From Rheinheimera sp. 1928-s (lineage in GTDB: Bacteria > Pseudomonadota > Gammaproteobacteria > Enterobacterales > Alteromonadaceae): 64,000 nt of DNA. Numbering within the stretch: position 1 is the first letter of the stretch; every line of letters starts with the position of its first letter. The notes beneath the pieces were generated by a model. It was given only the letters and a program-made list of their open reading frames with translations, did no database searches and was not told the origin of the DNA. Positions 1 to 64,000 of this stretch are shown in pieces. A program made the translations under genes and the position numbers. The stretch is from the NCBI RefSeq assembly GCF_029269265.1, contig NZ_JARIXP010000001.1:353568-417567 (forward strand). Reading direction: 5' to 3'.

Positions 1-224
1 TGATGAATTAAGGTGTCAGCTGAAAAGTTAATAAAAGCTTGTTTGCCGCCAGTGATCTTTTCAACTCCCAACAATAAATGGTGCTGGGTGATGAGTTTAG
101 AGGTGGCTTCGTCTGCATCAATATTTGGAAAGCAGTTGTCTACGCCATCCCGGAACAACAGTTCGTATCCTGTTACGGCTTTTTGGCGGTCAAAAATAGG
201 CTGGCGCGCGACATAGCAATACAT
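1..224 (-). CDS. EAL/HDOD domain signalling protein, N-terminal part (cut by window edge)
   Basis: The minus strand is open from an ATG at 224 to the window edge, giving about 74 residues. They begin MYCYVARQPIFDRQ and continue with GYELLFRDG, the typical opening of the YuxH-type family that joins a degenerate EAL domain to an HDOD domain. Family members usually lack phosphodiesterase activity and act as signalling scaffolds. AAGGC lies just upstream of the start. The gene is divergent from rpoH and the rest lies outside the window. The family call rests on the N-terminal signature only. Confidence 0.75.
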   Translation of the reverse strand, partial: MYCYVARQPIFDRQKAVTGYELLFRDGVDNCFPNIDADEATSKLITQHHLLLGVEKITGGKQAFINFSADTLIH

Positions 225-316
225 ATGGGTAGCCTTGAATTGTTATATTTTTATCATTAGCACTGATCGCAAGTTCTAAATTTATCATATAAGAAAACTC
301 AGCTGTTATATATGAA

Positions 317-346
317 TTGATATTATTAAAAAACAGGGCTTATACA
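317..346 (+). promoter_or_regulatory. Candidate sigma-70 promoter of rpoH
   Basis: TTGATA (317-322) and TATACA (341-346) are separated by 18 bases. Transcription would start near 353, so the CIRCE operator at 376-402 would lie in the 5' untranslated region, its usual place. Inferred from consensus only. Confidence 0.45.
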
Positions 347-375
347 ATTCGGATCTTAAAAGATGGAAATTTCTT

Positions 376-402
376 TTAGCACTCTCAGCTAAAGAGTGCT
401 AA
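376..402 (+). promoter_or_regulatory. Perfect CIRCE operator (HrcA binding site) in the rpoH leader
   Basis: TTAGCACTC (376-384), nine bases, then GAGTGCTAA (394-402). Both 9-bp arms and the 9-bp spacer match the CIRCE consensus exactly. CIRCE is the operator of the heat-shock repressor HrcA. It ends 35 bases before the rpoH start codon, between the likely promoter and the ribosome binding site. No hrcA gene is in this window. Confidence 0.9.
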
Positions 403-437
403 GATTTGACCCAATCAAGCAAGTAAGGGGAAATTAC

Positions 438-1292
438 ATGACTCAGGCTTCACAAATGATGACTCTGACAGTGGCTGGAAGTGGCAGCCTTGAAGCTTAC
501 ACTCATGCGGTAAGTACCATCCCTATGCTCACAGCAGAAGAAGAGCGTTCTTTAGCTGAAAAATTACAGCAAGACGGTGATTTAGAATCGGCTCGCGTGT
601 TGATTATGTCTCACCTGCGCTTTGTAGTGCATATTGCCCGCAGCTACTCAGGTTACGGTTTACCAATAAGCGATCTGATCCAGGAAGGCAATATTGGCCT
701 GATGAAAGCAGTCAAACGTTTTGACCCTTCAGTTGGTGTGCGTTTAGTGTCTTTTGCTGTGCACTGGATCAAAGCTGAAATTCATGAGTTTGTGCTGAAA
801 AACTGGCGTATTGTCAAAGTGGCAACGACCAAGGCGCAACGCAAGTTGTTCTTTAATCTGCGTAAAGCCAAAAAACATTTAGGCTGGTTCAGTAAAGAAG
901 AAGTGCAAAACGTAGCTGACTCTTTAGGCGTTCCTGTACACGAAGTGGTGGAAATGGAATCCCGTATGAGCAACTATGATATGCCTTTTGATGCATCTGA
1001 TGATGAAGAAGAAAGCAATTACACTGCTCCGGTATTTTATTTACAGGACAAAGAGTCTGATTTAGCCAACCGTATTGAAGAAGACCAGTGGGACACTGCC
1101 GCTGTTGATCGACTGCAGGCTGCAGTAAGCACATTGGATGACCGCAGTCAGGACATAATCCGGGCCCGTTGGTTAGATGATCAGAAACTGACTTTGCAGG
1201 AATTAGCTGACCGTTATCAGGTGTCTGCTGAACGTGTACGTCAGCTGGAAAAAAATGCGATGAAAAAACTGCAGGCTGCAATGGCTGCTTAA
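438..1292 (+). CDS. rpoH: RNA polymerase heat-shock sigma factor RpoH (sigma-32)
   Basis: Directs RNA polymerase to heat-shock promoters. The 284-aa product equals the E. coli length. Region 2 contains [19 protein letters not shown] and [19 protein letters not shown]; the RpoH box [12 protein letters not shown] lies near residues 132-143; a C-terminal region 4 helix-turn-helix ([16 protein letters not shown]) completes it. The ATG at 438 is chosen because AAGGGG precedes it and the protein then starts like its homologues; a longer frame opening with GTG at 396 begins inside the CIRCE element. Unlike in E. coli, ftsX is not upstream. The leader operator suggests HrcA repression in addition to the usual post-translational control. 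Confidence 0.98.
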
Positions 1293-1309
1293 AGCGTTTT
1301 TTTATAGTA

Positions 1310-1335
1310 AAAAGCCCTGACTTGTCAGGGCTTTT
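1310..1335 (+). terminator. Intrinsic terminator after rpoH, probably bidirectional
   Basis: AAAAGCCCTGA pairs with TCAGGGCTTTT around a 4-base loop. A-run and T-run flanks let it serve both rpoH and the convergent yibQ-like operon. Confidence 0.85.
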
Positions 1336-1352
1336 GTGTTTCTGAAGGCCAG

Positions 1353-2387
1353 TTACAAACTACCGCCTAACTGATAAAACGGCAGAGACCGGGCTGGTTT
1401 TTTAACTGGCTCCGGTAATTCCCAGGGGTTTTGCATCAGTGGCTGAGTAGGTTTAATCCGGGGCAGAGTCATAGGATTCAGCAGGGCAGGTATCTCCCAT
1501 TGCACCTGGTACATGGTGATAATAGCTGCAGGATCATCAATGGCTGGGGTAAATACTGTCGTGGTTTCAGCATTCATTGGTTTTTTCTCTGCTTTTGCAA
1601 GCTGTACAGCTTGAATTGGATCCTGTTCTGGCAAGGATAAAGGCACATCTGCAGTTTGCGCTGCGGTGATAATGGCATAGTCGGAGGGTAACAAGCTGGA
1701 TAGTTTGACCACTTCTATGCCTTGGGCTGCCAAATCAGGTAAGTGTTTTTTCAGATACGCATAAGTTTCAGGGTAAGGATGGCCTATAGCTATGGCGTAT
1801 TGCTGCTGTTTTGCCAGCTTGATCATCAAGTTAAATTGTTTATCCAAAGCCTGATAAGAGCGGTCGTTATCCAGAAAAACCTGACGGGTTAACAGCGGGA
1901 TTTGGTGTTTTTTGGCGTAAACACCAGCCTGGCTGCGGGCTGTGGTTTTACTGTCGAGGAAAAATAGCTGGCGTTTGGCGATGTAAGCTAAAGTCCAATC
2001 CATCACGTCAGTTTGCTCAGTAAAATAACCGCCCATATGGTTATTCATACCAATAGCATAAGGCACATCAGCAAAAGCGGCCTGAAGTTTGCTCTCTATT
2101 TGAGATCGGCTCATGGTCACTTTAAGTGCATTTTTACTTAAATCAGCCCGGCGTGCAGACTCCATCGGCATATGCAAAATCACATCACGGCGCTGCTGAT
2201 AGGCCGCTTTGGCGACCGCATTACTGTGCGTGGTATGAGGAATGACGGCAAAGGTTAAATCATAAGGCAATTCCAGCAGCTTGTAGTCAAGCTTGTGGTA
2301 ACCAATGTCGTCAATCACTATAGCCACTTTAGCGGCGATAGAAGGTAAGCTGCAAAGCGCAAAAGCTAAGCTGATCCAATACTTCAT
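1353..2387 (-). CDS. Divergent polysaccharide deacetylase family protein (YibQ-like)
   Basis: A 344-aa exported protein with a signal peptide (residues 1-19, ending SIAA). The domain from about 20 to 240 matches the divergent polysaccharide deacetylase family (DUF610/YibQ): KVAIVIDDIGY near the N-terminus and later MNNHMGG and AIGHPYPETY. Its substrate is not firmly known; it may act on cell-wall glycans. The tail to 344 is proline-rich and not recognisable. It lies 2 bp downstream of envC in the gpmI-envC-yibQ order common in gammaproteobacteria, which fits an envelope role. Confidence 0.85.
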   Translation of the reverse strand: MKYWISLAFALCSLPSIAAKVAIVIDDIGYHKLDYKLLELPYDLTFAVIPHTTHSNAVAKAAYQQRRDVILHMPMESARRADLSKNALKVTMSRSQIESKLQAAFADVPYAIGMNNHMGGYFTEQTDVMDWTLAYIAKRQLFFLDSKTTARSQAGVYAKKHQIPLLTRQVFLDNDRSYQALDKQFNLMIKLAKQQQYAIAIGHPYPETYAYLKKHLPDLAAQGIEVVKLSSLLPSDYAIITAAQTADVPLSLPEQDPIQAVQLAKAEKKPMNAETTTVFTPAIDDPAAIITMYQVQWEIPALLNPMTLPRIKPTQPLMQNPWELPEPVKKPARSLPFYQLGGSL

Positions 2388-2389
2388 GA

Positions 2390-3553
2390 CTAAGATCCTG
2401 CGCGTTTCTGTAACCAGGTAATAGGGTTAATGGCTGAGCCTTTTTGCCGGATCTCAAAATACAATCCAGCCTGAGCCTGACCACCACTGGCACCTACTAA
2501 AGCCACAGCGTCACTGGCATTGACCGACTCGCCTGGCTTTTTCAATAAGGTTTGATTGTGACCATACAGACTCATGACTCCGTTGCCGTGGTCCAGTACT
2601 ATCACCCAGCCATAACCTTTGAGCCAGTCCGCATAAATCACTTGCCCGTCTGCCACAGCTTTGACTTTAGAGCCTTCAGCTGCAGCTATTAAAATGCCAC
2701 GCGAGCTGACACCTGCCAGACGTTTTTCACCATAACCCTGCAAAATATCACCTTGCACAGGCCAAGGCAGCTTGCCTTTGGTTTTTGGCAAATTGATGCG
2801 TTTTTTCGCCGCAATAGCAGCAGCTTTTAATTTACCTAAGGTGTTTTGCAGGCTTTGTTCGTTTTGTTTCAGGTAGTTCAGCTGTTGCTCTTGATCAGTC
2901 AAAAAGCTTTTCATCTTTTTGACTGAAGCCAGCTGGCTACTTTTTGCTTCTGTCAGCTCTTGCTGTTGTTGTTCCAGCTGGGCCTGCAGTTGTTGTTGTT
3001 GCCGTGCTTTAGTTTGCAAATCCAGCTCAATCTGTTTCAGTTCGGCTGCTGTGTGCTCTATCTGTTTTAGCTGCTGCATCCGCGCCTGATTCAAATACTG
3101 ATAATAAGTCAGCACCCGCTCCAGCTTGTTGCTGTCTTGCTGGTTCAGCAGCATCTTGGTGTAATCATGCTCGCCTGTGACAAAAGCGCCTTTGAGTTGC
3201 TGCGCAAGCAACGACTTTTGCAACTCAAAATTTTGTTGCAGTTGCTGCTGCTGCAGTTCCAGTTGCTGTTGCTGTTTATGTAGTTCCGCCAGTTCTGTAT
3301 TGCTTTGACGTAGTTGTCGTGCCAGCCGGGCTAAAGACTGATCAGCAGTTTTCAACAAGTCCTGGGCTTTAGTAAAAGCTTTTTGCTGTTGCTTCAGTTC
3401 TTTTTCAGTTTGTTGAATTTGACCTTTGAGCTGCGACAGTTCCTGTTGCACCTCTTTTTGATCCTGAGCCAATAAAGGGGTTGAGGCTAAACAGAGCAGC
3501 AGAGCTAAGCTCTGCTGCATCCTCAGCCTGTAGTTGACGAGTCTTACCGGCAT
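2390..3553 (-). CDS. envC: Murein hydrolase activator EnvC
   Basis: Periplasmic activator of the septal amidases AmiA and AmiB. The 387-aa protein has a signal peptide, a glutamine-rich coiled coil from about 30 to 250, and a C-terminal LytM/M23 domain from about 265. The LytM domain looks catalytically degenerate: the first metal-binding histidine is absent (SRGILIAAAEGSKV), as in E. coli EnvC, although SLYGHNQ is kept. The start overlaps the gpmI stop by one base, suggesting coupling. A second Met at residue 12 (codon at 3520) gives a cleaner signal peptide and may be the true start. The partner amiB lies at 36162 in this window. Confidence 0.95.
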   Translation of the reverse strand: MPVRLVNYRLRMQQSLALLLCLASTPLLAQDQKEVQQELSQLKGQIQQTEKELKQQQKAFTKAQDLLKTADQSLARLARQLRQSNTELAELHKQQQQLELQQQQLQQNFELQKSLLAQQLKGAFVTGEHDYTKMLLNQQDSNKLERVLTYYQYLNQARMQQLKQIEHTAAELKQIELDLQTKARQQQQLQAQLEQQQQELTEAKSSQLASVKKMKSFLTDQEQQLNYLKQNEQSLQNTLGKLKAAAIAAKKRINLPKTKGKLPWPVQGDILQGYGEKRLAGVSSRGILIAAAEGSKVKAVADGQVIYADWLKGYGWVIVLDHGNGVMSLYGHNQTLLKKPGESVNASDAVALVGASGGQAQAGLYFEIRQKGSAINPITWLQKRAGS

Positions 3554-5094
3554 TAATTTGTCTTCATCAGAATTTTGCCTGTCATTTCGGCAGGAATTGG
3601 CATACCCATTAAGTGCAGCATAGTTGGAGCTATATCACTCAAAATACCACCTGGGGTCACTGCGGCATGACGACCGACATAAATCAACGGCACCGGATCG
3701 CTGGTGTGAGCTGTGTGAGCCTGACCAGATTCTGGATCCTGCATTTGTTCAGCATTGCCATGGTCGGCTGTAATTAAACATTCTCCGCCCACTTGCTGTA
3801 ATGCTTCTACCACACGACCAATGCAGTGATCCACTGCTTCTACCGCTTTAATAGCCGCAGATAAAATACCGGTATGACCGACCATATCACCATTTGGATA
3901 GTTACAGATGATCACATCAAACTCGCCGCTGTGAATAGCGCCCACCAGTTTGTTGGTCAGTTCGGTCGAGTTCATTTCTGGCTGCAAATCGTAAGTGGCT
4001 ACGTTAGGCGATGGCACCAGAATACGTTGTTCACCATCAAATACATCTTCACGGCCGCCGCTGAAAAAGAAGGTCACGTGGGCATATTTTTCAGTTTCGG
4101 AAATACGTAACTGAGTTTTCTGGTGTTTGGCCAGCCATTCACCCAAAACGTTATTCAGACTTTCTGGCGGATAAGCACAAGGCGCTTTAATATCAGCAGC
4201 GTATTCTGTCAGCATCACAAAGCTTGCCAGTTGCGGTTGATATTCGCGGGCAAAACCTGTGAAATCGGCATCAATAAAAGCACGGCTGAACTGACGGGCA
4301 CGGTCGGCACGGAAGTTCATAAAAACAAGACTGTCGCCTTGCTGCATTTTAATTACATCACCAGCAGCATTTTTAATGGCTGTCGCTTTAACAAATTCGT
4401 CATTTTCATCGCGGCTGTAGGCAGCTTTTAATGCGTCCACTGCTGTAGTTGCAGTAAATTCAGCTTTACCCTGAGTCAGTAAATCGTAGGCTGCCTGCAC
4501 GCGGTCCCAGCGTTTATCCCGGTCCATCGCAAAATAACGGCCAATCACAGAAGCAACCTGACCGACACCTATAGCTTTAAAGTGATCTTCTACCCTTTGC
4601 AATGACGCTTCAGCACTGCGTGGTGGAGTATCACGGCCATCTAAAAAGGCATGCAGATAAATTTCAGTGGCGCCTTGTTGTTTGGCTAAATCAATCATCG
4701 CGATGATGTGATCTTCATGGCTATGCACGCCACCCGGCGATAACAAGCCCATCAGATGCACGGCTTTGCCATGGCGCACAGCAGCCTGTGTCGCTTCAAC
4801 CAGCACAGGGTTTGTAAAGAAGTCCCCATCCTGAATAGCTTTGGTGATGCGGGTAAAATCCTGATAGACCACACGGCCTGAGCCTAAATTGACATGGCCT
4901 ACTTCAGAGTTGCCCATCTGACCATCTGGCAAGCCGACATCCAGACCAGAGCCTGAAATCAGCGTATGAGGATACTCTGCCCATAACTTGTCCATTACCG
5001 GGGTATTGGCTTGTAAAATGGCATTGGATTCACGTTCTTCTCTGTATCCCCATCCATCCAATATCAGTAAGACTAACGGCTTTTTCGGCTGCAT
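3553..5094 (-). CDS. gpmI: 2,3-bisphosphoglycerate-independent phosphoglycerate mutase
   Basis: Interconverts 3- and 2-phosphoglycerate in glycolysis and gluconeogenesis, using two Mn ions and a phosphoserine. 513 aa, family length. Seen: [11 protein letters not shown] at the N-terminus (metal-binding Asp), [16 protein letters not shown] with the catalytic Ser, [15 protein letters not shown], and ADHGNAEQM near the C-terminus. An upstream in-frame ATG at 5100 leaves only two bases after GGAG; the ATG at 5094 leaves eight and is preferred. First gene of the gpmI-envC-yibQ run. Confidence 0.97.
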
Positions 5095-5198
5095 ACTCAT
5101 GGCTCCGTGCTATATCATTTAAAGATTCTTTGATGGCCTATCTTACCTTGTTTTTCCTGTGAAAACAGTGACGAAATAGTACGGATAGGGCTTCAATG

Positions 5199-5227
5199 CT
5201 GCATTCTTTTATCAAACTAGGTATACT
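5199..5227 (+). promoter_or_regulatory. Candidate promoter of the yibN-grxC-secB-gpsA operon
   Basis: TATACT (5222-5227) with a weak -35 (CTGCAT at 5199-5204) 17 bases upstream and a GC-rich stretch after it. Consensus match only. Confidence 0.4.
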
Positions 5228-5270
5228 CGGCCGCAAAGTTTTGCTCCTGAAATGAAACAGAATGGTGTTT

Positions 5271-5699
5271 ATGCAGCAATATATTGATTTTTTAAGTAAT
5301 CATCCGTACCTGACCGCCGCTTGGGTGGCGTTATTTTTAGCCTTAGTGGTCAGCTGGATTAAATCTTTAACTTCTTCAGTCAAACAAATTACTCCTACTC
5401 AGTTGACGTTGATGGTAAACAGAGAAGATGCAACAGTGATCGATATTCGCGCTGAAGCTGACTTTAAAAAGGGCCATATTACCGGTGCCCGCCATCTGAC
5501 CACCGAACAAATTAACACTCAAGCTGTGGGCGGCCTTGAAAACAAAAAAGACGCACCCATCATAGTAGTCTGTCAGGCAGGTATGTCTGCACAAGGCGCA
5601 GCCGCTACTTTGACCAAACAAGGCTTTACAAAAATCTTTGTTTTACAGGGCGGCATGAGTACCTGGACAGGTGCAAACCTGCCTGTTGTTAAAAAGTAA
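5271..5699 (+). CDS. yibN: Membrane-anchored rhodanese-like protein YibN
   Basis: 142 aa with one N-terminal membrane segment (about residues 14-30) and a rhodanese domain from about 45 to the end (VIDIRAEADFKKGHI; GGMSTWTGANLP). The active-site loop carries a cysteine (VVCQAGMSAQ), which E. coli YibN lacks, so sulfurtransferase activity is possible. A longer frame begins three codons earlier at 5262; the ATG at 5271 aligns with homologues. First gene of yibN-grxC-secB-gpsA, a conserved order. The physiological substrate is unknown. Confidence 0.88.
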   Translation: MQQYIDFLSNHPYLTAAWVALFLALVVSWIKSLTSSVKQITPTQLTLMVNREDATVIDIRAEADFKKGHITGARHLTTEQINTQAVGGLENKKDAPIIVVCQAGMSAQGAAATLTKQGFTKIFVLQGGMSTWTGANLPVVKK

Positions 5700-5711
5700 G
5701 TTGGAGTACTG

Positions 5712-5969
5712 ATGGCACAAGTCACTATTTACACTAAGGCCTATTGTCCTTATTGTGTTCGCGCTAAGGCGTTATTAAGCCAAAAAGGCGTGCAGTTTGA
5801 CGAGATTAAAATCGACGAACAGCCCGAATTGCGTCCAGCCATGATTGAGCGGGCCAATGGCCGCACCACAGTACCGCAAATTTTTATCGGCGATACTCAT
5901 GTAGGTGGCTGTGACGATCTTTTTGCACTGGAAAATGCCGGTACTTTAAATTCGATGCTCGCTGCGTAA
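5712..5969 (+). CDS. grxC: Glutaredoxin 3
   Basis: 85-aa glutathione-dependent disulfide reductase. The redox motif CPYC is at residues 12-15 (KAYCPYCVRAK), followed by the TVPQIF cis-proline loop and the GGCDD glutathione-binding segment, all diagnostic of the thioredoxin-fold glutaredoxins. It lies 12 bp after yibN and 49 bp before secB, inside one operon. Confidence 0.96.
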   Translation: MAQVTIYTKAYCPYCVRAKALLSQKGVQFDEIKIDEQPELRPAMIERANGRTTVPQIFIGDTHVGGCDDLFALENAGTLNSMLAA

Positions 5970-6018
5970 CTGCAGTTGGTTTTCTGTCGATCACTAAATA
6001 AAATAACTAGGATTTATC

Positions 6019-6492
6019 ATGGCCGAACAACAAGTCGCTGAGCAATTTGCCATCCAGCGTATTTATGTCAAAGACATTTCTTATGAGTCACCTAACGCTC
6101 CGGCAATATTCCGTAAAGAGTGGCAACCAGCGATTCAGTTAGATTTAGATACCCGCAGTGAGAAGTTAGATGATAATACCTTTGAAGTCGTATTATCTCT
6201 GACTGTAACGGCACGTATCGAAGAAGAAGTGGCATTTTTATGTGAAGTACAACAAGCTGGTATTTTCAGTGTTCCAGTGCTGGAAGATGCACAAATGGCG
6301 CATATGTTGGCTTCGTTCTGCCCAAACATTCTGTTCCCTTATGCCCGCGAAGCTGTGTCTAATCTGGTAAACCGCGGTACTTTCCCACAACTGAATCTGG
6401 CACCTGTGAATTTTGATGCCTTATTTGCTCAATATGTACAAAAACGTCAGGCTGAAGCTCAGGCCCAGCAAGGCGTAGAACTACAGTCTTAA
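6019..6492 (+). CDS. secB: Protein-export chaperone SecB
   Basis: 157-aa cytosolic tetrameric chaperone that keeps preproteins unfolded and delivers them to SecA. Seen: [19 protein letters not shown] at the N-terminus, [30 protein letters not shown] and [15 protein letters not shown], the family hallmarks. AGGA precedes the ATG. A single base separates its stop from gpsA. Confidence 0.98.
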
Positions 6493-6493
6493 G

Positions 6494-7492
6494 ATGAACG
6501 CTGCAATTGCTGTGTTAGGGGCGGGCTCGTACGGGACCGCCCTTGCTATTTCACTGGCCCGCAATGGCAATCCAACTTTGTTGTGGGGCCGCAATGCGGA
6601 TGATATCCGTGTGATGGCAGAACAACGAATGAATCAGCGCTATTTGCCGGATATTCGTTTGCCGGACTCTTTAGCTGTGACTGATGATCTGGCTTATGCT
6701 GTGGCTTCATGCCGGGATATTCTATTGTCTGTGCCAAGCCATGCTTTTGCTGACACCTTAAGACAAATCAAACCTTTTTTGCAGCACAATGCCCGTGTGG
6801 CCTGGGCTACTAAAGGTCTGGAGCCGGAAACCGGCCGATTACTACAGGATGTCGCCAAAGAAATACTGGGTGAGCAGGTGTCCTTAGCTGTACTGTCAGG
6901 GCCGACTTTTGCTAAAGAACTGGCCAAAGGTTTACCCACTGCCATTTCATTGTCTTCAACCGATCCAGAATTTATTTCGGCACTCTCTGACTTATTGCAT
7001 TGCACTAAAACCTTCAGGGTTTATACCAATCCTGATTTTATTGGGGTGCAACTGGGTGGCGCTGTGAAAAACGTCATCGCTATTGGTGCTGGTATGGCCG
7101 ACGGTATTGGCTTTGGTGCCAATGCACGTACGGCACTTATCACTCGTGGTTTAACAGAAATGTGCCGTTTAGGTTGTGCTTTAGGTGCAAAAAAAGAAAC
7201 CTTTATGGGCATGGCTGGTTTAGGTGATTTAGTTTTAACCTGCACAGACAACCAATCCCGCAACAGACGTTTTGGTTTGTTATTAGGTGAAGGCAAAGGC
7301 GTAGACGAAGCCATGACGGCCATAGGCCAGGTGGTGGAAGGTTATCGTAATGCCAAGGAAGTCTTTAATCTGGCGCAACGTGTTGGGGTAGAAATGCCTA
7401 TCACAGAGCAAATATACCAGGTGTTGTATCAGGGCAAAGATGCCCGTTTAGCGGCGATGGACTTGCTAGGCCGCGAAAAACGCGACGAATAG
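6494..7492 (+). CDS. gpsA: NAD(P)+-dependent glycerol-3-phosphate dehydrogenase
   Basis: Reduces dihydroxyacetone phosphate to sn-glycerol 3-phosphate, the head-group precursor for phospholipids. 332 aa. An N-terminal Rossmann motif ([12 protein letters not shown], residues 6-17), [11 protein letters not shown], the catalytic lysine in [12 protein letters not shown] and GLGDLVLTC are all present. Last gene of the yibN operon; 1 bp after secB, so probably translationally coupled. Confidence 0.98.
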
Positions 7493-7494
7493 TT

Positions 7495-7772
7495 TACCCG
7501 TCGTATTTGGCGCCGCAGCGTTGTTGCCTGCTCTCTCTCGCCCCAGTCGCATAGGACAACTATGCTCCTGGGGTCTCGTTCGTTTGTCGCCTAGCTGCAA
7601 CACCAACTACTTAGGGTAAACGGCCGTCGTCCTTGAAGCTGCAGCTTTGTTGGCTGCGCTGCTCGCCCCAGTCACATAGGACTACTATGCTCCTGGGGTC
7701 TCGTGCACTTGCCGCCGCGCTGCAACTCCAATTACTTAGGGGATTACCCGTCGTATTTGGCGCTGCAGCGTT
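7495..7772. repeat. Tandem extragenic repeat, about 125 bp x 2.2, with internal hairpins
   Basis: Two full units (about 7495-7618 and 7619-7742) and a third partial one (7743-7772), each starting near CGTCGT (7499, 7625, 7749). Each full unit holds a hairpin: CCCCAG, TC, GCATAG, loop, CTATGC, TC, CTGGGG (7541-7573), and an almost identical one at 7666-7698. This fills the 308-bp gap between the convergent ends of gpsA and the phosphodiesterase gene. No convincing ORF covers it. It may be a dispersed element of this lineage; that is inference. Confidence 0.8.
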
Positions 7773-7773
7773 C

Positions 7774-7794
7774 GGGCGGGGATAAACCCCGCCC
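7774..7794 (-). terminator. GC-rich hairpin after the phosphodiesterase gene
   Basis: GGGCGGGG pairs with CCCCGCCC around a 5-base loop, 6 bp beyond the stop codon of the minus-strand gene. No T-run follows, so its role as a terminator is uncertain. Confidence 0.45.
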
Positions 7795-7800
7795 CTGCAA

Positions 7801-10800
7801 TTAGGTGTCTTTCTTCGGTTCTTTATCCAGCAGCAACGCAATCTGTTCAGGTTGTACTGGTGGGCTGAATAAGTAACCCTGCACCACCTGACATCCCATT
7901 ACGTGTAGCAAATAGGCCTGCATTTCAGTTTCCACACCTTCGGCCACTACTGCGATTTTCAGATAACTGGCCAGCCGGATAATAGTGGAGGTGATATTGC
8001 GATCCTGCTCTGAGCTATCCATGTCTTTGATAAAAGCCCGGTCAATTTTTAAGGTATCGATAGGGAAACGTTTCAGGTAACCCAAAGAGGAATAGCCGGT
8101 ACCAAAATCGTCCAGCGCCAGTGTAAAACCAAGAGCTTTAAGCTGATGCATCACTTCAAGGCACTGATCTGCGTCGCGCATCATAGCGGTTTCGGTGATT
8201 TCCAGTTCCAGTACACTGGCATCCAGTTGGTAATGCTGTAGTTCCTGTTGTAAAAAGTCCAGTAAATCAGGTTGTTGCAGTTGTTGTACTGACAGGTTCA
8301 CTGCGACACGACCCCGCATCCGGCCTTGTTGTTGCCATTGACGGATCTGAGCGCAAACCTGACTGAATACCAGCCTGTCCAGTTGAATAATGACGCCATT
8401 TTCTTCTGCGATAGGGATAAACATCACAGGAGAGACCATGCCTCTGGCTGGATTATGCCAGCGACATAAAGCTTCATAGCCCACTATGGTATTGGTGCTG
8501 ACATTGTATTTAGGCTGGTATAACACTTTAAACTCGCCCTGGCTGATGCCCCTCCATAAATCGCTTTCTAACGCCAGATATTCAGGAGTGCGTTGCAGCA
8601 TCTTGTCATTAAAAAATTGCGAATTGTTGCGACCCATTTGTTTGGCATGGTGCAAGGCTGTATCAGCACTGCGCAACAAAATATCTGAAGAGCGGCCGTC
8701 GTCAGGATAGACAGCAATACCAATACTGGCGGTCAGAGTGATTTCCAAATCCCCCAGCAACAGTGGCTGTCTGATGTGCTGCAGCAGCTGTAAACTCAGT
8801 CGGTTCAGCAACAAGTCAAACTGTTCAAGACTGAAATGAGATGGCACCAGAACGGCAAACTCATCTACGCCTAATTTCGCCAGAATATAGCCTGCGGGCA
8901 ATTGTTTTTGCAGGCGTTCAGAAACCATTTTCAGCAGCATATTACCGCTGTCGTGGCCTAAGGAATCATTAATTTTGGCAAAACGATCCAGGTCGATCAG
9001 CAGCACAGCAAAGTGTGGAAAACGGCTGTTGCAGCTAAAGAATGCTCTGTCCAGATGTTCCAGAAACAAAGCACGGTTAGGCAACTGGGTGAGGGGATCT
9101 CTGGTGCTGAGTTTTCGCAGCTCACGTTCATTCAGCTTACGATTGGTGACATCAGAAAATATTGCCAGATAAAGTTTGGCTTCCGAAGCCCCTTTGCCGG
9201 ATAACAAGGTAATGGCCAGTGATAAGGCAAAGCTGTCACCATTAGCTTTTTTACTCCAGACCTCACCTCGCCAGAAGCTGAATTGCTGCAGCTGCTGCAC
9301 TATAGTTTTTAGTAGTTCAGTCTGATGTCCTTGAGCTGTATACAGCTGTAAGGTTTTACCTTCCATCTGTTTGGCATCAAAACCGGTGATCTGACAAAAA
9401 GCCTGGTTTACTTTTTCAATACGCAGCTGCTCATCGCCTAACCAGACTGCATCCTGGGTGTTGTCGAATAGGGAGCTTATCATCAGCTGCTGTTCCATCG
9501 CCTGATGCAAACGATTCTGGTGCTTTTTATAGCGCCATAACAACAGAACCAGCATCAATACTGAGGCAAACAACATCAGCCAGAGCCAGCTTTGTTGGAT
9601 CCACCAGTAGCGGTTAAACTGCAATTGATAGTCACCCACATGTTGCCAGCTCAACCCATCCTGACTTGCTTCAATGGAGAGCCGATACATAGCGCTGTTA
9701 TCCAGATGCAAGGTAAACTGGCGCTGAGGGTAAGTCAGCATCACAGCTGGTGCATTATCCAAACGATAACGGAAGTAATTCCATTGCTTACCAGCCGTTG
9801 GGTAATGGCTTAGGCGAAACTGTAGCAGTGGGCCCCAGCTGTCCAGTTGCAACAGATGATCCTGTTGTTTCAATCGCTGGCCATTTTCGGCAACGAGTTC
9901 AAGACGCAAAGGGTTCGCTATGGTGCTGCTTTTGTGTTGAGTCAGTGGCAATCGGTAATGACCTATGGAGCTGTTGATGTGCAATTGCTGATCCACTAAC
10001 TGAACCTGAAAGGGGTTCAATTGTTCAGCCTGGTTCAGTTGCCATTGCAGCAAAGACTGATCGGTCAGATCCAGTAAGCTCAGCTGTTGTCTGGACCAAA
10101 GCCATACTTGCTGATCCTGCTTCAGCATACGTTGCTGTTGCCAGGGCACCTGCCATTGGTTTTGCAGGATCAGAGTTAATTTAGAATGATTTTGTTGAGC
10201 CTCGTAGTGATACAACTGATCCGGAGTCAGCAGCCACAGCTGTTGCTGTTCCGGCACAATATCCAGAATTTGTCGCGCATCCAGACAAGGTGATGTAGTG
10301 CAGGGGCTGAGGTCGTAGGTCGCCAACTGTTGCGCAGCCAATTGATAGGAATACAGTCTGTCGCTGCCAGAGAGCCACAATTGTCCTGACTGATAACGTA
10401 CTAAAAGCCAGTTGGCATGATCACTCAATAAGCTGGACGTTGTAGAGGATTGTTCCCATTGCCATAACCCCTGATGCGTCAGATACCAGAATTGATCGTC
10501 TGCCAACGCCAGATCCAGTACAGGTTGTTGCTCCACTGACACCCAGTTTGCTGTGCTCTGGTTATAACGCCAGATTTGTTGACCAACCCAAACAAAATAC
10601 TGTTCCTGATACCAGCATTTTTTTACCTGCTGCAAAGCAAAAGGAAAAACCAGGGGTGGGGTGGGGTTTTGATCGGGGGTCACCTGAGTTAATTGCTGTT
10701 GGTCCAGTTGCCAGTGTTGACCTTTGTGATCCACTATGACCGATTTCCCTCTGGCTTGAACTTCTAAAGCCGAAGATTGTGCCAGAGCTAAGGTACCGAC

Positions 10801-11712
10801 CGGATCCGCCAGCCAGATATTCTGATGCCGATCGGCAAAAAGCTGAACCCAGGGTTGAGCCAGGTGTTGAGTTTGCCAGCTTTGGTTATCTTTTTGGTAG
10901 AGGTAAAGTGTTTGGGCAGATAACAGCCAGACCTGACCTAAAGGATCGACTTCTAAAGCTGTGGCATAAAAATGTTCTGGAGTCTTTACCTGCTGGAGCT
11001 GCTGTTGCTTTAACTGATAGAGTGTTTGATTTTGTGCAAGCAGCCAGAGTTGTTGATCCGGACCTAAAGCTAAGTCGGTTTGCTGGGGTAAATTCATCGG
11101 ATAATGCTGCCAGCTTTGGTTTTGCAAATCATAGCGGGCTAATTTTGCATCTTTAGACCATAACCATAAATAGGCGCCATCACTGACCCCCTGAGCCCAG
11201 CCCGCTGCTGTACTACTGCCTCGCCACAACAACTGCGCATCAGTGGATTCGGCTGACCACTGCCAGATTTCCTGTTCGGTTAAGATCAATGGCGTGGAAT
11301 TGCCAGATAAAAACAAGGCTTTAATAGGGGTTTTGCTTTGCCAAATCTGGCGGAATTCACCACTTTGTTGTTCAAACAGCCAAAGTTGGTCAACACTGGC
11401 CAACCAGAGTTTATGTTGATCCAGTGTCAGTAGCTGCACCAGCGCCTGAGTCTGTAGTTCGGCAGGTAAAGTATAAGAGCGGTGATCGTGCCCGTCAAAA
11501 CGGTGTAGCTGGGTACTGGTGCTCCACCACAATAAACCGGATTTATCCTGAGTGAACAGCTCAATAGCTAAATGTTGTGACTGACGTGAGTGCACCATAG
11601 GTTGCACTTGCAAATAAGCGTGCAGGCCAAAACTGCTGCAAACAAGCCAAAGCGCCAGACAAAATTTTAGGCAACGCAGCAGCATCTGAATGTAATCCCT
11701 GGGTAATTTCAT
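7801..11712 (-). CDS. Membrane sensor with beta-propeller, PAS, degenerate GGDEF and EAL domains
   Basis: 1303 aa. Order: N-terminal signal/membrane segment (about 12-32); a long periplasmic region rich in Trp/Gln repeats of the two-component-regulator propeller type, with a Y_Y_Y-like domain before the membrane; a transmembrane segment near 705-727; PAS (about 745-860); GGDEF (about 880-1040); EAL (about 1050-1295). The GGDEF motif reads GVDEF near 949, so cyclase activity is doubtful. The EAL half keeps YEALCRW, EITETAMM, DDFGTGYSS, KID and EGVET, so cyclic-di-GMP hydrolysis is likely. It stands alone between a repeat and trmL. The ligand sensed is unknown. About a tenth of residues are Gln. 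Confidence 0.9.
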   Translation of the reverse strand: MKLPRDYIQMLLRCLKFCLALWLVCSSFGLHAYLQVQPMVHSRQSQHLAIELFTQDKSGLLWWSTSTQLHRFDGHDHRSYTLPAELQTQALVQLLTLDQHKLWLASVDQLWLFEQQSGEFRQIWQSKTPIKALFLSGNSTPLILTEQEIWQWSAESTDAQLLWRGSSTAAGWAQGVSDGAYLWLWSKDAKLARYDLQNQSWQHYPMNLPQQTDLALGPDQQLWLLAQNQTLYQLKQQQLQQVKTPEHFYATALEVDPLGQVWLLSAQTLYLYQKDNQSWQTQHLAQPWVQLFADRHQNIWLADPVGTLALAQSSALEVQARGKSVIVDHKGQHWQLDQQQLTQVTPDQNPTPPLVFPFALQQVKKCWYQEQYFVWVGQQIWRYNQSTANWVSVEQQPVLDLALADDQFWYLTHQGLWQWEQSSTTSSLLSDHANWLLVRYQSGQLWLSGSDRLYSYQLAAQQLATYDLSPCTTSPCLDARQILDIVPEQQQLWLLTPDQLYHYEAQQNHSKLTLILQNQWQVPWQQQRMLKQDQQVWLWSRQQLSLLDLTDQSLLQWQLNQAEQLNPFQVQLVDQQLHINSSIGHYRLPLTQHKSSTIANPLRLELVAENGQRLKQQDHLLQLDSWGPLLQFRLSHYPTAGKQWNYFRYRLDNAPAVMLTYPQRQFTLHLDNSAMYRLSIEASQDGLSWQHVGDYQLQFNRYWWIQQSWLWLMLFASVLMLVLLLWRYKKHQNRLHQAMEQQLMISSLFDNTQDAVWLGDEQLRIEKVNQAFCQITGFDAKQMEGKTLQLYTAQGHQTELLKTIVQQLQQFSFWRGEVWSKKANGDSFALSLAITLLSGKGASEAKLYLAIFSDVTNRKLNERELRKLSTRDPLTQLPNRALFLEHLDRAFFSCNSRFPHFAVLLIDLDRFAKINDSLGHDSGNMLLKMVSERLQKQLPAGYILAKLGVDEFAVLVPSHFSLEQFDLLLNRLSLQLLQHIRQPLLLGDLEITLTASIGIAVYPDDGRSSDILLRSADTALHHAKQMGRNNSQFFNDKMLQRTPEYLALESDLWRGISQGEFKVLYQPKYNVSTNTIVGYEALCRWHNPARGMVSPVMFIPIAEENGVIIQLDRLVFSQVCAQIRQWQQQGRMRGRVAVNLSVQQLQQPDLLDFLQQELQHYQLDASVLELEITETAMMRDADQCLEVMHQLKALGFTLALDDFGTGYSSLGYLKRFPIDTLKIDRAFIKDMDSSEQDRNITSTIIRLASYLKIAVVAEGVETEMQAYLLHVMGCQVVQGYLFSPPVQPEQIALLLDKEPKKDT

Positions 11713-11777
11713 TAAAAATACTGATAAATCAGCAGGCTGAGTATCACTATAGCTCTATGATTCAGAGCTTGGCAAAC

Positions 11778-12245
11778 TTAGGCTCTGGCGCCTGCATAAC
11801 CTAACTGACGCCATGATTCATAAACAAATACCGACACTGCATTGGACAGATTCATCGAACGGCTATCGGGTGTCATGGGGATGCGTAACCACTGCTCTTT
11901 TGGCAAGGTTGCCAGCAGATCCGCAGGTAAACCCCGGCTCTCAGGGCCAAATACCAAGGCATCTCCTAACTGGTACTGCGCATCGCTATGATGATTGCTG
12001 CCTTTGGTGGTGCAGGCAAAAACCCTTGTTGGCTGAACCTCTGCTAAAAAGGCTGCAAAGTTCGCATGACGTTTCACATCAGCAAATTCGTGGTAATCCA
12101 GGCCAGCTCTTTTGATGCGTTTATCATCCCAGGCAAAACCCAGTGGCTCAATTAAATGCAGGCGAAAACCTGTGTTGGCACAAAGGCGGATAATGTTGCC
12201 GGTGTTTGGCGGAATTTCAGGTTCGTATAACACTATGTCTAGCAT
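11778..12245 (-). CDS. trmL: tRNA (cytidine/uridine-34 2'-O)-methyltransferase TrmL
   Basis: Methylates the wobble base of tRNA-Leu isoacceptors using S-adenosylmethionine. 155 aa SPOUT-class enzyme: [21 protein letters not shown] at the N-terminus, [17 protein letters not shown], and the knot motif [20 protein letters not shown]. The frame extends 17 codons further upstream, but the ATG at 12245 gives the homologue N-terminus ([13 protein letters not shown]). Confidence 0.96.
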
Positions 12246-12329
12246 GATGATTTCCAGTATCTGAAGCGCGGTGAGTGTATCAAAATTGGCGTACAATGCC
12301 TATGGATGCAGATGATGAAAGAGGCTGAC

Positions 12330-13244
12330 GTGAGCAGTTTGAATAAGCAAACAAATCAAAGCACAGATTATCAACTTTGGGTGAAGCGCTCTGGTTATCT
12401 GACCCTGACCTTCGCATTGACTATTTTAGTGCTGAAGTTATGGGCCGTACTAGCCACGAACTCGAGCTCTGTGCTGGCCTCATTTACGGATGCATCGCTG
12501 GATTTATTGGTCTCGGTATTAAACTTTGCGGTGCTGAGTTATGCACTGCGTCCTGCGGATAGCAACCATAGTTTTGGTCATGGCAAAGCCGAAGCTGTAA
12601 TGGCGTTGTTGCAGGCTGCCTTTTTAACCGGAGCCGCTTTGCTGTTATTCACCCAAACGGTGAGCCGCTTTCATCAAACCGGAATAGTGCAGCAACTGGC
12701 TTTTGGTATGTGGATCACTGTGCTTTGCGCTGGCCTAACTTTGACTTTGGTGTTGATCCAGCGCTGGATTATCCGGCGCACAGGCTCTTTGGCTGTGAAA
12801 GCTGATTTATTACATTATCGCAGTGACTTGCTGATGAACCTGTTGGTGCTGGTAGCGCTGTTTCTAACCAGCCAGAATTTTTTATGGGTAGATAATTTGG
12901 TGGCGGCACTGATCTGTGGTTATTTGCTGTATAGCGCTGTAGTGCTGGCTAAAGAAGCCTTGCAGCATTTGTTAGACGAGCAACTGCCAGCTGAACAATT
13001 GCAGCGTATCAAAGACACAGTATTAACCCAAACCGAAGTGCTGGCGGTCGAACAACTAAAAACCCGCCAGGCGGGGCCTGCAGTATTTATTCAGCTGCGG
13101 CTGGTGTTACAGGATGATTTATCTTTACTGGCAGCTCATGCCATAGTGGATCGCGCTGAGCAGCAATTAATGGCCTTGTATAAACAGGCGGAAGTGATTA
13201 TTCACGCTGAGCCTTATTCAGAGTCTGAGCTAAAGCAGAAGTGA
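12330..13244 (+). CDS. fieF: Cation diffusion facilitator (FieF-type metal exporter)
   Basis: Inner-membrane proton-coupled exporter of Zn/Fe-type divalent cations. 304 aa with about six membrane segments, then a cytoplasmic domain. Metal-site signatures are FTDASLDLL in TM2 and HSFGHGKAE, plus YRSDLLMN in TM5. GTG at 12330 is chosen because AAAGAGG lies 5 bases upstream; an in-frame ATG at 12306 would add 8 residues without a good ribosome binding site. Divergent from trmL. Zn versus Fe preference cannot be read from sequence. Confidence 0.88.
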   Translation: MSSLNKQTNQSTDYQLWVKRSGYLTLTFALTILVLKLWAVLATNSSSVLASFTDASLDLLVSVLNFAVLSYALRPADSNHSFGHGKAEAVMALLQAAFLTGAALLLFTQTVSRFHQTGIVQQLAFGMWITVLCAGLTLTLVLIQRWIIRRTGSLAVKADLLHYRSDLLMNLLVLVALFLTSQNFLWVDNLVAALICGYLLYSAVVLAKEALQHLLDEQLPAEQLQRIKDTVLTQTEVLAVEQLKTRQAGPAVFIQLRLVLQDDLSLLAAHAIVDRAEQQLMALYKQAEVIIHAEPYSESELKQK

Positions 13245-13266
13245 TGATTCGGGCTGAGTTTGATAT

Positions 13267-14259
13267 TCATAATCCAACTTGAAGAAAAAACTTATTTAGC
13301 GCTCTGAACAACTGGTTACGCAGTGCATCGCTTTCAAAAATAATTTCGTGCAAGGCGCCTTCAATCTTTACTAACTCAGCGGACGGATGTTTTTGTTGAT
13401 AGCGCTGTTGTTGTTCATTATCCACTACCGGGTCTGCAGTCGCCTGAATAATCAGTTGAGGTAAAGACAAAGCCTGGGCTTGCTGTAACTCTTCAATAGC
13501 AAGCAGAGCCTGCGTCAACCAACGGCAGGATACTCCGCCTAATTGCAGTTCAGGCTGCTCAATATACAGTTGCCGAAACTGCTGATAACGCACCTGGCTG
13601 TGTGTCAGATGATTGCCGGTAAAAGGTCTGTCTTTATAACGGGTTTGGCCCGGGAAATACCAATTTTGGCTGCTACATAGTCTGTTTAGTCTAGCCATCA
13701 GCCGGGCAAAAGGCTCAGCTAGTGCTTTTGGTAAAGGATGACTTCTTATACCAAACATAGGGGAGCAATACACAGCTCCAATCAGCCCATGCTGTGTGTA
13801 CTGCTGCAGATAACGACACAAAATAGCGCTGCCCATCGAATGAGCCAGCCCCAGCAAAGGTGCCTGCTGCTGTGGCAGAATATGACACTGTAACCAGAGC
13901 GCAAAATCCTGCACATAATGCTGAAAATCAACCACGTCGCCTAAATGCCGATCCGGGTTTATTCTGTCTGACAAACCCTGACCTCTGTGATCAATCAGAT
14001 GCACAGTAAAACCGGCCTGATATAAATCAAAACAGAATTCCTGATACTTCTGGCTGGCTTCAATCCGTCCTGGTGACAGCACTATTTCAGCTCTGGGCTT
14101 TGGGTGGCGAAAACTGCTGTAACAAAGCCGGGTTTGATCAAAACTTAAAAAAGACTGATGCTGGCCTTGTTGCCAGAATTGCTTGAGCAAAGGCAATGCC
14201 GGTGCCAGTTGTTCTTCAGTAAAACTGGCAGACAGAGGGTAAATGTTTGTTTCAGGCAA
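13267..14259 (-). CDS. pldB: Lysophospholipase L2-type alpha/beta hydrolase
   Basis: Likely hydrolyses lysophospholipids at the inner membrane. 330 aa. The alpha/beta-hydrolase core shows the strand/turn IDHRGQGLSDR, the nucleophile elbow AHSMG (Ser), an acid in ATADPVVD and a histidine in GALHEIIFE, a complete triad in order. Length and HRGQGLSDR context match PldB. It overlaps the end of the histidine kinase gene by 8 bp, so it probably belongs to the cpxRA transcript. Confidence 0.85.
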   Translation of the reverse strand: MPETNIYPLSASFTEEQLAPALPLLKQFWQQGQHQSFLSFDQTRLCYSSFRHPKPRAEIVLSPGRIEASQKYQEFCFDLYQAGFTVHLIDHRGQGLSDRINPDRHLGDVVDFQHYVQDFALWLQCHILPQQQAPLLGLAHSMGSAILCRYLQQYTQHGLIGAVYCSPMFGIRSHPLPKALAEPFARLMARLNRLCSSQNWYFPGQTRYKDRPFTGNHLTHSQVRYQQFRQLYIEQPELQLGGVSCRWLTQALLAIEELQQAQALSLPQLIIQATADPVVDNEQQQRYQQKHPSAELVKIEGALHEIIFESDALRNQLFRALNKFFLQVGL

Positions 14260-15631
14260 AGGGCCGTCCTTCGTTGTGCAGGGGTAACAGAATACGGATC
14301 ACTAAACCACCGGTTTCAGGCAAACTGGCGCTGATACTACCTTGATGTTGCCGTATGGCTGAAGCAGCAATAGCCAAACCCAAACCTGTGCCATTCTGGT
14401 GTTCACGCACTGTGGATACCCGGTAAAAAGGTGCAAAAATTTGCGATAAACTCTCTGCTGGCACGCCTGGTCCCTGATCCTGGATCAGTAACTCAAGCTG
14501 CTGTTCGTGCTGCTTGAGTGTGCATAAAATCAGGCTTTGCTCCGGGCTGTATTTAATGGCATTACGCAGCACGTTTTCAATAGCACGGCCTAATAAGCGT
14601 TGATCGGCATCCAGCCAGCACTCTTCAGGCGCATTCAGATGGACCTGCTGTTGTTTAGCGTCGGCTTCGAGCTGATTCAGTTCAATAATGGCATTGAGCA
14701 ACTCAGTTAAATCCAGTTGCTGTTTTTCCAGTGGGTATTGACCTGCGTCCAGTCGGCTGAAGGTTAAGAGTTCGTCCAGCAGTTGATCGAGCAACTTCAA
14801 TTCCATTTCAATACGTTGCAACTGAGGATGATCCCCCTGTCGTTGCTGCAACGCCAGCGCCAGTTGTGAGCGGGTCAGCGGAGATCGGAGCTCATGCGAC
14901 ACATCCCGCAGCAAGCGCTGCTGGTTATGGATCAGGTTTTCTATCTGAGCGGCCATGGTATTAAAGCCCCGACCTAAATCGCCCAGTTCATCTTTACGCG
15001 CAGCCAGTGCCGTGACTCTGTTGTCCAGCTCACCTTGAGCAAATTTTAAATGGCTGCTACTTAGTTCACGCAAAGGTCGGGTAATGGACAAGGCCAGAAT
15101 TAAGCTGGCGACGGCAGATACGGCCAGCAGCAACATCAGCAAAAAGCCTTCCGGTAATGCATGCAGTTGCCACCAGGCTTGTTCAGGCCGTTGTTTTAGC
15201 TGAAATAAGGCGACATTTTTATCCGAAGCCACGATCACTAATGGCCCCATCACAAAAGTATTTTTATACACCAGCATACGGGGCCTGTTGAGCTGCGATA
15301 GCTCAGTCAACCAGTTCGGGTCAAAGTTTTTCGGGAGAGCCTCCGGATTCAGCAACTGATTATTGTCTACATCGACCATTAGCCAGCGGCCTTTGTATTT
15401 GCGTTCCAAATCCTGTTGTAATCGGGTGAGATTGGCAATTGGCTGAAAATGTTCTTTCAGATGCCTGAATTGCTCAGCCACAGGGTGGGGTAAACGCCGT
15501 ATTTCCGTTTGTTCAGGCCAGCCTCTGGCCAACAAAATAGCGCCAGCTACAGCCACAGACAATACCAGCCAGAACCATAAAAATATGCGGCCAGCCAGAT
15601 AATTCACCGGGTTACAACGCGACCAGTTCAT
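14252..15631 (-). CDS. cpxA: Envelope-stress sensor histidine kinase, CpxA-type
   Basis: 459 aa. TM1 about 14-36, periplasmic sensor to about 160, TM2 about 162-184, HAMP, then HisKA with the phospho-accepting His246 in RDVSHELRSPLTRSQLAL, and HATPase_c (N box ENVLRNAIKYSP, G1 QDQGPGVP, G2 GTGLGLAI). It senses envelope misfolding and phosphorylates CpxR. ATG overlaps the cpxR stop by one base. A divergent cpxP-like gene and a CpxR box nearby support the Cpx name over other OmpR-family pairs; the periplasmic domain itself is poorly conserved. Confidence 0.85.
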   Translation of the reverse strand: MNWSRCNPVNYLAGRIFLWFWLVLSVAVAGAILLARGWPEQTEIRRLPHPVAEQFRHLKEHFQPIANLTRLQQDLERKYKGRWLMVDVDNNQLLNPEALPKNFDPNWLTELSQLNRPRMLVYKNTFVMGPLVIVASDKNVALFQLKQRPEQAWWQLHALPEGFLLMLLLAVSAVASLILALSITRPLRELSSSHLKFAQGELDNRVTALAARKDELGDLGRGFNTMAAQIENLIHNQQRLLRDVSHELRSPLTRSQLALALQQRQGDHPQLQRIEMELKLLDQLLDELLTFSRLDAGQYPLEKQQLDLTELLNAIIELNQLEADAKQQQVHLNAPEECWLDADQRLLGRAIENVLRNAIKYSPEQSLILCTLKQHEQQLELLIQDQGPGVPAESLSQIFAPFYRVSTVREHQNGTGLGLAIAASAIRQHQGSISASLPETGGLVIRILLPLHNEGRPFA

Positions 15632-16326
15632 CAGTTCTCACCCTGGAGTAACAGATAACCTAAACCTCTTAAGGTCTGAATTTTTTCACCTTCATCATAC
15701 TGGGCAATTTTTTTGCGGATATTACTGATATGCATATCCAGACTGCGATCGTACAGCTGCAATCTTTTACCTAAAGCCAGTTGGCTTAAATCTTCTTTAC
15801 TGACCACATCACCCGCATGGCGCATTAATAGCTCAAGAATTTGATATTCGGTGGCTGTTAATACCAAAGGGTTATCCAGTACACAGATTTGGCGTTTGGC
15901 GCTATCGAGTTTCAGTTGATTCACCTGCAAAGAACTGGCTTGAGGTTGCTGCTGTTGTTGCACCAACTCGACCCGGCGCAAAATAGCTTTAATGCGCGCC
16001 ACCAGTTCTCTTGGGCTGAAAGGCTTCGCCAGATAATCATCAGCGCCCAGTTCCAGGCCAACCACCCGATCGATTTCATCCCCCCGGGCAGTAAGCATCA
16101 GCACAGGGCAGTAGCTATGCTGGCGTAACTGCTTCAGCACTGTTAAACCGTCCATGCCGGGCAACATAATATCTAACAATACCAATTGAAAGGCGTTGGA
16201 TTTAGCAAGTTCAAGACCTTCAGGCCCCTGATGCACTGCCGTAAACTGATAACCATCCAGCTGCAGGTATTCCGCCACCAACTGGGTCAGAGCTACGTCA
16301 TCATCAATCATCAATATAGAAGTCAT
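15631..16326 (-). CDS. cpxR: Response regulator, CpxR-type (OmpR family)
   Basis: 231 aa. Receiver domain with acidic pocket IDDD (8-10), phospho-acceptor Asp52 (LLDIMLPGMDG) and Lys in YLAKPFSP near 101; winged-helix DNA-binding domain from about 135 (YDRSLDMHISNIRKKI, LRGLGYLL). The frame is open further upstream to 16485, but that would overlap cpxP; the ATG at 16326 has GGAGC upstream and gives the standard N-terminus. First gene of cpxR-cpxA-pldB. Confidence 0.93.
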   Translation of the reverse strand: MTSILMIDDDVALTQLVAEYLQLDGYQFTAVHQGPEGLELAKSNAFQLVLLDIMLPGMDGLTVLKQLRQHSYCPVLMLTARGDEIDRVVGLELGADDYLAKPFSPRELVARIKAILRRVELVQQQQQPQASSLQVNQLKLDSAKRQICVLDNPLVLTATEYQILELLMRHAGDVVSKEDLSQLALGKRLQLYDRSLDMHISNIRKKIAQYDEGEKIQTLRGLGYLLLQGEN

Positions 16327-16384
16327 TTCAGCTCCGGGCTGTTTTTTTGCCAGTGTAAAAGACAAGGCCATCTTGTTGCAGTCC

Positions 16385-16400
16385 TTTACACAACCTTTAC
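16385..16400 (-). promoter_or_regulatory. CpxR box between cpxR and cpxP
   Basis: On the minus strand GTAAA, six bases, GTAAA; on the plus strand TTTAC (16385-16389) and TTTAC (16396-16400). This is the tandem half-site arrangement of CpxR boxes, in the 150-bp divergent region, so it could activate both cpxRA and cpxP. Confidence 0.65.
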
Positions 16401-16476
16401 GTTGGCTTTGCGCTGCTTTGCATTCAGTGTCGTAAGCTATCACTGTCGCAATACAGCCCAAACGAGGAAAGACACT

Positions 16477-16944
16477 ATGAAACATTCTACAGTGATTGCA
16501 TTATTATTCAGTGGTTTAGTTGCCGCAACCAGCATCAGCAGCTTTGCAGGTCCTGAACGTGGTCATCAAGGCCATGGCCCGGCAGCCGGCTTCCATATGA
16601 AGGCTTTAAAAGGACTGGATTTAACCGATGCGCAAAAAACACAGATTAAAACTCTGATGGAACAACACCGCGCCACTATGCCAAAACGTGGTGAAGCAAA
16701 ACCAGAAATGGAGCAGTTAAAAGCCCTGGTACAAGCGGATCATTTTGATGAAGCAGCGGTACGGGCTTTATTAGAGTCCAAACAAAAAGACAGACTGGAT
16801 CACGAAGTGGCCCGCGCCAAATTACAGTTTGAGATCAACCAGGTACTGACGGTTGAGCAAAAAGCTAAACAGGCAGAGCGCCAACAGAAATGGCAGGAAA
16901 AAGCCAAAGCAAAGGCAGAAGCCAGAGCTGAAGCCAAGTCTTAA
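16477..16944 (+). CDS. cpxP: Periplasmic Spy/CpxP-family stress protein
   Basis: 155 aa, signal peptide 1-24 (ending SSFA), then a helical LTxxQ-type protein: DLTDAQKTQIKTLMEQHRA near 45-65 and FEINQVLTVEQKAK near 125, the two LTxxQ-like repeats of the family. CpxP inhibits CpxA and Spy is an ATP-independent chaperone; position divergent to cpxR favours CpxP. The tail is a charged Lys/Ala/Glu run. Start at 16477 follows CGAGGAA; the frame extends upstream through cpxR antisense but that part is not coding. Confidence 0.88.
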   Translation: MKHSTVIALLFSGLVAATSISSFAGPERGHQGHGPAAGFHMKALKGLDLTDAQKTQIKTLMEQHRATMPKRGEAKPEMEQLKALVQADHFDEAAVRALLESKQKDRLDHEVARAKLQFEINQVLTVEQKAKQAERQQKWQEKAKAKAEARAEAKS

Positions 16945-16957
16945 GTTGTAGTACCAG

Positions 16958-16993
16958 AAAACGGCAGTCTGCTAAGCAGGCTGCCGTTTTTTT
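16958..16993 (+). terminator. Intrinsic terminator of cpxP
   Basis: AACGGCAG pairs with CTGCCGTT across a loop that itself can pair (CTGCTAAGCAG), followed by seven T. Confidence 0.88.
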
Positions 16994-17098
16994 ATGGAAA
17001 AGGAAGCTGTTTGCAGATCAGACGCAGGATAGTTTTCCGCTTTCCTAAAACCTGCGACACTGCTACCTTAGCGACTTTTACATTGTGGGGGTAAACCG

Positions 17099-17614
17099 AT
17101 GAAAAAGAGCCTGTCGTATCTGAACTGGAGTTTGCGGCGTTTAAAGTGGAGCGGTGTGTGCAGTTTTTTGCTTGCAGCTGTCGCGGTGGCCGTTTTTGTC
17201 TGGTTTCCCAAATACATAGTGCAAAGTGATGGCTCTGATTTGTTGCAGGTTCCTGCGGTACTAAGTGGTATGAATTGCGATGCCGATTTAGGCGGTAAAG
17301 GTATTATTTATTTAAAAAGCAGCTTGTCGACCGAATGGTTACCTCTGCAAGGCAGACAGGACTGCGACAATACCCAGCAGTTGTACGGCTTTTTAAACAG
17401 AGACAACCAGCTGATATTTTTTATTGAAAATAAAGTAGGTGACTTTTTAATCCATGGCATCCGCACTTCGGCGACCAATAAAAAGCTGTTGTGGCCAGAA
17501 GACAACATCATTGTGATGCAAAAATGGAACAGTCTGCCGCTGGTGCTGGCTTTTATGTTTTTGGTTTGTGGTGTGATGTTCTGGCGGGCCTACACGCAGC
17601 GCACTGAATATTGA
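17099..17614 (+). CDS. Hypothetical membrane protein with two membrane segments
   Basis: 171 aa, not recognised. Membrane segments near 17-37 (GVCSFLLAAVAVAVFVWF) and 148-164 (LPLVLAFMFLVCGVMFW) flank a roughly 110-aa loop that is probably periplasmic and has two cysteines (NCDAD, QDCDN). GGGGG lies 6 bases before the ATG, so translation is well supported. The last codons lie in a 20-bp triple repeat shared with the end of the convergent LysR gene. Plausible role: envelope; no function assigned. Confidence 0.75.
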   Translation: MKKSLSYLNWSLRRLKWSGVCSFLLAAVAVAVFVWFPKYIVQSDGSDLLQVPAVLSGMNCDADLGGKGIIYLKSSLSTEWLPLQGRQDCDNTQQLYGFLNRDNQLIFFIENKVGDFLIHGIRTSATNKKLLWPEDNIIVMQKWNSLPLVLAFMFLVCGVMFWRAYTQRTEY

Positions 17615-17656
17615 ATCAGCGCACTGAATACTAAATCAACGCGCTGAATTCGGAAC
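17597..17656. repeat. Three 20-bp imperfect tandem repeats at convergent gene ends
   Basis: Units 17597-17616, 17617-17636 and 17637-17656 each start CAGCGCACTGAAT or CAACGCGCTGAAT. The first carries the stop codon of the membrane-protein gene and the second and third carry the stop and last codons of the LysR gene. Confidence 0.8.
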
Positions 17657-18529
17657 AACTTGTGGCTGAAGTTGTTCCGTCAGCCATTGAATAAACTGCT
17701 CTACAGCAGTAGCTTGCACACTGTCGGCTTTGTAATGCAGCTGATACTGGCCCCAGGGCAACTGATAACTAAACTGACGCAAGGCAATCAGCTGGCCTGC
17801 GGCTACAGCAGGCCCTGCGATAAAATCATTCGACAATGCAAAGCCACTGCCACAACTGACGGCTTTTGTTGCCAGTAACGCCAGATTGACATAACGCAGC
17901 TGCAAAGCTGCAGGGCTGCGTAGTTGTTGATGCTGACACCATAACTGCCAGTCTTCGCCTGTTTCTGAGCTGTACAGTGGGTAATCCAGTAGTTCTGCTG
18001 CTTCTGCGCCAGTTAACAACTGAAACTGTGCTGGCGCACAAACCGGGTACCAAAACTCTGTGCGTAATTGCTGACTGACAAAGCCAGCAGGGGCGGGCCA
18101 GGTGCCCAGGATCATATCGTACTGCTCTGCATCGGCATGATGCGCCATAGACGCCATATCCAATAAGGTGTCCAGGTCAGGATAACGCTGTTTAAATAAT
18201 TCCAGTCGGGGGGCCAGCCATTCCACTGCAATAGAGGTTTGTGCCAGAATTTTTAACTGCACAGGAGGCTGGTTTAATAAATGCTGAGTGACAGAGTTCA
18301 GCCGGACAAAACAATCCCGCACCACTGAATACAGCATATCGCCCGACTGTGTCAGCTCTACGCTTTTGTTTTGCCGCAGCAACAAAGGCTGGCCGATAAA
18401 GTCTTCCAACAGTTTCACCTGATGACTGATGGCGCTTTGTGTGACAAACAGCTGTTCTGCGGCTTTGCTGAAGCTTTTTAGTCGGGCTGTGGCTTCAAAG
18501 GCCTGCAGCGCTTTCAGTGGAGGCAACAT
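17636..18529 (-). CDS. LysR-family transcriptional regulator (GcvA-like)
   Basis: 297 aa. N-terminal winged helix-turn-helix PLKALQAFEATARLKSFSKAA followed by QSAISHQVKLLE is the GcvA-like variety; the effector-binding domain starts near 90. Divergent from the M24 peptidase gene 95 bp away, so it probably regulates that gene; direct repeats ATTCATG at 18541 and 18572 in the gap could be part of its operator (inference). The frame opens with TTG at 18541; ATG at 18529 is preferred. Effector unknown. Confidence 0.85.
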   Translation of the reverse strand: MLPPLKALQAFEATARLKSFSKAAEQLFVTQSAISHQVKLLEDFIGQPLLLRQNKSVELTQSGDMLYSVVRDCFVRLNSVTQHLLNQPPVQLKILAQTSIAVEWLAPRLELFKQRYPDLDTLLDMASMAHHADAEQYDMILGTWPAPAGFVSQQLRTEFWYPVCAPAQFQLLTGAEAAELLDYPLYSSETGEDWQLWCQHQQLRSPAALQLRYVNLALLATKAVSCGSGFALSNDFIAGPAVAAGQLIALRQFSYQLPWGQYQLHYKADSVQATAVEQFIQWLTEQLQPQVVPNSAR

Positions 18530-18623
18530 AGATGAGCTCAATTCATGGGTTGTTGAGTTTATATCATTTTAATTCATGCAATCACAGTCGCATACTCAGC
18601 TTATCAGTTGAAAACCGGAGTAG

Positions 18624-19844
18624 ATGATGAGTCAGATAGGTGGTCAAACCAAACAACAGGCGCTGGACAGCTTAAGCTCAATGACGGCGGGTGTGCAGCC
18701 TATAGGGCTGGCGGAGTATCAGGCTCGGATCAAAAAGGCTCAGCAGTTGATGCGTCAGCATGGCATCGATGTGTTGTATCTGAATGCCGGCACTAATTTA
18801 AGTTACTTCACAGGTACAGTCTGGTATGCCAGCGAAAGGTTAGTGGGGGCCCTGCTATTTGCAGAAGAGCTGGCTGAAGGTGAACTGCTGTATATCAGTC
18901 CTGTGTTTGAAATTCCTACGCTCAGCGGTTTTCAGGTGGTACAGGGCGAAGTGCTGGGCTGGCAAGAGCACGAAAACCCCTATCAATTGCTGCTTGATAG
19001 CGTCAAACGCATTTGTCATAAAGCAGATCCTGTGCTGGCTTTGGATGACAGCAGCGCATTTTTTATTTTTGAAGGCTTACGTCAGGCCAATCCACATCAA
19101 CAGATTGTCAGTGGTAAAGTCATTACTCAGGGCTGCAGGGCGCAAAAGTCAGCGGCTGAACTCGCCATTATGCAGAGGGCTATGGATATGACTCTGGCAG
19201 TGCATCAAGCCGTCGCCAGTATCTTGTATCAAGGCATCAGCACCACTGAAGCCGAAGCTTTTATCAACGAAGCACATCGTAAAGTAGGCGCCAGTGGATC
19301 CTATTTTTGTATCGTATTGTTTGGCCCGGATTCAGCGTACCCACATGGCGTGAAAACACCTAAAAGCCTTGAAGCTGGCGATATGGTATTGATTGACACT
19401 GGCTGTCGTTTATTGGGTTATGTCTCTGATATTACTCGTAGTTATGTCTTTGGCACGCCCTCTGATCGTCAGCGCGAAATCTGGGCTGTAGAAAAAGCGG
19501 CTCAGGCTGCTGCTTTTAGCGCAGCAAAGTTGGGTATGGCTTGTGGTTTGGTGGATGCAGCAGCGCGCCAAGTATTGGAAGCTCATGGCTTAGGGCCGGA
19601 TTATGCACTGCCGGGTTTACCGCACAGAACTGGCCATGGCATTGGCATGGATATTCATGAAGGCCCCTATTTGGTGCGTAATGAACATACTTTATTGGCG
19701 CCAGGTATGTGTTTCAGTAACGAACCTATGATCTGTGTGCCGGGTGAGTTTGGTGTGCGGCTGGAAGATCATTTTTATATGACAGCTGCTGGTCCTCAAT
19801 GGTTTACACAACCCTCCGTCAGTATTGATCAACCCTTTGCTTAA
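18624..19844 (+). CDS. M24-family Xaa-Pro aminopeptidase/dipeptidase-like protein
   Basis: 406 aa pita-bread metallopeptidase. N-terminal creatinase-like domain (about 30-165), catalytic domain from about 175. The five dinuclear-metal ligands can be read in order: Asp in VLIDTGC, Asp in SDITRS, His in HRTGHGIGMDIHE, Glu in SNEPMICVPGEFG and Glu in VRLEDHF. Relatives include Xaa-Pro dipeptidase, ectoine hydrolase and creatinase; I cannot choose among them, and no ectoine genes are nearby. CGGAG precedes the ATG. Divergent LysR regulator. Confidence 0.85.
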   Translation: MMSQIGGQTKQQALDSLSSMTAGVQPIGLAEYQARIKKAQQLMRQHGIDVLYLNAGTNLSYFTGTVWYASERLVGALLFAEELAEGELLYISPVFEIPTLSGFQVVQGEVLGWQEHENPYQLLLDSVKRICHKADPVLALDDSSAFFIFEGLRQANPHQQIVSGKVITQGCRAQKSAAELAIMQRAMDMTLAVHQAVASILYQGISTTEAEAFINEAHRKVGASGSYFCIVLFGPDSAYPHGVKTPKSLEAGDMVLIDTGCRLLGYVSDITRSYVFGTPSDRQREIWAVEKAAQAAAFSAAKLGMACGLVDAAARQVLEAHGLGPDYALPGLPHRTGHGIGMDIHEGPYLVRNEHTLLAPGMCFSNEPMICVPGEFGVRLEDHFYMTAAGPQWFTQPSVSIDQPFA

Positions 19845-19853
19845 ACCCAAACA

Positions 19854-19882
19854 AACCAGCCGCATCTGACGGCTGGTTTTAC
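19854..19882 (+). terminator. Intrinsic terminator of the M24 peptidase gene
   Basis: AACCAGCCG pairs with CGGCTGGTT around a 7-base loop, followed by TT. Confidence 0.75.
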
Positions 19883-19982
19883 CTTTGGTTGTATCCTGTA
19901 ACTTTTGCCAACCTAACCATTACAAATGGTCACAGCGCCACTTTTTCTTGCCCTTAGACTCAAGGCAGCAAAAAGGAGATCG

Positions 19983-20678
19983 ATGATGCAACGTTTGGCT
20001 TTGGTAATGGTGTTTAGTGGGTTGTTCCTTTCAGGCTGTGATGTGGAGCTGATATCAGGTAAGGACAAAGCCTACAATTTTAATTTCAACTCCGGAGCTC
20101 AGGGCTGGACCGCTGGCTTTTCTGATTATCCTGCCGACAATGCAGCTATTTACCAGTTGGCGTCAGGTATCCGCACTTTGCCGGGTGAGGCATCGACTAA
20201 AGGCTTCTACCTTTCTGGCATGAATCGCAGTGATGATTTGTTTATGTTCCTGAAAAACCAGTTTTCCGGGCTTGAACCTTCAACTAAATATTACGCCAGG
20301 GTTCGACTGACCTTTTTATCTAATGCTGGTGTCAATTGTGTCGGAGTAGGGGGCGCACCAGGTGAAAGTGTTTACCTGAAGTTTGGTTACGGTGACAAAG
20401 AACCAAAACAAGAGGGCTACTATTTAAATCTGGACAAAGGTCAGCAGTCACAATCAGGCAGTCATGCCAAAGTGATAGGTGATGTTGCCGCCCAAGGCGC
20501 AGCCTGTGATGGCTCTGTATTTGCCGAAAAAACAGTTCAAACCACAACCAGTCAGCGCATTCCTTTGTACAGTGATGGACAGGGTAGGGTTTGGGTCTTT
20601 GTTGGCACAGACTCTGGCTACGAAGGTTTAACCTCGCTGTATTACAAAAGCATAGAAGTTGCGCTCGAACCTTTTTAA
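19983..20678 (+). CDS. Putative lipoprotein of unknown function
   Basis: 231 aa. Signal peptide ends with the lipobox LFLSGC (Cys about residue 18-19), so it is probably lipid-anchored in the envelope. The rest is a beta-rich, Gly/Tyr/Ser-rich single domain (FNFNSGAQGWTAGFSDYP near the start, KYYARVRLTF midway) resembling carbohydrate-binding or jelly-roll folds only in general character. AAGGAG lies upstream of ATG 19983; the frame extends upstream but lacks the signal there. Single-gene unit with its own terminator. Confidence 0.78.
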   Translation: MMQRLALVMVFSGLFLSGCDVELISGKDKAYNFNFNSGAQGWTAGFSDYPADNAAIYQLASGIRTLPGEASTKGFYLSGMNRSDDLFMFLKNQFSGLEPSTKYYARVRLTFLSNAGVNCVGVGGAPGESVYLKFGYGDKEPKQEGYYLNLDKGQQSQSGSHAKVIGDVAAQGAACDGSVFAEKTVQTTTSQRIPLYSDGQGRVWVFVGTDSGYEGLTSLYYKSIEVALEPF

Positions 20679-20695
20679 ACGCAATTCAGTTTCCT

Positions 20696-20738
20696 GCCGG
20701 CCAGATGGAATGATGTGCCATCTGGCTGGTTTTTTTTA
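20696..20738 (+). terminator. Intrinsic terminator after the lipoprotein gene
   Basis: GCCGGCCAGATGG pairs with CCATCTGGCTGGT across about 9 bases, followed by a run of eight T. On the other strand it also lies past the glnG stop. Confidence 0.85.
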
Positions 20739-20760
20739 TGACAGAGAAGGAGAAGATCTC

Positions 20761-22170
20761 CTACTCCATATTCAGCTCTTTCAATTTACGGGTTAAGGTA
20801 TTACGACCCCAGCCTAAACGTTTAGCCGCATCTTGTTTGTGGCCATGGGTGTAATGCAACGCCTGTTGCAGTACAATTTTTTCAAATTCTGGTCCAGCTT
20901 CAGCCAGAATATTTTCTTCACCGGCATTGAGTTTCTGACTGACCCAGGCGGCTAAAGCGTCTTGCCAGCTTTGTTGGCCGCCGGCTGTGGAATTTATTAT
21001 CACTTTTGGCGCACTGGTGAGTTCTGGCGGTAAGTCGGATAACAGTACTTGTTTGCCACTGGCCATGACTGTTAACCAGCGACAGCTGTTTTCCAGTTGG
21101 CGTACGTTACCAGGCCAGTCGAGCTGAGCTAAAAACTTCTCAGTTTCACTAGCCAGGCTTTTTGCTTCAACATTCAGCTCGCGGGCTGCCTGTTGCAGGA
21201 AATGCTGGGCCAGTTTGGGAATATCCTGTTTGCGATCTTTTAATGCCGGAATTTGAATACGGATCACGTTCAGACGGTGAAACAAGTCTTCGCGGAACTT
21301 ACCTTCAGCCACCAGCACCTCAAGATTCTGGTGAGTGGCTGCAATAATACGTACATCCACGCTAATACCCTGATGACCACCGACCCGATAAAACTGACCG
21401 TCTGCCAATACCCTTAATAAACGGGTTTGCACATCCAGTGGCATATCGCCAATTTCATCAAGAAATAAAGTGCCTCCATCGGCTTGCTCAAAGCGGCCTT
21501 TACGCAAATTAGCCGCGCCGGTAAAAGCGCCTTTTTCATGACCAAAGAGTTCAGATTCAATTAAATCTTTTGGAATAGCCGCCATATTCAGTGCAATAAA
21601 AGGCTGCTCTGAACGTGGACTGTGTTTATGCAGGGCATGCGCCACTAACTCTTTACCTGTACCGGACTGGCCGTTGATCAGCACGCTGATACTGGAGCGC
21701 GATAAGCGACCAATAGCGCGAAACACTTCCTGCATAGCGGGAGCTTCGCCAATAATTTCCGGTACTTCAGTTTGCACTACAGCCTGTTGTTTGGGTTGTT
21801 TGGCCTGACTATGCGCTAAAGCACGCTGAATAAGCGATACCGCCTCATTGATATCAAAAGGTTTTGGCAGGTATTCAAATGCGCCTTTTTTAAAGGCGTT
21901 CACTGCACTATCCAAATCCGAATGCGCGGTCATAATAATAACCGGCAACTCGGGCGAGAGTTCCTGTAACTTGGTCAGCAACGCCATACCATCAGTGCCT
22001 GGCATCCGGATATCAGATACCACTACTGTTGGCTGTTCATACTGCAGACGTTGTAACATTAAATCGGCCGAAGCATAACTTTCACAGGCAATATCAGCCC
22101 TGGCTAACGCCTTTTCCAATACCCAGCGGATCGAGTTGTCATCATCAATAATCCAGACTACTTGCTGCAT
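20761..22170 (-). CDS. glnG: Nitrogen regulation response regulator NtrC
   Basis: Sigma-54 activator of nitrogen-limitation genes. 469 aa. Receiver with Asp53 ([12 protein letters not shown]), central AAA+ domain with Walker A GQSGTGKE, the sigma-54 contact loop GAFTGA and Walker [12 protein letters not shown], and C-terminal Fis-type HTH ([19 protein letters not shown]). Overlaps glnL by 13 bp, so the two are translationally linked. Its probable binding sites are seen at 23257-23273 and 25531-25610. Confidence 0.98.
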
Positions 22171-23243
22171 TGTTCTTCTCCAGAGTTATTGAGCGGTAAA
22201 TACAAAGTAAAAGCGGTTTGCCCGGGCCAGCTTTCGCAGTCAATCCAGCCACCATGTTGATGGATCAGGGTTTGAGCTATCGACAAGCCCAGGCCGGTAC
22301 CACCAGGTTTGCCTGTGACCATAGGGAAAAATAAGGTGTCTTTAATTTCAGCAGGAATGCCGGGGCCATTGTCTATCACTTTTATGGCGGCGACTAAACG
22401 GTGGCGACGGCCATGGATAGTATGCTGATTTAAGATCCGGGTTTGTAAGGTGATTTGACCACCTTCGGTCAGCACTTGTTGGGCGTTGCCAACAATATTT
22501 AATAAGGCCTGTTCAATCAGTTCAGGATCAAAGGAAAAGTCCGGAATACTCGGATCGTAATCGCGCACAAACTGCACATGAGTAGGGTTATCCATTTGTG
22601 CCAACTGACTGACGCGCTCCAGTACCTGATGCACGTTAGATATTTTTTTACTCGGTGCTTTGTAGGGGCCCAACAAACGGTCGACCAGATTACGCAACCG
22701 GTCTGCCTGGGCAATAATTAGCTGAGTGTATTCTTTTTGATCGTCATTCAACGACTCTTCCAGCAACTGAGCTGCACCACGCAAACCACCTAAAGGGTTT
22801 TTAATTTCGTGGGCTAAACCGCGGATCAATTCACGGGCTGCCAGATGCTGATGCTGTTGCAAACTTTCCAGACTGATTTTGCGTTGCTGATCAACCTGAC
22901 GTAGTTCCAGCATCAGGGCTAAATGGGGTTGTTCAATCAGATTGACTGTGACGTCCAGTAGAATATGCCGTCCATCCAGCAACACGGCCTGCACATCGCT
23001 GATGCCAAAACCCTGCCGGTTTTGCAGTGCAGTTAAAAAGAAGCTGGAGGTTAAATCTGTGTACTGAAATAAGGTAAAAAAATACTGCTGCGCCAGTCGT
23101 TTTTCGCCCACACCAAACATCGCCGAACTGGCGGTATTAAAATACTGCACCTGCAACTGGCTATCCAGCACCAATATGGCGGTGCTGAGTTGATCGGTAA
23201 AGTCGGTGGTGGAAAAATCCATCGTCTTTTGTTGTTGGGTCAC
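22158..23243 (-). CDS. glnL: Nitrogen regulation sensor histidine kinase NtrB
   Basis: Cytosolic kinase/phosphatase of NtrC, controlled by PII. About 361 aa: PAS domain (about 15-120), H-box LAHEIKNPLGGLRGAAQLL, N-box LLNIVGNAQQ, and G-boxes DNGPGIP and GGTGLGLSIAQ. The frame opens at a GTG (23252), but AGGTGAG lies best for the GTG at 23243; an ATG at 23222 is also possible. An NtrC box sits just upstream, so the pair is probably autoregulated separately from glnA. Confidence 0.96.
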   Translation of the reverse strand: MTQQQKTMDFSTTDFTDQLSTAILVLDSQLQVQYFNTASSAMFGVGEKRLAQQYFFTLFQYTDLTSSFFLTALQNRQGFGISDVQAVLLDGRHILLDVTVNLIEQPHLALMLELRQVDQQRKISLESLQQHQHLAARELIRGLAHEIKNPLGGLRGAAQLLEESLNDDQKEYTQLIIAQADRLRNLVDRLLGPYKAPSKKISNVHQVLERVSQLAQMDNPTHVQFVRDYDPSIPDFSFDPELIEQALLNIVGNAQQVLTEGGQITLQTRILNQHTIHGRRHRLVAAIKVIDNGPGIPAEIKDTLFFPMVTGKPGGTGLGLSIAQTLIHQHGGWIDCESWPGQTAFTLYLPLNNSGEEQCSK

Positions 23244-23256
23244 TGCGCTCACCTAT

Positions 23257-23273
23257 TGCACCAAAATGGTGCT
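23257..23273 (-). promoter_or_regulatory. NtrC binding site over the glnL start region
   Basis: TGCACC, five bases, GGTGCT: 11 of 12 consensus positions. It lies 9-25 bases downstream of the predicted glnL transcription start, a position suited to repression by road-block, as known for E. coli glnLp. Confidence 0.75.
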
Positions 23274-23288
23274 TTAATTTCACAGTGT

Positions 23289-23316
23289 ACTGTAAAATCG
23301 GACGGATCACCGTCAA
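23289..23316 (-). promoter_or_regulatory. Candidate sigma-70 promoter of glnLG
   Basis: On the minus strand TTGACG (23316-23311), 16 bases, TACAGT (23294-23289). Start predicted near 23282. It gives glnLG a promoter independent of glnA. Confidence 0.5.
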
Positions 23317-23322
23317 AACGCA

Positions 23323-23850
23323 CTATTTTGGTGTAGCTATTGTAGTTTTACGTAAATAAAAGGTTGTGACAGGACTTTCTGCAATTAGCTTGCCGTTTTG
23401 ATCGAGTGCTTGCAGCCGGAGTTGATGTTCGCCTCGTTCCACGCCCAGCAAGCGAAAGTTGCTGCTTTGCTGCAAAGGGCTGTAGTGACTGTTATCCAGT
23501 ACTAAACGTAGCTTGTGATGATCGGCAAGTTCAGGGCTGACATCGCTTTGCACCACCACTTCGCCTTGGTTGGAAATCACAGTGTCTTCTTGAGCAGGCG
23601 TCAATATAGTCAACTGGTAAAGCGGAACTTCCTCAGTTAAAGGGGCCAGTGGGTCGATTTGAGTGGCTTGTTGTGGCTGTTGGCTTTGCAGAGATACTTT
23701 CAGTTCCAGTTTTTTAGAGCCTGCAACAGCTTTGTCTGAATACAGTGGGACGCCATTTTTATCGACGCTGACATAAACCTGCTGCGCAAATGCGTTGGTG
23801 TAAAATGCAGTGGTGCAGAGTAAAACAAAAAACAGCATCAGCTTGTTCAT
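23323..23850 (-). CDS. DUF4124 domain-containing exported protein
   Basis: 175 aa with signal peptide (to about residue 21, TNAFA). The N-terminal mature part QQVYVSVDKNGVPLYSDKA matches the DUF4124 pattern; a C-terminal region resembles an immunoglobulin-like fold (GEHQLRLQALDQNGK). Function unknown. Position between glnA and glnLG is found in related genomes. The frame opens 20 codons earlier; ATG 23850 is chosen because it begins the signal peptide. Confidence 0.75.
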   Translation of the reverse strand: MNKLMLFFVLLCTTAFYTNAFAQQVYVSVDKNGVPLYSDKAVAGSKKLELKVSLQSQQPQQATQIDPLAPLTEEVPLYQLTILTPAQEDTVISNQGEVVVQSDVSPELADHHKLRLVLDNSHYSPLQQSSNFRLLGVERGEHQLRLQALDQNGKLIAESPVTTFYLRKTTIATPK

Positions 23851-23925
23851 GGAAATCCGGATTATGGTCGCAGCTGTATTTACTCTAATCCGTCCGGGCA
23901 TGGATCTCAAATTCCAGCCAAAGAA

Positions 23926-23948
23926 AAACCCGCGACAGGCGCGGGTTT
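23926..23948 (-). terminator. Intrinsic terminator of glnA
   Basis: AAACCCGCG pairs with CGCGGGTTT around a 5-base loop, 30 bp past the glnA stop; an A/T-rich run lies on the minus-strand 3' side. Confidence 0.8.
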
Positions 23949-23977
23949 CGATGTCAAAACAGCGGATTAACTATGAA

Positions 23978-25387
23978 TTAAACGCTGTAGTACAGTTCGT
24001 ATTCCAGTGGGTGCACTGCAACAGATACACGTTTGGATTCAGCACGTTTCAGTTCGATGTAGGCATCGATCATCGCGTCAGACATAACGCCGCCTTTAGT
24101 GAAGATAGCGCGGTTTGCATCTAATGCATCCAGAGCTTCGTCTAAAGAACCACAAACCTGAGGGATCAGTGCTTCTTCTTCTGGTGGCAGGTCATACAAG
24201 TCTTTATCCATGGCATCGCCTGGGTGGATCTTGTTCTGAATACCATCTAAACCAGCCATTAACTGAGCTACGAAAGCCAGGTAAGGGTTCGCTGCCGGAT
24301 CCGGGAAACGCACTTCGATACGACGTGCTTTAGCACTTGGTACCAGTGGGATACGGATAGACGCTGAACGGTTACGGGCTGAGTAAGCCAGCATTACAGG
24401 AGCTTCAAAGTGCGGCACTAAACGCTTGTACGAGTTAGTAGAAGGGTTAGTGAAGGCATTGATTGATTTAGCGTGTTTGATGATACCGCCAATGTAGTAC
24501 AGGGCAGTTTCTGATAAACCAGCATATTTATCACCAGCAAACAGGTTGACACCATCTTTTGCTAATGACTGGTGGCAGTGCATACCTGAACCGTTATCGC
24601 CAACCAGTGGTTTTGGCATAAAGGTTACAGTTTTGCCATACAGGTTCGCTACGTTATGAACAACGTATTTTAATACCTGAATTTCGTCAGCTTTTTTAGT
24701 TAACGTATTGAAACGAGTTGCGATTTCGTTCTGACCTGCAGTAGCAACTTCGTGGTGGTGAGCTTCAACCACCTGGCCCATTTCTTCCAGCACTACACAC
24801 ATAGCGCTACGGATATCGTGGTGTTGATCTACTGGTGGTACCGGGAAGTAACCGCCTTTGATACCTGGGCGGTGAGCTTTGTTGCCGCCTTCGTATACTT
24901 TGTCTGAGTTCCATGCTGCTTCTGCTGAATCGATAGCGAAGAAGGCAGTAGACATAGTGTTTTTGAAACGCACGTCATCAAACATAAACCATTCTGGTTC
25001 AGGTCCAAACAATACGGTGTCAGCAATACCGGTAGATTTCAGGTACTCTTCAGCACGTTTAGCGATTGAACGCGGGCAACGCTCGTAACCTTGCATAGTG
25101 CTTGGTTCGATAACGTCACAGCTGATATTGACTGTAGTTTCTTCAGAAAAAGGATCCAGCAGCATTGTGTCAGGCTGTGGCATCAGGATCATGTCTGAGT
25201 CATTGATACCTTTCCAGCCGGCGATAGAAGAACCGTCGAACATTTTACCGTCTTCAAAGAAATCTTCGTTGATCTGGCTGACTGGGATAGTGACGTGTTG
25301 TTCTTTACCTTTGGTATCTGTAAAGCGTAAATCAACGAATCTTACGTCGTTCTCTTTGATAAAACTCAGTACTGTAGATGCAGACAT
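23978..25387 (-). CDS. glnA: Glutamine synthetase type I (GlnA)
   Basis: Makes glutamine from glutamate, ammonia and ATP. 469 aa, exactly the E. coli length. Seen: [23 protein letters not shown], the metal/glutamate site AGQNEI with Glu/His ligands, [28 protein letters not shown], and the adenylylation tyrosine in [11 protein letters not shown] near 397, so activity is likely controlled by GlnE. ATG at 25387 has GGAGG upstream; a frame extension of 14 codons is not used. A sigma-54 promoter and four NtrC-type dyads lie upstream. Confidence 0.99.
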
Positions 25388-25474
25388 GCATTCCTCCGGT
25401 TTGTGCTGTTGACGGGTGCCATAAAGCACCTGTTTTTATAATGCTGGCTTAGGCCAAAGCTTTGCGCTTTGTAA

Positions 25475-25490
25475 TGCTATTCTTGTGCCA
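25475..25490 (-). promoter_or_regulatory. Sigma-54 promoter of glnA
   Basis: On the minus strand TGGCAC, AAGAA, TAGCA: one mismatch to TGGCAC-N5-TTGCA, with GG and GC ten bases apart as required. It lies about 90 bp before the start codon. Confidence 0.8.
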
Positions 25491-25530
25491 AAGATTTATG
25501 GTATTGATTTGTAATGACTTTATATCTTGA

Positions 25531-25610
25531 TGCTTCGTAATGAAGCAGGCTTTTGCGTTAAGTTGGTGCAATGCTGCCTCATTGTGAGGCAAGGGCCCCA
25601 AGCTGGTGCT
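25531..25610 (-). promoter_or_regulatory. NtrC enhancer array: four 17-bp dyads
   Basis: Sites at 25531-25547 (TGCTTC-N5-GAAGCA), 25554-25570 (TGCGTT-N5-GGTGCA), 25575-25591 (TGCCTC-N5-GAGGCA) and 25594-25610 (GGCCCC-N5-GGTGCT), compared with NtrC consensus TGCACC-N5-GGTGCA. Spacing is 23, 21 and 19 bp, about two helical turns each. The array lies 40-120 bp upstream of the sigma-54 promoter. Two sites fit only in their outer TGC/GCA; the others have one good half. Confidence 0.6.
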
Positions 25611-25728
25611 TTTTCAAATAAACCTGATTTAAAATAGCAAGTTTCATCGCGCTGTCACTGAAAAGCGTTGAAATTCATCAGGTAGTCGTTATGTTGTAAA
25701 AATAAGCCACAGCAGATCACAGTTAATT

Positions 25729-25757
25729 TTTCTTTCTGCGTAAAAACAGAGTAGAAT
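25729..25757 (+). promoter_or_regulatory. Candidate promoter of typA
   Basis: TAGAAT (25752-25757) with a weak -35 (TTTCTT at 25729) and a GC-rich start region (ACGCGCCC). Divergent from the glnA control region; the 450 bp between glnA and typA are fully regulatory. Confidence 0.4.
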
Positions 25758-25839
25758 ACGCGCCCTTGAATTCGAACAACTTTTAGTCAATGCCTAGTAG
25801 TCAAGATTATGGTCAGCTAGTGCCACAGAGGAAATATAA

Positions 25840-27672
25840 ATGAGCGGAACCGCTTCAGCGATCGAAAAACTGCGTAATGTCGCCATTATCGCGCACGTTG
25901 ACCATGGTAAAACAACTTTGGTAGACAAATTACTGCAACAGTCAGGCACTTTTGATGCCCGCGCCAAGTTGCAGGAACGTGTCATGGACTCCAACGCCCA
26001 GGAATCCGAACGCGGTATAACCATTTTGGCAAAAAATACTTCAGTACGCTGGAACGGTTACCACATCAACATCCTGGACACACCAGGCCACGCCGACTTC
26101 GGTGGTGAAGTTGAACGTGTATTGTCTATGGCTGACTCTGTATTGTTATTAGTTGACGCTGTTGAAGGCCCAATGCCACAAACACGTTTCGTAACTCAAA
26201 AAGCTTTTGCCCACGGCTTAAAGCCTATTGTTGTTGTGAATAAAATTGACCGTCCGGGCGCACGTCCTGATTGGGTTATTGACCAGGTATTCGATCTGTT
26301 TGACAACTTAGGCGCAACTGACGAGCAGTTAGATTTCCCTATCGTTTACGCATCAGCGATCAATGGTTGGGCGACTCTGGATTACAACGAGCCAAAAACA
26401 GATATCAACGATTTGTTCGCAGCTATTGTTGAGCACGTAGCTCCGCCAAAAGTTGAACTGAACGGTGATACCCAAATTCAGGTGTCTCAGCTGGATTACT
26501 CAAGCTACTTAGGCATTATCGGTATCGGCCGTATCAAACGCGGTACTTTAAAGCCTAACCAGCAAGTCACAGTGATTGGTGCCGATGGCAATAAACGTAA
26601 TGCTAAAGTAGGTCAGGTTTTTGGTTACTTAGGCTTGGAGCGTATTGAAGCGACTGAAGCTAACGCTGGTGATATTGTTGCCTTCACTGGTTTAGGCGAG
26701 CTGAAAATCTCCGATACGATTTGCGCTCCAAACAATCTTGACCCGTTGCCAGCTCTGCAGGTAGACGAACCAACAGTGACTATGACCTTCCAGGTTAATA
26801 CGTCTCCGTTTGCTGGTAAAGAAGGTAAATTTGTTACTTCACGTCAGATTTTAGATCGCTTAAATGCTGAACTGAAACACAACGTAGCTTTACGTGTTGA
26901 AGAAACTGAAGACGGTGACAAGTTCAAAGTATCAGGCCGTGGTGAATTGCACTTAGGCGTGTTAATCGAAAACATGCGTCGTGAAGGTTTTGAACTGGCT
27001 GTATCACGTCCTGAAGTAATCATGAGAGTAGACGACGGCGTTAAAACTGAACCAATGGAAAACGTCACCATTGACGTGGAAGAACAGCACCAGGGTTCTA
27101 TCATGGAAAAAATGGGTGAGCGTAAAGCTGACCTGACCAATATGCAACCGGATGGTAAAGGCCGTATTCGTATGGACTTCAACATGCCAAGCCGTGGTTT
27201 AATTGGTTTCCGTACAGAGTTCATGACTTTGACTTCAGGTACCGGTCTGATGTACCACAGCTTCGACTGCTACGGCCCGTACAAAGGCGGTACTATTGGC
27301 CAGCGTATGAACGGTGTATTGATTTCTAACGCTACGGGTAAAGCTGCTGGTTACGCTATTTTCTCTTTGCAGGAACGTGGTCGTATGTTTATCAGCCATG
27401 CTGAAGAAGTGTATGAAGGTCAGGTCATCGGTATTCACAGCCGTAGCAACGACTTAACTGTAAACTGCTTAAAAGGCAAACAGTTAACTAACGTACGTGC
27501 TTCTGGTACTGACGAAGCCATCAACCTGGTTCCGCCAATCCGTTACGCTTTAGAACAGGCTCTGGAATTTATCGATGACGACGAACTGGTTGAAGTAACA
27601 CCAGCTTCTATTCGTATTCGCAAACGCCACTTAACTGAAAACGACCGTAAACGTGCTGGCCGTGCCGGTTAA
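25840..27672 (+). CDS. typA: Ribosome-associated GTPase TypA/BipA
   Basis: 610-aa translational GTPase acting in ribosome assembly and stress adaptation, notably in the cold. G1 AHVDHGKTT (residues about 18-26), G3 DTPGHADF, G4 [10 protein letters not shown]; domains II and III follow, and the C-terminal domain contains [16 protein letters not shown] precedes the ATG. Divergent from glnA as in E. coli. Confidence 0.98.
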
Positions 27673-27691
27673 TACGTTGTTTTAGTTAAAT

Positions 27692-27719
27692 AAAAAACCG
27701 CCTCCGGGCGGTTTTTTTC
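27692..27719 (+). terminator. Intrinsic terminator of typA
   Basis: ACCGCC pairs with GGCGGT around TCCG, flanked by an A-run and seven T. Confidence 0.9.
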
Positions 27720-27981
27720 ATTGGTGCGCCCAACAAAAGTTCATTGTATTGCCAACCAATAAGAAACCAGCACAAGGACTAATGGGTTCACTGTCAGGCT
27801 TTGTCAGCAAGGTATTACATCTGAACACGTCTTGGCACAATTAATCACTTCAGACAAAGGAACAGACTGGGCTATAGTGATGTCTGTAGAATAAGAGATT
27901 GTGGATCATTGATTCAGAGTTATCTGCCATCTGTTTTGTTGAAGTATTTGTGTGTCAGGTGCAAAAAAGAAGAGGTGTATT
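27720..27981. other. Intergenic region before the DUF3016 gene, nothing specific found
   Basis: No ORF with a ribosome binding site, RNA fold or clear promoter could be supported on either strand. A TGGCACAATTAAT stretch near 27834 lacks a -12 GC and was not accepted as a sigma-54 promoter. Confidence 0.4.
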
Positions 27982-28509
27982 ATGCGTTTTATAAAATCAG
28001 CTGTAGTGATGCTTTCCCTACTTGCCATGAGTGCTGCAATGGCAGGCGAAGTAAAAGTGGAATACAAAGACTACAAAAAGTTTACTGATATGAAACCAGC
28101 TAACGAAGTCCGTGGCGCCTATGAAAAAAGAACTATGGCCAGCTTCGATAAAATGTTTGCAGACCTAGCGAAAGAATTACCAGAAGGTTATAGCTGGGAT
28201 GTTGTAGTCACAGATATAGATTTAGCCGGTGATGTGAACCATATGTTCACCCAGACAGGTGAGCGGATCCGTGTGATCAAAGAGGTCTTTATTCCACGCA
28301 TCAATTTCAGTTATATCCTGCTTGATCAAAGCAAGACGGTTGTAATGGAAGAGAAAGATCTGAAGTTAAAAGATATGAGTTTCATGAGCAGAATTGGTAC
28401 GTTCAGAGCGGATCAGTCTTTTGAATTTGAACGTGTCATGTTAGAGCGTTGGTTTAAAGACAATATCAAACCTGTAGTGGCTTCACATCAGCAAAAAACG
28501 GCTAAATGA
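27982..28509 (+). CDS. DUF3016 domain-containing exported protein
   Basis: 175 aa. Signal peptide to about residue 20 (AMSAAMAG), then VKVEYKDYKKFTDMKPANE, the DUF3016 opening. The remainder describes a compact alpha/beta domain containing DVVVTDIDLAGDV. Function unknown; probably periplasmic. ATG at 27982 has AGAGG upstream; a frame extension of 10 codons lacks support. Its 3' end overlaps the convergent 99-aa gene by 8 bp. Confidence 0.8.
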   Translation: MRFIKSAVVMLSLLAMSAAMAGEVKVEYKDYKKFTDMKPANEVRGAYEKRTMASFDKMFADLAKELPEGYSWDVVVTDIDLAGDVNHMFTQTGERIRVIKEVFIPRINFSYILLDQSKTVVMEEKDLKLKDMSFMSRIGTFRADQSFEFERVMLERWFKDNIKPVVASHQQKTAK

Positions 28510-28801
28510 GATTAGCAATTTCTCTGTAAATGGCAACGGCCTCCTCCCGGCTTAACTGGCCACTGGAGGCTGCTTTTCCTATAGTGCTTGTTACCCGAAT
28601 TGAATCCTGCCGGCTTTCTTCCTTCTGCGGTTGCTCTTGTGGCAAGCTGGAGATTGTCTGCTGAAATTTGTTTTGCTGTAATGCGGGTTCCAGCTCCCTT
28701 GAGAGCAAAGATCCGGGATTAGGGTGCGACGGAGTGCCGGAAAAGGCAGATTGCCGAGCTTCCTGTTTGATGCTGTCTAATGACGTTGTTAAAGTGGCCA
28801 T
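28502..28801 (-). CDS. Hypothetical protein, 99 aa
   Basis: Not recognised. Soluble, no signal peptide, rich in Ser and Gln through a probably disordered middle (about 20-70), with a short conserved-looking tail SGQLSREEAVAIYREIANLI. A strong ribosome site (GGAGAAGGAG) precedes the ATG. Tail-to-tail overlap of 8 bp with the DUF3016 gene. 83 bp after the neighbouring 102-aa gene on the same strand, so the two may form one unit. Confidence 0.65.
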   Translation of the reverse strand: MATLTTSLDSIKQEARQSAFSGTPSHPNPGSLLSRELEPALQQNKFQQTISSLPQEQPQKEESRQDSIRVTSTIGKAASSGQLSREEAVAIYREIANLI

Positions 28802-28884
28802 GGCGTACTCCTTCTCCTCTGTTAGAGTAGTGCAACGGCCTTTTTGCGTTAGAATAGTTTTTTATAAGAAGGTTGAAAAATAAC

Positions 28885-29193
28885 CTATTTTGTAATGACC
28901 TGGCGGAACTCAGCTAAGGTTTTGTGTAATAACTGAATTTGTTTGACTACTCGCTGCAAGGTGGCGGTATTAAACTGCTGAGTTTGACGCATAGCTGCAA
29001 CCTGTTCAGCTGCTTCGCTTAAATAAGGCATGAATCTGTTGCTGCTGACCTGAAAACTCTTATCGTTCACAAAAATAGTCTGATAGTTGCCATGACCTTG
29101 TTGCTGGATATCGTCTAAAACTGCGTCTGCATCCAAAGCTTTGCGATACAGATCTTTTAAGTTTTGATCCAGTTGTTCCAGTAATTGATCCAT
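28885..29193 (-). CDS. Hypothetical helical protein, 102 aa
   Basis: Not recognised. Strongly helical/coiled-coil, cytosolic (no signal peptide); opening MDQLLEQLDQNLKDLYRKAL and ending with a second heptad-like segment (VVKQIQLLHKTLAEFRQVI). The ATG lies after a GGAGAC-type site. Codon use resembles its neighbours, so not an obvious recent import. Confidence 0.65.
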   Translation of the reverse strand: MDQLLEQLDQNLKDLYRKALDADAVLDDIQQQGHGNYQTIFVNDKSFQVSSNRFMPYLSEAAEQVAAMRQTQQFNTATLQRVVKQIQLLHKTLAEFRQVITK

Positions 29194-29317
29194 GATTTTG
29201 TCTCCAAAAAATTTTCAGCATTATGCCACAGCCAGCAACAGATGCCGATTGAGCCGGGCAGCTTTTCTCTGCGAATTGGGAAAGATTGAGGCAGGCGGTT
29301 TGTTTTTGTTTTGATTT

Positions 29318-29330
29318 GTTATATTATCTC
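29318..29330 (+). promoter_or_regulatory. Possible Zur box upstream of the MerC gene
   Basis: GTTATATTATCTC matches the Zur-box core GTTATA-N-TATAAC at 11 of 13 positions. It sits 28 bp before the start codon. zur itself is in this window (57429-57878). Consensus match only. Confidence 0.35.
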
Positions 29331-29357
29331 ACTCCTTCAAAATCGGAGTGTCAATTC

Positions 29358-29753
29358 GTGCTAAGTCAGGTTCGCAATACGTTGGATAAAGTAGGTATAG
29401 CCATCACATCTTTGTGCGCTATCCATTGTATTATGCTGCCTGTATTATTGCCTTTATTACCGCTGTTAGGCTTAAGCGCCTGGCATAACCATGCCTTTGA
29501 GCAGGTTATTTTACTGATCACTATGGCGTTGGGTTTTATTACCTTGTTTGCTGGTTTCCACCGTTATCACAAAAAGATTTATCCTTTTTATTCGTTATTT
29601 TTAGGTGGTTTTATCTACTGGCAAAAAGATATTTTTGGCCATGACTACGAACATTACATTCTGATTGTCGGCGCATCTTTTGTGGTGCTGGCACATATCT
29701 TAAATATACGTCTCTGCAATCAGTGCCATAGTTGTGACAGCCACAAACACTGA
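29358..29753 (+). CDS. MerC-domain membrane protein
   Basis: 131 aa with four membrane segments (about 10-35, 43-62, 68-85, 93-112). The CxxHC-like pair in LCAIHCIMLPVLLPLLP near residues 17-22 is the MerC metal-thiol motif; a Cys/His-rich tail (CNQCHSCDSHKH) follows. MerC proteins transport mercuric or other soft metal ions; without mer genes here Hg is not implied. The GTG at 29358 is chosen because CGGAGTG lies about 8 bases upstream; the frame is open to 29286. Possible Zur control suggests a zinc link (inference). Confidence 0.82.
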   Translation: MLSQVRNTLDKVGIAITSLCAIHCIMLPVLLPLLPLLGLSAWHNHAFEQVILLITMALGFITLFAGFHRYHKKIYPFYSLFLGGFIYWQKDIFGHDYEHYILIVGASFVVLAHILNIRLCNQCHSCDSHKH

Positions 29754-29767
29754 TCTTTTTTGGAATG

Positions 29768-30451
29768 CTACCAGCTTCTGGCTTCCAGCGGATAATTACA
29801 AAAAATTCCATCCACACCTAACTGCTGCATTTTTGCGGCAGTGACAGCATCGTTTACTGTGTAAACCCACACTTTTAAGCCACGTTGATGCGCATCCAAC
29901 ACCATCTGTTGGTTAATAAAACCTTTATCACAGTTCACTGACCATGCCCCCAGCTCTGATGCAAAGGCGGCGTAATCCAGCGGTAATGAGGCTGTTAAAG
30001 CGCCGAGTTTTAAATCAGATCTTTGGCTTTTAACTTGTTTGAGCAAATGGTGATTAAAAGAAGAGATCACTAATTTTTGGGGATCTGTATTTAGCTGTGT
30101 TTCGGCTTTTTTAAGCAGCTCTAGTAATGGTTTCGCCGTGTCTGCACCTTTGAGTTCAATATTCAGCAGCGTCTGATTGTTCACCAGTTGCAGCACTTGC
30201 CATAAAGTCGGCACCTGCTGACCAGAGCCTGCGTCCAGTTGCTGTAATTGCTTGAGTGTAAAATCCTGCAACAAGCCTGTGCCATTAGTGGTGCGATTGA
30301 CATTTTCGTCATGGATCACCACCAACTCGTTTTCGACACAAAACACATCAATTTCAATACCATCAGCATTTGCCAACAGAGCTTGTTCTATCGCCAGCAA
30401 GGTATTTTCCGGGTAAAAACCGCTGGCACCACGGTGGGCAATAATCTGCAT
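29768..30451 (-). CDS. Glycerophosphodiester phosphodiesterase
   Basis: 227 aa cytosolic UgpQ-like enzyme that splits glycerophosphodiesters to glycerol 3-phosphate and alcohol. Catalytic motifs: IAHRGASGFYPENT (His and Arg), EIDVFCVENELVVIHDE, and the C-terminal VWTVN-like VYTVND. GGAG precedes ATG 30451; a frame extension upstream has no ribosome site. Downstream of psd on the same strand, but a terminator lies between. Confidence 0.93.
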   Translation of the reverse strand: MQIIAHRGASGFYPENTLLAIEQALLANADGIEIDVFCVENELVVIHDENVNRTTNGTGLLQDFTLKQLQQLDAGSGQQVPTLWQVLQLVNNQTLLNIELKGADTAKPLLELLKKAETQLNTDPQKLVISSFNHHLLKQVKSQRSDLKLGALTASLPLDYAAFASELGAWSVNCDKGFINQQMVLDAHQRGLKVWVYTVNDAVTAAKMQQLGVDGIFCNYPLEARSW

Positions 30452-30466
30452 GTTTATTCTCCAGAA

Positions 30467-30507
30467 ACGTCGCAACGTCGCAACAACGTTCCCGACAGTT
30501 GCGACGT
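30467..30507. repeat. Short repeat and hairpin upstream of the GDPD gene
   Basis: ACGTCGCA occurs twice in tandem (30467-30474, 30475-30482). The second copy belongs to ACGTCGCAAC, which pairs perfectly with GTTGCGACGT (30498-30507) across 13 bases. Located between the psd terminator and the GDPD start. Confidence 0.6.
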
Positions 30508-30525
30508 ACCGTACATCCTGTACAT

Positions 30526-30553
30526 AAAAAGCAGAGACTAAGCTCTGCTTTTT
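30526..30553 (-). terminator. Intrinsic terminator of psd
   Basis: AAAAAGCAGAG pairs with CTCTGCTTTTT around 6 bases; on the minus strand a T-run follows. Confidence 0.88.
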
Positions 30554-30559
30554 ATTTGA

Positions 30560-31426
30560 TTAAGCCTTGTTGACTATATCGGCAAAAGGCTCGCCCATGC
30601 GGGTTACTGCTGTTGGATATTGCTTGTCAGTAAATTCAATCTGACCCGCCTGGAACGCCAGGATCACTGTGGATCCTAATTTAAAGCGGCCCATTTCTGC
30701 ACCTTTTTCTAAAGTCACAGCTTGTGGCCCTGTGGCAGGGTAAGTCCAGCGGAACACGTCTTTACCTGCAGGTGGAGTCACAGTGCCAGCCCAGACAGTT
30801 TCTATGCTGGCTACTATAGTTGCGCCTACCAATACCAGTGCCATTGGGCCCAATTCAGTATCAAAAATTGCCACTACACGCTCATTACGGGCAAATAAAT
30901 CAGGCACGTTTTCGGCGGTTAGTGGGTTCACAGAAAACAAGTCGCCTGGCACATAAATCATTTCACGTAAGGTGCCTGTTACAGGCATATGAATACGGTG
31001 ATAGTCTTTTGGTGCTAAATAAATAGTGGCAAATTTACCGCCAGCATAAGGCGCTGCCGTAGCTGCATCACCGCCTAATAAAGCCTGTAGTGAGTAGTTG
31101 TGGTTCTTCGCCTGAATAAGCTTGCCGTCGACGATGTCACCTAACTGACTAATCGCACCATCGACCGGCTGACAGACTACATCAGAGTCGGTATTTATTG
31201 GGCGTATACCTTCTTTTAATGGGCGGGTAAAAAATTCATTAAAGCTGGCGTAGTCAGACGCTTTTTCAAATTGGGCCTCGGCCATATTAATTTTATAGGC
31301 CTTGATAAACAGGCTGATCAGCGCATGGCTGATAAAGCCCAGACGAGCCGCTGCCAGATAGCCAACAAGACGGGACAACAAATGCTTTGGCATTGCGTAT
31401 TGCAATGCAATTTTGACTTTATCCAT
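30560..31426 (-). CDS. psd: Phosphatidylserine decarboxylase proenzyme
   Basis: Makes phosphatidylethanolamine at the inner membrane. 288 aa. The self-cleavage site LGST is near residue 254 ([11 protein letters not shown]), where the Ser becomes the pyruvoyl cofactor; [16 protein letters not shown] and the N-terminal [13 protein letters not shown] are also family hallmarks. 14 bp downstream of rsgA, as in E. coli. Confidence 0.97.
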
Positions 31427-31440
31427 AGTGGATTTAAACC

Positions 31441-32484
31441 TCAGGGTTGAAAATAATTCGGTTTGTCCTGCGCCATACTCAGCAGGATTTTATGATAACT
31501 GGCAAAACGTTCCGGGTGAATTTCACCAATACTGACCGCATGTTGCAGCGCACAGCCCGGATCGTTTAAATGTTTACAATCACGGAATTTGCAGCGGCCG
31601 AGCCAGTCTTTGAATTCCGGAAAACCTAAAACAATTTGGTCTGGTTCTAAATGCCACAAGGCGAATTCACGGATACCAGGTGAATCAATTAAATCGCCGC
31701 CATCAGGTAAATGATACAAACGTGCTGTGGTCGTCGTGTGTTGGCCTAAACCTGAGTTTTCTGACACGGCGCGGGTTTCTACACCCAAATCAGGCAGCAG
31801 GTTATTCACTAAAGAGGACTTTCCTACACCAGACTGACCGACAAAAATACTGACGCCTTGCTTCAAATAAGAATCCAGCTGAGCTGTGCCTTCACCTGTT
31901 TTAGCGCTCAGTAATAAAAACTCGTAACCAATGTTTTGATAAATAGCCAACTGCTGATCGACTTCCGCGCGCTGCTCTTCGGTTAATAAATCAATTTTGT
32001 TCAGCAATAACAACGGCTTGATATGCATGGCTTCGGCCGCGATTAAATAGCGGTCGACAATATTCAGCGAAAACGCAGGTAAAACGGCGGAGACAATAAT
32101 CATTAAATCTATATTGGCTGCTACAGGTTTTAAACCATCATAAAAGTCGGGGCGCAGTAATACAGACTCACGTTCAGCGACAGCTTCCACCACACCTTCA
32201 GGGCCACCACCTGGCACCTTGGTGCGGCAGAAAACCACTTTGTCGCCTGTGACTAAGGAGTTGATAGTGCGACGGATATTGCAACGGAAAATCTGGCCTG
32301 AGCTATCTTCAATATCGGCATGTTGACCAAAACGACTGATCACTAAGCCATGTTCGGCTTCAGCCAATAAGTCAGAATCCAACTCTTTTTTGTTGGTTTT
32401 ATTCTGAGCCCGGGCTAAACGACGATCCTGGTTGGCGGCTATACGTTGATGCTGGCGTTGATTGAGGTGCTTTTTTTTGGTCAC
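31441..32484 (-). CDS. rsgA: Small ribosomal subunit biogenesis GTPase RsgA
   Basis: 347-aa circularly permuted GTPase that tests the decoding centre of the maturing 30S. Basic N-terminal extension, OB domain (about 45-110), G4 LLNKIDLL preceding G1 [12 protein letters not shown] and G3 DSPGIREF, then a Cys/His zinc knuckle [16 protein letters not shown]. Divergent from orn, followed by psd. Confidence 0.97.
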
Positions 32485-32614
32485 TGTGGCCTTGTGCCTT
32501 TACTGTCGCCTGACTGCGGCGGTTTTTACTTTGCTTAAGGCATAGTATGATACCGCTATTCGGGCAAGTTACAAAGCAGCAAAACTGGCTGCAAATAATC
32601 AAAGGTATTTAAGC

Positions 32615-33166
32615 ATGGCGAGCAACGACAATAATCTGGTGTGGATCGATCTGGAAATGACAGGTCTGGATCCGGAAAAAGATGTGATTCTGGAAATGGC
32701 CACTATAGTGACCGACAGCCAGTTAAATATCCTTGCTGAAGGCCCGGTGTTCGCCATTAAAACACCAAAAGAAGTTTTAGATGCTATGGACGCATGGTGC
32801 ACTGAAACCCATGGCAAAAGCGGTTTAACCAAACGTTGCCTGGAAAGTGAAGTTGAATTAGCCGACGCTATGGCACAGACCATCAGCTTCCTGTCTGATT
32901 ATGTGCCTGCGGGAAAATCTCCTATGTGTGGTAACAGCATTGGTCAGGACAGACGCTTTCTAGTCAAGTACGCGCCGGAATTTGAAGCCTTTTTCCACTA
33001 CCGCAATCTGGATGTCAGTACTGTGAAAGAGTTAGCCAGAAGATGGTACCCGGAAGTGACTAAGCTGGTTAAAAAGTCATCAAGTCATTTAGCTTTGGAT
33101 GATATTCGGGAATCTATTGCTGAATTAGCAGTTTATAAAACGCATTTTTTCAAAATACCTGAATAA
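32615..33166 (+). CDS. orn: Oligoribonuclease
   Basis: 183-aa DEDDh 3'-5' exoribonuclease that degrades 2-5 nt RNA and pGpG. DEDD residues seen in [12 protein letters not shown] (first Asp/Glu), [11 protein letters not shown] and [13 protein letters not shown] (His-Asp). pGpG is the breakdown product of cyclic-di-GMP, which links it to the EAL protein at 7801. Divergent from rsgA. Confidence 0.98.
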
Positions 33167-33172
33167 AATCTC

Positions 33173-33200
33173 TTGCAAAGGGCAGAGAATTTTGTAAAAT
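33173..33200 (+). promoter_or_regulatory. Stable-RNA type promoter of the tRNA-Gly pair
   Basis: TTGCAA, 16 bases, TAAAAT, followed by a GC-rich discriminator GCGCGCC typical of stringently controlled tRNA promoters. The first tRNA starts 95 bp later. Confidence 0.65.
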
Positions 33201-33203
33201 GCG

Positions 33204-33242
33204 CGCCGCTTCGAACGAAAATTCAATTGAAGCGGCGTTTTT
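33204..33242 (+). terminator. Terminator-like hairpin in the leader of the tRNA transcript
   Basis: CGCCGCTTC pairs with GAAGCGGCG across 16 bases and is followed by five T. It could end the orn transcript, but it lies downstream of the tRNA promoter, so initiation there would place it at the 5' end of the tRNA precursor. Confidence 0.6.
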
Positions 33243-33294
33243 AGTAATCTTCTTTATAACCAACATAAAGAGCAATAATTACTAACAACAGGAT

Positions 33295-33370
33295 GCGGGC
33301 ATAGCTCAGTTGGTAGAGCGCGACCTTGCCAAGGTCGAGGTCACGAGTTCGAGCCTCGTTGCCCGCTCCA
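33295..33370 (+). tRNA. tRNA-Gly (anticodon GCC), copy 1
   Basis: 76 nt with encoded CCA: acceptor GCGGGCA/TGCCCGC, D arm GCTC/GAGC, anticodon stem CGACC/GGTCG with loop TTGCCAA (GCC), T arm ACGAG/CTCGT with TTCGAGC. Identical to copy 2. Confidence 0.98.
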
Positions 33371-33419
33371 AATTAAAACTTGTTAACCAACAACAAGTTT
33401 TACGAAAGAACCCACCCAT

Positions 33420-33495
33420 GCGGGCATAGCTCAGTTGGTAGAGCGCGACCTTGCCAAGGTCGAGGTCACGAGTTCGAGCCTCGTTGCCCGCTCCA
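33420..33495 (+). tRNA. tRNA-Gly (anticodon GCC), copy 2
   Basis: 76 nt, every base as in copy 1, 49 bp downstream. Both are followed by AAATT, so the duplication extends a little beyond the gene. Confidence 0.98.
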
Positions 33496-33619
33496 AATTT
33501 TCCTCACTTTTCTATTTTCATTCTAAATCCCAAACTTACTCTTTTGTCCTGAACCCAACTTGCTGGCTGATTTTATTACTGCTATCTTTGCCAGACTAAA
33601 ACTTACAGGTAAGACCAGT

Positions 33620-34114
33620 ATGGAAGCCATCAATAAACTTGGCCGTTATGTTGCCAAAATCAATCACTACTCGCCTTGGTTACGCTCGCCTTTATTAAGC
33701 TTGTTATTTGGCAAAGCTGTAAAGTTTGCCGGTACCGCTTCAGTCAAAGTCGATGTACTAAATTTTCAGCAGGCGCAGTTAAGTCTGGCCAATAAAACCA
33801 AAGTGCAAAACCATATAGGTTCTGTGCATGCAGCTGCTATGGCCTTGTTGGGCGAATCAGCCAGTGGTTTTTTAGTGGGTTTGCATGTAGCCGACGATCG
33901 TATTCCGCTGTTAAAGTCGATGCAGCTGAATTATGTCAAAAGGGCCACTGGCAAGCTCATCGCTACGACATCGTTAACTGAAGAGCAGATCCAGTTTATT
34001 CGCGACACAGAAAAAGGTGATATCACTATGGTGGTAAAGATCACTGACGAACTGAATGTGGAGCCAGTAATCGCAGAGTTTGTCTGGGCCTGGGTGCCTA
34101 AGCAGAGAAAATAA
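33620..34114 (+). CDS. DUF4442 hotdog-fold protein (thioesterase-like)
   Basis: 164 aa. NHIGSVHAAAMALLGE resembles the catalytic segment of PaaI-type hotdog thioesterases, and the arrangement matches DUF4442. Likely acts on an acyl thioester; substrate unknown. ATG 33620 follows CAGGT; the frame opens 20 codons earlier but without a ribosome site. Followed by DUF1289 after 51 bp. Confidence 0.8.
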   Translation: MEAINKLGRYVAKINHYSPWLRSPLLSLLFGKAVKFAGTASVKVDVLNFQQAQLSLANKTKVQNHIGSVHAAAMALLGESASGFLVGLHVADDRIPLLKSMQLNYVKRATGKLIATTSLTEEQIQFIRDTEKGDITMVVKITDELNVEPVIAEFVWAWVPKQRK

Positions 34115-34165
34115 AGCTTGGATGGTTTGTTGCAGGCTATGATTAACCCAGTAACGGAGACTTCT

Positions 34166-34369
34166 ATGCCTGCATCACCTTGTAACCGCATTTGTTGTTT
34201 AAATCATTCTGACGTCTGTTTAGGCTGTGGTCGTACTTTGCAGGAAATTAAAGACTGGCATGTCGCTGATCGCACACAGAAGTTGGACATCTTACTGCAG
34301 GCGCAGTTGCGGCTTATGGCTCAGCCCCAGTTTGACCTCAGGCATCCCGAGGTAATCCCTTCTGAATAA
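34166..34369 (+). CDS. DUF1289 small cysteine-rich protein
   Basis: 67 aa. The pattern PCNRICCLNHSDVCLGCGRT near residues 4-24 is the DUF1289 signature (E. coli YdhL-like), probably a metal-binding site. CGGAG precedes ATG 34166. Its last 32 bp overlap the convergent queG 3' end. Function unknown. Confidence 0.85.
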   Translation: MPASPCNRICCLNHSDVCLGCGRTLQEIKDWHVADRTQKLDILLQAQLRLMAQPQFDLRHPEVIPSE

Positions 34370-35477
34370 CCCGCACTAAGCGGTCGGTTTGCCGACTTAA
34401 TAAATTCTGCTGCAGCAGGCGTTTTTTCTGCTGTTGTAGCAAAGCCCACTGAATATGCTCTGACACCAACTCATCACTTTGCGGCAGTTGCTGTTGTAAG
34501 GCTTCAATAATGGCCAAATCAAAAGGCGCATTACCCAATGCCACAGCTATATTACGTTGCCAGCGTTGATAGCCTATTCGACGAATGGCTGAACCTTCGG
34601 TGTAGTTTAAAAATTCAGTTTCAGTCCAGTGCCATAAATCCAGCAAGGATTTATTCAGCCACTGTGGCCTGCGCTGAAAGTCTTGCTCTTGCGTGGTGTC
34701 TGCTACTCTGTTCACAGGGCACACCAACTGGCAATCGTCGCAGCCATAAATACGGTTACCGAGCAAAGGCCGGAACTCTTCAGGAATAGCGCCTTGCAGT
34801 TCTATAGTCAGATAAGAAATACAGCGTCTGGCGTCTACTGTGTAGGGCGCGACTATGGCTTGAGTGGGGCAAATTGTGATACAGGCAACACAAGGTCCAC
34901 AATCGCCGGTATGAACAGCGTCAACAGGCAGGGGGATATCAACCAGCAACTCACCCAGGAAAAACCAGGATCCCGCGTCCTGATTTAGTACCAGACTATG
35001 TTTGCCTTGCCAGCCCAAACCGGCTTTAACTGCAAGTGGCCTCTCCAGAATTGGGGCTGAGTCAACAAAAGGCCGGAAACCCAAAGCACCTAACTCTTTT
35101 TCAATACGTTCGCCCAGTTGTTTTAAGCGATTGCGAATGAGCTTATGGTAATCCCGCCCCAAGGCATAACGGCTAATATAAGCCATAGAAGGGTTGGCCA
35201 GGTTGGCTGCAAACTGGGCATGCTCCGGCAAGTAATCCATTCGGGCGCTGATGACTCGTATAGTGCCGGGATGCAATTCGGCAGGGCGCGCTCTTTTCAT
35301 GCCATGAGCGGCCATATACTCCATTTCACCATGAAAACCAGCGTCCAGCCATTGCTGCAATTTAGCTTCTTCCGAAGTTAAATCTGTATCGGTAATGCCT
35401 ATCTGCTGGAAGCCAAGTTGCTGGCCCCAGACTTTTATTTGCTCTGCAATATGCTGCCAATTGATGCTGCTGGTCAT
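34338..35477 (-). CDS. queG: Epoxyqueuosine reductase QueG
   Basis: Last step of queuosine tRNA modification; cobalamin- and Fe-S-dependent. 379 aa. Two 4Fe-4S clusters: CGPCVACITICPTQAI near 187-200 and CDDCQLVCPVNR near 243-254, plus a CISYL cysteine between. N-terminal catalytic part has the HGEMEYMA and DSAPILERPLAVKAGLG segments. Divergent from tsaE; nnr, which usually lies between the two, is absent here. Confidence 0.96.
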   Translation of the reverse strand: MTSSINWQHIAEQIKVWGQQLGFQQIGITDTDLTSEEAKLQQWLDAGFHGEMEYMAAHGMKRARPAELHPGTIRVISARMDYLPEHAQFAANLANPSMAYISRYALGRDYHKLIRNRLKQLGERIEKELGALGFRPFVDSAPILERPLAVKAGLGWQGKHSLVLNQDAGSWFFLGELLVDIPLPVDAVHTGDCGPCVACITICPTQAIVAPYTVDARRCISYLTIELQGAIPEEFRPLLGNRIYGCDDCQLVCPVNRVADTTQEQDFQRRPQWLNKSLLDLWHWTETEFLNYTEGSAIRRIGYQRWQRNIAVALGNAPFDLAIIEALQQQLPQSDELVSEHIQWALLQQQKKRLLQQNLLSRQTDRLVRVIQKGLPRDA

Positions 35478-35679
35478 AATAGAATCCGCTGATTTTCGCC
35501 GCGCACTTTAGCATAAAAGCCAATCAGGTTTTTGCTTTGACCGTTGCATATACTATTGCAGAAGAAACTGGCTGCACTGCGCTGTTTTTGTTAGCATAGC
35601 CGCCAATTCATCTGCTGTACTTGAACAGCACGTGCGCTTACAAAATAGTTATGACTGAGATCACTCAGCTTAGGTACAG

Positions 35680-36165
35680 ATGACAGCTAAAAGCTACATT
35701 TTTCATTTAGCGGATGAAGCCGCTACTTTGGCATTGGCCGCCTTATTTGCACCCCATTTGCGGCAAGGTGCTGTGCTGTATTTGCAAGGTGATTTAGGTG
35801 CGGGAAAAACTACCTTCAGCCGTGGTCTGTTGCAGGCCATGGGGCATCATGGCAATGTAAAAAGCCCAACTTACACTTTGGTTGAACCTTACACTATTGC
35901 CGATCAACACATATTCCATTTTGATTTATATCGTCTGCGCGACCCGGAAGAGCTGGAGTTTATGGGCATTCGTGATTATTTCTCCAAAGGCAACTTGTGT
36001 TTGATTGAATGGCCAGAACGTGGTTATGGTTTATTGGCTGATGCCGATTTGGAACTGCAATTACAGATTAATCAAAACCAACGCCAGCTTCGAGTGACAG
36101 CAAATCAGCCGCAAGCTGTGGCATGGATGGACGCTATCGATCTTCAATGGAGTCAGCCTCAATGA
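35680..36165 (+). CDS. tsaE: tRNA threonylcarbamoyladenosine biosynthesis ATPase TsaE
   Basis: 161 aa; P-loop [13 protein letters not shown] near 38-50, [10 protein letters not shown] and FHFDLYRL-type segments. Works with TsaB/C/D in t6A modification of tRNA. Its stop overlaps the amiB start (ATGA), as is usual for the pair. Confidence 0.97.
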
Positions 36166-37589
36166 GTCTGATAGTGCGGGTGCTTAGCCTGATGCTGTTG
36201 CTGCTCTGCAGTCACAGCTGGGCAGTGAACAGTGTCAAAGGCGTACGGATTTGGCATGCACCTGATAACACCAGACTGGTGCTGGATTTAGCCAATGCAC
36301 CTTCACATAAAGTAAAGCGCTTAAGTAATCCAAGCCGGTTGGAAATCGAACTGGCCGGTGTAAACAGCTTAAACATCGGCACTGTCACTGGTGACTCGCC
36401 CTTAGTTAAACGTGTGTATGCCAGCCGCACTCCAAGTGCTGCCACAGCAGTAGTGATTGAATTGTCTTTTCCTGTCAGCGACAGCATTTTCTCTTTGCCA
36501 CCTTCACCTCCTTATGGCCACCGTTTAGTTGTTGATTTAAAAGCTCAGGGGAGTGCTTCTTCCGCCAGTCAAGGCGCACCTGTCAGCTCAGCAAAACCTG
36601 CGCCTGTGGTGTCTCAGCCTGTTCAATCAACAACAAGCAGCAGAGTCACGGGCCGCGATATTATTATTGCAATTGATGCTGGTCATGGTGGTCAGGATCC
36701 AGGTGCCGTGGGGCCTAAAGGTACCCACGAAAAAATTATTACTCAGTCGGTATCACGCCAGTTAGCCGCGATGATCAATCAACAGCCTGGTTTAAAAGCT
36801 GTGTTAACCCGTACCGGTGATTATTACATCCACCCGAACAAAAGACCTGAGATAGCAAGGCAGAAACAAGCCGATTTATTAATCTCCATTCATGCAGATG
36901 CAGTGCAAAACCGTAAAGCTCATGGCGCTTCGGTCTGGGTCTTGTCAATGCGTCGCGCTACTACTGAAGTGGGTCGGATGCTGGAACAAACAGAGCAGCA
37001 CTCGGAGTTATTAGGTGGCGTGGCTGAAGTCATCAAAGATTCAGCTAACGAACGTTATCTGGCGCAAACCGTATTGGATCTGTCGATGAACCATTCGATG
37101 GTGACTGGTTTTGAAGTGGCCAAAGAAGTACTACGTGAAATGTCGACCGTGGCGCATTTGCATAAAAAGGAGCCTCAGGCTGCCAGTTTAGCTGTATTAA
37201 AAGCACCTGATATTCCGTCTATTTTGGTAGAAACCGGTTTTATCTCTAACTACAACGAAGAGCGTTTACTGAAAGACCCAAATCATCAGCATAAGCTTGC
37301 ACAGGCTATTTTCAGGGCTGTAAAAGGTTATTTTGAGAAATCACCACCGGCAGATTCATTATTTGCGGCACATAAAAATAATGGCCGTTCTGTGCCCACT
37401 GTGATGCCCACTTCGCAGAACAGATCGGCGACAGTGGCCAGCAGTGGTAACCGTACTCATAAAGTAAAACGAGGTGAGTCTTTATCCAGAGTGGCAAAAC
37501 AGTATGGCGTTAGCATGGCGGAACTGCGTCGGCACAACAATCTGAAAAGCGACAATATTCTGATTGGTCAGGTGCTTAGGATCCCCTGA
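36162..37589 (+). CDS. amiB: N-acetylmuramoyl-L-alanine amidase AmiB
   Basis: 475-aa periplasmic amidase that splits septal peptidoglycan during cell separation. Signal peptide (1-21), AMIN domain (about 25-120), Ser/Pro linker, Amidase_3 domain (about 160-395) with zinc ligands in [12 protein letters not shown] and SIHAD and the catalytic Glu in LVETGFISN, then one LysM domain at the C-terminus ([15 protein letters not shown]). ATG 36162 forms an ATGA overlap with tsaE. EnvC, its activator, is at 2390. Confidence 0.97.
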
Positions 37590-39334
37590 TGCCTATTCAA
37601 ATTTTACCTCCTCAACTGGCGAACCAGATTGCCGCAGGCGAAGTGGTAGAGCGGCCAGCTTCTGTGGTTAAAGAACTGGTCGAAAACAGCCTGGATGCAG
37701 GTGCCGATCAAATTTTGATTGAGATTGAGCGCGGCGGCAGTAAAAAAATTCTGATCCGTGACAATGGCTCAGGCATAGCTGAAGCAGAATTAAGCCTGGC
37801 GTTAAGCCGACATGCCACCAGTAAAATCAGTTCTTTGGATGATTTGGAGCAAATTGTCAGCCTTGGATTCAGGGGCGAAGCTTTAGCCTCGATCAGTTCA
37901 GTTTCCCGTCTGACTTTAACCTCCAAGCCTGCAACTCAGGATAAAGCCTGGCAGGCCTATGCCGAAGGCCGTGATATGCAGGTGCAAATTAAACCTGCAG
38001 CTCATCCGGATGGCAGCAGTATTGAAGTGCTGGATCTGTTTTTTAATACGCCGGCCCGGCGCAAATTTTTGCGCAGCGATAAAACTGAATTTGCTCATAT
38101 AGACGAGCTGGTCAAGCGCCTGGCATTAAGCCGTTTTGACGTCAGTTGGACTTTAATTCATAACGGCCAGACAGTTCGACAACTGAAAAAAGCCGACAGC
38201 CGCGAAGCCCAGCAAAAACGCGTAGCCGCTTTGTGTGGTAAGAATTTTCTGGAGCAGGCCGCTTTTGTCGAAGTGGCATACGACGATTTAAAACTCTGGG
38301 GTTGGGTGTTGCAACCCTCAGCCTGTAAAGAGCAACTGCAATGCCAATACAGCTATGTCAACGGCCGTATGATGAAAGACAAATTGCTGAATCATGCGAT
38401 ACGTCAGGCTTATGGCTCTCTGCTAAGCGCAGAACAGCAGCCGGCTTTTGTACTCTATCTGGACATTAATCCACGTCAGGTAGATGTCAACGTGCATCCG
38501 GCTAAACATGAAGTGCGGTTTCATCAGGCCCGTTTAGTGCACGACTTTGTCGCGTCGGCTTTAACCAATGCTTTGTTGCAGTTAGAACCACAACAACACA
38601 ATGTTGAGGTGGCGACCACAGTTGAATCTGCCACATTTTCCAGGGCTGATACTGCTGCACAGCAGAGAGGCGTTGAACAAAGGCAGAAGCCAACAAGTTC
38701 ACCCGCTTATGCCGCCCGACCTTCAGCTTATGCAGGGCAACCGTACCGACCTGCGGTGGCACAGCCAACAGCACAAAGCTGGCCGGTTTTCCCTGAAAAA
38801 GTACAGTTATCAGAGCCATCCGGCATCGAACTACAAAACGATACTCTGATCAGCCAGAATCGTTATTTAATCTGTTCAGCTGTGGAACAATTATGGCTGG
38901 TGGATATTGCCAGCAGCACAGCCAACTTATGGTTGGAGCAAGGTGCTGAGCCTTTACCTTTATTAATGCCTGTGCGGTTAACGCTGCAACAAACTGAGCA
39001 AGAGTTTTTACTAAGCAAAGCGGATTTATTAAGCCATCTGGGTTTTGATTTTTTGGTCAATAACCAGACACTGATTGTCAGAGCTGTACCTGCATGGCTG
39101 CGACAAAGTGCGGTAGCACAGTGGTTACCTCTGTGGTGGCAAGACTGGTTGCAACCGCAGGACACACAACTGCTAAGCTTATTGCTGCAACAGTTATTAA
39201 ACTGTGGAGTGCTGCAGGCTGCTTCTTTAGTAAAACATTTTCCGATGTTAAATCAGCAAGGGCCACATTGGCATGCTGTGCCTTTGGATTTAACCACCTC
39301 TATCAAGTTATTACAGGACTCAGATGGATCCTAA
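37589..39334 (+). CDS. mutL: DNA mismatch repair protein MutL
   Basis: 581 aa. GHKL ATPase motifs [30 protein letters not shown] and [11 protein letters not shown] are all clear in the N-terminal 330; a Gln/Ala/Ser-rich linker and a C-terminal dimerisation domain follow. The endonuclease motif DQHAxxER is not visible, in line with MutH-dependent MutL. ATG overlaps the amiB stop by one base. Confidence 0.97.
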
Positions 39335-40244
39335 AGTTATTTTTTTAATGGGACCTACCGCCAGCGGTAAAACTGCATTGGCTATTGATCTGTATAAAAG
39401 CATCCCATCTGAGCTGATTAGCGTCGACAGTGCCTTAATTTATAAAGGTATGGATATAGGCACTGCCAAACCTACTGCGGCAGAACTTCTGGATGCACCT
39501 CATCATTTAATTGATATTCTTGATCCGGCTTCTGCTTATTCGGCAGCTGACTTTCGCACTGATGCGCTACGACTTATTGCTGATATCCACAGCAGAGGGA
39601 AAACCGCTATTCTGGTGGGCGGCACCATGTTGTATTTTCGCACCTTGTTGCAGGGCATATCGCCTTTGCCTGAAGCAGATCCAGAAATACGGCTGCAGAT
39701 AGAAGCAGAAGCAGCAGAGCACGGTTGGGGGTATTTGCATCAGCAACTGGCAGAGTTTGATCCTGTGTCGGCAGCTCGTATTCACCCTAATGATCCACAG
39801 CGGGTCAACAGGGCGGTGGAAGTGTACCGGTTAACCGGGAAAAGTTTAACTGAACTGACAGAGCATAAAGGTGAGCCTTTTCCATACCCAGTGCAACAAT
39901 TTGCTATCAATCCAACAGATCGGTCTGAACTTCACCACCGTATAGCTGTCAGATTCCGGCAAATGCTGGATTGTGGTTTTGCTGATGAAGTAAAAACTTT
40001 GATGCAACGACCTGATCTGCATTTAGATTTACCTTCAATGCGTTGTGTGGGTTATCGTCAGATGTGGTTACACCTGCAAGGACAGCTGTCTGAGCAGGAG
40101 ATGCTGGAACAAGGTATTGCCGCGACTCGTCAACTGGCGAAACGGCAATTGACCTGGTTACGCAGTTGGCCTGAATTAAATTGGTTAAAAACCGAAGACA
40201 AACAGGCGGAAAACTTGCAAGCCATTTTAACTTCGCTAAGCTAG
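39324..40244 (+). CDS. miaA: tRNA dimethylallyltransferase MiaA
   Basis: 306-aa enzyme that adds dimethylallyl to A37 of tRNAs reading UNN codons. Walker-type [15 protein letters not shown] at 8-22, [18 protein letters not shown], and [10 protein letters not shown]. Start overlaps mutL by 11 bp. Confidence 0.97.
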
Positions 40245-40280
40245 TTGAAGATAATTGAAAAAAAGTTGTTATTTAACGAC

Positions 40281-40308
40281 TTGAAAATAATATAATAATC
40301 CATATATA
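40281..40308 (+). promoter_or_regulatory. Candidate promoter of hfq
   Basis: TTGAAA, 16 bases, TATATA, in an AT-rich gap between miaA and hfq. A second option is TTGTTA (40266) with TATAAT (40291), spacing 19. Confidence 0.5.
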
Positions 40309-40340
40309 GAGAAACATAATTAGAAATAAGGAAAGCGAAA

Positions 40341-40598
40341 ATGGCAAAGGGCCAATCGTTACAAGACCCGTTTTTAAATACTTTAAGACGCGAGCGTATC
40401 CCAGTCTCTATTTATCTGGTGAACGGTATTAAACTGCAGGGACAAATCGAGTCTTTTGATCAATTTGTGATCCTTCTTAAAAATACAGTGAGTCAAATGG
40501 TGTATAAACACGCCATCTCTACTGTAGTCCCGGCTCGTGCTGTCAATACTATGGCTAACCATGGTACTGGTACAGGCGAAATGGACGAGATGGAATAA
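40341..40598 (+). CDS. hfq: RNA chaperone Hfq
   Basis: 85-aa Sm-like hexameric chaperone for sRNA-mRNA pairing. Sm1 [24 protein letters not shown] begins near residue 5 and the Sm2 motif YKHAIST is near 55-61. The tail is short (about 20 aa), compared with 102 aa for E. coli Hfq. AAGGAAAG precedes the ATG. Confidence 0.99.
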
Positions 40599-40614
40599 CC
40601 AGGAATTCTAAAGC

Positions 40615-41901
40615 TTGTTTGACAGCGATATGGTGCCCGAGCAAGCGATCCTTGTGCATATCTATCTTTCACAAGACAGTGCCAGTGAAGATTTGCAGGA
40701 ACTGGAGATGCTTGTTTCGTCGGCTGGAGTTGAATCACGTGCTGTGATGACTGCCAACCGTAGTACGATCGACGCCAAATTTTTTCTTGGTAGTGGTAAA
40801 GCGGCAGAACTAGCGCAAGCTGTCGCTGAGCTACAAGTTGATCTGATTATTTTTAATCACTCTTTAACCCCAGCTCAAACCCGTAACCTGGAACTGCTTT
40901 GTCAGTGCCGGGTTATTGATCGTACCACTCTGATCCTGGATATCTTTGCCCAGCGCGCCCGCAGTTACGAAGGTAAGTTGCAGGTTGAACTGGCGCAGCT
41001 GAAGCATTTGTCGTCACGTTTAGTACGTGGCTGGGATAATGCTGAGCGGCAAAAAGGTGGCATTGGCATGAGAGGCCCGGGTGAAACCCGTCTCGAAACT
41101 GACAGACGTTTACTGCGGGATAAAATCACGGCTTTATTACTGAAGCTGGATAAAGTCAGTAAGCAACGCGAGCAGGGCCGCAAAGCCAGGCAACGTGCTG
41201 AAATTCCCGTGGTGTCTTTAGTGGGCTACACCAATGCTGGTAAATCTACCTTATTTAACCGCCTGACCAGTGCGGATGTGTATGCAGCCGATCAGCTGTT
41301 TGCAACCTTAGACCCAACGCTGCGGCAAGTTAAATTGCCTGAGTTTGGTTCTATCATCTTTGCCGACACCGTGGGTTTTATCCGGCATTTGCCTCACGAT
41401 TTAGTTGCAGCTTTTAAGTCGACCTTGCAGGAAAGCCGTGATGCCGACTTGCAGTTGCATGTGATTGATGTAGCCGACCAACGCATGGCGGACAATATCA
41501 AGCAAGTGCAACTGGTGTTGCATGAGATTGACGCTGATCAGGTACCGCAGTTACTGGTGTTTAATAAAATTGACCAGACTGAGCAGCAGGCCCGTATAGA
41601 ATACAACGAGCAGGCTGAACCCATTGCCGTATATATTTCTGCAAAGCAAGATGTCGGTATCGAATTACTGTTGCAAGTGATCCGCGAGCGTTTAGCTGAT
41701 GATTATATGCAGCTGGATTTAAAGCTGCCTGCCGATGCAGCTGTGTGGCGGGCACGTTTACATGAATTATCAGCGGTTCAGACTGAATCTTTTACCGATC
41801 TGGGTGAAACTCAGGTGAGAATAGCGTTATCAAAAGCAGAGTGGGCACGTTTACTGAAACAAAGTGACGGACTGTTACAAAACTATATCGTCAGTCTTTA
41901 G
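40615..41901 (+). CDS. hflX: Ribosome-splitting GTPase HflX
   Basis: 428 aa. N-terminal nucleotide-binding domain, then GTPase with G1 GYTNAGKSTLFNRL, G3 DTVGFIRHLPHDLV and G4 NKID; the linker has GGIGMRGPGETRLETDRR, typical of HflX. The start TTG (MFDSDMVPEQAILVHIYLSQD) matches homologues; an ATG five codons on is a possible alternative. 16 bp after hfq. Confidence 0.96.
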   Translation: MFDSDMVPEQAILVHIYLSQDSASEDLQELEMLVSSAGVESRAVMTANRSTIDAKFFLGSGKAAELAQAVAELQVDLIIFNHSLTPAQTRNLELLCQCRVIDRTTLILDIFAQRARSYEGKLQVELAQLKHLSSRLVRGWDNAERQKGGIGMRGPGETRLETDRRLLRDKITALLLKLDKVSKQREQGRKARQRAEIPVVSLVGYTNAGKSTLFNRLTSADVYAADQLFATLDPTLRQVKLPEFGSIIFADTVGFIRHLPHDLVAAFKSTLQESRDADLQLHVIDVADQRMADNIKQVQLVLHEIDADQVPQLLVFNKIDQTEQQARIEYNEQAEPIAVYISAKQDVGIELLLQVIRERLADDYMQLDLKLPADAAVWRARLHELSAVQTESFTDLGETQVRIALSKAEWARLLKQSDGLLQNYIVSL

Positions 41902-41972
41902 TTTTTTATCGTCAGCCCTGAGCTTTTTTTGATACATTAGTTTCAATATCACAATTAGAGATGGAGTGAAGC

Positions 41973-43136
41973 ATGGCTTGGAACGAGCCGGGCAATAACG
42001 GCAAAGATAAAGACCCTTGGAAACAAGGTGGTCGTGATCAAGGCCCGCCCGATTTAGATGAAGTCTTCCGCAACTTAAGCAAAAAGTTCGGTGGTATCTT
42101 TGGTGGCAATAAAAACAGCGGTAACAGCAACAGTAATAACAGTGGTGGTTCTGCCGCTCTGATACTGATACTGGTTGTTGCATTACTGGTTTGGGCTTTC
42201 AGTGGTTTCTATACCATTAAAGAATCAGAACGGGGTTTGATCTTACGTTTTGGTCAGTATCACTCTGAAGTGATGCCTGGCATTCACTGGAAACCGACTT
42301 TTATCGATACAGTCACACCTGTTGATGTCACCAGCGTGCGTTCATTACGTACCGATGGTTTTATGCTGACTCAGGATCAAAACCTGGTTCGTGTTACCTT
42401 TGAAATTCAGTACCGTGTGTTTGACGCCCGTGCTTATAAGTTTTCTGTGGTTGATGCCGACAGCAGCTTACGTGAAGCCACAGACGCAGCCTTACGTTAT
42501 GTCGTAGGTCACTCCATTATGGATGACGTACTGACCAAAGGCCGTGAAGTGATCCGCCAGAACACCAGAACTGAGCTGGAGCAAATTATTTCACCTTACG
42601 CTATGGGTTTACAGTTGGTTGATGTCAACTTCCGTGATGCCCGTCCACCAGAAGAAGTGAAAGCAGCTTTTGATGACGCGATTTCTGCACAGGAAGATGA
42701 ACAACGTTATATCCGTGAAGCTGAAGCCTATGCCCGTGAAATTGAACCACGTGCCCGTGGTCAGGTCAACCGGATGATGCAGGAAGCAGAAGCCTATAAA
42801 CAACAAACCTTGTTAAAAGCTCAGGGTGAAGTGGCTCGTTTCGAGAAACTGCTGCCTGAATATCTGGCTGCACCGCAAGTGACCCGTGACCGTATGTACT
42901 TAGAGACTATGGAACAGGTGTACGGCAACAGCTCTAAAGTACTGGTTGATGTTAAAAATGGTAATAACATTATGTATTTACCTTTGGACAAAATGATCAA
43001 CAACAGCGGCGATACCAAAGCCCCTGTGGTGAATCCATTAGCGCCAAGCAGCAGAACCAATGATAACGACAGCAGAACTCCGGATCTGCGTCCTGAAGCA
43101 AGCCGTGCTGACAGCACCAGAACTGGCAGAGGTTAA
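41973..43136 (+). CDS. hflK: FtsH protease regulator HflK
   Basis: 387 aa, membrane partner of HflC; together they cage FtsH. Gly/Asn-rich cytosolic N-terminus (about 1-60), one membrane segment (ALILILVVALLVWAFSGFY, about 63-81), then the SPFH/band-7 domain in the periplasm (ESERGLILRFGQY), with a Glu-rich helix and a disordered tail. GGAG precedes the ATG. Confidence 0.97.
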   Translation: MAWNEPGNNGKDKDPWKQGGRDQGPPDLDEVFRNLSKKFGGIFGGNKNSGNSNSNNSGGSAALILILVVALLVWAFSGFYTIKESERGLILRFGQYHSEVMPGIHWKPTFIDTVTPVDVTSVRSLRTDGFMLTQDQNLVRVTFEIQYRVFDARAYKFSVVDADSSLREATDAALRYVVGHSIMDDVLTKGREVIRQNTRTELEQIISPYAMGLQLVDVNFRDARPPEEVKAAFDDAISAQEDEQRYIREAEAYAREIEPRARGQVNRMMQEAEAYKQQTLLKAQGEVARFEKLLPEYLAAPQVTRDRMYLETMEQVYGNSSKVLVDVKNGNNIMYLPLDKMINNSGDTKAPVVNPLAPSSRTNDNDSRTPDLRPEASRADSTRTGRG

Positions 43137-43139
43137 GTG

Positions 43140-44024
43140 ATGAAAAATTTAGTATTAGCCTTAATCGCTATCCTGGGTATTGGAGTGGTGTCTTCAGTCT
43201 TTGTTATTCCTGAAGGCGAACGCGGCATAGTCATTCGTTTTGGTAAAATCCAGCGTGATGACGCCGAACTTGTGCGCGTATTTGAGCCTGGTCTGCATTT
43301 TAAAGTACCGCTGATTGAAAACGTTCGTAAGTTGGATGCGCGTATCCAGACTTTGTCCGATCCGTCGTCTGATCGTTTTGTCACAGCGGAGAAAAAAGAT
43401 CTATTGGTTGACAGCTATGTAAAATGGCGTATTGCCGATTTTGGTAAGTATTTCTTATCTACAGGCGGTAATTTGTCGCAGGCTGAAGTGCTGTTAAAGC
43501 AATACATCAACAACGGTTTACGGACTGAGTTTGGTAGCCGTACCATTCAGGAAATTGTGTCTGGTGAGCGTACTCAACTAATGCAACGCGCGATGGAACA
43601 GGCTGATGCTGGTGCAAAAGAATTAGGTATTAATGTTCTTGACGTTCGTGTGAAGAAAATCAATTTACCTGACGAAATCAGTAACTCGATTTTCCAGCGT
43701 ATGCGTGCTGAACGTACTGCAGTGGCAAAAGAACACCGCAGCCGTGGTATGGAACAGTCTGAAATTATCAAAGCTGACGTAGACGCCCGCGTGACTATTA
43801 TGGTGGCCGACGCTGAACGTAACTCCCGTACTGTGCGTGGTGAAGGTGATGCTTCTGCTGCAAAAGTTTATGCAGATGTGTACAGCAAAAACAGCGAGTT
43901 CTACAGTTTCGTTCGTAGTTTAGAAGCCTATAAAAACAGCTTCCAGAACAAAAACGACGTGATGGTGATCCAGCCAGACAACGACTTCTTTAAATACATG
44001 AAGTCAGACAAAGTGCAAAACTAA
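43140..44024 (+). CDS. hflC: FtsH protease regulator HflC
   Basis: 294 aa with N-terminal anchor (about 4-20) and SPFH domain (PEGERGIVIRFGK). Arg/Glu-rich middle (MRAERTAVAKEHRSRGMEQ) matches HflC. A GTG directly before the ATG opens the frame at 43137; ATG 43140 is preferred. Four bases after hflK. Confidence 0.97.
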   Translation: MKNLVLALIAILGIGVVSSVFVIPEGERGIVIRFGKIQRDDAELVRVFEPGLHFKVPLIENVRKLDARIQTLSDPSSDRFVTAEKKDLLVDSYVKWRIADFGKYFLSTGGNLSQAEVLLKQYINNGLRTEFGSRTIQEIVSGERTQLMQRAMEQADAGAKELGINVLDVRVKKINLPDEISNSIFQRMRAERTAVAKEHRSRGMEQSEIIKADVDARVTIMVADAERNSRTVRGEGDASAAKVYADVYSKNSEFYSFVRSLEAYKNSFQNKNDVMVIQPDNDFFKYMKSDKVQN

Positions 44025-44053
44025 GCTGACAACAGCTGGTTTTCACTAAATAG

Positions 44054-44075
44054 AAAAGGCCCTGCGGGGCCTTTT
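44054..44075 (+). terminator. Intrinsic terminator after hflC
   Basis: AAAAGGCCC pairs with GGGCCTTTT around 4 bases. It separates hflKC from the next gene. Confidence 0.85.
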
Positions 44076-44128
44076 CTATTTAAACTACTTTCGGTTACTC
44101 TGCCTGTGTCTTTCGAAAGGATCTTCCT

Positions 44129-45292
44129 ATGTATCAGCAGTTGTATCAGCACTTTTTAAATGCCAACCCAGGTAAACAACATTTTGCCTGCCACTCCCAT
44201 CATTATTGGCCTGATGTGACACGAGACGCTACCTTGGCGTACTGGGATGACACCGCTTGCTTAGTGGATGATAAATGGGAGCTGGTGTTTGGTGAAAAAG
44301 TGCCTGCAGTTCAGCAACATATAGCCCGAATTTTAAAGCTGCCAGAGCCAGAGCAAATTGTGTTTGCGCCTAATACCCATGAATTTGTTATGCGTTTATT
44401 AAGCTGCTTTGACTGGTCCAGACCTTTGACAGTAGTCACCACAGACAGCGAGTTCCATAGCTTCCATCGTCAGATTAACCGTCTTTGTGAGTTAACTACA
44501 GTCAATGTGATTCGAGTGCCGACTGAACCTTTTGCCAGCTTTCCACAGCGATTAGCGGCCGCAGTTGCAGCTCAGCCTGTTGATCTGGTGTTCTTCAGCC
44601 AAGTGTTTTTTAATTCTGGTGTCGGTATTAAAGATTTACCAGCTTTGGTGCAGGCGCTGGATAAAATCACGGACGCTATGATTGTCGTCGATGGTTATCA
44701 TGGTTTTATGGCAGTGCCAACTGATTTATCTGCAATTGCACAGCGAATTTTTTATCTGGCTGGTAGTTATAAATATGCACAGGGTGGGGAAGGTTGCTGT
44801 TTTTTGGCTGTACCACAAGGTAGCGATCACAGACCCATCTACACCGGTTGGTTTGCCGAATTTGGTGAATTGGCAAAGGCCAAACAAGGCCAGGTGCAAT
44901 ATGCCAACAATGGTTATCGTTTTGCCGGTGCCACCATGGATTGTTCGGCTTTATATCGGGTATTAGCGGTATTTGAGTTGTATCAACAACAAGGCCTTAG
45001 CGTCGAAAAAGTGCAGGCCTATATCCAAAACCTGCAACAGGCTTTTCTTCGCTTACTGGATGAAATACAGCATCCACTTTTAAATCGTGAGCATTTACTG
45101 GATAAACAAGATCAGCAACAAGGCCAGTTTTTAACTTTTCGTTTTGCCGCTGACGACGTTGCCCGTATTGCTGCTGCATTAAAACAGCAGGGCATCATGA
45201 CGGATTATAGAGGCGACAGACTACGTTTTGGATTTGCTTTGTATCACAATTCTGCTGACTACAACTTAAGTTGCCTGAAGGATATTCGCTAA
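44129..45292 (+). CDS. PLP-dependent class V aminotransferase-fold enzyme (kynureninase-like)
   Basis: 387 aa. Fold-type I PLP enzyme: VVDGYHGFMAVP supplies the cofactor Asp and LAGSYKYAQGGEGCCFLAVP holds the PLP lysine; TDSEFHSFHRQ is the region contacting the pyridine ring. Resembles kynureninase/cysteine desulfurase-like proteins, but I could not fix the reaction; no kyn or suf genes are near. It sits between hflC and yjeT, which are adjacent in E. coli, so it looks like an insertion. The yjeT start follows its stop directly. Confidence 0.8.
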   Translation: MYQQLYQHFLNANPGKQHFACHSHHYWPDVTRDATLAYWDDTACLVDDKWELVFGEKVPAVQQHIARILKLPEPEQIVFAPNTHEFVMRLLSCFDWSRPLTVVTTDSEFHSFHRQINRLCELTTVNVIRVPTEPFASFPQRLAAAVAAQPVDLVFFSQVFFNSGVGIKDLPALVQALDKITDAMIVVDGYHGFMAVPTDLSAIAQRIFYLAGSYKYAQGGEGCCFLAVPQGSDHRPIYTGWFAEFGELAKAKQGQVQYANNGYRFAGATMDCSALYRVLAVFELYQQQGLSVEKVQAYIQNLQQAFLRLLDEIQHPLLNREHLLDKQDQQQGQFLTFRFAADDVARIAAALKQQGIMTDYRGDRLRFGFALYHNSADYNLSCLKDIR

Positions 45293-45481
45293 ATGGCTGA
45301 CTATTGGTGGGCCGCTTTAGGGCTGGTTCTGATCATTGAAGGTTTGGGCCCTATGTTCTTTCCGAACAGATGGCGAGCATACCTGCGAAAAATTGCAGAT
45401 CAACCCACAGTGCAAATGCAACAGCTGGGTGGTTTTTTGGTAATCGCCGGAGTTTTACTGCTGATTTTCTTTGCGCCATAA
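45293..45481 (+). CDS. DUF2065 membrane protein YjeT
   Basis: 62 aa with two membrane segments (WWAALGLVLIIEGLGPMFF and GGFLVIAGVLLLIFF) and the central RWRAYLRKI pattern of the DUF2065 family. ATG immediately follows the stop of the PLP-enzyme gene, so translation is coupled. In E. coli yjeT lies between hflC and purA; here it is in the same region. Function unknown. Confidence 0.9.
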   Translation: MADYWWAALGLVLIIEGLGPMFFPNRWRAYLRKIADQPTVQMQQLGGFLVIAGVLLLIFFAP

Positions 45482-45513
45482 GCATTTTTTGTCCCTCTTA
45501 GTTGTTGAAAAAG

Positions 45514-45544
45514 AACCAGAAAGAAAATATCTGGTTTTTTTTTC
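45514..45544 (+). terminator. Intrinsic terminator after yjeT
   Basis: AACCAGA pairs with TCTGGTT across 9 bases and is followed by a long T-run. Confidence 0.85.
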
Positions 45545-45553
45545 TTAATCGCG

Positions 45554-46914
<1,361 letters not shown>

Positions 46915-46930
46915 TTACGGTAAGTAGAAA

Positions 46931-46959
46931 AAAAACGCTGCCTTGTGCAGCGTTTTTGC
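46931..46959 (+). terminator. Intrinsic terminator of purA
   Basis: AAAAACGCTGC pairs with GCAGCGTTTTT around 5 bases. Confidence 0.88.
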
Positions 46960-47095
46960 TTTTAGTGCAGACTATTTTGCTCTGCGAACTAAACAGGATA
47001 AGCTGGTGTCAGAACACTGTCTTTTGCGATGGCCTGATTTTTGTATAGATTTTATCTAAGTGTATAAATATCAGTGGCTATGGCCTGGGGTAACT

Positions 47096-47713
47096 ATGAA
47101 GTTTTGTTTTTTAGTCTTAAGTTCCGTCCTTGTGCTGCTTAGCTTGCCTGCCAAAGCGCAGGAGGTAACAGTAGTGCAGCTGTATACCCAGGATGAATTA
47201 CTGGATTTAATTAAACAAAATGTGCATTTACAGCGGGTGCAAAAAGATGACTGCCAGCTGGTGAATGATATTCAAGCCAGAGCCGATGTGATGAAAGTGC
47301 CAGCCTATCAATTTTTATATGGTGATATGCTGGCCTTTGGCGTTTGTGTGAAAAAAGACGTTGAACGTGGCTGGGATTTAATGCAACAAGCTGCATCTCA
47401 GGGTTTACCTGAAGCACTGGAGCAAGTTGGGCGCTATTATCATATTGGCCGTTTTGTTCAGCAGGATAACAGCAAAGCTGTGTTATATCTGCGTGAAGCC
47501 GCGGGTTTGGGCAACTTAAAAGCGCAAATGCGTTTTGCTCAAATGCTGATTAAAGGCGATGCCAGTCCTTTAGATATGGAAGATTGTTACCGTTGGTTGC
47601 ATCACACCGTGATCGCCGACACCAAAACGCACCAAGAGGTGCAACAGCTGTTAGCTCAGCTGGCGAATAAAATGCCGGGTGCTGCGCTAACGAGGGCCAA
47701 AAGGCCATTGTAG
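47096..47713 (+). CDS. motX: Sodium-driven flagellar motor protein MotX
   Basis: 205-aa periplasmic protein of the Na+-driven polar flagellar motor (T ring, with MotY). Signal peptide 1-22 (AKAQ), then Sel1-type repeats: PAYQFLYGDMLAFGVCVKKD, LPEALEQVGRYYHIGRFVQQD, LGNLKAQMRFAQMLI. Conserved cysteines (DDCQLV, GVCV, EDCYRW). ATG 47096 follows GGGG; the frame opens 12 codons earlier. motX next to rnr is the order seen in Vibrio and Shewanella. It shows that this organism swims with a polar flagellum. Confidence 0.92.
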   Translation: MKFCFLVLSSVLVLLSLPAKAQEVTVVQLYTQDELLDLIKQNVHLQRVQKDDCQLVNDIQARADVMKVPAYQFLYGDMLAFGVCVKKDVERGWDLMQQAASQGLPEALEQVGRYYHIGRFVQQDNSKAVLYLREAAGLGNLKAQMRFAQMLIKGDASPLDMEDCYRWLHHTVIADTKTHQEVQQLLAQLANKMPGAALTRAKRPL

Positions 47714-47770
47714 TGAAAAATTCACCTGCGACTGCTACACTGCAGGCTGAATTAGTGAAAAAGAGAAAAC

Positions 47771-50203
47771 ATGACGGTCAAAGATCCGCATCTTGCGCGT
47801 GAGCAAGAAAAATATGAAAACCCCATCCCTAGTCGGGAATTTATCCTCGAACACTTAAAGCAGCGGCAACAACCTGCCTACTTTGAAGAGTTGGCCGCTG
47901 AATTAAAGCTGACAGACGATGAAGCGATGTTTGCGCTAAAAAAACGTCTGCGCGCCATGGAACGTGACGGCCAGTTGCTGTTTAACAAAAGCAAACGTTA
48001 TGGTCTGGTCGACGACCTGGATTTAGTCAAAGGTACTGTGTTAGGTCACCGTGATGGTTTTGGCTTCTTAAAGCTGGAACAAGGTGGTCCTGACTGGTTT
48101 ATTCCTAACTTTGAAATGAAACGTCTGCTGCATGGCGACGTGGTGCTGGCATCGAAAAGCGATTTTGCCAGCCGCGACAAAGTGGAAGCCCGTATAGTCC
48201 GCATTTTAGAAGCCCGTAATGAACCTATAGTAGGCCGTTACTTTAAAGATTTTGCTTTAGGTGTTGTGGTACCAGACGATCCACGTCTGAGCCAGGACAT
48301 TGTGATACCACCAGGTGAAGAAGGCGCAGCGCGTCATGGTCAGGTGGTGTTGGTTGAAATCAGCCAACGTCCAAGCAAAAGAGTCAATGCGGTAGGTAAA
48401 GTCATTGAAGTATTGGGCGAACATATGGCGCCTGGTATGGAAATCGAAATCGCTATTCGTAACCACCAGATCCCCCACGAGTTTTCTAAAGCTGTTGAAC
48501 AGCAAGTGGCAGGTTATGGCACTGAAGTACCAGTAGAAGCTAAAGCTGGCCGTGTTGATCTGACTCAACTGGGTTTGATCACCATAGATGGTGAAGATGC
48601 CCGTGACTTTGATGATGCAGTGTACTGTGAACGCAAAGCCGATGGCGGCTGGCATTTATGGGTCGCTATAGCGGACGTGAGTAGCTATGTACTGCCGGAT
48701 ACTCCGCTGGATAAAGAAGCGCTGGAACGTGGTAACTCGGTGTATTTCCCGGATCACGTGGTTCCTATGCTGCCTGAAGTGTTATCCAACGGTTTATGTT
48801 CACTGAATCCGCATACAGACCGACTTTGTTTTGTTGCTGAAATGCATATCAGCAAACAAGGCAAGTTGGATGGTTATCAGTTTTATGAAGCTGTGATGCA
48901 CTCCAGCGCGCGCCTGACCTACAACAAAGTGCACGCCATTTTAGAAGGTGATCCTAAGTTACGTCAGCAATACGAAGCCAACTTAACCAATATCGATAAC
49001 CTGTATTCGCTCTATAAACAAATGGCGAAAGTACGGGCCGAGCGTGGCGCCATTGAATTTGAAACAGTCGAAACCCGTTTTATCTTTAACAGCCATCGTA
49101 AAATTGAACAGATAGTGCCAATTCACCGGAACGAAGCGCATAAGATCATTGAAGAATGTATGATTTTAGCCAACGTTTCGGCTGCTAAGCTGATTGAAAA
49201 ACATGAAGCTTTTGCCTTGTTCCGTGTGCATGAGCGCCCGGACGCGGATCGTTTTGCCAACTTCAGACGTTTCCTTGCTGAATTAGGTATTGAAGCTAAT
49301 CTGCCGGTAGAGCCAACACCTTTGGATCTGATGCTGACTTTGCAAAAACTGCAGGACAGACCGGATAAAGAGCTGATTGAAACCACTATGCTGCGCTCGA
49401 TGAAGCAGGCTGTGTATCAGGGCGATAACCTGGGGCACTTTGGTCTGGCGTTAGAAGCTTATGCGCATTTTACCTCGCCTATTCGTCGTTATCCGGATCT
49501 GGTGTTGCACCGTGCTATTAAAGCCATTTTGCAAACTCAGGGTCAGAAAGTGACAGGGCCTAAAGGCTACACTGAAAAACAAATTCATCCTTTGGGTGAA
49601 CAATGTTCGATGACGGAGCGCCGTGCTGACGATGCAACCCGCGAAGTAGCAGACTGGCTGAAATGTGAGTATATGCAGGATCACATTGGCGACAGCTTCA
49701 AAGGCGTGGTCTCTACCGTCACTAACTTTGGTTTGTTTGTCCGTATTAGCGACTTGTATATCGAAGGTTTAGTGCATGTCACCTCGTTGCAAAACGACTA
49801 TTACCACTTTGATACCGAACGTCAGGTGCTAAAAGGTGAACACAGTAATGTGCAATACCGCATGGGTGATTTGATTGAGGTCAAAGTGCTGGCGGTGAAC
49901 CTAGAAGCGCGCAAAATTGATTTAGGCATAGTGGGCATGGAAAAACGCACGACGTCGAATCGCAAAGTCAGCGCCAGTAAAAAAGCGGCGATGACACCAG
50001 CGGAAGAAAAAGCGTCTATGCGCAAAAAAGGTGCCCGTAAAGCTGGTGTTGAGCAAACAGCGCCGGGTAAAGCGGGTAAAAAGCCTGCTGCGAAAAAGCC
50101 AGCGGGTAGCAAACCAGCGGCCAAAAGCTCGGTAACAAAGGGCCCGGCAGCGAAAAGCCCTGCTGGTCCAAGACCTGGTAAAGCACCGCGTAAGCGTAAG
50201 TAG
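47771..50203 (+). CDS. rnr: Ribonuclease R
   Basis: 810-aa processive 3'-5' exoribonuclease for structured RNA. Winged-helix N-terminus, two cold-shock domains, RNB catalytic domain with [15 protein letters not shown] (acidic metal ligands) near 275-290, S1 domain near 640-725, and a Lys/Ala/Pro-rich basic tail from about 735 that probably binds RNA. Followed by rlmB, as in E. coli. Confidence 0.98.
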
Positions 50204-50251
50204 CAAAAGCAATAGGCTGGTGTTTTTGCTACACTAGCCGACAGTTAATCC

Positions 50252-50274
50252 AAAGCCCGGTGTTACCGGGCTTT
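50252..50274 (+). terminator. Hairpin between rnr and rlmB
   Basis: AAAGCCCGG pairs with CCGGGCTTT around 5 bases, but only GCTATTTC follows, so it may be an attenuator or only a partial terminator. Confidence 0.45.
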
Positions 50275-50295
50275 GCTATTTCAATTGAGGTTGCG

Positions 50296-51030
50296 ATGAG
50301 CGCAGATTTTGTATTTGGTATTCATGCGGTAAGTGCGTTATTTGAACGTGCGCCGGAAGATGTTCTTGAACTTTTTATCTTAAAAGACAAAGACGATCAG
50401 CGTTTACAGCCGCTGCTGAAATTCGCCCGTGATTTTGGCGTGTCAGTGCAATACTGCAACCGCAGAGCTTTGGATGAAAAGGTCAATGGCGCGCAGCATC
50501 AGGGCGTAGTGGCACGAGCCCGCGCTCAGCAAACCGGCACCGAACAGGATTTAGCCCGTATTGTGGCTGAGCAATCCAGTCCTTTCATTTTGATTTTAGA
50601 TGGCATAACCGACCCACATAACTTAGGTGCTATTTTACGTAGTGCTGATGCGGCTGGAGTGCATGCAGTGGTCGCTCCTAAAGACCGTTCAGTCAAGGTG
50701 ACTCCTGTGGTGCGTAAAGTGGCTTGTGGTGCTGCAGAAGTAGTGCCTTTTATTACGGTGACTAACTTAGCCCGTACTATTCGTGAGTTAAAAGACGCTG
50801 GTATTTGGGTGGTGGGTGCTGCAGGTGAAACTGAAACCACTATTTATCAAACGAAACTCAATGGTCCTTTGGCGATCGCTTTAGGTGCTGAAGGGGATGG
50901 CTTACGTCGTCTGACCCGAGAGCATTGTGATTCGCTGATGAAGATCCCAATGTTTGGTTCGGTCTCGAGCTTAAACGTATCGGTCGCAACTGGTATCTGC
51001 TTATTTGAAGCAGTGCGTCAGCGCCAGTAA
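50296..51030 (+). CDS. rlmB: 23S rRNA (guanosine-2251 2'-O)-methyltransferase RlmB
   Basis: 244-aa SPOUT enzyme. N-terminal L30e-like domain ([13 protein letters not shown]), then the knot with [36 protein letters not shown] and [26 protein letters not shown] precedes ATG 50296; the frame extends 12 codons further but without a ribosome site. Confidence 0.97.
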
Positions 51031-51039
51031 TCCGGTTAT

Positions 51040-51064
51040 GGGGTCAGTCTTGTGGCCAGACCCC
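51040..51064. terminator. GGGGTC/GACCCC hairpin between rlmB and fumC
   Basis: GGGGTC pairs with GACCCC across 13 bases, between convergent genes. No T-run. Shares the GGGGTCAG core with the palindrome at 62761. Confidence 0.45.
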
Positions 51065-51071
51065 AAGCCTT

Positions 51072-52436
51072 CTAGCCCTTACTAAGCAGGGCTGGATCCA
51101 ATAGCTTCTCTAACTCTGCTCTGCTGTAACTGGTTTGCTCCACTGCGACATCAATCACAGGCCGCTTTTCTTTATAAGCCTGTTTGGCAATATCTGCTGC
51201 TTTTAAATAGCCAATCAATGGATTGAGTGCAGTCACCAGAATAGGGTTACGCGACAAGGCTTCGTTTATCTTGTCTTTTTGCACTGTAAAACCTGCTATG
51301 GCTTTTTCGCCTAAGGCTGAGCTTGCTGAACTTAACAGCTCCAGGCTTTGTAAGATGTTATGGGCTATCACAGGCAACATCACATTCAGTTCAAAATTAC
51401 CGGATTGGCCAGCTACTGTAATAGTGCTGTCGTTGCCTATCACCTGAGCCGCTACCATGGCCACAGCTTCAGGGATCACCGGATTGACTTTACCCGGCAT
51501 AATGGAAGAACCAGGTTGTAATGCAGGCAGGGCAATTTCGCCTAAACCTGCTAATGGGCCTGAATTCATCCAACGTAAGTCATTGGCGATTTTCATTAAC
51601 GCCACAGCCAGTACTTTGGTCGCACCTGATAAAGCCACAATAGAGTCTTGCGAGCCCAAACTTAAAAAGAAGTTGGAGCTGGGTTTGAATTTTAAACCTG
51701 TCTGGCTGCTGAGCTTCTGACAAAACAAAGCCGCAAAATCCGGATGGGCATTAATACCAGTACCTACAGCTGTACCGCCCTGAGCCAGCGCTAATACTTG
51801 TTGCTGTGCAAATTCCAGTTGCTGTCGTGCATGGGCAATTTGAGCTTGCCAGCCGGATAACACCTGAGCAAAAGTCACAGGCATCGCATCCATTAAATGA
51901 GTGCGCCCTGTTTTGACGATATGCCCAACGTCCTGGGCTTTAGTGGCTATGACAGCTTCCAGTTTGGTGAGCGTCTCAATCAACTGATGGTTGGTAATAG
52001 CAGCACTTAAATGAATGGCTGTTGGGATCACATCATTGCTGCTTTGACCCAGATTAATATGATCATTGGGGCTGATATTAAGGCCTGAACTTTTGCTGGC
52101 TAAAGTCGCCAGCACTTCATTCACGTTCATATTGGTGCTGGTGCCAGAGCCGGTCTGAAACAGGTCGATAGGGTAGTGCGCCATATCCAGTTCAAGTAGT
52201 TGTTGCTCTGCGGCAGAATTGATCGCCGAAGCAATCTCTGGTTCCAGTAACTTCAGCTCAAGATTGGCGGCAGCGGCGGCTTGTTTAACTCGAAGCACGG
52301 CCTTAATAAAAGCCGGAGGCATCGTCAAAGGGCTGATTTGAAAGTTATCCAAAGCGCGTTGGGTTTGCGCCTGATACAAGGCCTCTTCAGGCAATTGCAC
52401 TTCACCCATACTGTCGCGTTCTGTTCTGAAACTCAT
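51072..52436 (-). CDS. fumC: Class II fumarate hydratase FumC
   Basis: Iron-independent fumarase of the TCA cycle. 454 aa. Signature GSSIMPGKVNPVIPEA with the catalytic Ser; also TGSGTSTNMNVNEV and TGRTHLMDAMPVTF. AGG just upstream of the ATG. Aspartate ammonia-lyase is a relative; the N-terminal RTERDSMGEVQLP matches FumC. Confidence 0.95.
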   Translation of the reverse strand: MSFRTERDSMGEVQLPEEALYQAQTQRALDNFQISPLTMPPAFIKAVLRVKQAAAAANLELKLLEPEIASAINSAAEQQLLELDMAHYPIDLFQTGSGTSTNMNVNEVLATLASKSSGLNISPNDHINLGQSSNDVIPTAIHLSAAITNHQLIETLTKLEAVIATKAQDVGHIVKTGRTHLMDAMPVTFAQVLSGWQAQIAHARQQLEFAQQQVLALAQGGTAVGTGINAHPDFAALFCQKLSSQTGLKFKPSSNFFLSLGSQDSIVALSGATKVLAVALMKIANDLRWMNSGPLAGLGEIALPALQPGSSIMPGKVNPVIPEAVAMVAAQVIGNDSTITVAGQSGNFELNVMLPVIAHNILQSLELLSSASSALGEKAIAGFTVQKDKINEALSRNPILVTALNPLIGYLKAADIAKQAYKEKRPVIDVAVEQTSYSRAELEKLLDPALLSKG

Positions 52437-52551
52437 GAGGTTATTCCTGTTTATTTATTGCTCAGTTGGAAATGTTATGGGGGCTTTTCCGTTAAATAGC
52501 AATATCCCCGCAGTATTGACGCCATAGCTTAATAAAAATCCGTGTTGTAGC

Positions 52552-52580
52552 TTGTTTTAACAGCAAGAAACCCCTAGAAT
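52552..52580 (+). promoter_or_regulatory. Promoter of the rpsF operon
   Basis: TTGTTT, 17 bases, TAGAAT (52575-52580), then ACCGCCCC, a GC-rich discriminator fitting growth-rate control. Confidence 0.65.
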
Positions 52581-52586
52581 ACCGCC

Positions 52587-52664
52587 CCTTCGACCATCCA
52601 GAACGTTCCTTGCCTCTATGCGAGTCTGGTCGAGCTCACCCGAGGCTAACTAACCGTAAGGAGC
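52587..52664 (+). ncRNA. rpsF leader: S6:S18 autoregulatory RNA motif
   Basis: CGACCA (52591-52596) pairs with TGGTCG (52627-52632) enclosing a segment with GCCTC (52612-52616), which can pair with GAGGC (52642-52646) behind CACCC. This is the layout of the known proteobacterial rpsF leader bound by the S6:S18 complex, and it lies directly before the ribosome site AAGGAG. Recognised from arrangement; no covariance model was run. Confidence 0.65.
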
Positions 52665-52668
52665 TACA

Positions 52669-53046
52669 ATGCGTCATTACGAAATCGTGTTTATGGTTCA
52701 CCCAGATCAAAGTGAACAAGTTCCAGGAATGATCGAGCGTTACACTGGCGCGATCAAAGAAGCTGGTGGTTCAATTCACCGCTTAGAAGACTGGGGCCGT
52801 CGTCAATTAGCTTATCCAATCGAAAAGCTGCACAAAGCTCACTATGTTCTGATGAACGTAGAAGCGCCACAGGCAGTAATTGACGAGCTGGAAACTAACT
52901 TCCGCTTCAACGACGCTGTATTGCGTAACCTGATCATGCGCACTAACACTGCCGTGACTGAGCCATCACCAATGGCCAAGGTACGTGACGAACGTCGTGA
53001 CCGTGCTCCTCGTGATTCAGATGAGCTGGTAGCAAACGACGAGTAA
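52669..53046 (+). CDS. rpsF: 30S ribosomal protein S6
   Basis: 125 aa; [25 protein letters not shown] and [25 protein letters not shown] are S6 hallmarks, and a charged C-terminal tail ([15 protein letters not shown]) follows. First gene of rpsF-priB-rpsR-rplI; AAGGAG precedes the ATG. Confidence 0.99.
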
Positions 53047-53053
53047 TTTGCAG

Positions 53054-53359
53054 ATGGACAATAGCCTGGTTGTGACTGGCACTATCTGCCGTCAGGTCGA
53101 CCACAGCGAAAGTCCGGCCGGTATTCCTCACAGTTATTTAGTGATTGAGCACCAATCAGTGCAGCAGGAAGCCGGTTTTAACCGTCAGGTTTATGTCAGA
53201 TTACAAGTAGTCTGTGCAGGAACCGGGTTAGCGCAACAAACTCACAATTTGAAACTGGGAAACAAAGTTCGGGTGACAGGTTTTTTAAACCGGCATCAGA
53301 GCCGCAGCGGTCAGTCTAAACTGGTGCTGCATGCCCAACAGATTGAAATATTAAGTTAG
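53054..53359 (+). CDS. priB: Primosomal replication protein PriB
   Basis: 101-aa OB-fold protein binding ssDNA in replication restart with PriA. Seen: [57 protein letters not shown] 53054 lies seven bases after the rpsF stop; a TTG two codons earlier opens the frame. Position between rpsF and rpsR is standard. Confidence 0.95.
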
Positions 53360-53369
53360 GAGAAGTTTC

Positions 53370-53597
53370 ATGGCTCGTTATTTCCGTCGCCGTAAATTCT
53401 GCCGTTTCTCTGCAGAAGGCGTGATTGAGATCGATTACAAAGATACAGCTACGTTAAAAAATTATGTCACTGAAAGTGGCAAAATTGTCCCAAGCCGTAT
53501 CACTGGTACCAGCGCTAAGTATCAACGTCAATTAGCTCGCGCTATCAAACGCGCCCGCTACCTGGCCTTGTTACCATACAGCGATTCACATAGCTAA
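53370..53597 (+). CDS. rpsR: 30S ribosomal protein S18
   Basis: 75 aa: basic [16 protein letters not shown] start, [27 protein letters not shown] core. AGGAG precedes the ATG. Confidence 0.99.
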
Positions 53598-53635
53598 CAG
53601 CGACTGGTTAAACCGTATACAGAGAGGGTATTACA

Positions 53636-54088
53636 ATGGAAATTATTCTGTTGGACAAAGTTGCTAACCTTGGTGGTTTAGGCGACAACGTAACTGTTAA
53701 ATCTGGTTATGCTCGTAACTTCTTATTCCCACAGGGAAAAGCAGTTCCAGCTACCAAAGCTAACATCGAAAAATTTGAACAGCGTCGTGCTGAGTTAGAA
53801 GCCAAACTGGCTGAGACTTTAGCAACTTCTCAAGCTCGTGCTGAGAAGATCGCTGCTCTGGCTGAAGTAACTTTAGCTTCTAAAGCGGGTGACGAAGGCA
53901 AATTGTTCGGTTCAGTTGGTACACGTGATATCGCTGATGCTATCACTGCTGCAGGTGTTGCAGTAACGAAAGCTGAAGTGAAGTTACCTAACGGTACTAT
54001 CCGTGAAACTGGCGAATTCGACATCGCGCTGCAGTTACACGCAGAAGTAACAACTACTATCAAAGTAGTAGTGGTTGCTGAGGCTTAA
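53636..54088 (+). CDS. rplI: 50S ribosomal protein L9
   Basis: 150 aa: [35 protein letters not shown], helical linker and a C-terminal domain ending with a hydrophobic tail. GAGAGG precedes the ATG. Confidence 0.99.
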
Positions 54089-54096
54089 TAAGCCTT

Positions 54097-54122
54097 TTGG
54101 GCACACAGTTTTGTGTGCCCAA
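54097..54122 (+). terminator. Terminator of the rpsF operon
   Basis: TTGGGCACACA pairs with TGTGTGCCCAA around 4 bases. The following tract is only moderately T-rich. Confidence 0.7.
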
Positions 54123-54267
54123 TTCCTTCTGGCTCTACCTTCGTTTTACGTTAAAAAAATTCTGCTTTACTGATTTTTCCAAACCTTCATACATGCTTTA
54201 ATGATAGGCTATCGCTCCCTGGCAGGCGCTATCAGCCTGTGACCTAATTTCTAGAACTTCTGGTGTT

Positions 54268-55659
54268 ATGGACAATAAGCAAAGAGATAAACAAGTCGCT
54301 GCGGTAAAAATGCCGCCACATTCCATTGAAGCTGAGCAATCCGTCTTAGGCGGCTTAATGCTGGACAATGATGCCTGGGACAAAGTCTCAGAAAAAGTGG
54401 TAGAGCAGGACTTCTATTTACGTTCACACCGTTTTATTTTTTCTGCCATGTCGCGGGTGGCTGAAGCCAACCAGCCTATCGACTTAATTACCGTTTCTGA
54501 AACCTTAGAGCGTAGTCAGCAATTAGCCGACGTTGGTGGTTTTGCTTACCTAGGCGAGATTGCCAAAAACACTCCAAGTGCGGCCAATATTCTGGCCTAT
54601 GCCGACATAGTGCGTGAACGCGCCGTAGTGCGGGATATGATTTCAGTGGCGCACGACATTGCTGATGCAGGTTATGACCCGCAAGGCCGTAATAGTGCTG
54701 AGCTTCTGGATTTCGCTGAAACCAAAGTCTTCAAAATAGCTGAGCAGCGTGCCAATTCCAATGAAGGCCCTGAGCCTATCAACAGTATTTTGTCGAAAAC
54801 CATAGATAAAATTGACGAGCTGTTCCGGAACCCAAGCGCTGGTGGTTTAACTGGTGTATCAACGGGTTATATGGATTTGGATAAAATGACCAATGGGATG
54901 CAGCCGTCGGATCTGATCATAGTGGCGGCTCGTCCTTCGATGGGTAAAACCACTTTTGCGATGAACTTGTGCGAACACGCTGCTATTACCAGTGACAAAC
55001 CAGTGCTTATTTTCAGCTTAGAGATGCCGTCCGAACAAATTATGATGAGGATGCTGGCGTCTTTAGGCCGTATTGACCAAACCAAAGTGCGGACAGGTCA
55101 GCTGGATGACGAAGATTGGGCGCGTTTATCGTCCGCCATCGAACTTCTCAACAGCAAAGGCAAAATGTATATCGATGATGCCTCGGGCTTAACACCTACG
55201 GAAGTGCGTTCCCGTGCCCGTCGTGTGGCGCGTGAGCATGGTGGCTTGAGTATGATTATGGTCGACTACTTGCAGTTGATGACAGTGCCTGGCTTATCGG
55301 AAAACCGTACTTTAGAAATCGCCGAAATTTCGCGTTCACTGAAAGCTTTAGCCAAAGAGTTAAAAGTGCCTGTTGTGGCCTTATCGCAGCTAAACCGTAG
55401 TTTGGAACAACGGGCCGACAAGCGTCCTGTGAACTCCGACTTAAGGGAATCCGGTTCTATTGAGCAGGATGCCGACTTAATTATGTTTATCTACCGTGAT
55501 GAGGTCTATCACGACGACAGCCCGGATAAAGGCACGGCCGAGGTTATTATAGGTAAACAGCGTAACGGCCCTATAGGTCGTATTCGTCTGACCTTCCATG
55601 GTCGCTATTCACGTTTTGATAACTATGCCGGAACAGCCCGTTTTGAGGACGAGTATTAA
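54268..55659 (+). CDS. dnaB: Replicative DNA helicase DnaB
   Basis: 463 aa. N-terminal DnaG-binding domain (PHSIEAEQSVLGGLML), RecA-like C-terminal domain with Walker A ARPSMGKTTFAMN near 226-238, IFSLEMPSEQI, MVDYLQLM (Walker B) and GSIEQDAD. Ends on the alr start (TAATG). Confidence 0.99.
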   Translation: MDNKQRDKQVAAVKMPPHSIEAEQSVLGGLMLDNDAWDKVSEKVVEQDFYLRSHRFIFSAMSRVAEANQPIDLITVSETLERSQQLADVGGFAYLGEIAKNTPSAANILAYADIVRERAVVRDMISVAHDIADAGYDPQGRNSAELLDFAETKVFKIAEQRANSNEGPEPINSILSKTIDKIDELFRNPSAGGLTGVSTGYMDLDKMTNGMQPSDLIIVAARPSMGKTTFAMNLCEHAAITSDKPVLIFSLEMPSEQIMMRMLASLGRIDQTKVRTGQLDDEDWARLSSAIELLNSKGKMYIDDASGLTPTEVRSRARRVAREHGGLSMIMVDYLQLMTVPGLSENRTLEIAEISRSLKALAKELKVPVVALSQLNRSLEQRADKRPVNSDLRESGSIEQDADLIMFIYRDEVYHDDSPDKGTAEVIIGKQRNGPIGRIRLTFHGRYSRFDNYAGTARFEDEY

Positions 55660-56738
55660 TGAGTCGTCGTCCACAGGCCCGCATTGACTTAGCGGCCTTA
55701 TTGCATAATTTACAACAAGTGCGTGCTGCCGCTCCAAATAGCAAAGTGCTGGCGGTGTTAAAAGCCAATGCTTATGGCCATGGTTTGCTGAAGGTGGCTG
55801 AACAACTCAAAGACGCCAGTGCTTTTGGTGTGGCCCGTATCGACGAAGCTTTGATGCTTCGCGCAGGCGGCATAGTCAAACCCATAGTACTACTGGAAGG
55901 TTTTTTCCATGCTGACGAATTGCCTCAGATAGTTGCCAGTAACTTACAGGTGGTGGTGCATCATCAAAGTCAGGTCGAGGCTTTAGTGGCTGCAGAGCTT
56001 GATTCACCTGTGCATGTCTGGCTGAAAATGGATAGCGGTATGCACCGTTTAGGTTTATTGCCGCAAGAGTTTCTGCAGGCCTATCAACAGTTGTGTCAAA
56101 GCCCTAATGTGATCCAGCCGATGCGGCTGATGACTCATTTTGCCAGTGCTGATGAGCTGACTGTTGATAGCACCCAACAGCAAATCGATCTCTTTATGAA
56201 AACTGTTGCAGGTTTGGCAGGTGAGCTTTGTCTGGCCAATTCTGCTGGCACTTTGGCCTGGCCGCAAAGTCATGGCCACTGGATCCGTCCTGGTTTAGCT
56301 TTATACGGTGTTTCGCCGATTGAGCAAGGCAGAGCAGAGCAACATCAGCTAAAAGCCGTGATGAGCTTTAGCAGCAGCGTCATTGCAGTGCGCGACGTGA
56401 AGCAAGGCGATAAAGTAGGTTATGGTGGCACCTGGACTGCACCAGCTGACACCCGCGTGGCTGTGGTGGCTGTAGGTTATGGCGATGGGTATCCAAGAGC
56501 GGCCAGCAATGGCTGTCCTGTACTGATTAAAGGCCAACGTTATCCGATAGTAGGTCGTGTCTCTATGGACATGACGACAGTGGATATTGGCAATGCAGAT
56601 GTGCAGATTGGTGATGAAGTGCTGTTATGGGGTGCTGATTTGCCTGTCGAAGAAATTGCAGAGCAAGCACAAACTATTCCTTACGAACTGCTCTGTAATA
56701 TCACCAGCAGGGTCGAGTTCAGATATCTGAATCTTTAA
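55659..56738 (+). CDS. alr: Alanine racemase
   Basis: Produces D-alanine for the cell wall. 359 aa. PLP lysine in LAVLKANAYGHGLL near 34; GYGDGYPRA holds the tyrosine of the second active-site residue; WIRPGLALYGVSP. Overlaps dnaB by one base, as in E. coli. Confidence 0.98.
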   Translation: MSRRPQARIDLAALLHNLQQVRAAAPNSKVLAVLKANAYGHGLLKVAEQLKDASAFGVARIDEALMLRAGGIVKPIVLLEGFFHADELPQIVASNLQVVVHHQSQVEALVAAELDSPVHVWLKMDSGMHRLGLLPQEFLQAYQQLCQSPNVIQPMRLMTHFASADELTVDSTQQQIDLFMKTVAGLAGELCLANSAGTLAWPQSHGHWIRPGLALYGVSPIEQGRAEQHQLKAVMSFSSSVIAVRDVKQGDKVGYGGTWTAPADTRVAVVAVGYGDGYPRAASNGCPVLIKGQRYPIVGRVSMDMTTVDIGNADVQIGDEVLLWGADLPVEEIAEQAQTIPYELLCNITSRVEFRYLNL

Positions 56739-56743
56739 TAGCA

Positions 56744-56767
56744 AAAAGCCGACTTTAGTCGGCTTTT
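56744..56767 (+). terminator. Terminator shared by alr and cheX
   Basis: AAAAGCCGAC pairs with GTCGGCTTTT around TTTA; flanked by A/T runs on both sides. Confidence 0.88.
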
Positions 56768-56785
56768 TTGTCGGTGCAGATCAGC

Positions 56786-57250
56786 TTATTCGTCGAAGCT
56801 GACTTCAATAAATACTTTGCCAAAATCTGAGTCAAATGGCATCAGAATTTTTGCACCAGTGGTTTTGTGAGTGATAGTGTGGCCTTTGCCTGATACGACA
56901 ACAGGCGTTGCCATACTGAATTCGTGGCCTTTTTCACCGAGAATACGTTTAGCACCACCAGTCACCATATTAGTGATTTCGCCAACCATATCGGTGACGT
57001 CTTCATTAATTTTGTCAGGTCTTTCGCCTAACATTCTGGACATGATTTCCAGCGCTAAAGATTCTTCAAAAGTGACTGAGAACGACCCTTTTGTAGTAGG
57101 GCCTATCATACCAATCAAACCTGATACTTCACCGCGAGCCTGTTCGTCTTTCTTTAATCGTGGCTGTCCTGGCACAATAGTCGTATTGGCCATGGTACCT
57201 AACACATTGACTAACGAAGAGAGAAACGGATTTACATACTCAACATTCAT
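56786..57250 (-). CDS. cheX: Chemotaxis protein CheX
   Basis: 154-aa CheC/CheX-type phosphatase of CheY-P. The catalytic E-x-x-N motif is in DMVGEITNMVTGGAK near 90-104; N-terminus MNVEYVNPFLSSL is typical. No other che genes are near; an orphan copy. Together with motX it shows flagellar motility control. Confidence 0.88.
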   Translation of the reverse strand: MNVEYVNPFLSSLVNVLGTMANTTIVPGQPRLKKDEQARGEVSGLIGMIGPTTKGSFSVTFEESLALEIMSRMLGERPDKINEDVTDMVGEITNMVTGGAKRILGEKGHEFSMATPVVVSGKGHTITHKTTGAKILMPFDSDFGKVFIEVSFDE

Positions 57251-57428
57251 TTAATTAGCCTGTTCGGAGTCTGGACCTGATTGTATTGCCAACCTCAAGG
57301 TTAGGTGGCTATACCATATAACACAAGTCTAGCTTATTGTTTTGGTATGAATTTTTCTAAAATATTTACAATTTTATTCGGTTCTGCTCACTAAAATAGC
57401 CATTGAACCATCAAGGCGTCAAGCCTAT

Positions 57429-57878
57429 TCAGTCATTTGCTGTTTTTTTAAGGCAGCTTTGGCAGCTTCCATGAGCTTCTACAGTTTGTCTTTGAATTAA
57501 AAAGCCTTTTTCAGAGGCTAATGCGACAAACTCTTGCTGTAATGGGGACGAATGTAACTCCTCCACATGACCACACTGATCACAGATCAACAGCTGGGCC
57601 GGATGATGCTGTTCAAAGTGATGACAGAGCAAAAACGCGTTGGTTGATTCAATTTTATGAATAAACCCCTGTTCTGTCAGAAAATCCAAAGCACGGTAAA
57701 TAGTGGCAGGTTTAGCTGCGGGTTCACTGGCTTTTAATTGTTCGAGTAATTCATAGGCACCTATGCCGCCATGAGTTTCTGCCAACAAACGGAACACTTT
57801 TTCACGAATACTGGTAAAGCGTGCACCATTAACGTCACAAATATGGCGGGCCCTGGTGACCAAAGATTCAATCGACAT
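57429..57878 (-). CDS. zur: Zinc uptake regulator Zur (Fur family)
   Basis: 149 aa. Winged helix in the first 80 (TSIREKVFRLLAE, KPATIYRALDFLTEQGFIHKIE), then the dimerisation domain with His-rich CHHFEQHHP, and structural zinc cysteines CDQCG and CQSC, which favour Zur over Fur. The ATG at 57878 has GGAG upstream, about 11 bases away; a GTG frame start at 57890 is unlikely. A possible Zur box lies at 29318. Confidence 0.93.
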   Translation of the reverse strand: MSIESLVTRARHICDVNGARFTSIREKVFRLLAETHGGIGAYELLEQLKASEPAAKPATIYRALDFLTEQGFIHKIESTNAFLLCHHFEQHHPAQLLICDQCGHVEELHSSPLQQEFVALASEKGFLIQRQTVEAHGSCQSCLKKTAND

Positions 57879-58009
57879 AACGCAGCTCACTCCGGTAGCA
57901 ATGGCGGCAGTTTATCACAGAAGTTTGTCAGCTCCAGCCCTTGTGTTGGTAATTCCTTATACAAAACAAAAGTTAAGTTTTAATGCAGTTGTTATAGTTT
58001 GTTTGCCAT

Positions 58010-59050
58010 CTACAAACCTGCAAACTGGAAAGCTTCTGCTGGCCTGAATTGTGAAACCGCATTTCCTGCGTAGGTCTGATGCTCTGATAAGGCAAGTTTG
58101 CGCACGGGTTGCCCCTTGTGCAGATCAACTTGTTTCAGGTCAACCCAGAAGGTGTTTGGTGTTAATGCAGTCTCAAAGTAGTAACGTAGTGCCTTATGAT
58201 CAGAAACAGAGCGCCAGCGGGTTGATGAAATATTAGGCTCTGTGGGTGATGAAATACCAAAGGGTACTGAAGCATTACGGATCACACTGAACAGGCTAGC
58301 TACCGCAATCAAAGGATCGCTAGTCTGAGGTATTGCTTGCAGGTAAAACGAGGCTCTGACAAAACGGTCTGCTGCTCTGTTCGTTCCCGGCAGCATAGTG
58401 GTGCCTCCTAATTCACGCCAGTATTCGTTGATTGCCAGCTGCTTTTCAAATATGGGGGAGTTGGTCATCACGGTATAAGACGGATCATGGTGGATCACCA
58501 GCTTTCCATTGATATACTCAAACACCGCATTGTCGCCTGAAGCGTCTGATAAAGATAAGTGTAAGGTGGCTAAACGGTCAGTTCCGGGAATATTTGCAGA
58601 GACAACAACAAAAGGTTCATTCTGCATGGCCGCTACAGCTTCAGACACGGTCGCAAAATTATCCAGCATATATTGTACCCAGGCTGCGATACTCAAACCG
58701 GGTTGGCTGCCGTCATACTCTGCATAACGTGACTCTACTAACCACAACAGATTAGCGACCAGGCCTTTTTCGTTTAAACCATCAGTGCTTGAAATATCAA
58801 AGGCACTGGCGACCACACTGCCATATATCGAGGTCCAGCGCACTGAGTTAGGGCCAACTTCTCCCTGACGTTGCATACCTCGGGGAAATAGCCAAAGATT
58901 CACCGGGATCTCATCACGCCAATCCATCGAACGGGCAGTAAGCACCAGTTGCTCAGGACCTTTATAAACAGCTCTGGTACAGGCTTCAGCTGTTGAGAAC
59001 AGGCTCAGGGTACAAATTAACGTAAAGATAAACACCAGAAAGTTACGCAT
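58010..59050 (-). CDS. Choloylglycine hydrolase/penicillin acylase-type linear amide hydrolase
   Basis: 346 aa exported Ntn hydrolase. Signal peptide 1-23 ends AEA, leaving Cys24 (CTRAVY) as the N-terminal nucleophile, as in bile-salt hydrolases and penicillin V acylases. ARSMDWRDEIP supplies the Arg/Asp pair, TNSP the Asn and HKALRYYFETA a late Arg. Marine relatives often cleave N-acyl homoserine lactones or penicillin V; the substrate here is unknown. Stand-alone gene between zur and dusA. Confidence 0.85.
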   Translation of the reverse strand: MRNFLVFIFTLICTLSLFSTAEACTRAVYKGPEQLVLTARSMDWRDEIPVNLWLFPRGMQRQGEVGPNSVRWTSIYGSVVASAFDISSTDGLNEKGLVANLLWLVESRYAEYDGSQPGLSIAAWVQYMLDNFATVSEAVAAMQNEPFVVVSANIPGTDRLATLHLSLSDASGDNAVFEYINGKLVIHHDPSYTVMTNSPIFEKQLAINEYWRELGGTTMLPGTNRAADRFVRASFYLQAIPQTSDPLIAVASLFSVIRNASVPFGISSPTEPNISSTRWRSVSDHKALRYYFETALTPNTFWVDLKQVDLHKGQPVRKLALSEHQTYAGNAVSQFRPAEAFQFAGL

Positions 59051-59174
59051 ACAAGCTCCCTTGTTTTAGTTTTTCAGCTTACAAATCTACAATTTTGCCA
59101 GACTCCAGCATCTGACTGTTGTTGCATTTCTATTTTAGTCACATAGTGCAATCAGTATAGCTACAAGCTTTGCA

Positions 59175-59203
59175 CTGAAAAGCCTGGCCGTCTGGTGTAT
59201 ACT
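59175..59203 (+). promoter_or_regulatory. Candidate promoter of dusA
   Basis: CTGAAA, 17 bases, TATACT (59198-59203), then CGCGCG. It places the start near 59210, so the dusA start codon must lie downstream of the first in-frame ATG at 59195. Confidence 0.6.
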
Positions 59204-59272
59204 CGCGCGATTTTTCTACACTCTGTATTCAGAGCTATAGAAAGCAGCAGATTAACCAGATGGCAGCCGTTT

Positions 59273-60274
59273 ATGATGAGTTCAAATACTTCCCTTTCAA
59301 AGCCTGTGATTATGGATCACCGTTTCTCCATTGCCCCTATGCTGGATTGGACTGACAGGCATTGTCGTTATTTCCATCGATTATTGTCTGAACATGCGGT
59401 GCTCTATACAGAGATGGTTACTACAGGCGCGATCATTTATGGTCAGGGCGATTATCTGGCTTTTAATGAAGAAGAGCATCCTGTTGTAGTGCAATTGGGT
59501 GGTTCTGATCCTAAAGATATGGCGCACAGCGCTAAGCTTTGTCAGGAACGGGGTTACGACGCTATCAATATTAATGTTGGCTGCCCATCGGACAGAGTGC
59601 AAAACGGTATGTTTGGCGCTTGCCTGATGTCAAAGCCTGAACTAGTGGCTGCTTGTATCCATGAAATGCGTTCTGTAGTAGATATTCCTGTCACAGTAAA
59701 AAGCCGCATTGGGATTGATGATCAGGATAGCTATCAGTTTTTAGTAGATTTTATCGGCACTATCGCTGAATCCGGTTGTAACCAGTTTATTGTGCATGCC
59801 CGTAAAGCCTGGTTAAGTGGCTTAAGCCCTAAAGAAAATCGCGAAATTCCACCCCTGGATTACGAACGAGTGTATCAGCTGAAAAAAGATTTCCCCCATT
59901 TAGATATCTCCATCAATGGTGGCGTGAAAACCCTGGCTGATTGTTTAACCCATTTACAGCATGTGGATGGTGTGATGGTGGGGCGTGAAGCCTACAGTAA
60001 CCCGTTGATGCTGGCGCAAATTGACGCTGCTATTTATAACAACCCACGCGCTGTACCAACACCACATCAGGTGGTGGAGCTGATGTTGCCTTATATTGAG
60101 CGCCAAATGGCACAGGGCGCACGCTTCTGGCATATAGCTCGACATATGCTCGGGTTGTTTCAGGGCGTACCTGGTGCCCGTTTATGGCGGCGGCATTTAA
60201 GTGAAATAGGCCACTTGCCGACCAGTGGTCCACAAGTCATGTTGGATGCGCTGAAAAAGGTGCCACAGCTTTAA
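59273..60274 (+). CDS. dusA: tRNA-dihydrouridine(20/20a) synthase DusA
   Basis: FMN-dependent reduction of uridine in the tRNA D loop. About 333 aa. [36 protein letters not shown] (catalytic Cys near GACLM), [13 protein letters not shown] and INGGVKTL are diagnostic of DusA. The start is set at the ATG pair 59273/59276; the ATG at 59312 is also possible, and the frame from 59195 overlaps the promoter. Confidence 0.95.
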
Positions 60275-60295
60275 CAGTGTGAGTATCAAGTTTTT

Positions 60296-60327
60296 AAAAA
60301 AGTGGTGAATTTCACCACTTTTTTTGT
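60296..60327 (+). terminator. Intrinsic terminator of dusA
   Basis: AAAGTGGTGAA pairs with TTTCACCACTTT and is followed by a T-run. Confidence 0.88.
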
Positions 60328-60413
60328 TTTTAACTCTTACATGTTTTTTTGATAAATAGGTCAAATTTATTTTAAATTATTATTTATCAGTAACTTAAAA
60401 ATTAATTTCAGTA

Positions 60414-60429
60414 TGGCACGTACCTTGAA
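60414..60429 (+). promoter_or_regulatory. Sigma-54-like promoter of the 88-aa gene
   Basis: TGGCAC, GTACC, TTGAA: one mismatch to TGGCAC-N5-TTGCA, GG spaced ten bases from G427. The -12 reads GA, not GC, comparable to the E. coli pspA promoter, whose -12 also departs from GC. AT-rich sequence lies upstream (a near IHF match TATCAG-N4-TTA starts near 60385). 42 bp before the ATG. Confidence 0.45.
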
Positions 60430-60470
60430 ATAGACATAGTGAACTTCACTACTCATTAAGGAGCACGACC

Positions 60471-60737
60471 ATGAAAACACTTGCTACGTTAGTCCTTGTT
60501 ACCGCTGCAGCTTTTGCTGCTACACCATCAGCGCAAGCCAATGAGCTGAGCTTACCTTCTGTTAATACACAAGCCATCAGTTCTTTTGCTGCTGAATTAA
60601 TAAATCAACAAATGGCTGAGTTAAAAGTTGTCATTCTGGAACAAAGCCAAAAAGCTTTGGCTGAACTGGAAACTAATTTAGTGACCAGCACTGAAACTGA
60701 AAAAGAAGTTGTGGTTACAGTAGCTAAGGTGGACTAA
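60471..60737 (+). CDS. Small exported protein of unknown function, 88 aa
   Basis: Not recognised. Signal peptide (residues 1-24: MKTLATLVLVTAAAFAAT then SAQA), leaving about 64 aa of mature protein: one amphipathic helix (ISSFAAELINQQMAELKVVI) followed by a Glu-rich second helix. AAGGAG precedes the ATG. The next, 41-aa gene starts 2 bases after its stop, so the two are coupled. Likely periplasmic. It may be sigma-54-driven (see 60414). Confidence 0.75.
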   Translation: MKTLATLVLVTAAAFAATPSAQANELSLPSVNTQAISSFAAELINQQMAELKVVILEQSQKALAELETNLVTSTETEKEVVVTVAKVD

Positions 60738-60739
60738 GG

Positions 60740-60865
60740 ATGCTGAGCTTAACATTAGGGTTGTTGGGGCTGTTTTTATTACCCGTCGTTAGTGTTGGCC
60801 TGGTGTCTGTGATCTGGCATTGGTTATTACCCCCCTTTGATATTCCTGCTTCAACCCGGTCTTAA
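60740..60865 (+). CDS. Putative 41-aa membrane peptide
   Basis: Begins MLSLTLGLLGLFLLPVV, one or two short membrane segments (about 2-28) and a polar tail ending PASTRS. The start is 2 bp after the stop of the 88-aa gene, AAGGTGG lies at a normal distance. Its last codons form the left arm of the terminator. Not recognised; too short for a family assignment. Confidence 0.55.
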   Translation: MLSLTLGLLGLFLLPVVSVGLVSVIWHWLLPPFDIPASTRS

Positions 60866-60887
60866 GTAGTACCGGGTTTTGTTTTTT
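60853..60887 (+). terminator. Intrinsic terminator after the 41-aa gene
   Basis: AACCCGGT pairs with ACCGGGTT around 10 bases and is followed by TTGTTTTTTT. Separates the two small-protein units. Confidence 0.85.
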
Positions 60888-61125
60888 TAAGTTCTTGCTC
60901 CGCTGTTCATCTACTGCTGCAAATCCCATTTCTCTTTATTCATACACCTCTTTGCTTTGCCCTTTTGAGCTACCCACTTAACCTGAAATTATGTTTTTTA
61001 AAATGGCTAAAAAGTGGTCTAAATTGCTATTTAATATTTTAAGTAAAACTCTGAGAATGATCTGTAATTAGTTTTTAAATCTAAAAATATCAATAAAATC
61101 AATTGTTTAAAATTTATTTATAAAT
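60888..61125. other. AT-rich upstream region of the small-peptide/PspC operon
   Basis: No gene with a ribosome site is visible over about 240 bp; sequence from 60985 is very AT-rich. Contains the IHF-like site at 61097. An activator binding site is expected here if the sigma-54 promoter is real, but none could be defined. Confidence 0.5.
61097..61109 (+). promoter_or_regulatory. IHF-like site
   Basis: AATCAA-TTGT-TTA is an exact match to WATCAA-N4-TTR. It lies 17 bp upstream of the -24 element, the usual place for DNA bending at sigma-54 promoters. Confidence 0.55.
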
Positions 61126-61141
61126 TGGCACAACAGCTGCA
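61126..61141 (+). promoter_or_regulatory. Sigma-54 promoter of the small-peptide/PspC operon
   Basis: TGGCAC, AACAG, CTGCA: one mismatch to TGGCAC-N5-TTGCA; GG (61127-61128) and GC (61139-61140) ten bases apart. Preceded by an IHF-like site in an AT-rich stretch. First coding gene starts 67 bp downstream. Confidence 0.75.
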
Positions 61142-61208
61142 ATGTATAGGTATCAACAGATGAACTGATGATGAATTAAACCACTAACTAAGATTGAGGA
61201 GAGTCAAA

Positions 61209-61283
61209 ATGGAAATAGCAGCACTGATGGTTGTATTAGCTTGGTTCGGCATTGTTGGCAGCTGGGCTGCAGACGAAGTCTAA
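61209..61283 (+). CDS. 24-aa membrane peptide, copy A
   Basis: Starts MEIAALMVVLAW, ends GSWAADEV: one short membrane segment of about 17 residues with an acidic C-terminal tail and two Trp. GAGGAG is 6 bases before the ATG. The protein is identical to copy B although codons differ at GCT/GCA, TTC/TTT, GTT/GTA and AGC/AGT, so selection has kept the protein. Function unknown; probably inner membrane. Confidence 0.8.
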   Translation: MEIAALMVVLAWFGIVGSWAADEV

Positions 61284-61292
61284 ATAACAAAA

Positions 61293-61310
61293 TGCTGATG
61301 AGTATCAGCA
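61293..61310 (+). other. Hairpin between the two 24-aa genes
   Basis: TGCTGAT pairs with ATCAGCA around GAGT. No T-run, so more likely an mRNA-processing or stability element than a terminator. Confidence 0.5.
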
Positions 61311-61348
61311 AAGGCACAAAAACATAAACAAAGGTGAGGAGAGTCAAA

Positions 61349-61423
61349 ATGGAAATAGCAGCACTGATGGTTGTATTAGCATGGTTTGGCATTGTAGGCA
61401 GTTGGGCTGCAGACGAAGTCTGA
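61349..61423 (+). CDS. 24-aa membrane peptide, copy B
   Basis: Same protein as copy A, different codons, its own GAGGAG ribosome site, stop TGA. Two copies could raise dose or allow a dimeric assembly with differing expression; this is inference. Confidence 0.8.
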   Translation: MEIAALMVVLAWFGIVGSWAADEV

Positions 61424-61451
61424 ACAGAAAGCGTTTAGGGAGGTACGGAGC

Positions 61452-61547
61452 ATGTCACTGATTATTATCAACATTGTCGTGGTCTGGGCTTTAGCTGGTT
61501 TGCTCTGGTTGTTAGACAGAGCGGTTTATAACAAGGTTGGAGAGTAA
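61452..61547 (+). CDS. 31-aa membrane peptide
   Basis: Starts MSLIIINIVVVWALAGLLW, a single membrane segment of about 20 residues, then LDRAVYNKVGE with charges on the likely cytoplasmic side. GGGAGG and CGGAG precede the ATG. The PspC gene starts 4 bp after its stop. Not recognised. Confidence 0.75.
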   Translation: MSLIIINIVVVWALAGLLWLLDRAVYNKVGE

Positions 61548-61551
61548 GCAT

Positions 61552-61761
61552 ATGAGCTTAGAAAAAGATAAAAGTGCCTGGTTTGTGAATAAGGCTAAAC
61601 GTAAAATTTCAGGTGTGTGTGCAGGTTTTGCCGCTTTTTATGAGCAGCCAATCTGGTTAGTCCGCACTGTAGTGGTATTGCTGGCGTTGTGTTTTCCGGT
61701 TGCTGTGGTAGTCGCTTATATCGCCGCTGCGTTAATACTGCCAGAACGTTGGGTGTACTGA
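61552..61761 (+). CDS. PspC-domain membrane protein, 69 aa
   Basis: Almost entirely a PspC domain: KRKISGVCAGFAAFYEQPIWLVRTV at 17-41, then a membrane segment VVLLALCFPVAVVVAYIAAALILP to the end. E. coli PspC is 119 aa, so this is a short form. PspC senses inner-membrane damage with PspB and PspA. The ATG at 61552 follows GGAGAG; a frame start five codons earlier overlaps the 31-aa gene. Last coding gene of the operon; no pspA, pspB or pspF adjacent. Confidence 0.85.
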   Translation: MSLEKDKSAWFVNKAKRKISGVCAGFAAFYEQPIWLVRTVVVLLALCFPVAVVVAYIAAALILPERWVY

Positions 61762-61828
61762 TATGAGTTGTACAAAACAGGCGGCCTGGCGGGCAGGTCG
61801 CCTGTAGAGATGGTAAGTTGCTATAAAA

Positions 61829-62713
61829 TTATATGTTCTTCCGTGCCGTTAAGCGCACCCATTCTTCTTTGACTGCTACCGGGTCAAACTCAAATTCTGC
61901 CGCATAGGCATCAATTACCGACTGCGCCTGACTTTCCAGAATACCGGACAGCGCCAGTAAGCCACCTGGTTTGACATAAGCACTGATAATGCCTGAAAGC
62001 TGAGCCAATGGGCCGGCCAGAATATTTGCCACTACTACATCGGCTTGTAATGACGCAGGTTGATCCTTTGGCAAATACAGCTCAATTTGTTGTTCTACGC
62101 CGTTACGGGTGGCGTTGGCGAGGCTGGATTCAATAGCTTGTGGATCAATATCGATTCCCACCACACGCTTAGCGCCCAGCTTTAATGCCGCAATACCTAA
62201 AATACCTGAGCCACAACCAAAATCGACCACTAAACTTTGCGACAATTCCTGTGCATCCAGCCATTCCATGCAAAGCGCTGTAGTTGGGTGAGTACCGGTA
62301 CCAAAAGCCAGGCCAGGGTCAAGCATCACGTTTACTGCCGTTGGATCCGGAATGTCGCGCCAGCTTGGGCAAACCCATAAACGGTTACCAAAGCGGATAG
62401 GGTGGAAGTTATCCATCCATTCTCTTTCCCAGTCTTTGTCTTCCAGTTGTTCCAGCTTGTACTGCACACCGTTTTTAAACATGGCGGCTTTTTCCAGCTG
62501 TCGAACCACTTTGTCCATGTTGTGTTCGGCGTCAAACAAACCCACCACCACAGTGTTTTCCCAATACAAGACTTCACCCGGCAGAGGTTCATAAATAGGG
62601 GTGTCTTTGGCGTCAACAAAACTGACAGCTTGCGCGCCCCAGCTCATCAGCATATCGCTGACCTGCTCGGCTTGTTTTTCAGTGCTGTTTACGCGTAATT
62701 GGATCCACGGCAT
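61829..62713 (-). CDS. prmA: Ribosomal protein L11 methyltransferase PrmA
   Basis: 294 aa. L11-binding N-terminal domain ([33 protein letters not shown]), SAM-binding domain with [15 protein letters not shown] and [18 protein letters not shown], and [10 protein letters not shown]. The frame opens five codons earlier; ATG 62713 gives the standard MPWIQL start. Downstream of accC, as in E. coli-like genomes; separated from it by a 57-bp palindrome. Confidence 0.97.
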
Positions 62714-62760
62714 GGCGTTGCTCTTCACTCTCTGGAATTGGGCGCGAATTGTAGCAAAAA

Positions 62761-62817
62761 AAAATGGGGTCAGATCACATTAATTGCCCGGCAATTAATG
62801 TGATCTGACCCCATTTT
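62761..62817 (-). terminator. Perfect 57-bp palindrome, probable accC terminator
   Basis: 28-bp arms from AAAATGGGGTCAG to CTGACCCCATTTT are perfectly complementary around a single C at 62789. On the minus strand it follows the accC stop by 6 bp and ends in a run of nine T, so it should be a very strong terminator. The GGGGTCAG core is of the type linked to REP-like elements. Confidence 0.85.
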
Positions 62818-62823
62818 CAGGTA

Positions 62824-64000
62824 TTACTTCAGGCCGAGTTTATGTTCAAGATAGTGGATATTCGTTCCACCTTTATTGAAGTTCTCGTCTGTCATAATCA
62901 GCTTATGCAGTTCGATATTGGTTTTGATGCCACCTACCAGCAGTTCGCTTAATGCATTACGCATACGGGCTATTGCGATATCGCGGTTTTCACCGTAAGT
63001 GATCAGCTTACCAACCATTGAATCGTAGTTTGGCGGTACTGTGTAATCAGCGTAAATATGCGAATCCCAACGCACACCGTTGCCACCTGGTGGGTGGAAG
63101 CGGGTGATGGTGCCTGGCGACGGAATGAACGTCTTGGCATCTTCAGCATTGATACGGCATTCCACGGCATGACCACGGATCACAATGTCTGACTGCTTAA
63201 TGCTCAGTGGCATGCCAGAGGCGATGCGCAGCTGCTCTTTAATCAAATCCACACCAGTGATCATTTCTGTTACAGGGTGTTCTACCTGAATACGGGTGTT
63301 CATTTCGATGAAATAAAACTCGCCGTCTTCAAACAGGAATTCAAAAGTACCAGCACCACGGTAGTTCAGGTCGATACAAGCCTGCACACAACGGCCACCG
63401 ATAAAGTCGCGCAGTTCCTGAGTAATACCAGGAGCTGGCGCTTCTTCCACTACTTTCTGGTGACGACGTTGCATAGAGCAGTCACGTTCACCTAAGTGAA
63501 TGGCACTGCCCTGACCGTCAGCCAGCACCTGAATTTCGATATGACGTGGGTTTTCCAGGAATTTCTCCATGTACACCATGTCATTACCAAAAGCAGTGCC
63601 TGCTTCGTTTTTGGTCATCGCAATAGATTCAACCAATTCGTCTTCGCTGCGCACTACACGCATACCACGACCACCACCACCACCAGCAGCTTTCACGATA
63701 ATCGGATAACCGATACGTTTAGCTATGGCTTTGTTGACGTCATCGTCGTCGCCTACAGCGCCGTCAGAACCTGGTACACAAGGTACACCAGCTTTTTTCA
63801 TGGCTTCAATGGCAGAAACCTTGTCACCCATCAAACGGATAGACTCAGGGCGTGGGCCGATAAACACCAGGCCACTTTCTTCCACTTGCTGCGCGAAGTC
63901 AGCACGTTCAGCCAGGAAACCATAGCCAGGGTGAATCGCCTGGGCATTGGTTACTTCAGCTGCGGCAATCAGCGCAGGAATATTTAAGTAACTTTGTGGT
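62824..64000 (-). CDS. accC: Acetyl-CoA carboxylase, biotin carboxylase subunit (N-terminus cut by window edge)
   Basis: Carboxylates biotin on AccB for fatty-acid synthesis. About 391 codons are in the window; the frame stays open past the internal Met at 63885 to the right edge, with [19 protein letters not shown] before [14 protein letters not shown]-grasp signatures: [35 protein letters not shown], and [14 protein letters not shown]. The usual length is about 447-450 aa, so about 60 residues are missing. Confidence 0.98.

Follow-up and report, generated by a model that had tools for sequence, protein, structure and literature searches.

A probable satellite operon of the PspF regulon downstream of dusA

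The DNA downstream of dusA in Rheinheimera sp. 1928-s carries an operon that is probably a satellite of the PspF regulon, located at the position that pspG takes after dusA in E. coli, and its PspF-induced micropeptides and mini-PspC protein would act as membrane effectors. The locus was examined within a window of 64,000 nucleotides, which is the whole stretch of DNA analysed. Its regulation and coding capacity are well supported at the sequence level; its biochemical role is one that we infer.

In the window the gene order is dnaB, alr, a zur-like gene, a choloylglycine-hydrolase-family gene, dusA, two sigma-54 units (P1 and P2) and, on the opposite strand, prmA. The dnaB and alr products score above their family cut-offs, and the zur-like product belongs to the Fur family and is closest to Zur, at 159.9 bits just below the cut-off of 167. 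The order in E. coli K-12 is zur-yjbL-yjbM-dusA-pspG-qorA-dnaB-alr, and comparison of the two orders indicates that the operon occupies the E. coli pspG position. In a passage of PMC9239133, pspG is given as the only known PspF target of E. coli outside the psp operon.

The P1 unit starts at a sigma-54 promoter, TGGCACGTACCTTGAA (60414–60429, plus strand), a pattern match that is present in the 12 genomes with the peptide array described below. It is followed on the same strand by an open reading frame for an 88-aa protein, which by eye appears to have a signal peptide and contains a long helix (60471–60737), and by the gene for a 41-aa hydrophobic peptide (60740–60865). The AlphaFold model of the 88-aa protein places the helix at residues 33–87, with low confidence (mean pLDDT 62.7). 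A terminator-like hairpin with a T-run (AACCCGGT/ACCGGGTT; 60853–60888, plus strand) overlaps the 3′ end of the 41-aa gene and closes the P1 unit. This hairpin was read from the sequence, since its loop of 10 exceeds the limit of the hairpin scan and it is therefore absent from the scan list; the number of terminator-like sites found in the region, two against 1.6 expected, is not above chance.

The P2 unit is the part of the locus that the preliminary description had covered, and four closely packed open reading frames of 24, 24, 31 and 69 aa are indeed present on the plus strand at 61209–61761, each preceded by a purine-rich stretch that is a candidate ribosome site. Their promoter, TGGCACAACAGCTGCA, is a sigma-54-type pattern match at 61126–61141 (plus strand). 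The first gene encodes a 24-aa hydrophobic micropeptide, MEIAALMVVLAWFGIVGSWAADEV (61209–61283), recognised from its reading frame, from the array alignment and from its substitution pattern. The second copy (61349–61423) encodes the identical peptide with synonymous differences; the two 90-nt copies that contain these genes lie 140 bp apart and are 94% identical. Between the 24-aa genes the hairpin scan returned a spacer hairpin, TGCTGAT-GAGT-ATCAGCA (61293–61310). A 31-aa hydrophobic micropeptide (61452–61547) and the 69-aa mini-PspC, which consists of the PspC domain alone (61552–61761), complete the unit. The mini-PspC start lies 4 nt past the 31-aa stop codon, so that coupled translation is possible. 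The products of the small open reading frames were assigned to the membrane from their hydrophobicity, judged by eye.

The absence of pspA and pspB from this operon, and the idea of a mini-Psp module built on it, had been put forward from the sequence of the unit. The absence is real for the operon, but it does not extend to the genome: on contig C20, pspF and the genes pspA-pspB-pspC run divergently, with a full-length pspC, and each of the four genes scores above an NCBIfam equivalog cut-off (for pspF, TIGR02974, 554.6 bits against 443.55). With a complete pspF/pspABC set elsewhere in the genome, the P2 operon is better described as a satellite of that system than as a self-contained one. 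The canonical psp locus, the second sigma-54 unit at 60414–60865 and the variable copy number of the tandem array had not formed part of the preliminary description.

Promoters and PspF-type activator sites

Matches to the −24/−12 pattern are by themselves not rare. Six sigma-54-like matches were found in the 64-kb window, where shuffled sequences gave a mean of 2.45 and reached six or more in 5 of 100 cases. A PspF-type site, however, lies upstream of two of these six only, those at 60414 (P1) and 61126 (P2), which bears out the promoter first proposed for the peptide genes. A PspF matrix was trained on pspA promoter sites from 25 genomes (this one and 24 relatives), which gave 10 distinct sites, together with the E. 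coli pspA site; the dusA locus was kept out of the training. The pspA loci of G022, G024, G028, G031 and G034 stayed outside the training set because no start was found at the expected place, and one odd site of the ten, that of G038, was omitted from the version of the matrix used for the window scores, the per-genome P2 sites and the dusA loci across the order.

The best matrix scores 50–160 bp upstream of the promoters in the window were 20.2 for P1, at 104 bp, and 13.7 for P2, at 103 bp, whereas the other four sigma-54-like matches scored 1.7, −1.2, −1.3 and −2.5. The P1 site, AGTGGTGAATTTCACCACT (60301–60319, plus strand), is a palindrome except for its central base and has no mismatches to the PspF pattern; the P2 site, AGTGGTCTAAATTGCTATTT, lies at 61013–61032 (plus strand). 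For comparison, the PspF-type site of this genome's own pspA promoter is 102 bp upstream, E. coli pspG (outside the training set) scores 14.5 at 60 bp and E. coli pspA (part of the training set) scores 19.0 at 72 bp. These sites at matching spacing, the pspG position after dusA and the conserved synteny all speak for the link with the phage-shock response that had been suspected from the PspC domain and the promoter type.

Across the 4.64-Mb genome, exact matches to the PspF pattern occur in two places only, the pspA promoter and P1. Up to two mismatches gave 15 matches, against four for the reversed control. Ten sites with two mismatches lie outside the pspA and dusA loci, and by script no sigma-54-like promoter is found within 40–200 bp on either side of them, so no further members of the regulon are claimed.

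The P2 site is conserved at 102–104 bp upstream in 12 of 12 array genomes, with shuffle p values of 0.001–0.005 in each, although the genomes are related and the p values are not independent. It is weaker than the P1 site, and its centre deviates from the consensus and differs between species. In the eight genomes of the genus in which the array is absent, a site precedes the pspC promoter at p 0.001 in four (99–108 bp) and at p 0.03–0.04 in two; in the remaining two, G006 and G020, no PspF-type site was seen upstream of this promoter. Among the 20 genomes of the genus in which the locus could be read, 19 have a P1 site above the 95% shuffle level; the exception is G017, where it falls below the threshold. 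The P1 promoter itself deviates from the strict pattern of the script in G003, G009, G017 and G019, and can be seen by eye in G003, G017 and G019.

An IHF-like site had also been proposed ahead of P2. A strict consensus match does lie between the activator site and P2 (61097–61109, plus strand), but such a match precedes P2 in only one of the 12 array genomes, and IHF was dropped as a conserved element of the promoter.

Two palindromes around P1 may have additional roles. The P1 PspF-type site doubles as the stem of a terminator-like hairpin 3′ of dusA (60296–60324), and the shared palindrome may act both as terminator and as activator site. An extra PspF-type site just 3′ of P1 (60434–60453, minus strand; score 16.6, two mismatches to the pattern) scores 16.6–20.2 in 10 of the 12 array genomes and 11.9 in the remaining two; its possible roles are those of a roadblock, a second activator site or an mRNA hairpin.

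Coding, copy number and spread of the micropeptides

Synteny in relatives, which had been named as a check, is conserved: the array with the 31-aa gene is present in 12 of 22 Rheinheimera genomes, and the rest of the locus in eight others. In those eight, a gene for an 87–97-aa protein and one for a 42–43-aa peptide are followed directly by that for PspC. The locus is unreadable in two genomes, as the contig stops soon after dusA in G011 and dusA itself is cut in G018. The 24-aa gene is found in two copies in six array genomes, three copies in five and four copies in one, with 30 intact copies in total. In the genome with four copies (G016), copy 2, at position 1159 of its stretch, carries TGA in place of its second Trp codon; it appears to be a decaying copy, and the rest of the array is intact.

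The small open reading frames go beyond chance and, as judged from their substitution patterns, are conserved at the protein level. For the 24-aa gene pS/pN is 0.25/0.028 over the 30 copies and 0.18/0.020 when only first copies are taken (n = 12), and for the 31-aa gene it is 0.38/0.063 (12 copies), which corresponds to pN/pS of about 0.11 and 0.17 respectively. The values are 0.197/0.021 for the 41-aa gene (12 genomes), 0.38/0.037 for the last 63 codons of pspC and 0.38/0.100 for the 88-aa gene. When the 31-aa gene and the first 24-aa copies are read in a shifted frame, the synonymous excess is gone. Within the 24-aa gene, synonymous change is unevenly distributed (pS 0.13 in codons 1–12 against 0.37 in codons 13–24); the low value in the first half may reflect gene conversion or a constraint on the RNA.

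The 24- and 31-aa peptides are perhaps related. W12, W19 and D22 are in register between them, and shuffle tests of the likeness gave p 0.005 and 0.02 in a fixed register and 0.06 and 0.10 with a free offset. A profile comparison of the two peptides found no match, so that kinship rests on the three shared residues and this weak shuffle test. Neither peptide matched a known sequence family, the PspB family TIGR02976 included. The C-terminus of the 31-aa peptide, NKVGE, resembles NKIGE of the organism's own PspB by eye; the residues vary between species, and the likeness was dropped.

The spacer hairpin was aligned in 13 of 19 spacers, in which 85.7% of cells are paired and two double changes occur, each reached by 9 of 500 shuffles. 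Some relatives have a weak form of it or none, which leaves a role in mRNA stability as a guess.

A search for the 24-aa array in 394 genomes of the order, at least three of them from the genus, returned this genome and one weak 12-residue match. An exact pattern scan over the genome contigs of 84,980 species returned nine stretches, seven from Rheinheimera, R. soli and R. tangshanensis among them, and two from Gammaproteobacteria MAGs. In the searches made there is no convincing array match outside the genus.

The mini-PspC protein and its relatives

The short PspC protein that had been recognised by inspection matches the PspC domain PF04024 with an E-value of 7.7e-14 (51.7 bits, cut-off 25). 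Against the full-length PspC equivalog TIGR02978 it reaches 48 bits, under the cut-off of 104. The protein ends with the domain at residue 69, and thus has no C-terminal zipper, and it carries C at the position of E. coli G48. By eye, the full-length PspC of the same genome keeps both the C-terminal tail and the glycine. AlphaFold models mini-PspC with low confidence (mean pLDDT 63.2).

According to passages in PMC3068692, the leucine zipper of E. coli PspC (residues 77–98) and G48 are required for PspA binding, a fragment of residues 40–68 retains PspG binding, and the G48A variant loses PspG and PspA binding and keeps PspB binding. The same passages describe contact between PspB and PspC through their membrane regions and self-association of PspG. 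Lacking both zipper and G48, mini-PspC would not be expected to signal to PspA/PspF. As G48A in E. coli also abolishes PspG binding, the missing glycine is no argument for a PspG-like contact.

A PspC-domain tree was built from 56 distinct rows and 71 columns; the columns are few, and several branches are long. In this tree the dusA-linked PspCs from genomes with the array come out as a single supported group (10 distinct rows, 100/97) within the dusA-linked PspCs of the genus, and the canonical PspCs cluster with lower support (92/77). The dusA-linked PspC of G036 falls beside the canonical PspCs, so that the dusA-linked label needs two changes on the tree. The simplest history is that the array was gained once, in one Rheinheimera lineage.

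The genome encodes a third PspC-domain protein, a stand-alone product of 65 aa on contig C1 (L006:3654-3851, at about 516 kb). With its likely orthologues it forms a supported tree group of its own (99/98), and by eye no evident sigma-54 element is present in the upstream stretch inspected.

Contents of the site after dusA in other genomes

No PspG (PF09583/TIGR02975) turned up in any of the 22 genomes from the genus; one of the 31 genomes searched overall has it, and no protein of the operon that was scanned matched it. Across the order, 34 dusA loci were read (30 from 56 genomes with dusA, and four examined earlier). After dusA, five carry pspG, all above the family cut-off; two (G061 and G051) carry pspA with a short pspC, both pspA genes being above cut-off; nine, the window included, carry a short pspC and no pspA; and three (G022, G042 and G073) have other small proteins together with a sigma-54-like promoter. 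The other 15 have none of these features. The site 3′ of dusA thus looks like a recurrent home of PspF-controlled small envelope proteins.

The loci of G061 and G051 (L187 and L190) resemble that of the window in their place after dusA and in their short PspC, of 75 and 77 aa respectively. In G061 a 37-aa gene stands just before the short pspC, as a small gene does here, whereas none is listed between pspA and pspC in G051. Both differ from the present locus in that pspA comes first, and the 88-aa protein, the extra promoter and the peptide array are features of the latter.

Proposed role and alternative explanations

In the working model, inner-membrane stress would free PspF from PspA, and PspF would bind about 103 bp upstream of both sigma-54 promoters, so that P1 and P2 would be switched on together with pspABC. 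P1 would then supply the 88-aa helical protein, which is probably exported, and the 41-aa membrane peptide; P2 would supply the array of 24-aa single-pass peptides, the perhaps related 31-aa peptide and mini-PspC. With its two to four copies of the 24-aa gene, each transcript would yield more of the peptide. Mini-PspC and the micropeptides would insert in the membrane and form an embedded effector complex, much as PspG joins PspC, and this complex may protect the membrane or the proton-motive force. A bolder version, which we hold tentatively and consider somewhat doubtful, is that the 24- and 31-aa peptides are new Psp effectors: dose-amplified, single-pass peptides that would replace PspG and PspB by way of a PspA-blind PspC, in a separate complex whose amount is set by copy number.

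Some type I toxin genes occur duplicated, and the array peptides, being short, hydrophobic and present in tandem copies, might be toxins of a type I toxin–antitoxin-like system, with membrane depolarisation or slower growth under stress as their effect. The T-rich minus-strand sequence after the spacer hairpin would be a possible end of an antisense RNA; however, a consensus scan of 60200–61900 found no minus-strand sigma-70-like promoter, and the T-run is interrupted in several relatives. Moreover, the peptide genes and pspC belong to one operon, which has a PspF-type site upstream, and eight genomes of the genus retain the rest of the locus where the array is missing. Toxin activity is, in our judgement, quite improbable. 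Equally little weight is given to the 24-aa reading frames being leaders, the translation of which, with the spacer hairpins, would set expression of the 31-aa gene and pspC while the peptides themselves are inactive. The repetition of frame-and-hairpin units upstream of pspC would fit such a scheme, as would the two double changes in the hairpin and the low synonymous change in codons 1–12, which suggests RNA-level constraint or gene conversion, but the C-terminal half of the 24-aa peptide is strongly conserved (pN 0.032), and G007 and G008 keep the peptides though by eye their hairpin is weak or absent.

A further alternative concerns the activator rather than the products. P2 might be sigma-54-dependent but answer to another enhancer-binding protein, its PspF-like site being an inherited remnant, and the clearly weaker score of this site relative to P1, with a centre that varies between species, would agree with this. 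Its spacing, however, is held at 102–104 bp in all 12 array genomes, its score of 13.7 is near the 14.5 of E. coli pspG, and the adjoining P1 has an exact PspF-type site, which makes a different activator very unlikely.

Comparison with known systems

In Salmonella and Yersinia, as in E. coli, pspG is found downstream of dusA and is PspF- and sigma-54-dependent. The satellite operon is like E. coli pspG in its place after dusA, its sigma-54 promoter with a PspF-type site, its small products predicted for the inner membrane and its location outside the main psp operon. It is unlike pspG in that PspG is missing from the genus, in having at least six genes spread over two sigma-54 units, and in its activator spacing (103–104 bp, against 60 bp at E. 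coli pspG). With the canonical pspF-pspABC system it shares a PspC domain, PspF-type control and a small hydrophobic gene directly before pspC, where the canonical operon has pspB. It differs in having neither PspA nor PspB and a PspC that is missing its C-terminal part, and the canonical operon is present in the same genome as well.

Stress-induced small membrane proteins of E. coli include YohP, YoaK and MgtS. The micropeptides are comparable to these in being hydrophobic, under about 35 aa and linked to stress, but they are set apart by the tandem array and the PspF-type control, and the 24- and 31-aa peptides matched no family. For YohP, see PMC12719787. A reduced pspACG operon in Aeromonas is mentioned in PMC3068692, so reduced Psp sets are already known. 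The Psp system itself is likewise known, and the new component is the micropeptide array. No literature on the locus was found among open-licence papers by title and the start of the abstract, and a term search of two Psp surveys (PMC9239133 and PMC11237479) returned neither dusA nor Alteromonad-.

If the satellite reading is correct, it would extend the PspF regulon past pspABC and pspG. Relatives that swap pspG, pspA, a short pspC and micropeptides after one gene would offer a natural experiment on interchangeable small membrane parts, and a passage of PMC9239133 describes the role of PspG in the Psp response as not fully understood. In an environmental bacterium, the array also provides a tandem set of micropeptide genes with a copy number that is both countable and open to change.

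A dispersed repeat beside the locus

A perfect 28-nt inverted repeat (62761–62817) separates prmA from the gene that follows, a biotin carboxylase-like one by eye. Its half-site has 51 matches in the genome with up to two mismatches (27 forward and 24 reverse), and none in both controls. The half-sites occur mostly in palindromic pairs, which points to a dispersed palindromic repeat.
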